A DNA stretch of 32,919 nt from Syntrophomonadaceae bacterium (GTDB taxonomy: Bacteria > Bacillota > PH28-bin88): NCBI GenBank assembly GCA_018333865.1, contig JAGXSE010000052.1, positions 1-32,919 of the forward strand, read 5' to 3'. Position 1 is the first letter of the stretch. Each line of letters starts with the position of its first letter. The notes under the pieces are model-generated. The model saw nothing but the letters and a program-made list of their open reading frames with translations, did no database searches and was not told the DNA's origin. Positions 1 through 32,919 of this stretch are shown here, one piece after another. The translations under genes and the position numbers were made by a program.

Positions 1-111
1 AAGAGTTCCAAGCTTTTCAACAATGTTTGTTTGCTCTTTTCCATTAGTATATGTTGTTTTTATAACATAAAATGAGGCCGCATTTTTAGATTTGGATATT
101 TGTAGTCGCAA
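1..111 (-). CDS. IS1634-type transposase, N-terminal part (cut by window edge)
   Basis: The first 37 codons of a gene that runs off the left edge. The protein begins LRLQISKSKNAASFYVIKTT and continues TYTNGKEQTNIVEKLGTL, the usual opening of IS1634/IS4-group DDE transposases (from memory of the family). The start is TTG at 111-109, chosen because an AGGAGGG box lies 8 nt upstream. The catalytic DDE domain lies outside the window, so activity cannot be judged. A promoter (136-164) and a hairpin that would stop incoming minus-strand transcription (184-210) lie upstream, a common arrangement at insertion-sequence ends. Confidence 0.75.
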   Translation of the reverse strand, partial: MRLQISKSKNAASFYVIKTTYTNGKEQTNIVEKLGTL

Positions 112-135
112 GGCTCAATCCCTCCTAACCCTTAT

Positions 136-164
136 ATTATAACACATAACGCAAAAAAACGCAA
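136..164 (-). promoter_or_regulatory. Promoter of the IS1634-type transposase
   Basis: On the minus strand, TTGCGT (-35, 164-159) and TATAAT (-10, 141-136) are separated by 17 bp. A ribosome binding site and a TTG start follow about 20 bp downstream. The spacing and the perfect -10 support a sigma-A promoter. Confidence 0.6.
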
Positions 165-183
165 CGCAAAAAACGAAATTTGA

Positions 184-210
184 CAAAAAAAATAAGCCTT
201 TTCAAGGCTT
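184..210 (-). terminator. Intrinsic terminator shielding the IS element
   Basis: A 7-bp perfect stem (AAGCCTT/AAGGCTT, 194-210, 3-nt loop) is followed on the minus strand by a run of eight T. It would stop minus-strand transcription arriving from the GntR/ABC operon before it enters the transposase gene. Confidence 0.55.
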
Positions 211-503
211 CTGAGGGTTTTTTTACTATGCAACTGTCAAAGACCCGGGCAGTTTTGGCAGATGCTCATGAGATTATCCGTTTTTAACTTCGCACCCCGC
301 CCCCGCCCCGTTTAAAATGAGTGCGTATTTCCCGCCCCAAAGGGCAACCAAACAAAACCGCCACAGTGTTTTTTTTTTATTACCCATTGATATATACACA
401 TTTAGTGTGCATAATATAATTTAGAGTTGCATTATACACCTCCCTCCTCCAGAGCATATTCAATAATTATCAACAAGTAAAATAACATAGCCTTATGATT
501 AAA
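211..503. other. Intergenic stretch between IS end and ABC permease
   Basis: No gene of credible length was found. It holds a GC-rich patch (about 285-320), a run of ten T near 370 and an operator-like inverted repeat (405-439). On the minus strand a strong ribosome binding site near 450-441 precedes a three-codon reading frame ending near 425. This could be the start of a lost third operon gene, but the evidence is weak. Confidence 0.4.
405..439. promoter_or_regulatory. Possible second GntR operator
   Basis: GTGTGCATAAT (405-415) faces ATTATACAC (431-439). The half-site shares its GTGTGCATA core with the inverted repeat in the promoter of the gntR gene at 2412-2444. It is inferred to be a second binding site for the same regulator. 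The right arm is imperfect, so this is tentative. Confidence 0.35.
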
Positions 504-1151
504 TTACGAATGATTTTTGCGATACATTGCTACAGAAACCATATAGGACATAATAAAAAACCCTAGTAATAAAGCAACACTAATTCCTATTAGAAGCACT
601 ATTTGCGTAGGGGTAGGAGAAAGTGAAAAAATATCAAAGCTCGTTCTACTTATAAAAACTATCGCGCCGCAGTATATAAGCGTTAGTATAACCAGGACCC
701 ACACCGACGCTAAGAGACCTCTAGCGTAGCTGGTCGGCAGGAGCAAAAAAACAAAAAACAAGGATACACCGAAGCCAATAAATGCGGACGCCAGATGAAT
801 AGAAATTGAATGATCTTGAAACCAAAAGTAAGCGCCGATATTCAAGACAAGAGAAAACAGAAAATAAACTGCGCTGATCAAGCAGCATGACAAAAATCTG
901 CTTGCAACAATTTGCTTTTTTGAGACCGGCAGGGAAATCGCATATTTATCCCATTTCCATTGTTCATCTGATGCTCTTAAGGTAAAAGGCGTAAATGCGG
1001 TTAAAAAGGGGAGTGCCAACGCCCCAAGAAGCAGTGCGCCCGTGCCTTGCCAGAGTACTAAAAAGATAATCACGGGGATAAGTAGCCCCGCTATAGCAGT
1101 AAGTTTTTGTTTTTCCAGGATGATCAAATCCTTTTTAACTAAACCATTCAT
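504..1151 (-). CDS. ABC-2 type permease (export)
   Basis: A 215-residue membrane protein with about six hydrophobic segments. It is inferred to be the membrane half of an ABC exporter whose ATPase is the gene just upstream. The N-terminus (MNGLVKKDLIILEKQK) and the motif ISLPVSKKQIVASRF are typical of short ABC-2 permeases found with GntR/YtrA-type operons. Its ATG overlaps the ATPase stop codon as ATGA, so the two are translationally coupled. The substrate is unknown; related YtrA-type operons are linked to cell-wall antibiotics or peptides. The gene appears intact. Confidence 0.8.
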   Translation of the reverse strand: MNGLVKKDLIILEKQKLTAIAGLLIPVIIFLVLWQGTGALLLGALALPFLTAFTPFTLRASDEQWKWDKYAISLPVSKKQIVASRFLSCCLISAVYFLFSLVLNIGAYFWFQDHSISIHLASAFIGFGVSLFFVFLLLPTSYARGLLASVWVLVILTLIYCGAIVFISRTSFDIFSLSPTPTQIVLLIGISVALLLGFFIMSYMVSVAMYRKNHS

Positions 1152-2008
1152 TTCTTTTCCCCCTTTACATGGAACAGCATGATTTCGCTTATAGTAACGC
1201 TATCAATGAGGCACTTCTTATATTTGCGGCGAGCTTCTTCTTTATCGGCGACAAGGACTTGCCATTCATAATCTTGTTTCCTGTGGGCAATAATGTCTGC
1301 TTCATCAATTCGGCTAAACATTTCCGCTCCGCATTTGATAACGCCGTAGTAATAGATCAGTTCGTCTTTTGTTTTGCTGAAAAGCAGCTTCCCTTTATGA
1401 ATGAAGGTAATGTAGTCGGCAATTTTCTCTAAATCGTCGGTGATATGAGAGGAAAAAAGCACCCCATGTTTTTCGTCCTGAACAAACTCTAAAAGGATAC
1501 CCAGTATTTCATCACGCATCACCGGGTCTAAACCGCTGGTCGCTTCATCCAAAAGCAAAAGCTGCGGCTGATGAGAAAGGGCAACCGCGAATGACAACTT
1601 GACTTTCATGCCTTTAGAATACGCCTGTATCGGTTTATCCTGGGGGAGTCCAAACCGCTTTAGGTAATCCCGATATGTTTTAGACTGCCATGTTGCATAG
1701 ATGTCTTTCATAAACAGTTCCATTTCATTGGCGCTGAACAATTCGGGAAAGTGGCAATCATCAAAAACGACACCTATTTTCTCTTTGATGGCCCTTTCGT
1801 GCTCCAAATGGTCTTTCCCAAAAATTCTTATCCTGCCGCCGTCTTTTTTTAATTCATTCAAAATCAAATTGATTGTAGTCGTTTTACCGGCGCCGTTTTC
1901 ACCAATCAGGCCCATAATCGCACCTTGGGGGACTGAAAAGCTCAACGTGTCCAACGCAAAATCAGGATACTTTTTCGTTAAATTTTCTATTTCTAAAATA
2001 TTGTCCAT
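1148..2008 (-). CDS. ABC transporter ATP-binding protein
   Basis: A 286-residue cytoplasmic nucleotide-binding subunit. Walker A is GENGAGKTT at residues 36-44. The signature is YSKGM (a degenerate LSGGQ, usual for this exporter group), and Walker B with D-loop is LLLLDEATSGLDP. A C-terminal extension of about 80 residues follows the core. It lies between the GntR regulator (1-nt gap) and the permease (4-nt overlap), so it energises that permease. Regulation should follow the GntR repressor of the operon. The substrate cannot be deduced. Confidence 0.9.
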   Translation of the reverse strand: MDNILEIENLTKKYPDFALDTLSFSVPQGAIMGLIGENGAGKTTTINLILNELKKDGGRIRIFGKDHLEHERAIKEKIGVVFDDCHFPELFSANEMELFMKDIYATWQSKTYRDYLKRFGLPQDKPIQAYSKGMKVKLSFAVALSHQPQLLLLDEATSGLDPVMRDEILGILLEFVQDEKHGVLFSSHITDDLEKIADYITFIHKGKLLFSKTKDELIYYYGVIKCGAEMFSRIDEADIIAHRKQDYEWQVLVADKEEARRKYKKCLIDSVTISEIMLFHVKGEKK

Positions 2009-2009
2009 A

Positions 2010-2387
2010 TTAATCCTCCTGCAAATAAAATAGGGTCAAAAGCTCGATTAGTTTTTCTAACGCAATGCCGTTTGTACGGCCAATCTCGGCAGCCTCCTGT
2101 AAGTGTTCTTCAGCTTTTTTCTGCTGTTCCTCCTGAATAAAATCCCGATTTTGGGCGGCAACAAAACTGCCGCGTCCTGTTACCGTTTCAATAAACCCAT
2201 CACGCTGCAAATCCTCATAGGCTCTTTGGGCTGTTATGACGCTGATATGCAATGATTTTGCCAACGCCCGCATGGACGGAAGCATGTCGCCCGTTTGGAG
2301 TTCTCCGTTCATAATCATCGCTTTTATTTGCGAAGTGATTTGCTCGTAAATGGGCTTACTGCTTTTATTACTAATGATTATCTCCAC
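2010..2387 (-). CDS. GntR family (YtrA-type) transcriptional regulator
   Basis: A 125-residue regulator that probably represses its own operon. It has an N-terminal winged helix with the GntR pattern (KPIYEQITSQIKAMIMNGEL, then LPSMRALAKSLHISVITAQR) and a short C-terminal helical dimerisation segment, as in the YtrA subfamily. The start chosen is GTG at 2387 (VEIIISNKSSKPIYEQ), with AGGAGG 9 nt upstream. A longer reading frame from 2450 would run through the promoter and is rejected. It is the first gene of the gntR-ATPase-permease unit. Release by an antibiotic or peptide is inferred from the family. Confidence 0.88.
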   Translation of the reverse strand: MEIIISNKSSKPIYEQITSQIKAMIMNGELQTGDMLPSMRALAKSLHISVITAQRAYEDLQRDGFIETVTGRGSFVAAQNRDFIQEEQQKKAEEHLQEAAEIGRTNGIALEKLIELLTLFYLQED

Positions 2388-2411
2388 ATGCCAAATCCTC
2401 CTTGTACTGTA

Positions 2412-2460
2412 GTGTGCATATTGAATAAGTACATTATAGCACACATACAACTAATGTCAA
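2412..2460 (-). promoter_or_regulatory. Promoter and GntR operator of the ABC operon
   Basis: On the minus strand, TTGACA (2460-2455) and TATAAT (2438-2433) are 16 bp apart. An inverted repeat GTGTGC (2412-2417) / GCACAC (2439-2444) surrounds the -10 box and start region, the expected position for an autorepressor site. Confidence 0.7.
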
Positions 2461-2483
2461 TCCCCTGCATAACACCTTAAGAA

Positions 2484-2551
2484 TGACAGATATGTCACAT
2501 GACATGGTTGTCATTTGCTTAATACTATGATATACTGTCCTTGTAAGGAGG
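2484..2551 (+). promoter_or_regulatory. Promoter and tandem TetR operator
   Basis: TTGTCA (2508-2513) and TATACT (2531-2536) are 17 bp apart. Two identical half-site pairs TGACA-N4-TGTCA lie at 2484-2497 and 2500-2513, the second overlapping the -35 box. The inner halves also form TGTCA-CA-TGACA. A ribosome binding site AAGGAGG follows at 2545-2551. The arrangement predicts repression by the TetR protein encoded next. Confidence 0.7.
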
Positions 2552-2557
2552 TGCGAG

Positions 2558-3163
2558 GTGCCTAAGGATACTTTTTTTAATCTTCCCGAGTTAAAACGAA
2601 AAGCAGTGTTTGACGCCGCCGTGAGGGAGTTCTCGGTGTACATGTTCAGCGAGGCCTCCATTAATCGCATCGTCAAAGCGGCTCAAATCCCAAGAGGTAG
2701 CTTTTACCAATATTTTGACGGGAAAGAGGACTTGTTTTCGTATGTTATTACTCGGATTTTCACTGAAATAGAAGAGATTATGCAAACCCGGCGGAGAGAC
2801 ACAATGGACGTGGATGCGCTGTCACTTTTTATGGAAAAAGTGTACGCAACCGCCGAACTGAACAAGGAAAAACCGGAATATGTGCAGATAACTCTTTTGC
2901 AGTCCAGGGACAAAACGCATTTTGTCAGACAGTTTTTCGAGCTATCCGACGCTCAAAGACGGAATGTACTCCAACTGTTCGAGTATGATAAACATCTCGG
3001 AATTGTCAGGGAAGACGTCGACAGTTCGCTGGTAATTGACATGGTCTATACCTTATCGAAGGAGTTGTTCTTTGACGTCGTGATGGACAGCGAAGCCTAT
3101 CTTAGGAAGATGGAAGCGGTTATTAGAATCATCAGAGAAGGAATTAGGAGGAATTCAATATGA
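2558..3163 (+). CDS. TetR/AcrR family regulator
   Basis: A 201-residue one-component regulator. The N-terminal helix-turn-helix covers about residues 10-55 (AVREFSVYMFSEASINRIVK, then IPRGSFYQYFDGKEDLF), followed by a helical ligand-binding and dimer domain. The start is GTG at 2558, six bases after AAGGAGG. Its stop overlaps the ATG of the hydrolase gene (ATGA), so the two form an operon. The tandem palindromes over its promoter are the probable autoregulatory site. The ligand is unknown, possibly a substrate of the neighbouring hydrolase. Confidence 0.9.
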   Translation: MPKDTFFNLPELKRKAVFDAAVREFSVYMFSEASINRIVKAAQIPRGSFYQYFDGKEDLFSYVITRIFTEIEEIMQTRRRDTMDVDALSLFMEKVYATAELNKEKPEYVQITLLQSRDKTHFVRQFFELSDAQRRNVLQLFEYDKHLGIVREDVDSSLVIDMVYTLSKELFFDVVMDSEAYLRKMEAVIRIIREGIRRNSI

Positions 3164-4020
3164 AAGTTCAATCAGGGATTATATCCGTCGAGGGTGATGA
3201 GCTTTTTTACAAGGTTCGCGGGACCGGCAAACCGATACTTTTCATTGCGCCGGGAGGCGGCAACGGAGATGACTATCTTCAGGTAGCAAATATTTTGGCG
3301 GACTCTTATAAAGTGATCACTTATGACAGAAGGGCTAACGCAAGGAGTACGAGACATTTCCCCAATGATTTTAGCATACGCCAGCAAAGCCGTGACGCTG
3401 TGGCTATCCTGAACGAGTTGGGGGTAACAAAGGCGCTTGCCGTTGGTAACAGCAGCGGTGCCGTAATTGCGTTGGATATGGCCACGGCTTTTCCCGAACA
3501 TGTCCATGCGGCCATCATTCACGAGGCGCCTATCCCATCGGTGCTGCCTGAAGCCAGGAAGTGGAAAGATTTCTTTGTTTCATGTAACAAACTCGCCAAA
3601 GAAAAGGGTGCTTCGGCTGGTGCGAAGAGGTTTTTCTTTGGCGTTGAATTGCCGGTTTACTCTATTCTGTGGGCAACTATAAAGGCCAGGGTATTCGTGA
3701 AGAAAGAGAATCTGGAAAATGAACCTCCAAGAATAAGCAGAGCGGATGCAACCGATGTGCTTCTGTTAAACGAGTTATTACCTGTCACTGGGTATGAGCC
3801 GGACTTTAAAACGGCAAAGGCCGGCGGTGCGAAGTTGTATATCGGCTGTGGCCGATATGGTATAGCGCGAAACGCATGGTACGCCAAAGCTGCGCGGACC
3901 ATGGCGGAAAAGCTCTCATGCGAGATGGTTGAGTTTCCGGGGCATCACGCCTCGTTTATGGACCACCCGGCTGAATGGGCGGAGATCATCAGGGAGACCG
4001 CTCATAAAGCAGACTGGTAA
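3160..4020 (+). CDS. Alpha/beta hydrolase
   Basis: A 286-residue alpha/beta-hydrolase fold protein, probably cytoplasmic because no signal peptide is seen. Visible are an oxyanion-type loop (APGGGNGDDY, residues 30-39), the nucleophile elbow GNSSG at 96-100 with Ser98, and a C-terminal histidine region FPGHHASF. The substrate cannot be read from the sequence; family members are esterases, lactonases or peptidases. It is translationally coupled to the TetR gene and so is probably induced when that repressor is released. No terminator was found before the transposon remnant that follows. Confidence 0.85.
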   Translation: MKVQSGIISVEGDELFYKVRGTGKPILFIAPGGGNGDDYLQVANILADSYKVITYDRRANARSTRHFPNDFSIRQQSRDAVAILNELGVTKALAVGNSSGAVIALDMATAFPEHVHAAIIHEAPIPSVLPEARKWKDFFVSCNKLAKEKGASAGAKRFFFGVELPVYSILWATIKARVFVKKENLENEPPRISRADATDVLLLNELLPVTGYEPDFKTAKAGGAKLYIGCGRYGIARNAWYAKAARTMAEKLSCEMVEFPGHHASFMDHPAEWAEIIRETAHKADW

Positions 4021-4057
4021 GCCACCGAACCTCTGCGGTTACTTGAACCCCTCATCT

Positions 4058-4130
4058 GGGGTGTCGAGGGGAGGGTGTCGAGGGTGTCGAGGGGACGGAC
4101 GTGTCGAGGGGACGGGGTTGTTGTCACATT
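4058..4130 (+). repeat. G-rich tandem repeats and left end of a REP-transposase element
   Basis: Repeated units of GTGTCGAGGGGA-type sequence lead into a copy of the element's left end (4105-4130). That end matches the left ends at 18329 and 30126 except for two substitutions. The right end is missing here, so this is a truncated copy. Confidence 0.75.
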
Positions 4131-4167
4131 GCCATTTCTGTATTAATGTAGCAAAGAGGTGTTGTTT

Positions 4168-4254
4168 GTGCCAAGACGGGCCAGGGAAAAGAGCAATAGC
4201 GGGATTTATCACATTTTTTCAAGAAGAATCAACCGGCAAAACATCTTTGAAGAC
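4168..4254 (+). pseudogene. REP-associated tyrosine transposase (RAYT), N-terminal fragment
   Basis: From a GTG at 4168 the reading frame gives VPRRAREKSNSGIYHIFSRR, then INRQNIFED, the characteristic opening of IS200/IS605-like RAYT (TnpA-REP) proteins. After 29 codons homology ends abruptly and the sequence becomes the opposite-strand GNAT fragment. The catalytic HxH and Tyr are absent. The same start region appears at 18389 and 30189. It is dead and marks a deletion or insertion junction. Confidence 0.8.
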
Positions 4255-4255
4255 C

Positions 4256-4442
4256 CGACTTCCGCAACGAAATCAAGTTCTCGGATAAATGCTCCACAAT
4301 CCCGCATGATATGCAGGAGGTAGTGCTCGTCGCAGCCTGGCAGATGGTGGTTCCAAAATGCTTCCCTCGTGAGTTCTTCCACCTTACGGTAGTCCGCCGG
4401 CTCCTCTAATCGCATGTTTGCTCTCATATTGCGGACAAGCAA
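4256..4442 (-). pseudogene. GNAT acetyltransferase, N-terminal fragment
   Basis: The minus-strand frame reads MRLEEPADYRKVEELTREAF, then WNHHLPGCDEHYLLH and FIRELDFVAEVGSS. This is the N-terminal strand-helix of the small GNAT family with the PGCDEHYL motif. Homology stops at about residue 68, where the REP-transposase fragment begins. The acetyl-CoA binding loop is therefore lost and the gene cannot be functional. The true start may be the internal ATG at 4415. The neighbouring transposase fragment probably caused the truncation. Confidence 0.65.
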
Positions 4443-4477
4443 ATGGCCGTATTTATTGCTTTATGTATATTCTATTT

Positions 4478-5557
4478 TTATATCCTGTTCGTTTTATTAT
4501 TTTGTCGTATAAACTTTCTTGCCTTTTTCATGCCGCCCACGCTCTCGAACATAGCATTGAGTTTTTGGGCTTCAATCTGTTTGAAAGAAAGGCCGTCATA
4601 ATGGGCTTCACGCTTCAACTTCTGATAGCTTTCCAGGCGTCGGGAATTTAGTGTTCCTTCTTCGAGTGCCTGCCGGACGGCACAGCCGGGTTCTGCGGAA
4701 TGAGTACAATCCCGAAAATGGCATTTGTTTGCCAAGTCGTATATGTCGGAAAAGGACTTGGAAAGATCGACTGACTCAACTCCAAGCTCCCGCATGCCGG
4801 GCGTATCGATAACGATACCTCCCTGCGGCAGAATCACGAGCTCCCTGCGGGTGGTGGTATGCCTGCCCTTATCATCCTGCCGGATTTCTGACGTTGTCAG
4901 AAGCTCTTCTCCTATCAGCCGGTTGATCAGCGTGGATTTCCCTACACCAGACGAACCGATAAAAGACGCAGTCATCCCCGGTTGCAGCCAAGGCAACAAT
5001 TTGTCGCAGGAAGCCTGATCGTGGCTTGAAGTTACGGCCACACCTGTATTGGGAGCCACGACTGAGATTTCGGTTATAACACTGGGTAAATCTTCACAGA
5101 GGTCAGCTTTTGTCAGCACGACTACCGGGGTTGCCATGCTCTGCCAAGCCACAGAGAGATAACGTTCAAGACGATTCAGGTTGTAGTCGTTGTTCAAAGA
5201 CATGCAGATAAATACCGTATCAATGTTGGCTGCGACCACCTGCGTTTGATGCTCGTCGCCCACAGCTGTACGTTCAAAGCTGCTTTTCCTTGTCAACACC
5301 CGATGGATTATGGCATTGCCGGAACTGCCTTGGATACGGTCTACCATAACAAAATCACCCACTGCAGGATACTCAGCTAGCCCAGTCGCCTCGTAGCGGA
5401 ATTTGCCAGAAATATCCGCCAGGCATTCCCCGCCCTCGGTGACAATCTTATACAGGTCTTTATATTGCGAGACAACTCTCGCCAGAAATAGCATGGGATA
5501 GAGAGCCGCCTCGGCAAAATAGCGCTCACTTGCGCCATAACGGATTAATTGATTCAA
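4478..5557 (-). CDS. rsgA: Ribosome small-subunit-dependent GTPase A
   Basis: A 359-residue RsgA/YjeQ GTPase, which in known members tests late 30S subunit maturation. An OB-fold covers about residues 25-95. The G domain is circularly permuted: G4 TKAD (149-152), then G1 GSSGVGKST (201-209), then G3 DTPG (251-254). A C-terminal zinc site has Cys279, Cys284, His286 and Cys292. The start is TTG at 5557 with GAGGTG 7 nt upstream. It resembles the longer RsgA paralogues seen as second copies in Firmicutes. The 3' end of a group II intron lies directly upstream, so its original promoter may have been displaced. It looks intact. Confidence 0.95.
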   Translation of the reverse strand: MNQLIRYGASERYFAEAALYPMLFLARVVSQYKDLYKIVTEGGECLADISGKFRYEATGLAEYPAVGDFVMVDRIQGSSGNAIIHRVLTRKSSFERTAVGDEHQTQVVAANIDTVFICMSLNNDYNLNRLERYLSVAWQSMATPVVVLTKADLCEDLPSVITEISVVAPNTGVAVTSSHDQASCDKLLPWLQPGMTASFIGSSGVGKSTLINRLIGEELLTTSEIRQDDKGRHTTTRRELVILPQGGIVIDTPGMRELGVESVDLSKSFSDIYDLANKCHFRDCTHSAEPGCAVRQALEEGTLNSRRLESYQKLKREAHYDGLSFKQIEAQKLNAMFESVGGMKKARKFIRQNNKTNRI

Positions 5558-5579
5558 GATGTTTCACCTCGTTATTCTA

Positions 5580-5660
5580 TAATAGGGTAGGAGGCTACCC
5601 GTTATTTGAGTAGCCGACCTACCACACCACCCGTGCGTACCGTTCGGTACACGGCGGTTC
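5580..5660 (-). ncRNA. Group II intron 3' end (domains V and VI)
   Basis: On the minus strand, directly after the maturase stop codon, 5658-5626 folds as a domain V hairpin. It has an outer helix, a 2-nt CG bulge on the 3' side and an upper TACC/GGTA stem. A domain VI-like hairpin at 5623-5584 follows (GGTAGG/CCTACC outside, GGCTAC/GTAGCC inside). The lower helix of domain V has one extra G in its 3' strand compared with the usual pattern. Together with loss of the intron's 5' part, this suggests a dead copy. Confidence 0.65.
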
Positions 5661-5667
5661 CTGCAGT

Positions 5668-5957
5668 TCACAAAGTGACTCGTCGGTAATAATCAGAAAA
5701 GAATAAGTATCCTAACCCGCTAAGGACTTTGTTCCCGAGGGGTAGGGATAGGACTGGGCTGTTGGATATTCTCCAGTAGCCCTTTCTCGTGTTTGCATAT
5801 TCCCATGCCTTCTGCCTTGCCATGCAAAGCGACTGCAGCTTTGCAAACCGCGTTTTCACTCGTTTCCATTTCTCAAGAGCTCCAGGAGCGATTGAAAGAA
5901 AAACTCTTGACCTCACAGCCTTAATCGGCTGCTTCTTTTTTTGGCATAAAAGAAAGG
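5668..5957 (-). pseudogene. Group II intron maturase/reverse transcriptase, C-terminal fragment
   Basis: The frame ends with LEKWKRVKTRFAKLQSLC, then KAWEYANTRKGYWRISNSPV and GYLFFSDYYRRVTL. This is the conserved C-terminal segment of bacterial group II intron-encoded proteins, with the NTRKGYWR core. The reverse-transcriptase motifs (including YxDD) and the 5' intron RNA are missing. At 5958 the sequence switches to a duplicated piece of the AraC/GyrI gene. It is a 5'-truncated retroelement lying just upstream of rsgA. Confidence 0.75.
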
Positions 5958-6103
5958 TGGCGCCACTAAACTTCACTTCGGCATTTTTCCGGAATAACCC
6001 ATATCTCCATGTAAGCGGCGTCCGGATTAGCCCTGTAATATTTCTCCGCCGAAAAAGGCTGTGTCGTCAGCCCCCGCTTGGCCAGCCACGTGCCGAAAAG
6101 ATA
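5958..6103. repeat. 146-bp direct repeat, left copy
   Basis: Identical over all 146 bases, in the same orientation, to 12920-13065, the 3' end of the AraC/GyrI gene plus 8 bp beyond its stop. The two copies lie 6,962 bp apart and bracket the toxin-antitoxin, DrrAB-like and PadR modules. See the right copy for the intact context. Confidence 0.97.
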
Positions 6104-6115
6104 CTTCCTCATCAT
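5966..6115 (-). CDS. 49-residue protein from duplicated GyrI-like C-terminus
   Basis: The duplicated tail of the AraC/GyrI protein (YLFGTWLAKRGLTTQPFS to PEKCRSEV) is here fused to a new start: MMRK, with GGAGGAAGCG immediately upstream of two ATG codons at 6115 and 6112. The peptide would contain only the last 45 or so residues of the effector-binding domain, with no DNA-binding part. It follows the HigA-like gene and could be co-transcribed with it. It may be a translated relic or simply a pseudogene; folding as an isolated unit is doubtful. Confidence 0.45.
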   Translation of the reverse strand: MMRKYLFGTWLAKRGLTTQPFSAEKYYRANPDAAYMEIWVIPEKCRSEV

Positions 6116-6149
6116 CGCTTCCTCCGGAGTGAGGACAAGGTTACCGCTA

Positions 6150-7202
6150 TCAGGGAGTAATCTCATATTTAGTTTTCAGGTCATTGTACCAACAATATTG
6201 GATATAACCTTCCTTTTGCAGCCTCCCAACCACGATGCCAGCATCAATCCCAACCTTATTCGCAAATTGAACAAGTGATGGCTTGGAGAAATCTTTCCTT
6301 GCAATAAACGAATCGAATTCCTGGTATGGAATTAGCGTCTCCTTAGCAAATTCATCTGCGGCAGACTCATCAGCATCTGAAGTACCCTCCGACTGTCCAA
6401 TGTGCCCATAAATAATGTGGGCAATTTCATGAAAAAGACTAAACCAAAAGCGATCCGCATCTTTGCCTCGTACTGTTAGCCCCATGACAATTTTACCTCC
6501 GTCATAGAATGTAGCGCCGTGCAAGAAAGACCCACCAATATGAGGAAGAAAAATAGTCGCTATGCCACAATCGGCAAGCATACTGACTAACTCACCGCAA
6601 AACGTTCTTGGATTACCCCGCGTCATCTCTCTAATACGCGTTAATATTTTCAAGAGCTTGTTTATGTCGACGGGTTTCGTATTGATATGTCTTGCCTCAA
6701 GTTTAGCTTTCTGCGCCCATGCATACAAAGCATAATCAGCTTTCTCATTGTCAGCTAAGCGTCTACAAGCTATACCAGGAGTTAAAGGACCATGGAGCAA
6801 ACCAAGTTGAACTACTTCAAAGTGTTTACGAAGATGGAACACCTTTTCTGTGGCCTGAGTTGTTTCCGGAACCCATCCGTTTCTGGACATTTCCTTGTAA
6901 GGGAATTTCTTGGCGAGTTCTATATCTGCGTCCATCTCGTTCTCAGCTCTGGCCTTTGCTAGCTTCTCACGGTAGATGGACTCTAGCCTGCTCCAAAACT
7001 GTGCAGGCATCCCCAGCACCATCTCAAGACGCGTTGACATGTCAGGGGTCAACTGGACTTCACCATTGATAAGTCTGCTGATATGTTTTTCGGACATGTC
7101 CATTCTCAGAGCAAACTCTTTCTGGCTCATTCCTCTATCTACAAGCTGCTCCTTAATGGTCGCGCCTGGTGGTGACGCAATTATTGTACGGCTTCTCACC
7201 AT
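6150..7202 (-). CDS. higA: HigA-type antitoxin with XRE domain and ImmA/IrrE (M78) peptidase domain
   Basis: A 350-residue protein. Residues 13-65 are an XRE helix-turn-helix of the HigA type (KEQLVDRGMSQKEFALRMDM, then SEKHISRLINGE). The C-terminal half is an M78 metallopeptidase domain with HEIAH at 258-262, with an acidic segment (DADESAADEFA) after it that is typical of this family. The ATG at 7202 has AGGAGGG 7 nt upstream. It follows higB by 29 bp, the toxin-first order usual for higBA. The antitoxin neutralises HigB and represses the operon, probably at the palindromes near 7557 and 7614. A peptidase domain on a HigA protein is a known but less common form, and might allow self-cleavage or regulated release. 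Confidence 0.88.
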   Translation of the reverse strand: MVRSRTIIASPPGATIKEQLVDRGMSQKEFALRMDMSEKHISRLINGEVQLTPDMSTRLEMVLGMPAQFWSRLESIYREKLAKARAENEMDADIELAKKFPYKEMSRNGWVPETTQATEKVFHLRKHFEVVQLGLLHGPLTPGIACRRLADNEKADYALYAWAQKAKLEARHINTKPVDINKLLKILTRIREMTRGNPRTFCGELVSMLADCGIATIFLPHIGGSFLHGATFYDGGKIVMGLTVRGKDADRFWFSLFHEIAHIIYGHIGQSEGTSDADESAADEFAKETLIPYQEFDSFIARKDFSKPSLVQFANKVGIDAGIVVGRLQKEGYIQYCWYNDLKTKYEITP

Positions 7203-7231
7203 CTGTGCTCCCTCCTTCTTGTGACACAGAT

Positions 7232-7549
7232 TTAATGATAATTGATGATTTCTATAACACGGACAATCTGGATTGCAGAACCGTTCGTCTCGAATACGAG
7301 GCGGTAGGGCTGAATTAAATCCATGGCATATTGATTTTTTCTGTCTCCCTTTAGTATGTGGCAGCCACCGACTCTATATTGAATCAGCTGCTCGACAGAA
7401 TCCGCAGCTGTTATTTCATCTATTCGCTGGTGTATCTTCGCCGCCATCTTTTTCCCGTATTTCTTTTCTGCCTCACTAGCATTTGTACACACCTTTTTGA
7501 GCCCACGGCTCTTATATTCTATCTGCAACCCATCACCTCGTTTTGCCAT
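7232..7549 (-). CDS. higB: HigB-type toxin (RelE/ParE superfamily)
   Basis: A 105-residue protein of the HigB/RelE/ParE group, whose members cleave mRNA on the ribosome. Recognisable are SRGLKKVCTNASEAEKKYG, a helical pair, then VGGCHILKGDRKNQYAMDLI and PYRLVFE. The ATG at 7549 overlaps the operator palindrome and has only a weak, very close ribosome binding site. A TTG at 7528 (LQIEYKSRGL) is preceded by GAGGTGATGGG and gives the more usual family N-terminus, so the true start may be there. The higA antitoxin follows after 29 bp. Confidence 0.85.
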   Translation of the reverse strand: MAKRGDGLQIEYKSRGLKKVCTNASEAEKKYGKKMAAKIHQRIDEITAADSVEQLIQYRVGGCHILKGDRKNQYAMDLIQPYRLVFETNGSAIQIVRVIEIINYH

Positions 7550-7622
7550 TTACCTCTGAGGTAAATTAATTGTAACACGAACAGATGATGAGGTCAAGGT
7601 TTGCATTGACCTGAGAGGTAAA
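7548..7622 (-). promoter_or_regulatory. higBA promoter with two palindromic operators
   Basis: Minus strand: TTGACC (7597-7592), 17 bp, TACAAT (7574-7569). A perfect 19-bp palindrome ATTTACCTCTGAGGTAAAT (7548-7566) lies just after the -10 box. A degenerate second copy, TTGACCTGAGAGGTAAA (7606-7622), lies just before the -35 box, 57 bp from centre to centre. Binding at both could loop or block the promoter. Confidence 0.7.
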
Positions 7623-7629
7623 ATGCTCT

Positions 7630-7746
7630 CATCAGCTCTTTCGTCGGCGGAGACATGTCCTTAAAGCCCTGCCCGAAGGGGACTACAGTAAAGGCAATCT
7701 TGCGAATATTGTACTTCTCCCCGAGATCCTCAATGGCTAATCTGAT
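7630..7746 (-). pseudogene. Phage terminase large subunit, internal fragment
   Basis: The minus-strand frame contains IRLAIEDLGEKYNIRKIAF joined directly to TVVPFGQGFKDMSPPTKELM. Both segments belong to the nuclease part of large terminases. In complete proteins they are normally separated by about 20 residues (a DRWGATQ-like stretch), so there is an internal deletion as well as loss of both ends. It is a small prophage scar upstream of higBA. At its 5' side it runs into a hairpin repeat shared with 19085-19121. Confidence 0.6.
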
Positions 7747-7811
7747 ATAGATTGATACAATGCACACCCCGTGGCAATTTTTCAACGATTCCAAAGGTGA
7801 AGGTGTGCATT
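7734..7811. repeat. Hairpin repeat element, copy 1
   Basis: The 37 bases from 7734 are identical to those from 19085. Arms AATGCACACC (7759-7768) and GGTGTGCATT (7802-7811) form a perfect 10-bp stem enclosing a TTTTCAACGATT motif. Related hairpins occur at 19111-19161 and 30974-31004. Confidence 0.7.
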
Positions 7812-7837
7812 TTGCACACCCCGGTAAAAATTGTCTT

Positions 7838-8605
7838 TTACACCCGCTTTTTATACGCCCTCATCGCAAAGGTATACGCCACGAGCATAATTCCTACGCA
7901 CCATGCCAACGCGACCCATATATCATTGCCGACAGGCTGAACTGACAGCAGCGCGCGGATGGCTTCCACTATTGAAGTCACCGGCTGGTTTTCGGCAAAA
8001 GCACGGACGACTGACGGCATCGATTCGGTGGGCACAAACGCCGAACTGATAAACGGCAGGAAGATCAGCGGGTAGGAAAAGGCGCCTGCGCCGTCCACCT
8101 ATTTTGCGGAAAGGCCGGCAATCGCCGCGATCCATGTCAGGGCCAGCGTAAACAGCGCGAGTATACCAGCCACGGCAAGCCATGACAGTACTCCTGCCGG
8201 CGAGCGGAAGCCCATCATGAGCGCCACGAGAATGAAGACGACAACCGAAATCCCATTGGATACCAGCGAGGTCAGCACATGCCCCCACAGCGCTGCCGAA
8301 CGCGCAATCGGCATGGAGTGGAACCGTTCGAAGATGCCGCTTTGCATATCCGTAAACAGACGGTAAGCCGTATAGGCGATACCGCTTGCAATCGCATTCA
8401 ATAGGATGCCGGGCAAAAGGTAATTCACATAGTTATCCGTTCCGGCCTGGATAGCGCCGCCGAACACGTAGACGAACAACAGCATAAGCACGATAGGCGT
8501 GATGCACACTGTGATGATGGTGTCCATGCTGCGGAAAATATGGCGCATGGAACGACCAAGCATCACGCCCATATCGCTGAAAAAGTGTCTCGTTGTCACT
8601 TCCAT
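7838..8605 (-). pseudogene. DrrB-like ABC-2 permease interrupted by an in-frame amber codon
   Basis: Two frame-continuous parts, 168 residues (8605-8099) and 86 residues (8098-7838), are separated only by a TAG at 8101-8099. Joined, they give a 255-residue permease of the DrrB/daunorubicin-resistance ABC-2 family, the normal length. Features include RSMRHIFRSMDTIITVCITP, the DxQSGIFERFHSMPI signature loop and FLPFISSAFVPTESMP. Its ATG directly abuts the stop of the DrrA-like ATPase gene. The stop lies in the conserved SAK-x-VDGAGAF loop, so one substitution explains it. Either the transporter is dead, the TAG is read through, or it is a sequencing error. Confidence 0.8.
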
Positions 8606-9367
8606 TTACTTTTCCTCCTTCTTGCCGATGATGGCGAGGAATATCTCCTCCAATGTCGGCTGTTTTTCCACATACTCCACCTTTGTGGGCGGGAACAGCT
8701 TTTTCAGCTCCGCGAGCGTGTCGTTAACGATAATCCTGCCCTCATGCAGAATGGCAATTCGGTTTGCAAGCTGTTCTGCTTCCTCCAGATACTGTGTGGT
8801 CAAGAATACCGTCGTGCCGCCGTCGGCAAGCTCCTTAACAATCTTCCAGACCTCAATGCGTCCTTCAGGATCAAGCCCGGCGGTCGGCTCGTCGAGGAAA
8901 ATAAGCTGCGGTTTTCCGATCAGGCTCATGGCGATGTCGAGTCTGCGGCGCATGCCGCCCGAATAGGTGGAAACCCTGCGGTCGGCGGCCTCGGTCAGGC
9001 CGAAGCGGTTCAGTAAATCATCCGCCACCTGATGCGGATTTTTGAGGTGCCGCAGCTTGGCGATCATGATGAGATTTTCCCGTCCGGTCAAGATCTCGTC
9101 TACAGCAGCGAATTGCCCGGTCAGACTGATCGACTGCCGCACATGGCCGGGCTTTGCCGCAACGTCAAAGCCGTTGACGGCGGCAGTTCCGCTATCCTGT
9201 TTGAGCAGCGTGGTGAGAATTTTGACAATCGTCGTCTTGCCCGCTCCGTTGGAGCCGAGCAGGGCGAAAATACTGCCTTTTTCCACCTCAAAATCCACTC
9301 CCCTCAGGACACGAATCTGTTTGTAGGACTTTTGCAGCCCTTTCACCTTGATTGCTTGATTTTTCAT
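8606..9367 (-). CDS. DrrA-like ABC transporter ATP-binding protein
   Basis: A 253-residue ATPase of drug-export ABC systems. Walker A is GSNGAGKTT near residue 39. The signature is YSGGMRRRLDIAMSL, and Walker B with D-loop is LIFLDEPTAGLDP. A short C-terminal tail ends in TLEEIFLAIIGKKEEK, typical of the DrrA group. The ATG overlaps the stop of the DUF1048 gene (ATGA), and the stop abuts the permease ATG, so this is a tightly packed operon under the PadR regulator. The ATPase is intact although its permease carries an internal stop. Confidence 0.92.
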   Translation of the reverse strand: MKNQAIKVKGLQKSYKQIRVLRGVDFEVEKGSIFALLGSNGAGKTTIVKILTTLLKQDSGTAAVNGFDVAAKPGHVRQSISLTGQFAAVDEILTGRENLIMIAKLRHLKNPHQVADDLLNRFGLTEAADRRVSTYSGGMRRRLDIAMSLIGKPQLIFLDEPTAGLDPEGRIEVWKIVKELADGGTTVFLTTQYLEEAEQLANRIAILHEGRIIVNDTLAELKKLFPPTKVEYVEKQPTLEEIFLAIIGKKEEK

Positions 9368-9717
9368 TCAGAATCGTTCCCCCTTCCGAATTTGTTCATC
9401 ATGTCGCGGTTTATTTTTTTGCGCAAGTTATCGGTCCACTTTTTCGTGTCGCGCAGAAGCTCGTCGCAGAACCCGACAACATCTTCGCCCGTTACATCGA
9501 GAACGTGCTTGCCGTCCGCCGCGCTGGCTTCAAACAACTCTATCAATTCGCGCTGAGTTTTCAACATTTCAGAGCCGTCTCCTCCCGCGAAACTCCACAT
9601 GTATCCATGGATTTTTTCAAATACAAACCGATAGTCTTTAGGCAGAGCTTCTACCCTTGCCATTTGCTCCCTATACTCTTTTTTATCCCCGATCATTTTT
9701 TTGATAAGCTCCAGCAT
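9364..9717 (-). CDS. DUF1048 protein (second of a tandem pair)
   Basis: A 117-residue helical protein of the DUF1048 family, whose members accompany PadR regulators and drug ABC exporters (LftS of Listeria is one, from memory). Typical motifs are EQMARVEALPKDYRFVFEKI, then LIELFEASAADGKHVLDVTG and VVGFCDELL. The start ATG at 9717 lies inside the end of the preceding DUF1048 gene. It is preceded by the same AGGAGG-CAATAACG leader as that gene, a mark of tandem duplication. The function is probably regulatory or accessory to export; no enzyme motif is visible. Confidence 0.85.
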   Translation of the reverse strand: MLELIKKMIGDKKEYREQMARVEALPKDYRFVFEKIHGYMWSFAGGDGSEMLKTQRELIELFEASAADGKHVLDVTGEDVVGFCDELLRDTKKWTDNLRKKINRDMMNKFGRGNDSE

Positions 9718-10090
9718 CGTTATTGGCCCTCCTTGTTAATTTTCCCATAACCTCTTTGTTTATTTTTTCTCGCAGTGTTTCAGTATTGGCAACCGACGCG
9801 CTCATAAGCTCATCACTAAACTTGCCAACGTCACTGCCTATGACATCAATAACCTGTCTGCCCTCTGCCGCGCTCGCTTCAAATAAATCCACCAAGTTCG
9901 TAAACATCGTCAGGTCTGTAAATATCGTTATGTCATCGTCAGGGGAGCCCACGCTAAACATATAATGTTGAATTTTACGAAAGGCAAACCGATAATCTTT
10001 CGGCAGGGCGTCAACCCTCTTCATCATTTGTTTATATGCCCGTTTATCTTCCAGGTCGCCTATTATCAATTTTATAATAGAATCAAGCAT
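9683..10090 (-). CDS. DUF1048 protein (first of a tandem pair)
   Basis: A 135-residue DUF1048 protein, paralogous to the next gene (MMKRVDALPKDYRFAFRKIQ, then LVDLFEASAAEGRQVIDVIG). The start is ATG at 10090 with AAGGAGG 10 nt upstream. A longer frame from 10141 would overlap the PadR gene and is rejected. A central insert (SPDDDITIFTDLTMFTN) is absent from the second copy. The last 11 codons overlap the start of the second copy, an unusually long overlap that probably arose when the gene was duplicated. Confidence 0.85.
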   Translation of the reverse strand: MLDSIIKLIIGDLEDKRAYKQMMKRVDALPKDYRFAFRKIQHYMFSVGSPDDDITIFTDLTMFTNLVDLFEASAAEGRQVIDVIGSDVGKFSDELMSASVANTETLREKINKEVMGKLTRRANNDAGAYQKNDRG

Positions 10091-10092
10091 CG

Positions 10093-10416
10093 TTATTGTT
10101 CCTCCTTTAATTGGATGATTTTCGACGCGACAAATTCCCATTTGTTCCAGAACTTACGCAGTTCCTCACGCCCCGCGTCATTGAGCGCGTAGAACTTGCG
10201 CGGCGGCCCCATGTCGGAGGGCTTTTTCTCCATATCCACCAGCTTGTTTTTCTCAAGCCGGATTAAAATGGCATAGATCGTTCCCTCGACAACTTCCGTG
10301 AAGCCTAGCGTATTCAGGCGGCGTGTGATTTCATAGCCGTAGGTTTGCTCCCGGCTGATGATTTCCAACACACAGCCTTCCAATACGCCTTTGAGCATTT
10401 CGGTTAGGTTTTCCAT
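10093..10416 (-). CDS. PadR family transcriptional regulator
   Basis: A 107-residue short PadR (subfamily 2) winged-helix repressor: GVLEGCVLEIISREQTYGYE, then EVVEGTIYAILIRLEKNKLV and GPPRKFYALNDAGREEL. It heads the operon padR-DUF1048-DUF1048-drrA-drrB. By analogy with LftR/LftS in Listeria it should repress the operon and respond to toxic compounds. The ATG at 10416 follows a GGGGGGG-rich ribosome binding site. Palindromic and direct repeats in the upstream region are candidate binding sites. Confidence 0.92.
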   Translation of the reverse strand: MENLTEMLKGVLEGCVLEIISREQTYGYEITRRLNTLGFTEVVEGTIYAILIRLEKNKLVDMEKKPSDMGPPRKFYALNDAGREELRKFWNKWEFVASKIIQLKEEQ

Positions 10417-10442
10417 GTAAACACCCCCCCCTCACTATTTTA

Positions 10443-10539
10443 CATGACAGGTATGCTGTGACGTTGATATTCAATGTCATTGGTATGCAGTGTGACATAG
10501 TAGCAGGTATATAGTAACACTGAATAGTTGCCTTGTCAA
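10443..10539 (-). promoter_or_regulatory. Promoter and operator region of the PadR/DrrAB operon
   Basis: Minus strand: TTGACA (10539-10534), 17 bp, TACTAT (10516-10511). In the leader, TGACGTTGA (10459-10467) faces TCAATGTCA (10471-10479). On either side is the direct repeat GGTATGC-N-GTG (10450-10460 and 10482-10492). No ATGT-N8-ACAT PadR site is present, so the operator differs from that of the second PadR at 12552. Confidence 0.65.
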
Positions 10540-10611
10540 TAGAGAGAGATTAAAAAAATTTGTCAATCAGGAGGAAGAGTAGAGTGATAACAAAATAAAG
10601 GGACATAAGTG

Positions 10612-10633
10612 AAAAAACCGCCCGCATGGGGCG
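10612..10633 (-). terminator. Intrinsic terminator after the hydrolase gene
   Basis: A CGCCC/GGGCG stem (10619-10633, 5-nt loop) is followed on the minus strand by TTTTTT. It ends the PadR-DUF4180/hydrolase transcript and separates it from the next promoter. The stretch 10417-10611 holds only that promoter region and no gene. Confidence 0.65.
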
Positions 10634-10708
10634 ATTTTCGTTGTATCAAAGTTTGTCCTTTTTGGTATTAACAAATTCAGCAAATCTCTGAAATGTATCC
10701 GCGCCATC

Positions 10709-11551
10709 TTAATGCCGCAAAAACGCTAAGATGTCGTCCACTAAACCGATAATCGTATGACCCGCTTCCTGCAGCACGGTAACTTTTGCATAAGGCACAA
10801 GGCTACTATATCGTTGTGCTGTTTTCAGCGAGTGAAACATGACATCTTTTCGTCCTACGCACAAAAGGGACGGCATCGTCAATTGCGACAGTTCGGCATC
10901 TGTAAAAAGCGGTATTTGCTCCCGTCTGAAATTGAAGTTGTTCCCAAGCAGTTTTTGATAATCCATCATTTCCTGTGGTATGGGTTTCCCTCCATTCACT
11001 TTACGATACAGCCGCTCAACGCCTTTTTCACCCAACAACATATGGAATAGAGACACATATGCAAAGGAAGTTTTTTGCGGGCCAACACCGGCTGGGCATA
11101 ACAGAACAAGTTTATCGACCATTTGGGAATTGGCAATTGCAAACTTTAGCGCAAGCCATGCCCCCAAGGAGATTCCAACTATACTGGCTTTTTCGATGGA
11201 CAGTCCCACAAATACATCGTGAAGCCAATTGTCAAAATCAGAGCCTTCAAAGGGCAATTGCTTACCGTCGCTTTTGCCGGGCTCGCCCTGTAAATCAACA
11301 GCATATACCCTGTAATGCTCAGAATACTTTACCATGTCCTCGATCCACATGACTGAATTTATGCCGCTACCATGTAGCAATACCAAAACAGGGGCATCCT
11401 TTTTACCTGCCGCTATCACAAAAGCCTTCCCAAAACGTGTGTCAATATTGACATCTTCATGGGGAATCCGCATGTTGCCAAGAAAGGCATCATACGCTTT
11501 GAATACGGCATTCCTGCCCTCAGTCGTTTTAAAAGCAAATGTATTTGTCAT
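10709..11551 (-). CDS. Alpha/beta hydrolase
   Basis: A 280-residue hydrolase. Motifs are the oxyanion region HGSG (60-63), nucleophile elbow GISLG with Ser128 (126-130), acid Asp236 in GRKDVM and catalytic His265 in EAGHTI. The triad appears complete. No signal peptide is seen. It follows the PadR-DUF4180 gene by 14 bp and precedes an intrinsic terminator, so it is the second and last gene of that operon. The substrate is unknown. Induction would follow release of the PadR protein from the palindrome at 12552-12583. Confidence 0.88.
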   Translation of the reverse strand: MTNTFAFKTTEGRNAVFKAYDAFLGNMRIPHEDVNIDTRFGKAFVIAAGKKDAPVLVLLHGSGINSVMWIEDMVKYSEHYRVYAVDLQGEPGKSDGKQLPFEGSDFDNWLHDVFVGLSIEKASIVGISLGAWLALKFAIANSQMVDKLVLLCPAGVGPQKTSFAYVSLFHMLLGEKGVERLYRKVNGGKPIPQEMMDYQKLLGNNFNFRREQIPLFTDAELSQLTMPSLLCVGRKDVMFHSLKTAQRYSSLVPYAKVTVLQEAGHTIIGLVDDILAFLRH

Positions 11552-11565
11552 TTTGATTTTCTCCC

Positions 11566-12525
11566 CTATACTAATATCCAGCTTATGGCATCCTCCAAAT
11601 TGCTAAATATGCGAAATGTATTTCCGGTGCTATGCTCGGAAACCATTTCTTGAAAACGCGCAGGAAAATTCTGTCCGCCTTTTATAGCTACAGCCGCTTT
11701 GATATTGTAGTTTCCAAGCTTCTGGAGCACTGCACCGGCAAGTCCTGTTCTTAACTTTAAGAAATCGTCCGAAAGGATATTGCCGTCCAGAATCACTGCG
11801 TTCGTATCATGTTCAGCGCAAAGCGAAATAATGTCAATCGCATCTTGCTCCCGCTGAATTAATGAACCGCTACTTGTAAAATAAAGATATTTTTTCCCTT
11901 GGGTTTCATTTATTTTATAGTTCATTGTTGATTCCACCTCGCTATTTTCTTTTTGTATGATAGCTTTCGTCCTAATGATTTTTTCGTCCGGCAGCCCCAC
12001 AATAAATTCTTTCACCTTTTGAATCCACGCAAGCTCGCTGGAGTAAAAGGATAGTACATTTTCTCGTATTAAATCTATGAACAAAGACCCGCCGGGAGGC
12101 TCTTGTTCAGCAAAATAACATTTATCGAGTCCTCTTTCAGATAAGACAGCTTGCATCTTAACTACATCAGCATATGAAGCCAGCATGTATTCCAAATCAC
12201 CACGTTTTAATTGATTAGCCAAAGCAAGTTTGATCAAAAATTGCTTTTTGAAAACCGGTACATCAGTCACGGAAAGCAGCCAGCTATTAAACTCACTTAG
12301 GCCGTCGTAGGTGATCGTGTAGATATTTTTTGACGGTGAGCCGTCTTGGTGCTGCACCTCTTTTGTAACAAAGCCTTCGTCCAGTAATTCTACAAACGCT
12401 TTATATATCTGGTTGTTGTTTCCAGACCAATACATAAAAGGTGTATGCTGAATTATTTTTTTCATTTCGTACCCAGTCAATGGTTCCCGGCTTAGGAGTC
12501 CCAGAATCACATGGTTTAACGACAT
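11566..12525 (-). CDS. PadR regulator fused to a DUF4180 domain
   Basis: A 319-residue fusion. Residues 1-85 are a PadR winged helix (SLNHVILGLLSREPLTGYEM, then GNNNQIYKAFVELLDEGFV). Residues 90-180 are the helical C-terminal domain of long PadR proteins. From about residue 205 there is a DUF4180 domain (YLYFTSSGSLIQREQDAIDI, then AVILDGNILSDDFLKLRTGL and FRIFSNLEDAISWIL). The ATG at 12525 has GGGAGG 8 nt upstream. The promoter carries an exact PadR-type site, ATGT-N8-ACAT, so autorepression is likely. DUF4180 is of unknown function; in the fusion it might act as a ligand sensor. Confidence 0.88.
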   Translation of the reverse strand: MSLNHVILGLLSREPLTGYEMKKIIQHTPFMYWSGNNNQIYKAFVELLDEGFVTKEVQHQDGSPSKNIYTITYDGLSEFNSWLLSVTDVPVFKKQFLIKLALANQLKRGDLEYMLASYADVVKMQAVLSERGLDKCYFAEQEPPGGSLFIDLIRENVLSFYSSELAWIQKVKEFIVGLPDEKIIRTKAIIQKENSEVESTMNYKINETQGKKYLYFTSSGSLIQREQDAIDIISLCAEHDTNAVILDGNILSDDFLKLRTGLAGAVLQKLGNYNIKAAVAIKGGQNFPARFQEMVSEHSTGNTFRIFSNLEDAISWILV

Positions 12526-12551
12526 AATAAATCCCTCCCGAAATTCGCAAC

Positions 12552-12594
12552 TATACCATATGTTAATAGTAACATATGGTATAATTTAGGTCAA
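12552..12594 (-). promoter_or_regulatory. Promoter with perfect PadR palindrome
   Basis: Minus strand: TTGACC (12594-12589), 17 bp, TACTAT (12571-12566). A perfect palindrome with 14-bp arms (12552-12565 and 12570-12583) and a 4-bp centre covers the -10 box. Its core is ATGT-TAATAGTA-ACAT, matching the known PadR consensus ATGT-N8-ACAT. Confidence 0.8.
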
Positions 12595-12643
12595 TGGGAT
12601 CTTTGCTTTTAGTCTAGAAACCTGCTATTGTTCCGCAAATAAA

Positions 12644-12712
12644 GCCGCCGTAAAACGGTGGCGCTTTTATCCCTAAAACGCTCAAAAGCCCGGCAATGCC
12701 GGGCTTTTGAGC
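12644..12712 (-). terminator. Two hairpins ending the AraC/VOC gene cluster
   Basis: A perfect 16-bp inverted repeat (12680-12695/12697-12712, core AAAGCCCGGC) is followed on the minus strand by GTTTTAG. A second GC-rich hairpin (12644-12650/12656-12662) is followed by TTTATTTG. Together they would stop minus-strand transcripts from the upstream genes before the PadR-DUF4180 promoter. The rest of 12600-12764 shows no gene. Confidence 0.6.
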
Positions 12713-12764
12713 GGGTCAATATTGTATCAATATTAACGTCTTAATATGGAAAGCCTTAAATTCG

Positions 12765-12917
12765 CTACGCTATACCCCCTCTGGATAAAAGCCCCATTGC
12801 TCTCAAACGGTTCCGGAACAGGGCGGGAATCAAACTTGTCATATTTTTTGCCCGCTCCACCCGGATTTCCCAGGAAAGAATGTCATTGACTATAGAGTTT
12901 ACCTCCGCCCCCGGCAT
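12765..12917 (-). CDS. Unrecognised 50-residue reading frame
   Basis: The frame reads MPGAEVNSIVNDILSWEIRV, then ERAKNMTSLIPALFRNRLRA and MGLLSRGGIA. The composition is protein-like (amphipathic, basic C-terminus) and it ends before the terminator hairpins. It begins 11 bp after the AraC/GyrI stop. No good ribosome binding site was found, and the frame stays open upstream into the AraC/GyrI gene, so it may be the tail of a lost protein. No family was recognised. Confidence 0.3.
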   Translation of the reverse strand: MPGAEVNSIVNDILSWEIRVERAKNMTSLIPALFRNRLRAMGLLSRGGIA

Positions 12918-12919
12918 AA

Positions 12920-13065
12920 TGGCGCCACTAAACTTCACTTCGGCATTTTTCCGGAATAACCCATATCTCCATGTAAGCGGCGTCCGGATTAGCCCTGTAA
13001 TATTTCTCCGCCGAAAAAGGCTGTGTCGTCAGCCCCCGCTTGGCCAGCCACGTGCCGAAAAGATA
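12920..13065. repeat. 146-bp direct repeat, right copy
   Basis: Identical to 5958-6103 and in the same orientation. This copy sits in the intact AraC/GyrI gene (its last 45 codons plus 8 bp after the stop), so it is the likely source of the left copy. Confidence 0.97.
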
Positions 13066-13851
13066 ATTCATGGCTTTACCCAACGCGGAAGTTGTAAGCT
13101 CGGTAAAATCCTCCGCCTCAAGACAGCATACCACGTACTCGGCGGCGGGCAGCTCCCATTTAATAAAATCTCCATAGGCAGATACGTCCGGTTTAGCCGC
13201 CCCTCCGACAAAGTATATAAATGTTCCATCCGCTGCCTCACCCAGCATGGACGCGCCTAATTCTACGCCGCCCGGCAGCAAATTGGGGATATCCCCCTTG
13301 CGGCTGTGAAACGAATCCCACAACTGACCGGGCACATCTATTCCGGTCGTTTCGCCTGCCGGCGCTTGGGATGTAGACACTTTAGCCGAAAGGCCTACAT
13401 AAGTTTCGGCCGTATCGAGTGTCCTGCGCGTTATTTCCAGAACAATGCTGTCGGTGATCAGAGGCACATCCTCGTCAACCATTGTATAATTGAGCAGCAG
13501 TTCCGGCTTCATTATCTGGTTGAGCCGGACGGGTTTGGCGCGATATTCTTCCGGCGTTATCCCATAAGCGTCTTTAAATGCCCGGGTAAAGGTTTCGTGG
13601 GAGGAAAACCCAAAGTCCAAAGCGACGTCAATAATCCGCTTACTCTTGTCCGGCAGTGCTTCCGACGCTTTAGCCAGACGGCGCAGCTTTACATATTCGT
13701 TCACCGGCCTTTTTGCTAACCGTCTGAATAAGCGCTGAAAATAAAACTGTGAAAGCGCCGCCATATTCGCCAGCTTTTCAATCTTTAATTCCTCAGACAA
13801 GTTTTCCTCAATATAATCGACTGTTTTTTGTATTTGCTCCCATGCGTGCAT
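12928..13851 (-). CDS. AraC family regulator with GyrI-like effector domain
   Basis: A 307-residue regulator. The N-terminal double helix-turn-helix covers about residues 5-105 (LKIEKLANMAALSQFYFQRL, then IIDVALDFGFSSHETFTRAF and YGITPEEYR). The C-terminal GyrI-like small-molecule-binding domain covers about residues 140-307 (LFGTWLAKRGLTTQ, YMEIWVIPEK). The start is ATG at 13851 (MHAWEQIQKTV) with GGAGGTG 7 nt upstream. The 27-nt longer frame has no ribosome binding site. Similar SoxS/Rob-like proteins sense drugs. It lies downstream of the VOC gene in the same direction. Its last 45 codons are duplicated at 5966-6103. Confidence 0.92.
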   Translation of the reverse strand: MHAWEQIQKTVDYIEENLSEELKIEKLANMAALSQFYFQRLFRRLAKRPVNEYVKLRRLAKASEALPDKSKRIIDVALDFGFSSHETFTRAFKDAYGITPEEYRAKPVRLNQIMKPELLLNYTMVDEDVPLITDSIVLEITRRTLDTAETYVGLSAKVSTSQAPAGETTGIDVPGQLWDSFHSRKGDIPNLLPGGVELGASMLGEAADGTFIYFVGGAAKPDVSAYGDFIKWELPAAEYVVCCLEAEDFTELTTSALGKAMNYLFGTWLAKRGLTTQPFSAEKYYRANPDAAYMEIWVIPEKCRSEV

Positions 13852-13938
13852 TATAAGCACCTCCCTGTCAAGTAGCATAGCATGAGATTTATACTGCCTG
13901 CTTGACCGTCAGTGCCCTTTCTTTCTTCATTGGCAAAT

Positions 13939-14385
13939 TTACGAGTGCTGCTTGCTTTCCCTTTTTTCCTCCCAAAGTCGCGCGCGTTCTTCAAAACTCA
14001 CTTCTTTGTGCATTTGATGCAGCATCCATAAATAGCCGAAAGAGTCGCTGAATATGGCGTTTGATACTCCGTAATCAGGCATTTCTGTTACTGGCTGTAT
14101 TTCAGTACAGCCTACGCTGACCGCCTTTGCATAGGTTTCCTTAATGTCAGGAACGAGGATGTTAAACCAAATCGATTTGGGGTCATCCGGGTTTGGCGAT
14201 TTCAATGCGAACTTTGGGTTTTCATCCAACATGTGAAAGCGAACTCCGTATAGGGTAAAAATAACTTCATTTTCACCTTTGGGGAAAGCTGTAACCTCAA
14301 CACGTTCGATATCAAATATTTTTTCGTATAACTCCAATGCTTTCAAGCTGTCCGTAACAACCATATCAATTTCTACTCCGACCAT
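13939..14385 (-). CDS. VOC family (glyoxalase/bleomycin-resistance fold) protein
   Basis: A 148-residue VOC-fold protein, PhnB-like: VGVEIDMVVTDSLKALELYE, then GVRFHMLDENP, SIWFNILVPDIKETYAKAVS and DYGVSNAIFSDSFGYLWML. Members include glyoxalases, dioxygenases and thiol-transferase or drug-binding resistance proteins; the exact role is unknown. The start chosen is ATG at 14385, 10 nt after AGGAG. A GTG at 14394 sits too close to that box. It lies 18 bp after the unknown gene and before the AraC/GyrI gene, possibly one transcript with a detoxification role. Confidence 0.8.
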   Translation of the reverse strand: MVGVEIDMVVTDSLKALELYEKIFDIERVEVTAFPKGENEVIFTLYGVRFHMLDENPKFALKSPNPDDPKSIWFNILVPDIKETYAKAVSVGCTEIQPVTEMPDYGVSNAIFSDSFGYLWMLHQMHKEVSFEERARLWEEKRESKQHS

Positions 14386-14403
14386 TTTAAACACACTCCT
14401 ATA

Positions 14404-14871
14404 TTAATACTTTGCTTCATTTTTTAGAAGCTGTTGTATGCCTTCCACGTCCTCCGGTGTAATGCCTGTAAATAGAAAATAATGTCTGCACTTGGAATAT
14501 GATTTGCCATCAATTGTGAATGAAATTGGTCCAGCACAGCCTCCGCCATGATTTTCACAATCCTTTGATGCGGAAAGCAATGAGGCTTTACAGTGCTCTG
14601 TACAGCTTTCTAAGACATCTGAGTACTCTGCTATGTGCAACAATTTTGCACGGATAGAAACCCGCTGCCCGGTTATACGCAAAATGTAAAGTATACGTTT
14701 CGGCTTTGTGGCGATATACTCACATTTCCAATCGTCAGATTTCTTCCCGACAGGTGAAATCTTTGCCATATATCCCAGGGCAAGCGCTGTTTCATGCAGG
14801 CTGTTTATAATAGCCTTATCCTTTGTCGGTAATGAAGAAATTATTTGAGGAAAATCATTCCTTGACTCCAT
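14404..14871 (-). CDS. Cysteine-rich protein of unknown function
   Basis: A 155-residue protein beginning MESRNDFPQIISSLPTKDKA. It has a basic middle (KKSDDWKCEYIATKPKRILY) and a Cys-rich C-terminal half (ESCTEHCKASLL, DCENHGGGCAGPISF, SKCRHYFLFTGITPEDVEGI) that may hold a metal or disulfide. It may belong to a DUF found beside VOC and AraC genes, but I do not recognise it with confidence. The start at 14871 has GAGGAG 4 nt upstream. An in-frame ATG at 14961 would add 30 residues but has no clear ribosome binding site. Confidence 0.65.
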   Translation of the reverse strand: MESRNDFPQIISSLPTKDKAIINSLHETALALGYMAKISPVGKKSDDWKCEYIATKPKRILYILRITGQRVSIRAKLLHIAEYSDVLESCTEHCKASLLSASKDCENHGGGCAGPISFTIDGKSYSKCRHYFLFTGITPEDVEGIQQLLKNEAKY

Positions 14872-15071
14872 AAAGCTCCTCGCTTTCCCTAGCGCATTAT
14901 CATCATTATCACATGAAACAACATATTTTACAAAGGCGACGTGACTTCCTTGTAGTAACATGATAGGGATTATATATTTAGCTTACGGTTAAATTATTAT
15001 TCCAATTAGTTAACCAATGTTATCTGGAGAAATAAACTGAGCTTTCTTATACTGTAAATGGAGGTTACGAA

Positions 15072-16181
15072 ATGGAAAAAATACAAATTGGCGCGATTAT
15101 CCGTGCCTTAAGAAAAAACAAGGGTGTCACACAGGAACAGTTAGCGGAAGTATTAGATGTATCGACACCCGCAATAAGCAAATGGGAAAGCGGTCTAACG
15201 AACCCCGATATTACCATGCTTCCTGTCATAGCGCGTTATTTTCAGGTTACTATTGATTTCTTGCTAGGCTTTTCCAATGAACTTAGCCCGGAAGATATGA
15301 AAGCAATCTGCGCCGAAGTAATGCAGCAATTTGAAAGTCTCCCATTTAAGGACGCACAAAGAGAGTGGTCGGAATATTCAAGGAAATACTCGACACATTC
15401 TGAGTTTAGATACGAATTAGCCACGATCGGTATTTTTCACCTTCACAAAGCAAGCTCGCCGGAAGAAATGCTCTCTTTTGCAAACAGATTAATTGGTGTG
15501 TTCGAGCAATGTACAAAGGCCGATGAATTAAAGGTCAAGCAAGGTTCGTATTTTCAAATGGCGAATCTGTATATCATGTTACAGGATTTTGATAAAGCTC
15601 AAGCTATGTTGAACCAAATTCCCGTGCAAACGGTAAATCCCCGCCTTTTGTTAAGCATGATTTATCTGAGAAAGGGAGACTTTGAACAAGCTAATAAGAA
15701 CATCCAAGAGAATGTTTTTCGTGCAGTATCAGATATTATTGGAGAATTAGCAAATAAGATTTCTGTTTTACGTATGCGGGATAATGGCGATATAAACCAA
15801 ATTTTGGATTTGTTCTATAAGCAGCAACAAATCATCTCGCTTTTTGGATTGGAACCACTGGACGGTGTAGGCGTGGGTTTGCAGATTGCCCAGTTGCTTG
15901 CAGAAAGCGGTGAAATTGATAAGGCCCTGAATGAGTTGGAGAAAGCAGTAAATCTTTTAGAAAAATATCCTGCAAATACATTCGCAATTAAGGATATATC
16001 TTTCTTTAAAGATATGGATTGGCCAAAAAAACAATATAGCCCCTCTTTCCTTGCGTACGCTTATGAGGAGCTCATAAAACAAGGTTTCGCTCCTATTGAA
16101 GAAGATACTCGCTTTCAGGAGATAAAGAGGCGCTTTGAACACGCATTTTCTATAAGAGAGGAGAGGCAATATGTACCTTGA
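15072..16181 (+). CDS. XRE helix-turn-helix regulator with TPR-like C-terminal domain
   Basis: A 369-residue protein. Residues 8-62 are an XRE helix-turn-helix (IRALRKNKGVTQEQLAEVLD, then STPAISKWESGLTNPDITML). The remaining 300 residues are helical repeats of TPR type (FQMANLYIMLQDFDKAQAML, LLSMIYLRKGDFEQANKNI, LLAESGEIDKALNELEKAV). This layout resembles peptide-sensing RRNPP regulators, but no pheromone gene was found next to it. GGAGG lies 7 nt before the ATG. Its last codons overlap the ABC ATPase gene by 11 nt, so it probably controls that exporter. Confidence 0.85.
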   Translation: MEKIQIGAIIRALRKNKGVTQEQLAEVLDVSTPAISKWESGLTNPDITMLPVIARYFQVTIDFLLGFSNELSPEDMKAICAEVMQQFESLPFKDAQREWSEYSRKYSTHSEFRYELATIGIFHLHKASSPEEMLSFANRLIGVFEQCTKADELKVKQGSYFQMANLYIMLQDFDKAQAMLNQIPVQTVNPRLLLSMIYLRKGDFEQANKNIQENVFRAVSDIIGELANKISVLRMRDNGDINQILDLFYKQQQIISLFGLEPLDGVGVGLQIAQLLAESGEIDKALNELEKAVNLLEKYPANTFAIKDISFFKDMDWPKKQYSPSFLAYAYEELIKQGFAPIEEDTRFQEIKRRFEHAFSIREERQYVP

Positions 16182-16890
16182 ATTTGACAATGTATCTTTT
16201 TCATATTCGAAGACATTGGCTTTAGCCGGCGTTTCGTTTGGAATTGAAAAAGGCGAAATAGTTGGCCTGATTGGGGCGAACGGTGCTGGCAAAACAACGA
16301 CTATCTTGGATATCATTCGGTATTTGCAACCCCAAAGCGGGAAAATAAGCATTGACGGAATAAACGTAGCAGAAATTAAGAATGAAAATTTTGCCGTTTC
16401 TTACATTGCGGATAGCCCTGTTTTTTACGATGAGCTTACGCTTTTGGAGCATCTGCATTTTCTTAAAGCCCTCTACCCCGGTAACGGTTTAAGCATAGAA
16501 GGATTAATTGAGAAATTGGAACTCCGCGAACATTTGAGTAAAGTGCCGTCCGCATTATCAAAAGGAACAAAACAAAAGCTGATGATTGCCCTTGCGTTAT
16601 TGAGAAATTATGAATTGCTTATAGCGGACGAGCCGTTTACCGGCTTAGACCCTAAACAGATCAGCGTTTTCAAGCAAATTCTAAAGGATTGCAAAAATGA
16701 GAAAAAGGCTGTTCTGATCTCTACACATCTATTGGATATGGCAGAGGGAATATGCGACAGATATATCATGCTTAGTCAGGGAAGAGTGATTGCCTGCGGT
16801 TCCAAATCTCAAATAATCAATACTCGCTCTCTTGGTAATGACAGTACGTTGGAACAGGTTTATTTATCCCTTATAGAGCGGGAGGGATAG
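16171..16890 (+). CDS. ABC transporter ATP-binding protein
   Basis: A 239-residue nucleotide-binding subunit. Walker A is GANGAGKTT near residue 37, the signature is LSKGTKQKLMIALAL (degenerate LSGGQ), and Walker B with D-loop is LLIADEPFTGLDP. It partners the large permease encoded 4 bp downstream. The start overlaps the regulator gene by 11 nt and has GAGAGG just upstream. The degenerate signature is typical of export systems for peptides or antibiotics in Firmicutes; the substrate is unknown. Confidence 0.9.
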   Translation: MYLEFDNVSFSYSKTLALAGVSFGIEKGEIVGLIGANGAGKTTTILDIIRYLQPQSGKISIDGINVAEIKNENFAVSYIADSPVFYDELTLLEHLHFLKALYPGNGLSIEGLIEKLELREHLSKVPSALSKGTKQKLMIALALLRNYELLIADEPFTGLDPKQISVFKQILKDCKNEKKAVLISTHLLDMAEGICDRYIMLSQGRVIACGSKSQIINTRSLGNDSTLEQVYLSLIEREG

Positions 16891-16894
16891 CCAT

Positions 16895-18172
16895 ATGTAT
16901 GCAGCAATTATAAAGAACAGGCTAAGGACTGCTAAGGGGATATTGAGGCACTATTGGCCTGCTTGTATCGGTTTGTTGCTTGTTGCCTGTTTCATATCCT
17001 ATCAGCTTTATTCTGTGGTTATGAGCGGCAGTATCGAAACCGCTTTATCCGAAGAATATATCTTTTACTGCCTGTTGGTTTGCGTAGCTCTGAACGGGTA
17101 TCGGGTAGGATTGAAACAGACCCCAATCATCACAATGAACGCCGCAACGCTTTACTATCTTTATTTTACAAAACACTTCAAACGTATTTTAACGGGAGAA
17201 TATTTTTGGTCTTTGCTTAAAAATATATTGCTTGCCGCAATTTTATCCGGATTGTTCAATGGATTTCAGGGACATTTAATATTTGGACAATATTTCTTTT
17301 TGCTTGCCGGGTATTTGTTTTTAGGAGTATTGCTTTCCTGGAGCCGCTACCACTCTACTAAAGGAAAAATTAGGTTGGCAGCAACTGTCAGCTATATAAT
17401 TGCGTCGGCGATATTGCTTGCGGAAGGCGGTTTAATCAGCATTATCATCACTTATTGTTTCGCTGTATTTTGGATGTACTATGTAACCTCTAAACTGCGT
17501 TTTAATCTGATAAAGTACAGCAAGGATTTGGCATTTGCAGATAAATCCACTTCCGCAGCAAGTCAATTTGATCTGGGTAAAATGGTACAGATCGCAGCAG
17601 AAAGTGAGGCAAATAAGAAACGCAGTCTTTTTCTCTACCAGCTGCCAATTAAGAGAAGTAATATTATTTTTTATAAATGCGTTATAGAAACAATCAGGGC
17701 CGGAAACCGTCTATGGATAATATTCCTATGCTTGATTTTCGCGGGTTTCCTGATTTACCGCACATCATTATTCTCAGGAATACCGATTTTAGGAGACGGT
17801 GTTTTATCAGGCCCATTCAGTGTATTGGCGGTAATGATGGTATATTTGAATATTAAAGAGATGTTGAAGCAACAAATCGGCACACTATTGAAAAAGCAGC
17901 GGCAAGGATTGTTTCTACCGATGGAAAAGCGTGAAATAGTATGGAGCTATATCGCTTTTGCCGGTTTGCTTTACGCTATTTTGACTATCCTCGTCGGTCT
18001 GCTTTTTGGAAGCAAGGCATATCTCATTTTCTTTTTCTATGCGCTGTTTATTGCAACCTTTATAGTTGATTTTAATATTGAAACGATGCGCCTCAAATTC
18101 AAAAGGCCGTTTCAAATCGCTATCGATATTTTTTCCATTGCTTTAGGTTATATTTTTATTATTCCAGATTAA
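16895..18172 (+). CDS. ABC transporter permease (large)
   Basis: A 425-residue integral membrane protein with roughly ten hydrophobic segments in two groups separated by a polar loop (about residues 205-260). It lies 4 bp after its ATPase gene and before an intrinsic terminator, and so ends the three-gene unit. No enzymatic motif is seen. The family is probably a diverged ABC-2-like permease of bacteriocin or peptide exporters. Its last codons overlap, on the other strand, the remnant of a WYL-type regulator. Confidence 0.75.
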   Translation: MYAAIIKNRLRTAKGILRHYWPACIGLLLVACFISYQLYSVVMSGSIETALSEEYIFYCLLVCVALNGYRVGLKQTPIITMNAATLYYLYFTKHFKRILTGEYFWSLLKNILLAAILSGLFNGFQGHLIFGQYFFLLAGYLFLGVLLSWSRYHSTKGKIRLAATVSYIIASAILLAEGGLISIIITYCFAVFWMYYVTSKLRFNLIKYSKDLAFADKSTSAASQFDLGKMVQIAAESEANKKRSLFLYQLPIKRSNIIFYKCVIETIRAGNRLWIIFLCLIFAGFLIYRTSLFSGIPILGDGVLSGPFSVLAVMMVYLNIKEMLKQQIGTLLKKQRQGLFLPMEKREIVWSYIAFAGLLYAILTILVGLLFGSKAYLIFFFYALFIATFIVDFNIETMRLKFKRPFQIAIDIFSIALGYIFIIPD

Positions 18173-18248
18173 GCGCACGCTCCAGGGAGTTAACCCTGGT
18201 TTTCAGTTCGTCGCCATTTATCAGCTCCGCCGGAGAGCGTATACGAAC
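18159..18248 (-). pseudogene. C-terminal remnant, probably of a WYL-domain regulator
   Basis: The minus-strand frame reads VRIRSPAELINGDELKTRVN, then SLERALNLE and a stop. The VRV-x-SP-x-EL...R...LE-x-AL pattern is the usual tail of YafY-type WYL regulators (from memory). A stop codon precedes it and the REP-transposase element starts just beyond, so everything upstream has been lost. The assignment rests on only 29 residues. Confidence 0.4.
18182..18203 (+). terminator. Intrinsic terminator of the XRE/ABC operon
   Basis: CCAGGG (18182-18187) and CCCTGG (18194-18199) form a 6-bp stem with a 6-nt loop, followed by TTTT, 10 bp after the permease stop. Confidence 0.55.
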
Positions 18249-18328
18249 TTAAGAGGCTGCCAGCTGCCTGGCTGCCAAGGGCGGCTGGCAAAGGCTGCCA
18301 AGGGGACGGGGTTCTTGACAGCTGCCAA

Positions 18329-18895
18329 GGGGACGGGGTTCTTGACACATTACCAGCACTGTTTTAATCTGGCAAATAGGTGTTGTTTGTGCCAAGACAG
18401 CCCAGGGAAAAGAGCAATAAACCGGCAAAACATCTTTGAAGACGGGGAAGATAACCAGAAGTTTCTCGATGCTTTGCAGCGCTATAAAGAAATTTGTGCT
18501 TATAGTCTATATGTATACTGTTTAATGGGTAACCACGTTCACCTGTTGCTGCAAGTCGGCGTTGTGCCAATGACACAGCTCATGTGCAGGATATGCGGCA
18601 GTTATGTCTATTGGTACAATAAAAAACATGCATGGATTGGCAACCTGTTTACAGGACCGGTTTAAAGCGAGACGGTTGAAGATGATGCGTATTTTTTAAC
18701 CGTCCTCAGGTACATCCACCAGAACCCTTGCAAGGCTGGCCTGGAGAAGACGCAAAGGAATATTTATCTTAAAAAGCTCAAGGATGAATACAACCTTTCA
18801 GTCAGGCAAATTGCTAGACTAACAGGGATTAACCGGGGTATTGTTTGCCGGGCATAAATATGACTGGCGGAAAATGTGTCAAGAACCCCGTCCCC
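18329..18895. mobile_element. REP-associated transposase element, degenerate copy
   Basis: A 23-bp perfect terminal inverted repeat (18329-18351 and 18873-18895; core GGGGTTCTTGACACATT) encloses a broken RAYT gene. A second partial copy of the left end directly precedes it (from about 18300), with CTGCCAAGG repeats before that. The 162 bp at 18742-18903 are identical to 30482-30643. Confidence 0.85.
18389..18857 (+). pseudogene. REP-associated tyrosine transposase, frameshifted and deleted
   Basis: Recognisable pieces in order are VPRQPREKSN; INRQNIFEDGEDNQKFLDAL; the catalytic segment YCLMGNHVHLLLQ with the HxH of Y1 transposases; YIHQNPCKAGL with the conserved IHxNP region; and the C-terminal helix-turn-helix LSVRQIARLTGINRGIVCRA. 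Compared with the 4168 fragment, about 33 nt are lost near the start, shifting the frame. Near 18650-18670 one base is gained and one lost, creating a stop. Part of the middle is missing before the C-terminal domain. The element cannot mobilise itself. Confidence 0.8.
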
Positions 18896-18906
18896 TCGTC
18901 CCCCCC

Positions 18907-19311
18907 GTCCCCCCCTGGCCATAGGTCCAAGTCCCCTCACCTCCGAAAATGGCAGAACATAACTGACGTAAAATAATAAAAGCCGTTCTGCGAAACAGCG
19001 AGAATGGCTTTAATACTGCACTTCCGGGCAAAAATAAAACCACCCACCGATAAAGTTCATTTTATCAATAGATGGTAGATTATTTGGCTAATCTGATATA
19101 GATTGATACAATGCACACCCCCCTGTCAATCTTTTAACGATTTCAAGGAGGGGGTGTGCATTTTCGTCAGGGGTGTGCATTTTGAAATCATTATTCTTGG
19201 TTTGCCTTATAAATTGTTCCGAGCAATTACTGCGATAAAAACCACAGAATAATGGTGTTTCATGCGGCGTTGGCACGCCGGACTTCACCGACGGGGATGC
19301 TAGGAGCAATC
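18907..19311. other. Gene-free stretch with repeat elements
   Basis: No supported gene was found; the 78-codon minus-strand frame here looks incidental. The stretch contains an imperfect hairpin (AAGCCGTTCT.../...GAATGGCTT, about 18978-19016), a block at 19032-19086 similar to 30897-30951, and the second hairpin repeat (19111-19161). Confidence 0.5.
19032..19161. repeat. Hairpin repeat element, copy 2
   Basis: The first part (19032-19086, ending ATAGATGGTAGATTATTTGG) is shared with 30897-30951. The next 37 bp are identical to 7734-7770. The hairpin has perfect 12-bp arms ATGCACACCCCC (19111-19122) / GGGGGTGTGCAT (19150-19161) enclosing TTTTAACGAT. Confidence 0.75.
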
Positions 19312-21057
19312 TCAAATATTCCACGCTTCGGCCGCCTGCCGAATGGCCAGGAATCTCTTGTAGATACCTTCCTGCCCGATAAGCTCTTCGTGATTACCTT
19401 TCTGTGCGACTCGACCATTGTCGATTACCAAAATCTGATCTACATGCTGAATCGTGGCCAACCGATGGGCAATGATAATCACCGTCTTTCCGCGTGTCAG
19501 AGCGCTGATAGCTTCTTGGATATAATGTTCGTTCTCCGGATCGACACTCGCTGTGGCTTCGTCGAGAATGACGATCGGCGCGTTCTTTAGTATTGCTCTG
19601 GCAATCGAGATCCGCTGTTTTTCACCGCCCGAGAGGGAGGAGCCGCCCTCGCCGATCACTGTGTCGTACCCGTTGGGCAGCTCTACAATGAAGTCATGGC
19701 ATTGCGCCGCCTTTGCCGCTGACATAATCTCTTCATCCGAGGCGCCTGGTTTACCAAACCCTATGTTGTTTTTCACCGTGTCTTGAAACAAATATACGCT
19801 CTGAAACACCATGCTGATATTTGCCAGCAAACTATCGAGTGTAAATTCTCTCACATCCCTGCCGCCGATTTTTACGCTGCCGGCGTTCACATCGTAAAAC
19901 CGCGCGATCAGGTTGCAGATCGTTGTTTTGCCGCTGCCGGAAGGGCCAACAATGGCGGTCGTCGTGTACTGAGGAATCAGAAAAGACACGCTCTTGATGA
20001 CATCGCGCGTGTCATATCCGAATGAAACATTATCAAATTGAATTTCATAGGAATGAATCGGGATATTTTTGCCCTCTTGATCGATAAATTCCGCCTGCTC
20101 AATCTTCTTAAGCTTACTAAGCGTGGAATCGATAATAACCAATTCATGTGCCGCAACGTCCATGGCCTCCAGATGCACGAAGATGGTAAAGGAAAACATC
20201 GCCATCATCAGCACGACAGGCAGCCCCATTTGCCCACCCAGGACAAGCCATGCTGTAACCAAAACAATAAGCACAGATGCGCTCTTAAGCGCCAGCAGGT
20301 GCAGGCAATTAAAGAGTGCATACCCCTTCTGAATTTGTATGTTCACCTCTTTGCTGTCGCGATAAGCCTTTTTAACTCTTTCGATGGAAACGCCTTCTTG
20401 ATTGAAGGCCTTGACGGCCGCCATACCGCGAATGTATTCGATGGTGCTCGCTATCATATCCACCTGCGCCTTGCGACTAACAGGCTCGTTCTTTTTGCTT
20501 TTTTTACTTATTTCGCGCAAAAACAGCGCCGAAAGAAGTATGCCGACTGCCGAAATCAGTGCAGCGTAAAAATTAAAAATGGCAAGGAAGAGAATGGTAG
20601 CCAACACGTTGATATAGCCGTTGACGACGATATCGATCATTTTAATGCCCCGTAATTCCAGAACGGAAAGCTCGGTTGTCACCGCTGCAGATATGTCACC
20701 TAAATTGTATCGTGAAAAATAGCCCATTGGAACACGCTTTAGAATACCGCCGATTCGGATACGCTGCTCCGCCGCCACCTCGTAGCCGATGCTTTCCTGG
20801 GTTTTGGCGCGTAGGTAAGAAAAAAGGAAGCGCAGCAATACAAGCACAACAAGGGCAAACAATATGAACCAAATGAAGTTTGGTTGCAGTTTAATTTCAC
20901 CTCGCCAGTCGGCTATCACCCGGCTCAAGGTATAGATCGCTACCATGATGGGCATGGAGGTAAAGATGCTCACAAGAAACGAATAGACAAAGCCAAGATA
21001 AAGCCTTTTTTTATATGGACCGACCCAGTTGAAGATAATTTTTAGTGTATTAAACAT
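19312..21057 (-). CDS. ABC transporter, fused permease-ATPase half-transporter (YbtQ/IrtB-like)
   Basis: A 581-residue half-transporter. An N-terminal six-helix ABC transmembrane domain covers about 1-310. The ATPase domain has Walker A GPSGSGKTT, signature LSGGEKQR, Walker B and D-loop IVILDEATASVDPENE, and the H-loop in IIAHRLATI. The start is ATG at 21057 (MFNTLKIIFNWVGPY); a longer frame from 21084 lies within the upstream gene. It overlaps the partner half-transporter by 8 nt, so the two form a heterodimer. Despite the exporter fold, YbtPQ and IrtAB pairs import ferric siderophores. Import is inferred here from the ECF and PchR-like neighbours. Confidence 0.9.
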   Translation of the reverse strand: MFNTLKIIFNWVGPYKKRLYLGFVYSFLVSIFTSMPIMVAIYTLSRVIADWRGEIKLQPNFIWFILFALVVLVLLRFLFSYLRAKTQESIGYEVAAEQRIRIGGILKRVPMGYFSRYNLGDISAAVTTELSVLELRGIKMIDIVVNGYINVLATILFLAIFNFYAALISAVGILLSALFLREISKKSKKNEPVSRKAQVDMIASTIEYIRGMAAVKAFNQEGVSIERVKKAYRDSKEVNIQIQKGYALFNCLHLLALKSASVLIVLVTAWLVLGGQMGLPVVLMMAMFSFTIFVHLEAMDVAAHELVIIDSTLSKLKKIEQAEFIDQEGKNIPIHSYEIQFDNVSFGYDTRDVIKSVSFLIPQYTTTAIVGPSGSGKTTICNLIARFYDVNAGSVKIGGRDVREFTLDSLLANISMVFQSVYLFQDTVKNNIGFGKPGASDEEIMSAAKAAQCHDFIVELPNGYDTVIGEGGSSLSGGEKQRISIARAILKNAPIVILDEATASVDPENEHYIQEAISALTRGKTVIIIAHRLATIQHVDQILVIDNGRVAQKGNHEELIGQEGIYKRFLAIRQAAEAWNI

Positions 21058-22831
21058 GCCCCTTTGTCTCCTTTCTTTTACCATCCGCTGCAGACCAGAT
21101 CTTTGCGCCGATATGAGCCTGCCACATATCCCGGTAGAGCGGGCACTCCTCCAATAATTGCGAGTGTGTTCCTACCCGGACAACGTGACCTTTTTTAAGG
21201 ACAATGATCTGGCCGGCATTTTTGATGGTGGACAGCCGATGTGCGATGACCAACAATGTTTTGCCCCTGGTCAGCGCGGTAATGGATTTTTGTATCTGCT
21301 CCTCATTTTCCGGATCGGTGAATGCCGTCGCCTCATCCAATATGACGATAGGAGCGTTTTTCAATATAGCCCGCGCAATGGCGATCCGCTGCTTTTCTCC
21401 GCCGGAAAGCCTTTTCCCAGCTTCTCCAGCGGAAGTGTCGTAGCCGTTTTCTAGGCGGAGGATAAATTCGGCGCAGCGAGCTGCCTTTGCCGCCTCAAAC
21501 ACCTCTTCATCGGTCGCGGAGGGTTTCCCAAGGCGGATATTCTCTTTTAACGAGCAATTAAATAAGAAATTGTCTTGTGTGACATAGCTTATAAGTTCCG
21601 CCAGCTGCGACAGCGGTATCTGGCGGACGTCCCTGCCACCGATTGAAATGCTGCCATCTGTCACGTCCCAGAACCGGGCGATCAGACGGGCCACGGTAGT
21701 CTTGCCGCCGCCCGAAGGCCCCACCAGAGCGGAAAAGCTCCCCTGAGGCAGCCGGAGATTGACGCCGTGAAGCACGTCCGCGCTTTCCGCACCGTAAGAG
21801 AAGGAGACGTCTTTAAGCTCAACGTCATAACCTGTAATTTGTGCCCGCGTTTGAGTGTTGGGGAGCTCCGGCAGGTTTAACAGCTTGTCGGCGTCGTTGA
21901 CGACATACTCCATCGCTTTGGCATCGTTGACAAAAACCGCAAATTTCGTGAGGGGTCCCACAATGCCCATAGACAGGATCAAGCACATCGTCAGTTCAGA
22001 CGGGGTTAATGCACCCTTTAAGTAAAGCGCGGTGCCGACGGGCAGCGTCCACAGCAGCGTAGAGGGCAAAATGGAAAGGCTCAGGTTCATCAGTGCCCAT
22101 GTGCTTTCAAACCACGCCATCGTAAAATTCTTAAAAGAGCTGACTGCTTTCGCAAACTTCTCGTAAGAGATCGCGGATTGGTTAAAGGTCTTGATAACCT
22201 CGATCCCTTCCACGTATTCGACAATGACGCTGTTGACATGATTGCTGGCTTTCATATACGCTTCATATCGTTTATTGAAGCCTTTCAGCCCCACAGCGAG
22301 GAGTACGCCTGCAACAGGCATGGTGACTAGTGCCGCAAGCGCCATACGCCAATCGATGACCCAAAGATAGATAAAAACGCCAATCGGCAAAAGCAGGTGG
22401 GAGATCATTTCGGGAATAACATGGGCCAGCGGCACCTCGATCGCCTCCACGCGGTCTACGATGGTATTTTTAAACTTGCCCGCAGTCTCGTTCAGCACGC
22501 TGCCGAGCGGCGCTTTCATCAGTTTGTCAGCGATTTTCAGCCGGATCGCCTCTAAAATCGTATAGGCCGAGATATGGGACAGTGATGTGGAGATACCATG
22601 GAACAAGAGCTTCAAAAGATATCCCGTAAGGCAGACCGCCGACCAAAATAAAAGCGGTCCTATGGCCGGAACTCCTTCGATAAACATGGAGATGATTTTA
22701 TACACGCCGAAATACGGCACAATGCCGGCTGCCACGCTGATGATGGCACAAATTACGGACAAAAGCATTTTCCCTTTGCATCTTGCCGCAAATATGAAAA
22801 GTGTGCCTATCCAGTTATTTCCTCTAACCAT
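21050..22831 (-). CDS. ABC transporter, fused permease-ATPase half-transporter (YbtP/IrtA-like)
   Basis: A 593-residue half-transporter. Transmembrane helices fill residues 10-300. Walker A is GPSGGGKTT (371-379), the signature is LSGGEKQRIAIARAIL, Walker B and D-loop are IVILDEATAFTDPENE, and the switch histidine is in IAHRLSTI. It lacks the N-terminal siderophore-reductase domain of mycobacterial IrtA. It is paired with the next gene (8-nt overlap) and lies 117 bp downstream of the AraC gene, behind its own possible weak promoter. The likely role is uptake of a metallophore or similar small molecule. Confidence 0.9.
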   Translation of the reverse strand: MVRGNNWIGTLFIFAARCKGKMLLSVICAIISVAAGIVPYFGVYKIISMFIEGVPAIGPLLFWSAVCLTGYLLKLLFHGISTSLSHISAYTILEAIRLKIADKLMKAPLGSVLNETAGKFKNTIVDRVEAIEVPLAHVIPEMISHLLLPIGVFIYLWVIDWRMALAALVTMPVAGVLLAVGLKGFNKRYEAYMKASNHVNSVIVEYVEGIEVIKTFNQSAISYEKFAKAVSSFKNFTMAWFESTWALMNLSLSILPSTLLWTLPVGTALYLKGALTPSELTMCLILSMGIVGPLTKFAVFVNDAKAMEYVVNDADKLLNLPELPNTQTRAQITGYDVELKDVSFSYGAESADVLHGVNLRLPQGSFSALVGPSGGGKTTVARLIARFWDVTDGSISIGGRDVRQIPLSQLAELISYVTQDNFLFNCSLKENIRLGKPSATDEEVFEAAKAARCAEFILRLENGYDTSAGEAGKRLSGGEKQRIAIARAILKNAPIVILDEATAFTDPENEEQIQKSITALTRGKTLLVIAHRLSTIKNAGQIIVLKKGHVVRVGTHSQLLEECPLYRDMWQAHIGAKIWSAADGKRKETKGHV

Positions 22832-22858
22832 AAGTATGATTCTTCCTTTCCGGTAAAA

Positions 22859-22894
22859 TAAATAAGGCTTGATTGAATTTTGTCAACCAAGCTT
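22859..22894 (-). promoter_or_regulatory. Possible internal promoter with inverted repeat
   Basis: Minus strand: TTGACA (22886-22881), 16 bp, TATTTA (22864-22859). An imperfect inverted repeat, AAGGCTTGATTGA (22864-22876) against TCAACCAAGCTT (22883-22894), overlaps the -35 box. It could be an operator or a weak attenuator before the half-transporter pair. Confidence 0.4.
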
Positions 22895-22948
22895 ATGATA
22901 TGATAAATAATTATATGTTGCCGCTCCGTACGGGCCATCCTGTTCCGT

Positions 22949-23908
22949 TCAGACAAAAGATTTTCGGTATTCGAGCGGGGATTTTCCCATCACGTCTTTG
23001 AAAGCGACGGCAAATTTGCTGGGGCTGTCGTAACCTACATGCCCGGCGATATCCGCAATGCTCGCTTCTTTGCTCGTGCGAAGCAGCACGGCCGCCTGAT
23101 TCATACGGTAGGTGCGCATGTAAGCAAAAATGGAGGTCCCGAAGACGCCCTTGAAGCAAGTTTTCATCGAAGTCAGAGGAATGTCAAATTTAGAGGACAA
23201 TTCATCCAATGTGTAATGTTTTTGCATATCCGAGGTGATAAACGCTTGGATTGCCTTGATTTTTTCTACCTGCGTTTTATAGAAATAAGGACGTTTTTCA
23301 TTACATGTCGGGATTTCCAGTGCGTCTAAAAACACAAGGAGTTCCAATACCTTAATTTTAAAATACGGTATTCTGATGTGGTCCGGCACCGTATACAGCT
23401 CGGAAAAGATGTGCTTTATAGCATTCTGTCCGCGGACTACACAGTGCACTCCTCCTGATAGGTATTTTTTCTGCAGAGCATACAGGTCTATGGAAAAACT
23501 GCTCATCTCTGCAGCTAGGGTTTTTGCCGCCTGCTCCATGCATAGCGCGACGGTAATGCCGTGGTAATGGCTTAGGGGGAATTCGAAATGGGTATTGTGC
23601 CCCTTTCGGTTATCGATTTTCAAATCCCCCGCCTCAAGGTAATCGTACGCTCCGTTTCCCATGTCTTGCTCAATGCGGCCCTCGCGGCAATGATCTATAC
23701 AAAACATATCTACATCTGGCTTAAATACAGAGTCGCAGCTTTGCATGTGGAAATCATTATAGATCAAATAGGCTCCGGAGAAAACGGTATAACAGATCAT
23801 AACGCCTTCGCCGGTTTGGTTTTTCATCTGATAAACGGCGCGCTTCTCATCCTCGACAACGATAGAGGGTATGTTGTGACCAACTAATATTAAATCATCT
23901 TTTGTCAT
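22949..23908 (-). CDS. AraC family regulator (PchR/YbtA-like)
   Basis: A 319-residue activator. Its large N-terminal sensing domain (about 1-215) contains DVDMFCIDHCREGRIEQDMG and GHNTHFEFPLSHYHGITVAL, resembling the PchR/YbtA group that senses ferric siderophores. The C-terminal double helix-turn-helix covers 220-319 (YTLDELSSKFDIPLTSMKTC, then IADIAGHVGYDSPSKFAVAF, SPLEYRKSF). The start is ATG at 23908, overlapping the ECF ATPase stop (ATGA), with AGAGGTG 8 nt upstream. It lies inside the operon it probably controls. The direct repeats at 26706-26736 are the candidate binding site. Confidence 0.88.
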   Translation of the reverse strand: MTKDDLILVGHNIPSIVVEDEKRAVYQMKNQTGEGVMICYTVFSGAYLIYNDFHMQSCDSVFKPDVDMFCIDHCREGRIEQDMGNGAYDYLEAGDLKIDNRKGHNTHFEFPLSHYHGITVALCMEQAAKTLAAEMSSFSIDLYALQKKYLSGGVHCVVRGQNAIKHIFSELYTVPDHIRIPYFKIKVLELLVFLDALEIPTCNEKRPYFYKTQVEKIKAIQAFITSDMQKHYTLDELSSKFDIPLTSMKTCFKGVFGTSIFAYMRTYRMNQAAVLLRTSKEASIADIAGHVGYDSPSKFAVAFKDVMGKSPLEYRKSFV

Positions 23909-25320
23909 GCATTCCGCACCTCTTTTCCGTTGCAGTTTAGTGTGAGCACGACCGTCCGGTCGCACACGCAGTTTAGAAACTCCATGTCGTGGCTGACGAT
24001 CAAGATGATGTGTTGCGCTTCAGCCAGCTTCTTGATCATCCCGCCTACCGCCATCATCTGCTCGTAGTCCAGGCCGCTGGTTGGCTCATCGAAGACGAGT
24101 ATCTTTTTACCGCTCAATACCCCGCACGCGATGGCCAGGCGCTGCCTTTGACCACCCGACAAGGCCATTGGATGCGCATTCTTATACTCAAACAGATCAA
24201 AAGCCCGCAACACAGCTTCGATCTCCGCTCTGCAATCGTCACCGGTGGATAGCACGCATTCATTCCACACGCTATCGCTGAAGAGTTGGTGATTGACATC
24301 CTGCATAACGCAGAAGCATTCCTTATTTCGCTGCCCTTGCGTCAGCGGTTTGCCGTCAAGCGACACCGACCCGCCTCTTTCCCGGGTAAGCCCGCAGATG
24401 CAGCGCAGCAGCGTACTTTTGCCCACGCCGTTGTTTCCCGTGATGCCCACGATTCCACCGCTGCCGGCCGAAAAGCTCACATGGTCAAAGATGCGGTTAC
24501 CCTTGATCTCACAGCAGAGATCCTTAATCATCAGCACATGTCCGGATTCACGCACTTGGGCATCAGGCGCGCGCAAGGCATTTGCTTGCAGTGTGCGCAA
24601 GCCCATCCTGATCCGCTGCTCGTCGGAGAGCGCCAAGAATTCGTCGCGAGTATAGATGCGTACGATTTCTCCATTTTCCATATAAACCGCCCGGTCAATG
24701 AGGTCGGTTAAAAAATACAGCCTGTGCTCGGCGATCAGGATGGTTTTACCTTGGCGTTTGATTTCCCGAAGTTGCCGCTTTAGAACCGCGATTGCATCTC
24801 CGTCCAGGTTAGCGGTAGGCTCGTCCAGAACAAAAATATCAGGATTCAAAGCGTAAACCGAGCCGAAGGCAAGCGCCTGTTTTTCCCCGCCGGACAGCGT
24901 GAAGATATTCCGGTGCAACAGTCTCTCGATCTGCAATTCTTCTGTCGTGGTTTTTAGCCGTTTCCGTATATACTCTGGATTCGCCCCGATGTTTTCCAAT
25001 CCAAAGGCAAGCTCAGCGTCAGAGTCAAGATTGAAAAACTGCGACTTGGGGTTTTGAAAAACTGAGCCAATCTTTTTTGATAACTCGTACAACTCCGTAC
25101 GGGCTACCTCCATTCCCGCCGCAGTGACTGTGCCTTTAAAATGGCCATTTCCTGTAAAATGGGGAATCAACCCATTGACCAGCTTCGTTACTGTCGTTTT
25201 CCCGCAACCGCTTTTTCCACACAGCAATACGCACTCGCCGGCTTCTATGTATAAATCAATGTTCCGCAATGTGTCCTTTTCGTGGGTATACCCAAAATAT
25301 ACCTTGTGGAATTTAACCAT
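23905..25320 (-). CDS. Energy-coupling factor ATPase, two fused nucleotide-binding domains
   Basis: A 471-residue protein with two ABC ATPase domains in one chain. The first has Walker A GKSGCGKTT, signature LSGGEKQ and Walker B IFVLDEPTANLDG. The second has Walker A GNNGVGKST, signature LSGGQRQR and Walker B ILVFDEPTSGLDY. This matches fused EcfA1A2. The start is ATG at 25320 (MVKFHKVYFGYTHE) with GAGGTG upstream; the longer frame would overlap EcfT. It lies 8 bp after the EcfT gene and powers uptake through the S component encoded first in the operon. Confidence 0.92.
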   Translation of the reverse strand: MVKFHKVYFGYTHEKDTLRNIDLYIEAGECVLLCGKSGCGKTTVTKLVNGLIPHFTGNGHFKGTVTAAGMEVARTELYELSKKIGSVFQNPKSQFFNLDSDAELAFGLENIGANPEYIRKRLKTTTEELQIERLLHRNIFTLSGGEKQALAFGSVYALNPDIFVLDEPTANLDGDAIAVLKRQLREIKRQGKTILIAEHRLYFLTDLIDRAVYMENGEIVRIYTRDEFLALSDEQRIRMGLRTLQANALRAPDAQVRESGHVLMIKDLCCEIKGNRIFDHVSFSAGSGGIVGITGNNGVGKSTLLRCICGLTRERGGSVSLDGKPLTQGQRNKECFCVMQDVNHQLFSDSVWNECVLSTGDDCRAEIEAVLRAFDLFEYKNAHPMALSGGQRQRLAIACGVLSGKKILVFDEPTSGLDYEQMMAVGGMIKKLAEAQHIILIVSHDMEFLNCVCDRTVVLTLNCNGKEVRNA

Positions 25321-25328
25321 CTCGCACC

Positions 25329-26015
25329 TCACCGCAACCAGAAAGCTATTAATGCAAAAACCAGACCGCAAACGATACAGATATAGTCCCGGAAACGGAA
25401 GCATAGTTCGATGACGCTGGTTTTGGGCGCTGGATTCTCAATCCCTCTTGTCACGGCCGCGGCACTGAGTTCATCTGCTGTATTGGCCGCCGAAAATATC
25501 AGTGGAACAATATATGCTTCGAACTTGGCTGCCCCAGTTATTCGGCGCAGTTTCATCGCGTCTCGTATATGTTTAATCTCTTCCCGGATGGCCGGAAAAT
25601 ACCGAATGGTTACCGAAAGCGGAATCACCAGCTTTTCTGGGAGGCGCCACTTTCGCATGGCGAGGACGAAATGCCGCATCGGCGTTGTCTTGACAATAAG
25701 CTTCCCAATCATAAGAATAGGAAACACTCTTCTTAAAAACGCTGTAAGAATAGAAAAAAAATCAGCGAAAATTTGAGGAGCAGCCGGAAATATATAGTGT
25801 TGCAACGTCAACAAGAAGCCGAATACCAAGACAAATTTCAGCCCGCTACCAAATAACCTGCAGTAAAGGAAAAGACCCATAAGTAAAACGAGCAACGTCA
25901 GCTCGACATAGAAAGAATTCTGCAAAATAACGACGATATTGACGAGTATTAAAAGCAGCAACAATGTTCTTGGATCAAAGCAGGTGGTATTTTCAGCTTT
26001 ACCATTTCCCGCCAT
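25329..26015 (-). CDS. Energy-coupling factor transmembrane protein (EcfT/CbiQ family)
   Basis: A 228-residue membrane scaffold with four to five hydrophobic helices and the two cytoplasmic coupling motifs of EcfT: RDAMKLRRI in the first coupling helix and AAAVTRGIE (Ala-Arg-Gly) in the second. It connects the double ATPase to the S component. It begins 2 bp after the S-component stop. It is clearly of the CbiQ/EcfT superfamily and appears intact. Confidence 0.92.
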   Translation of the reverse strand: MAGNGKAENTTCFDPRTLLLLLILVNIVVILQNSFYVELTLLVLLMGLFLYCRLFGSGLKFVLVFGFLLTLQHYIFPAAPQIFADFFSILTAFLRRVFPILMIGKLIVKTTPMRHFVLAMRKWRLPEKLVIPLSVTIRYFPAIREEIKHIRDAMKLRRITGAAKFEAYIVPLIFSAANTADELSAAAVTRGIENPAPKTSVIELCFRFRDYICIVCGLVFALIAFWLR

Positions 26016-26017
26016 GT

Positions 26018-26629
26018 CTATACGATCCCCGCCTTTATGAAGTGCTTGCCGAAAAGGGCTCTGGCAATCAGTGTCCCTACGATTGCAAGCACCATTGTTA
26101 CGAGTATAATAACCATCAGCATACCATCGGTTACAAGTTTTGACAAAACGGAAAGGTATTCCGCGGATACTCCATGCTGAGAAATCTGTGCGAAGAAGCT
26201 GTCCTTGAATAACCAGAGCGGCAGAAATGAACCGATAATACCCAGCGAGTAAAACACGAAAGAGGCGGCGTTCCCTATAAAACTTTTATATTTTGTGATA
26301 AAGCGTACCGTTTCCGCCAGCACAGATGCTGCCGCGTAGGTAATGAGAATCACCACCGTAAACATTCCTGTTGCGAAATAGATGAGCCCTGTAATGAGCC
26401 CCATGATCAGAACCGCGAACGGCTTTTGCACCTTTGATGCCATCAGCAGATATGGTACGCTGGCGAAGACCGCTATTAGCCCCGGCATCATAAGCCACAT
26501 AATTGGATGGATTCCGCCCATAACGTGAAAGATGAGGTTGATGACCAGATAAATAGCCGAGAAAATGCCTATGGTGATCAAGTCTTTACCCCTCAATTCT
26601 CTGCTCGCGGTTGCCTGCATAGTTGACAT
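26018..26629 (-). CDS. ECF transporter S component (Trep_Strep/MptD-like)
   Basis: A 203-residue membrane protein with five to six hydrophobic helices: GKDLITIGIFSAIYLVINL, HPIMWLMMPGLIAVFASVPY, KPFAVLIMGLITGLIYFATG, and a C-terminal GTLIARALFGKHFIKAGI. It matches the Trep_Strep S-component group, which typically sits beside EcfA/EcfT genes. The substrate is not established for this protein; haem or a metallophore are possibilities from memory of similar loci. The start is ATG at 26629 with GGAGG 8 nt upstream. It is the first gene of the six-gene operon. Confidence 0.85.
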   Translation of the reverse strand: MSTMQATASRELRGKDLITIGIFSAIYLVINLIFHVMGGIHPIMWLMMPGLIAVFASVPYLLMASKVQKPFAVLIMGLITGLIYFATGMFTVVILITYAAASVLAETVRFITKYKSFIGNAASFVFYSLGIIGSFLPLWLFKDSFFAQISQHGVSAEYLSVLSKLVTDGMLMVIILVTMVLAIVGTLIARALFGKHFIKAGIV

Positions 26630-26674
26630 ATTGATGACCTCCCGAATTGCATATATCGTTCTAAATATACCATT

Positions 26675-26736
26675 ATTATAGAAATACAATGATAGGTGTT
26701 CAACTCCGTTTGGCCAATTTAGTACCGTTTGGACAA
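26675..26736 (-). promoter_or_regulatory. Promoter of the ECF/AraC/ABC operon with direct-repeat operator
   Basis: Minus strand: TTGAAC (26703-26698), 17 bp, TATAAT (26680-26675). Immediately upstream of the -35 box are two direct repeats of CCGTTTGG-N-CAA (plus-strand sense, 26706-26717 and 26725-26736), 19 bp apart. This is the geometry of an AraC-type activator site. 26737-26925 shows no gene. Confidence 0.7.
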
Positions 26737-26925
26737 CGTATTTATTGCACTACTTTTCCCCTTGACTAAGACTTTGTCCGCTCTTCACTCCATGTAACTA
26801 ATCATGGATCTGATGCAAAAAATGCTCAAAGGCGAATTGTGATGCTGCGTGGACAAACGTTGTGTAGTATTGCTCTTTCTTCAATCGGTTTTTTATGCAA
26901 TATCTTTCTTTGATTAACAAATTGC

Positions 26926-27303
26926 TCACAGTGATCCCTCTATCTCTGTGCCATCCTTGAAGCGAAACATCAGCCTGCCGTCCTGCATTACCTTGACCGT
27001 TTCAACCGCCACCGCCCACAGTTTATCTTCAAATTCCTCCATAATTAGCGGGCGTGTTCCAATGCCCTTAATAAAGGTTTCGAGCATCATGGATTTGTTC
27101 TGGCGCTCACGCTTCAGTATCTCCAGTTCAGCTACCCGCGCCATCGCCTTGTGGTGCCGCTCCAGATAGCTGTTGTTGCGCTCACTCCACTCATACTGAC
27201 TGACAGGAATCCTCGCGTTCTCATAGATTGTCTTTTTAGATAATTCAGTAACCACCTCTATTTCCCGCCTAAGCTCCTCCAGTTCAGCTTCAATCTCAGA
27301 GCA
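26926..27303 (-). pseudogene. Large serine recombinase, C-terminal fragment
   Basis: About 125 residues from the coiled-coil tail of a serine site-specific recombinase of the kind carried on clostridial integrative elements: IEAELEELRREIEVVTELSK, then KTIYENARIPVSQYEWSERN, EEFEDKLWAVAVETVKVMQD and the ending FRFKDGTEIEGSL. The catalytic resolvase domain and recombinase domain are missing. Homology ends where a degenerate REP-element end begins (27304). It marks a former mobile element next to the cadmium/zinc genes. Confidence 0.7.
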
Positions 27304-27358
27304 ATTGTGCAGTGTCATGGGGACGGGGTTCTGCAGTGTCATGGGGCAGTTTCATGGG
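27304..27358. repeat. Degenerate REP-element end sequences
   Basis: GTGTCATGGGGACGGGGTTC is followed by shorter GTGTCATGGGG and TTTCATGGGG variants. It resembles the left-end sequence of the RAYT elements elsewhere in the window, but without a transposase or matching right end. Confidence 0.5.
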
Positions 27359-27420
27359 GGCAGTGCCATCCGGAGTGCATTTACTTTGTCAATCGGCGAC
27401 GTGAGTGAATACGGGGCCTA

Positions 27421-27475
27421 TTGATAAACATATCTCGTTCGGCTATACTAAATATATAGTTGAACGATTGCTCAA
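27421..27475 (+). promoter_or_regulatory. Promoter and ArsR-type operator of the metal-resistance operon
   Basis: TTGATA (27421-27426), 17 bp, TATACT (27444-27449). An inverted repeat TTGA-N8-TCAA (27460-27475) lies just downstream of the -10 box, where an ArsR/CadC repressor would block initiation. A GGAGG ribosome binding site follows. Confidence 0.65.
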
Positions 27476-27492
27476 GTGTTTGGAGGTTTATC

Positions 27493-27852
27493 ATGAGCCA
27501 GAACAAACAGATGATGTGCGACTGCGATGTAATCCATGAGGACGTGGTGGAGCGCGTTCGGGGTGCTATGCCGGACGGCAAGAATTTTTACGACCTTGCC
27601 AACCTTTATAAAATGTTCTCGGACTATACCCGCGTTCGTATACTGTGGGCGCTGTCCTGCGAGGAAATGTGCGTCTGCGACCTTGCTGTACTTTTGGGAA
27701 TGACCAAATCTGCAATCTCCCATCAACTTAAATCCCTACGCCTTGCTAACCTTGTCAAGTACAACAAGCAGGGCAAAGTGGTTTATTACTCGCTTGCGGA
27801 CGAACACGTTAAGGATATATTTGTACAGGGCTTTGAGCATATCCGCGAGTAA
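27493..27852 (+). CDS. ArsR/SmtB family metal sensor (CadC-like)
   Basis: A 119-residue winged-helix repressor. The N-terminal CDCDVIHED (Cys9, Cys11) and the alpha-3 motif EMCVCDL (Cys60, Cys62) resemble the thiolate site of CadC, which binds Cd(II), Pb(II) and Zn(II). A C-terminal DEHVKD could form the alpha-5 site. The recognition helix is MTKSAISHQLKSLR. The start is ATG at 27493 with GGAGG 7 nt upstream. It is followed after 55 bp by the P1B ATPase, which it probably represses until metal binds. Confidence 0.92.
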   Translation: MSQNKQMMCDCDVIHEDVVERVRGAMPDGKNFYDLANLYKMFSDYTRVRILWALSCEEMCVCDLAVLLGMTKSAISHQLKSLRLANLVKYNKQGKVVYYSLADEHVKDIFVQGFEHIRE

Positions 27853-27907
27853 ATTTTTTGCTCTAACGGTTGAACATTTGAACAATTATTATAATGAGGA
27901 AACACCG

Positions 27908-30019
27908 ATGGAAAAAACTTATCTGTTAAAGGGCTTGGATTGCGCGAACTGCGCGGCGAAAATTGAGGGCGAGGTCAAGGGACTGGATTGCGTATCATCC
28001 GCGTCAGTAAATTTCATGAGCGGCAAGCTGCAAGTGGCTGTACGCGATGGGCATATGAGCCATGTCAAGGAGCGTATTCAAGAACTCGTCCACAAATTTG
28101 AGCCGGATGTTACCGTTGAAGAACATGACAACGACAAACGGCGCGACGACACACGCGACCACGATAAAGAAGGCAAATTTGAACTCGCCAAGCTGATTGC
28201 GGGGGGCGCGATGTTCGCTATGGGTTTGCTAATTACGAATCTGCTCACCGTGAATCTGTATGTTACGCTAACAGTATTCATTTTAGGATACTTAATACTC
28301 GGCGGCGAGATTGTATTCCGCTCATTGAAGAACATCGCCCGCGGCAAGGTCTTTGACGAGAATTTTCTTATGAGCGTCGCCACCATCGGTGCGTTCATTA
28401 TCGGCGAATACCCGGAAGCCGTAGCGGTTATGCTTTTCTTTCAAGTCGGGGAGTATTTTCAAGGGTTAGCTGTGCGCCGCTCTAAAAAATCCATAACCGA
28501 CCTCATGTACATACGCCCGGACTTCGCTAACGTCATAAGAAATGGCGAACTCCTAAAAGTATCACCGAATACGGTTGCCTTCGGTGAAATAATCCTTGTC
28601 AAGCCGGGCGAAAAAATCCCGCTTGACGGTGTGATTGTCGAGGGTGAAGCCATGCTTGACACAATGGCGCTGACAGGCGAATCCGTCCCGCGCTCTACGA
28701 AACCCGGCGATACTGTTCTGTCTGGCTGCATCAACTTAAATGGCGTGTTGTTAGTCGAAGTCACTAAGACCTTCGGTGAATCCACCGTGGCGAAAATTAT
28801 TGACCTCGTGGAAAACGCGGGGAACAAGAAAGCGCCCACGGAAAACTTCATCACCACGTTTTCCCGGTATTACACACCTGTCGTTGTCGCACTGGCGGCT
28901 TTGATTGCCACAATCCCGCCGCTGTTTTTCGGTGGCCTGTGGGCAGATTGGGTCAATCGTGGTTTGATATTCCTCGTTATCTCTTGTCCTTGCGCCCTTG
29001 TGGTGTCTATTCCGCTTGGATTCTTCGGCGGTATTGGCGGCGCGGCTAAAAAAGGCGTATTGGTTAAAGGCGGCAATTACCTTGAAGCGTTGAACAATCT
29101 TGATATTGTGGTGTTCGACAAAACAGGTACGTTGACAAAAGGCGTGTTCAAAGTTACAAGCGTTCAGCCAGCAGAGGAATTTAGCGAGAGTGAACTACTC
29201 GCGCTTGCGGCGAAAGCCGAAGCCTTTTCTAATCACCCAATCGCGCAGTCTATACTCTATGCTTTTGACGGTGAGATTGAGAAGGACGGATTGACAGACT
29301 ATAATGAAATCGCAGGGCATGGGATAAGCGTCCGCTCTGATGGCAAAACGATACTGGCAGGAAACCAAAAGCTGATGAATCGTGAGGGCATTGCATTTAC
29401 AGAATCAACCAACATTGGGACGAAGATTTATATAGCCATCGATAGTACCTTCGCGGGTTGTATTGTCATATCGGATGAGGTCAAAGCCGACAGCGCACAA
29501 GCAATCGCCGCGCTTAAAGCAAAAGGCGTTCGCAAAACCATCATGCTCACGGGTGATAATCAGCAAATCGCAGAAGCTATTGCAGAGAAACTGCGTGTTG
29601 ACGAAGTATTTGCTGGTTTGCTCCCCGGCCAAAAAGTCGAAATAGTGGAACTGTTGGACGGTCAAAAACGCGCAAAAGGTAAACTTGCCTTTGTGGGCGA
29701 CGGAATAAATGACGCGCCTGTGCTTGCGCGAGCGGATATAGGCATTGCGATGGGCGGCCTCGGCTCCGACGCGGCTATCGAAGCCGCCGACGTGGTGCTG
29801 ATGACCGATGAGCCGTCTAAACTGGCGGAGGCCATTGACATTGCCCATTTTACAAAGCGCATCGTCTGGCAGAACATAATTCTTGCCCTCGGCGTCAAAG
29901 CTCTTTTCCTGTTGCTCGGCGCTGTTGGCGTTGCCTCTATGTGGGAAGCCGTTTTCGCCGACGTGGGAGTGTCACTGCTTGCTGTGATGAATACTATGAG
30001 AATAGAGAAAATGAAATGA
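27908..30019 (+). CDS. cadA: Cadmium/zinc/lead-exporting P1B-type ATPase
   Basis: A 703-residue membrane pump. The N-terminal heavy-metal domain has GLDCANC (Cys12, Cys15), followed by a His/Asp-rich linker (EEHDNDKRRDDTRDHDKEGK). The transmembrane CPC motif is at 360-362 (SCPCALVVSIPLGFFGG, typical of P1B-2 Zn/Cd/Pb pumps). The phosphorylated aspartate is Asp404 in DKTGTLT. The HP motif is in NHPIAQS, and the hinge is GDGINDAP. The start is ATG at 27908 with GAGG upstream; the longer frame runs through the ArsR gene and is rejected. It looks complete and is controlled by the preceding sensor. Confidence 0.95.
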   Translation: MEKTYLLKGLDCANCAAKIEGEVKGLDCVSSASVNFMSGKLQVAVRDGHMSHVKERIQELVHKFEPDVTVEEHDNDKRRDDTRDHDKEGKFELAKLIAGGAMFAMGLLITNLLTVNLYVTLTVFILGYLILGGEIVFRSLKNIARGKVFDENFLMSVATIGAFIIGEYPEAVAVMLFFQVGEYFQGLAVRRSKKSITDLMYIRPDFANVIRNGELLKVSPNTVAFGEIILVKPGEKIPLDGVIVEGEAMLDTMALTGESVPRSTKPGDTVLSGCINLNGVLLVEVTKTFGESTVAKIIDLVENAGNKKAPTENFITTFSRYYTPVVVALAALIATIPPLFFGGLWADWVNRGLIFLVISCPCALVVSIPLGFFGGIGGAAKKGVLVKGGNYLEALNNLDIVVFDKTGTLTKGVFKVTSVQPAEEFSESELLALAAKAEAFSNHPIAQSILYAFDGEIEKDGLTDYNEIAGHGISVRSDGKTILAGNQKLMNREGIAFTESTNIGTKIYIAIDSTFAGCIVISDEVKADSAQAIAALKAKGVRKTIMLTGDNQQIAEAIAEKLRVDEVFAGLLPGQKVEIVELLDGQKRAKGKLAFVGDGINDAPVLARADIGIAMGGLGSDAAIEAADVVLMTDEPSKLAEAIDIAHFTKRIVWQNIILALGVKALFLLLGAVGVASMWEAVFADVGVSLLAVMNTMRIEKMK

Positions 30020-30045
30020 TTTTTTGGGACTTTTGCGCACCATTT

Positions 30046-30079
30046 TATGATTTGGCTGAAAATATGATTTGGCTGAAAA
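30046..30079 (+). repeat. 17-bp tandem duplication after cadA
   Basis: TATGATTTGGCTGAAAA occurs twice in direct contact (30046-30062, 30063-30079), 27 bp after the cadA stop. No function is apparent; it is probably replication slippage. Confidence 0.9.
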
Positions 30080-30125
30080 GGTAAACGGACGCGCATACGA
30101 TGAAATGTTAAAAGCCGTCTGTTGT

Positions 30126-30638
30126 CGAGGGGACGGGGTTCTTGACACATTACCAGTTCTGTATTAATGTAGCAAATACGTGTTGATTGTGCCTAGGCAG
30201 GCCTGGTGAAAGAGCTTGGACATTACAATTGGAGCAGTTATGGATCGTACATTGATGAGAATAATAACATAATAAGCTCAAGCTGGTGAATGCAGGTTTT
30301 GCCCTTAAGGTTTATGATGAAGATAAAATCAAGGCTGTACATTATTTTAAAGAACACCATAATAAAGAAACAATAGATGCCTGCCTGGATATGGATGAAA
30401 GATTTTGTATCTCCGACCAGGAGGCCGGGAAAATCATTCAGGACCTTTGTAAGATCAAAAGCGGGTCTGACTTACAAAAGATGGAGAAGACGCAAAGGAA
30501 TATTTATCTTAAAAAGCTCAAGGATGAATACAACCTTTCAGTCAGGCAAATTGCTAGACTAACAGGGATTAACCGGGGTATTGTTTGCCGGGCATAAATA
30601 TGACTGGCGGAAAATGTGTCAAGAACCCCGTCCCCTCG
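30126..30638. mobile_element. REP-associated transposase element, internally deleted copy
   Basis: A 513-bp element bounded by a perfect 26-bp terminal inverted repeat (30126-30151 and 30613-30638; core GGGGTTCTTGACACATT). It keeps the left end, a remnant start and the C-terminal third of the transposase. The catalytic region is gone. Its right-hand 162 bp are identical to 18742-18903. Confidence 0.88.
30189..30597 (+). pseudogene. REP-associated tyrosine transposase, C-terminal remnant
   Basis: The N-terminus VPRQAW is stopped after six codons. Then comes a degenerate SYGSYIDENNNII piece (a typical post-catalytic RAYT segment). An open frame of 103 residues follows from 30286 (VNAGFALKVYDEDKIKAVHY ... 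RQIARLTGINRGIVCRA), carrying the C-terminal helix-turn-helix. The HxH and Tyr are absent. If translated, the 103-residue piece could still bind element ends, but no ribosome binding site supports this. Confidence 0.75.
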
Positions 30639-30669
30639 TCCCCGACAGCGTCCCCTCGTCCCCGACCAA

Positions 30670-31015
30670 GGCTATCTTTTAACGGGTCGGTGCATCGTTA
30701 AAAGATAGCCCGATTTTCGGTGCAAATTTTAACGATTCTCTTTCTTTTAACGATTTGCCCCTTGTGCTACCTCTGAAACCGCCACGGTTCAAGTCAAGTG
30801 TTCTCCGGAAAAGCCCTCTGGAAAATACCAACTATTGCTAAAAGGCAGAGCGCATAAAGCCCGAAAGTGCCGTATTAAGCCACTTTCAGGACAAAACAAA
30901 AACCATCCACCGACACAATTCTTTGTATCAATAGATGGTAGATTATTTGGCAAAGTAACAATAAATTGATAAAATGCACCGCACCTGATTTCCAGGCGGT
31001 GCATGTTTTAACGAT
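30670..31015. repeat. TTTTAACGAT repeat field with hairpins (hairpin repeat copy 3)
   Basis: A perfect 15-bp inverted repeat (30670-30684/30696-30710, GGCTATCTTTTAACG arms) is followed by TTTTAACGAT at 30727, 30745 and 31006; an inverted copy is at 30694-30703. A block at 30897-30951 matches 19032-19086. The hairpin ATGCACCG-CA-CCTG / CAGG-CGGTGCAT (30974-31004) is the third member of the hairpin family. No gene is supported in this stretch. Confidence 0.75.
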
Positions 31016-31177
31016 TATAAGCCATCACCCCAACAGCTAAAAACCGAAGCGGAGAAGCCTGCCACAAGGGCAAGCACGCCCGAGGTTAGCAAGCCAACAT
31101 CCGCCATCGCTGCGGCTGCAGCCACGCCCGCGCAGGATACCAAGCTCGACACGCCCGTGAAAGAGGGCAAAAAATAA
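31010..31177 (+). pseudogene. Ala/Thr/Pro-rich C-terminal tail of a lost protein
   Basis: The frame reads NDYKPSPQQLKTEAEKPATR, then ASTPEVSKPTSAIAAAAATP and AQDTKLDTPVKEGKK before a stop at 31175-31177. It is low-complexity, rich in Ala, Thr, Pro and Lys, with no usable start codon, and looks like the disordered tail of a larger protein. A perfect 9-bp hairpin (AATAGCGCA/TGCGCTATT) overlaps the stop codon. The parent family was not recognised. Confidence 0.45.
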
Positions 31178-31251
31178 TAGCGCAGTGCGCTATTGGCCCT
31201 GCATCAGCGGAGCTTCTCCTTTTACCACATGTTTCCAAATGCTGATATATG

Positions 31252-31297
31252 TTGATTCAGAATTTAAAACGTGCTATTATCGTAATATACGAGGAGG
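31252..31297 (+). promoter_or_regulatory. Promoter and ribosome binding site of the Cfr/RlmN-like leader
   Basis: TTGATT (31252-31257), 17 bp, TATTAT (31275-31280), then GAGGAGG (31291-31297). This leaves a leader of about 280 nt before the methyltransferase gene. An 11-bp inverted repeat (31232-31242 and 31324-31334, GCATTTGGAAA) flanks the promoter. Confidence 0.7.
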
Positions 31298-31307
31298 ATT
31301 TTTTCTT

Positions 31308-31337
31308 ATGTTGCATTCTATTCGCATTTGGAAATAA
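31308..31337 (+). CDS. Nine-residue leader peptide MLHSIRIWK
   Basis: ATG at 31308 lies 10 nt after a strong GGAGG and encodes MLHSIRIWK followed by TAA. Two intrinsic terminators follow before the methyltransferase start. Short well-initiated peptides in front of terminators are the hallmark of ribosome-mediated attenuation of antibiotic-resistance genes (erm, ABC-F and similar cases). Stalling of a drug-bound ribosome here would alter folding of the RNA downstream. The stalling codon cannot be predicted from sequence alone. Confidence 0.65.
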   Translation: MLHSIRIWK

Positions 31338-31346
31338 TAGGCAATA

Positions 31347-31380
31347 AGAAGCAGTTTCACATTTTAATGTGGGCTTTTTT
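31347..31380 (+). terminator. First leader terminator
   Basis: A CACAT/ATGTG stem (31358-31362/31367-31371), extended by AAGC/GCTT (31349-31352/31373-31376), is followed by TTTTTT. It starts 9 nt after the leader peptide stop. Confidence 0.6.
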
Positions 31381-31478
31381 GTCGTGCATATTATGCGAAT
31401 ATATGCAACTAAGTGACTATAAGACATGGTTTATAAAGCTATGATTTAGTTTTGTTGTGTTATTGCTCGTACTATATA

Positions 31479-31519
31479 TGCAGTTCAATGCTCACATTGA
31501 GAATTGACCTGCATTTTTT
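31479..31519 (+). terminator. Second leader terminator, before the methyltransferase gene
   Basis: A symmetrical hairpin: TGCAG/CTGCA, a T-C mismatch, TCAAT/ATTGA, a G-A mismatch, CTCA/TGAG and a CAT loop (31479-31513). It is followed by TTTTTTATT and, shortly after, TTTTTTATT again. It is a strong intrinsic terminator 48 nt before the gene start, the classic attenuator position. Confidence 0.75.
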
Positions 31520-31566
31520 ATTGCCTTTTTTATTATTCCAAAATTAATAGAAAAGGACATAGAAAA

Positions 31567-32547
31567 ATGAAATATTTGCACAGACATACTCCTGATGATA
31601 TCCGGAGTGTTCCATACGGATTTACCTACAAAGAAATGGTGGAGGTCATTGGTGAGAGTGAAGCGAGATCCTTATACTCGTCACTATATAAGCATTCACC
31701 CAAAAAAGAATACCTAACTATGTCGCTAAAAACAGTCTACAAGGACGGCAACACTGAAAAATATGTTTTTGAGTTGTTAGACGGCAAGTGTATTGAAACG
31801 GTTTTTATTAAACGTCTAGATGGTGGAACGGTTTGCGTGAGTACACAAATCGGTTGTTCCGTTGGTTGTATCTTCTGCGAGTCCGGGCGGAACGGCTTTG
31901 TTCGTAATCTGACGCCATCAGAAATTGTACAGCAGGTTATACTACTACGTCGAAAGGTAAACCGTATCGTTTTTATGGGTATGGGAGAGCCGCTATTCAA
32001 CTATACCAACTTTATAAAGGCAATTCACATTCTGCGAGACAGAAACGGCCTGAACTTTCCCACGGACGGCATTACAGTATCAACTGTCGGCCCAGTTGAA
32101 CAACTGAAAAAATTGCGTGAGGAACATCTTAAAATTCAATTGACAATCTCTCTGCATGCAACAACACAGGCTACAAGAAACCGTATTATGCCCAATATGC
32201 ACAGATACGATATTAACGATGTTGTCAATGAGGCATTGTCTTATACTAAACGGCACAATCGAAAAGTCGTGTTTGCGTATTTGTTTTTGCAGGGAATAAA
32301 CGACAAGCCTTCTGATGTGCGTCAACTGGCAAGGTGGTTCCGTGGAAAAAATGTCATGCTCAATCTACTTGAATATAATCCTACAAGTAATACGCAAATT
32401 AAAAAGCCAGCAAAACAGGAAATGACTGCATTCAAACAGCAGCTGGAACGAGCCGGGCTCGAAGTTGCAATGAGAATTTCCCATGGTAGAAATATTAAGG
32501 CGGCTTGTGGACAGTTGGCTAATAAATACAATGAAAAGAATAAATAA
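31567..32547 (+). CDS. Cfr/RlmN-family radical SAM 23S rRNA methyltransferase
   Basis: A 326-residue radical SAM enzyme. Known members methylate A2503 of 23S rRNA (C2 by RlmN, C8 by Cfr, the latter giving multidrug resistance). The cluster motif CSVGCIFC has Cys97, Cys101 and Cys104. The two extra reactive cysteines of the mechanism are present: Cys90 (TVCVSTQ) and Cys314 (KAACGQL). The SAM motif is FMGMGEP (136-142). LLEYNPTSN resembles the Cfr-side IRYNPT motif, while GMGEPL is RlmN-like, so the subtype is undecided. The N-terminal domain is about 40 residues shorter than in typical RlmN. The start is ATG at 31567 with AAGGA 10 nt upstream. The leader-peptide attenuator upstream suggests antibiotic-inducible expression, unlike housekeeping rlmN. 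Confidence 0.9.
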   Translation: MKYLHRHTPDDIRSVPYGFTYKEMVEVIGESEARSLYSSLYKHSPKKEYLTMSLKTVYKDGNTEKYVFELLDGKCIETVFIKRLDGGTVCVSTQIGCSVGCIFCESGRNGFVRNLTPSEIVQQVILLRRKVNRIVFMGMGEPLFNYTNFIKAIHILRDRNGLNFPTDGITVSTVGPVEQLKKLREEHLKIQLTISLHATTQATRNRIMPNMHRYDINDVVNEALSYTKRHNRKVVFAYLFLQGINDKPSDVRQLARWFRGKNVMLNLLEYNPTSNTQIKKPAKQEMTAFKQQLERAGLEVAMRISHGRNIKAACGQLANKYNEKNK

Positions 32548-32665
32548 AAGCGCCAGCCGGGAGTTTACCTCGACTTGCGCTTAAATGTCAATATGGAGGG
32601 GGGTGCATTTGAGGGTGAGCGTCAAACTTTCCCCACCTAATGTAATGGCGGAGTCAGGTCTGTGG

Positions 32666-32697
32666 GCGTAAAATAACCCGCCTTTTTAGGAGGCGGG
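32666..32697 (-). terminator. Terminator overlapping the end of the IS66 transposase
   Basis: A CCCGCCT/AGGCGGG stem (32677-32683/32691-32697) with the transposase stop codon in its loop, followed on the minus strand by TTATTTTA. 32548-32665 holds only a weak AAGCGC/GCGCTT hairpin and presumably the IS66 end sequence. Confidence 0.6.
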
Positions 32698-32919
32698 CAT
32701 TTCGTCACTTATTTTCCTGATCCGGCACCTGGCCGGCAAGCTGTTGGACCATGGAAGCAGTTTGTCTAAGGCATCTCGATCTTTGACATCCATATTAGGC
32801 ATCTGTTCGAACAAGTAGATCAGGTAGGTGAAGGGGTTTAAGCCATTTTCCTTGGCCGTTTCGACGATGCTATAAATCGTGGCGCTGGCCTTCGCACCAT
32901 GAGGCGTATTCGCAAATAG
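32686..32919 (-). CDS. IS66 family transposase (TnpC), C-terminal part
   Basis: The last 77 residues of an IS66 transposase, continuing past the window edge: LFANTPHGAKASATIYSIVE, then TAKENGLNPFTYLIYLFEQM and DKLLPWSNSLPARCRI. This includes the conserved NTP-GA-ASA-Y...E-AK-NGL-P segment of the IS66 C-terminal element. The DDE catalytic core lies outside the window, so completeness is unknown. The element points toward the methyltransferase gene and ends about 140 bp from it. Confidence 0.88.
   Translation of the reverse strand, partial: LFANTPHGAKASATIYSIVETAKENGLNPFTYLIYLFEQMPNMDVKDRDALDKLLPWSNSLPARCRIRKISDEMPAS

Follow-up and report, generated by a model that had tools for sequence, protein, structure and literature searches.

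The window analysed here is the whole stretch of 32,919 nucleotides of contig JAGXSE010000052.1, from a Syntrophomonadaceae bacterium. Near its end, on the forward strand, lies the gene of a MrmA-family radical SAM rRNA methyltransferase (326 amino acids, positions 31567 to 32547, with an ATG start at 31567). It is preceded by a Shine-Dalgarno sequence, GAGGAGG (31291 to 31297), a nine-codon leader ORF of the macrolide-stall type, MLHSIRIWK (31308 to 31337), a terminator-like hairpin followed by a U run, designated T1 (31355 to 31381), and an intrinsic terminator made of a stem and TTTTTT, designated T2 (31478 to 31519). An earlier note, made from the letters of the sequence, had pointed to a strong ribosome binding site, this peptide and two terminators, and all of these stand; T1 is weak (-4.3 kcal/mol) and T2 is strong (-15.1 kcal/mol, with six U). 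A consensus scanner listed neither T1 nor T2, and an Rfam scan of the window gave no match. The promoter in the same description fared less well: the candidate TTGATT-17-TATTAT, with a TG before the -10 box (31252 to 31280), came from a consensus scan that returned 8 promoter-like matches where 5.0 +/- 2.3 are expected by chance, and is thus not above chance.

The enzyme had been described as a radical SAM protein with the full set of catalytic cysteines, a short N-terminus and a mixture of YNPT and GMGEP motifs. We found the same: Cys90, Cys97, Cys101, Cys104 and Cys314 are all present, at positions that are essentially invariant among 105 homologues, 96 residues stand N-terminal of the cluster motif, compared to a median of 115 in RlmN, and both motifs occur. 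The AlphaFold model (pLDDT 91) has the RlmN fold, with TM scores of 0.81 to 0.89 against solved RlmN structures.

A phylogeny computed with IQ-TREE placed the window protein in one clade with MrmA and 8 relatives (10 distinct proteins, support 100/99, recovered in 100% of bootstrap trees). MrmA (WP_002584956.1) is an RlmN-type methylase carried by Tn6110 and Tn7806, known from a paper on Clostridioides difficile RT176 (PMC11983580). Loci L085 and L095 were identified as mrmA because the published cloning primers for this gene match both of its ends there with 0 mismatches, an identification that rests on these primer matches; at the other loci the primers fit badly. Identity between this MrmA and the window protein is 75%. 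We conclude that the window gene belongs to the MrmA family of erythromycin-resistance methylases. The earlier note had thought an undescribed determinant possible; the gene is not entirely that, as its family received a name in 2025. In its main text, the paper on MrmA makes no mention of a leader in front of mrmA (PMC11983580).

The likeness to MrmA of Tn6105, Tn6110 and Tn7806 in C. difficile extends to the catalytic cysteines, the short N-terminus, altered rRNA-contact residues, an upstream leader of the same kind, and the company of a housekeeping rlmN. Indeed, a search of the host genome for a separate rlmN, which the earlier note had proposed, found a second, ordinary one at G000:C65:183756, with 42% identity to the window protein, so the window gene is not the housekeeping copy. 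The whole genomes of four further carriers (G399 to G402) likewise each contained a separate rlmN, and genomes related to the host usually have just one. The window gene is probably a second RlmN relative that was acquired horizontally. The two loci differ, however, in several respects. The proteins diverge by 25%, and the resistance phenotype is known for MrmA, whereas for the window gene it is predicted. No element of the Tn4451/Tn6110 type is visible around the window gene. Finally, at L003, L004, L005, L084 and L085 the attenuator is separated from the methylase gene by a small gene for a cysteine-rich KTR (zinc-ribbon) protein, which the window lacks.

Close relatives (61 to 77% identity) are rare. 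They were found in 2 of 399 genomes of the phylum, the host being counted, at four loci of a collection of 84,980 species, and on three plasmid records, one phage-labelled record and four IMG/VR contigs. A search for further carriers around genome G072, among 62 genomes of its order and 381 of its class, returned G072 itself only. Three unrelated records share an identical MrmA protein, as expected for a mobile gene, and mobility of the close relatives is seen directly in several neighbourhoods. L084 is part of a Tn4451-like element that carries a relaxase, MobC, TnpW and a recombinase. L083 is on the P. bifermentans plasmid pHD0315_2-5, which also carries a mef-like pump, hflX and tetA(P)/tetB(P). 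L093 adjoins a mef-like pump, an IS3 element, a truncated ACI-type beta-lactamase gene, a recombinase and an RlmA-like methylase. The GC content of the window copy is 40.9%, compared to 49.8% at the rlmN locus of the genome.

Several further observations were made on these loci. At L083 (479 to 4330), three genes of macrolide type, the mef-like pump, hflX and the mrmA-like gene, stand in tandem, each behind a short ORF preceded by a Shine-Dalgarno sequence (MNAKQAVIIFGI, MVICRGIFFLRLRG and MIINFMRIR); the leader of hflX itself ends in FFLRLRG. The methylase gene near the mrmA-like gene and pump of L093 (9880 to 10713) is of the RlmA type, a family of G745/G748 methylases. An MrmA-like outlier of 50% identity occurs at L087, on plasmid pEJ03 of Rhodobacter xanthinilyticus, between TetR and LysR genes and beside floR and tet(G); it forms the sister branch of the MrmA clade (100/98) and retains the Tyr-Arg of an N-terminal motif discussed below. 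At L095 (5300 to 5765), the T2 region of the leader is split by an insertion with hairpin ends, in front of an enzyme identical to MrmA; this insertion might make the gene constitutive.

In the window itself, positions 32686 to 32919 (minus strand) encode the C-terminal end of an IS66-type transposase that is present in several copies and ends the contig. As the contig breaks there, a carrier element around the gene cannot be shown. A REP-like short repeat (ATGACTGGCGGAAAATGTGTCAAGAACCCCGTCCCC...) occurs at 18860 to 18903 and at 30600 to 30643, and recurs at about 40 further sites in the genome. A transposon bounded by the repeats at 18.9 and 30.6 kb was considered and found unsupported, the shared piece being mostly this genome-wide repeat. 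Positions 19312 to 26689 (minus strand), with AraC-type regulators, paired ABC exporters and a two-domain ABC ATPase, probably form an uptake/export cluster.

The leader peptide is conserved in relatives. MLHSMRIR is found at L004, L005/L084, L094 and L085/L095, so that the MrmA leader ends in MRIR and that of the window in IRIWK; L003 has MLHSIRIRK and L083 has MIINFMRIR. No leader was found at L006, L086, L093 and L096. Synonymous codon changes were observed at Ser (TCT/AGC, a two-step change), Arg (CGA/AGA and CGC/CGT) and Leu (TTA/TTG) while the peptide stays constant, which argues that the peptide itself is what is kept. At L083, the peptide motif precedes a quite different RNA fold, another sign that the motif itself matters. 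When the leader DNA was compared with plasmids, it matched two mrmA-bearing records only, with no sign of the same RNA serving other genes.

Published macrolide leaders include MTASMRLR (mef), MTASMRLK (msrA) and MTHSMRLR (ermD) (PMC4335068). With those of erm(D/K) and mef(A/E), the window leader shares a length of 8 to 9 codons, the frame M-x-x-S-[M/I]-R-[L/I] and a strong Shine-Dalgarno sequence (PMC4335068, PMC8298421). Short ORFs of the form M..[SAG].[RK].[RKW] preceded by a Shine-Dalgarno sequence arose in 0.045% of 20,000 dinucleotide shuffles, the motif having been chosen after this literature was seen. The attenuators are also alike in that the leader pairs with downstream RNA and a distal segment with the terminator, as is predicted for the window. 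They differ in their target gene and in the Trp at position 8 of the window peptide, and no sequence homology was noticed beyond the peptide. Because a leader peptide of the erythromycin-stalling kind stands in front of it, the window gene is most likely switched on by macrolides. A drug-inducible resistance methylase, as proposed in the earlier note, is thus the best reading, and its inducible part is well supported by the match of the relatives' peptides to the ermD and mef leaders and by the leader-controlled RNA pairing; its Cfr-like, A2503-modifying part is unsupported. The paper that describes MrmA reports no attenuator of macrolide type in its main text. An initial idea that the leader was that of a tet/RPP gene was dropped after the MRIR/MRLR match and the identification of MrmA.

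The 296-nt leader has a fold far more stable than those of shuffled sequences (z = -6.2). Within it, leader codons (31311 to 31327) form the 5' arm of a hairpin, P1, through predicted pairing with 31393 to 31408, and T1 is nested in this hairpin. The 3' half of T1 (31362 to 31374) is also the 5' arm of an antiterminator helix, whose predicted 3' arm (31490 to 31502) lies inside the 5' part of T2. In an alignment of six leaders, three of which are nearly alike, the 13 pairs of the antiterminator helix were paired in 100% of cells; both partners of one pair had changed (AU/GC), and another pair was found as UG, UA or CG. P1 had two pairs with changes on both sides. Sliding controls were only 30 to 50% paired. 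T2 is conserved at L004, L084, L085 and L094. These predicted structures suggest that pairing of the leader controls the choice between terminator and antiterminator, in a layout similar to that of mef(E), where a stretch immediately downstream of the leader base-pairs with both the terminator and its U tract (PMC4335068).

Constrained folds were used to estimate the effect of a ribosome on this choice. For the window, the antiterminator state is at -67.0 kcal/mol and the terminator state at -65.5 kcal/mol when no ribosome is present, a lead of 1.5 kcal/mol that grows to 6.9 kcal/mol with a ribosome on the leader. The antiterminator gains from the block in five of the six leaders, by roughly 8 to 15 kcal/mol for L004, L084, L085 and L094. 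This was not the case, however, for L003, where the balance moves the opposite way by about 4 kcal/mol, leaving the two states within about 1 kcal/mol. For the mrmA leaders proper, T2 stays the more stable structure in the equilibrium fold even with the ribosome placed. Co-transcriptional folding kinetics decide such switches, and the energies given here are those of equilibrium folds.

The window peptide departs from its relatives at one position: Trp8 replaces the Arg found in every other leader, so that the Arg/Lys-X-Arg/Lys of positions 6 to 8 (R-I-R in relatives) is absent and reads R-I-W. The main alternative to a leader that responds to erythromycin is therefore that this one is degenerate and leaky: the gene would still confer MrmA-type resistance, and its attenuator in this host would be uninducible, or leaky to the point of constitutive expression. 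The near-equal energies of the two folds in the absence of a ribosome would fit this. In ErmDL, however, almost every residue at position 8 is compatible with stalling by erythromycin, for which Ser4 is required, while the change Arg8Trp relieves stalling by telithromycin, a ketolide (PMC8298421). Ser4 is present in all MLHS leaders, and the window leader keeps both Ser4 and Arg6. The compensating changes that preserve P1 also speak against degeneration, which we regard as rather unlikely. By analogy with ErmDL, the Trp8 leader is predicted to stall in response to cladinose macrolides, of the erythromycin type, and not to ketolides.

The question then arises of what the enzyme does. When mrmA was expressed in E. 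coli delta-tolC, from which the whole of its phenotype is known, the MIC of erythromycin rose from 2 to 512-1024 ug/ml (about 512-fold), and that of streptogramin B rose as well; the MICs of tylosin, clindamycin, tiamulin, chloramphenicol and linezolid were essentially unchanged, so that there was no PhLOPSA resistance (PMC11983580). Its authors suggested a methylation target other than A2503 (PMC11983580). We took the rRNA contacts of Cfr from a cryo-EM preprint (PMC13001441), in which they include Tyr24, Arg25, Gln28, Trp101, Arg184, Arg185, His286 and Phe330, and read the same columns in the 105 homologues. All eight are replaced in the MrmA clade, as are most of the contact residues common to Cfr and RlmN, which dock on H90-H92. 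The N-terminal [FY]R..Q motif occurs in 0 of the 10 MrmA-clade proteins, compared to 88 of the 95 other homologues; in the clade, 8 of the 10 have Asp in place of Arg/Lys184, and all 10 have Gly in place of Arg185. This clade-wide replacement supports, without proving, the authors' suggestion, and the family probably acts on a different adenine of 23S rRNA. The replacement also runs counter to the A2503-modifying activity attributed to the window enzyme by the earlier note, since most of the residues by which Cfr grips the A2503 region are replaced in it.

These data bear on two other readings of the enzyme. It could be a second RlmN-type enzyme, regulated by stalling and making m2A2503, or m2A37 in tRNA, under stress, with no true role in resistance. 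Its best NCBIfam match is indeed RlmN (TIGR00048, 275.9 bits), although below the cut-off of 290, and it shares the fold and the catalytic residues of housekeeping RlmN. It lacks, however, the [FY]R..Q motif, the H90-binding Arg pair and a near-invariant Glu, found in 84 of 85 RlmN and replaced by Ala in the MrmA clade (A237 in the window protein). Moreover, the host already has an rlmN, the window gene is leader-regulated, accessory, rare and of a mobile kind, and MrmA confers strong erythromycin resistance; we consider this reading improbable. A drug-induced Cfr-like enzyme that methylates C8 of A2503 and confers PhLOPSA resistance, as the earlier note had it, shares with the window protein the radical SAM RlmN/Cfr superfamily with all its cysteines, the Ala at the RlmN-specific Glu position and, in its favour, the YNPT motif, but it is scarcely credible, given that Cfr, Cfr(C) and Cfr(D) are only 34 to 36% identical to the window protein and form another clade, beyond starred branches from that of MrmA (in a tree built without Cfr(B), Cfr(E) and Clb), that the NCBIfam CfrAB score is 194 bits, far under the cut-off of 530, that the contacts from Tyr24 to Phe330 are gone, and that the tested relative does not show the Cfr drug spectrum.

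We therefore favour, with good confidence, a MrmA-family macrolide-protection methyltransferase under transcription attenuation that is relieved by erythromycin. The RlmN-derived enzyme would protect the ribosome from 14-membered macrolides and, from the MrmA data, from streptogramin B. It would probably do so through methylation of 23S rRNA at an adenine that is not A2503. When no drug is present, the leader ORF would be translated through, its codons would pair downstream to form P1, and T2 would stop the transcript and keep the gene off. With erythromycin, a ribosome would stall on the leader, as published for leaders of this type, and block P1; the 3' half of T1 could then pair with the 5' half of T2, letting transcription continue into the gene. 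For the clade as a whole, a broader proposal seems to us evenly poised between right and wrong: that this branch of RlmN/Cfr has had its docking surface rebuilt and been re-aimed at a 23S adenine different from A2503, such as one in the wall of the macrolide site, and that an undescribed leader attenuator makes it inducible by the macrolides against which it protects.

MrmA is known from a single report of 2025, whose main text leaves regulation undiscussed. In public annotation, MrmA-family genes are labelled as housekeeping rlmN, so that resistance screens miss them, and the leader offers a simple sequence flag that separates the resistance copies from rlmN. The Trp8 leader yields a sharp prediction, namely that erythromycin induces the gene and ketolides do not, and, with the A2503-docking residues lost across the clade, the question of the target becomes directly testable. 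The conserved macrolide-type leader ties much of the MrmA clade to macrolide exposure.
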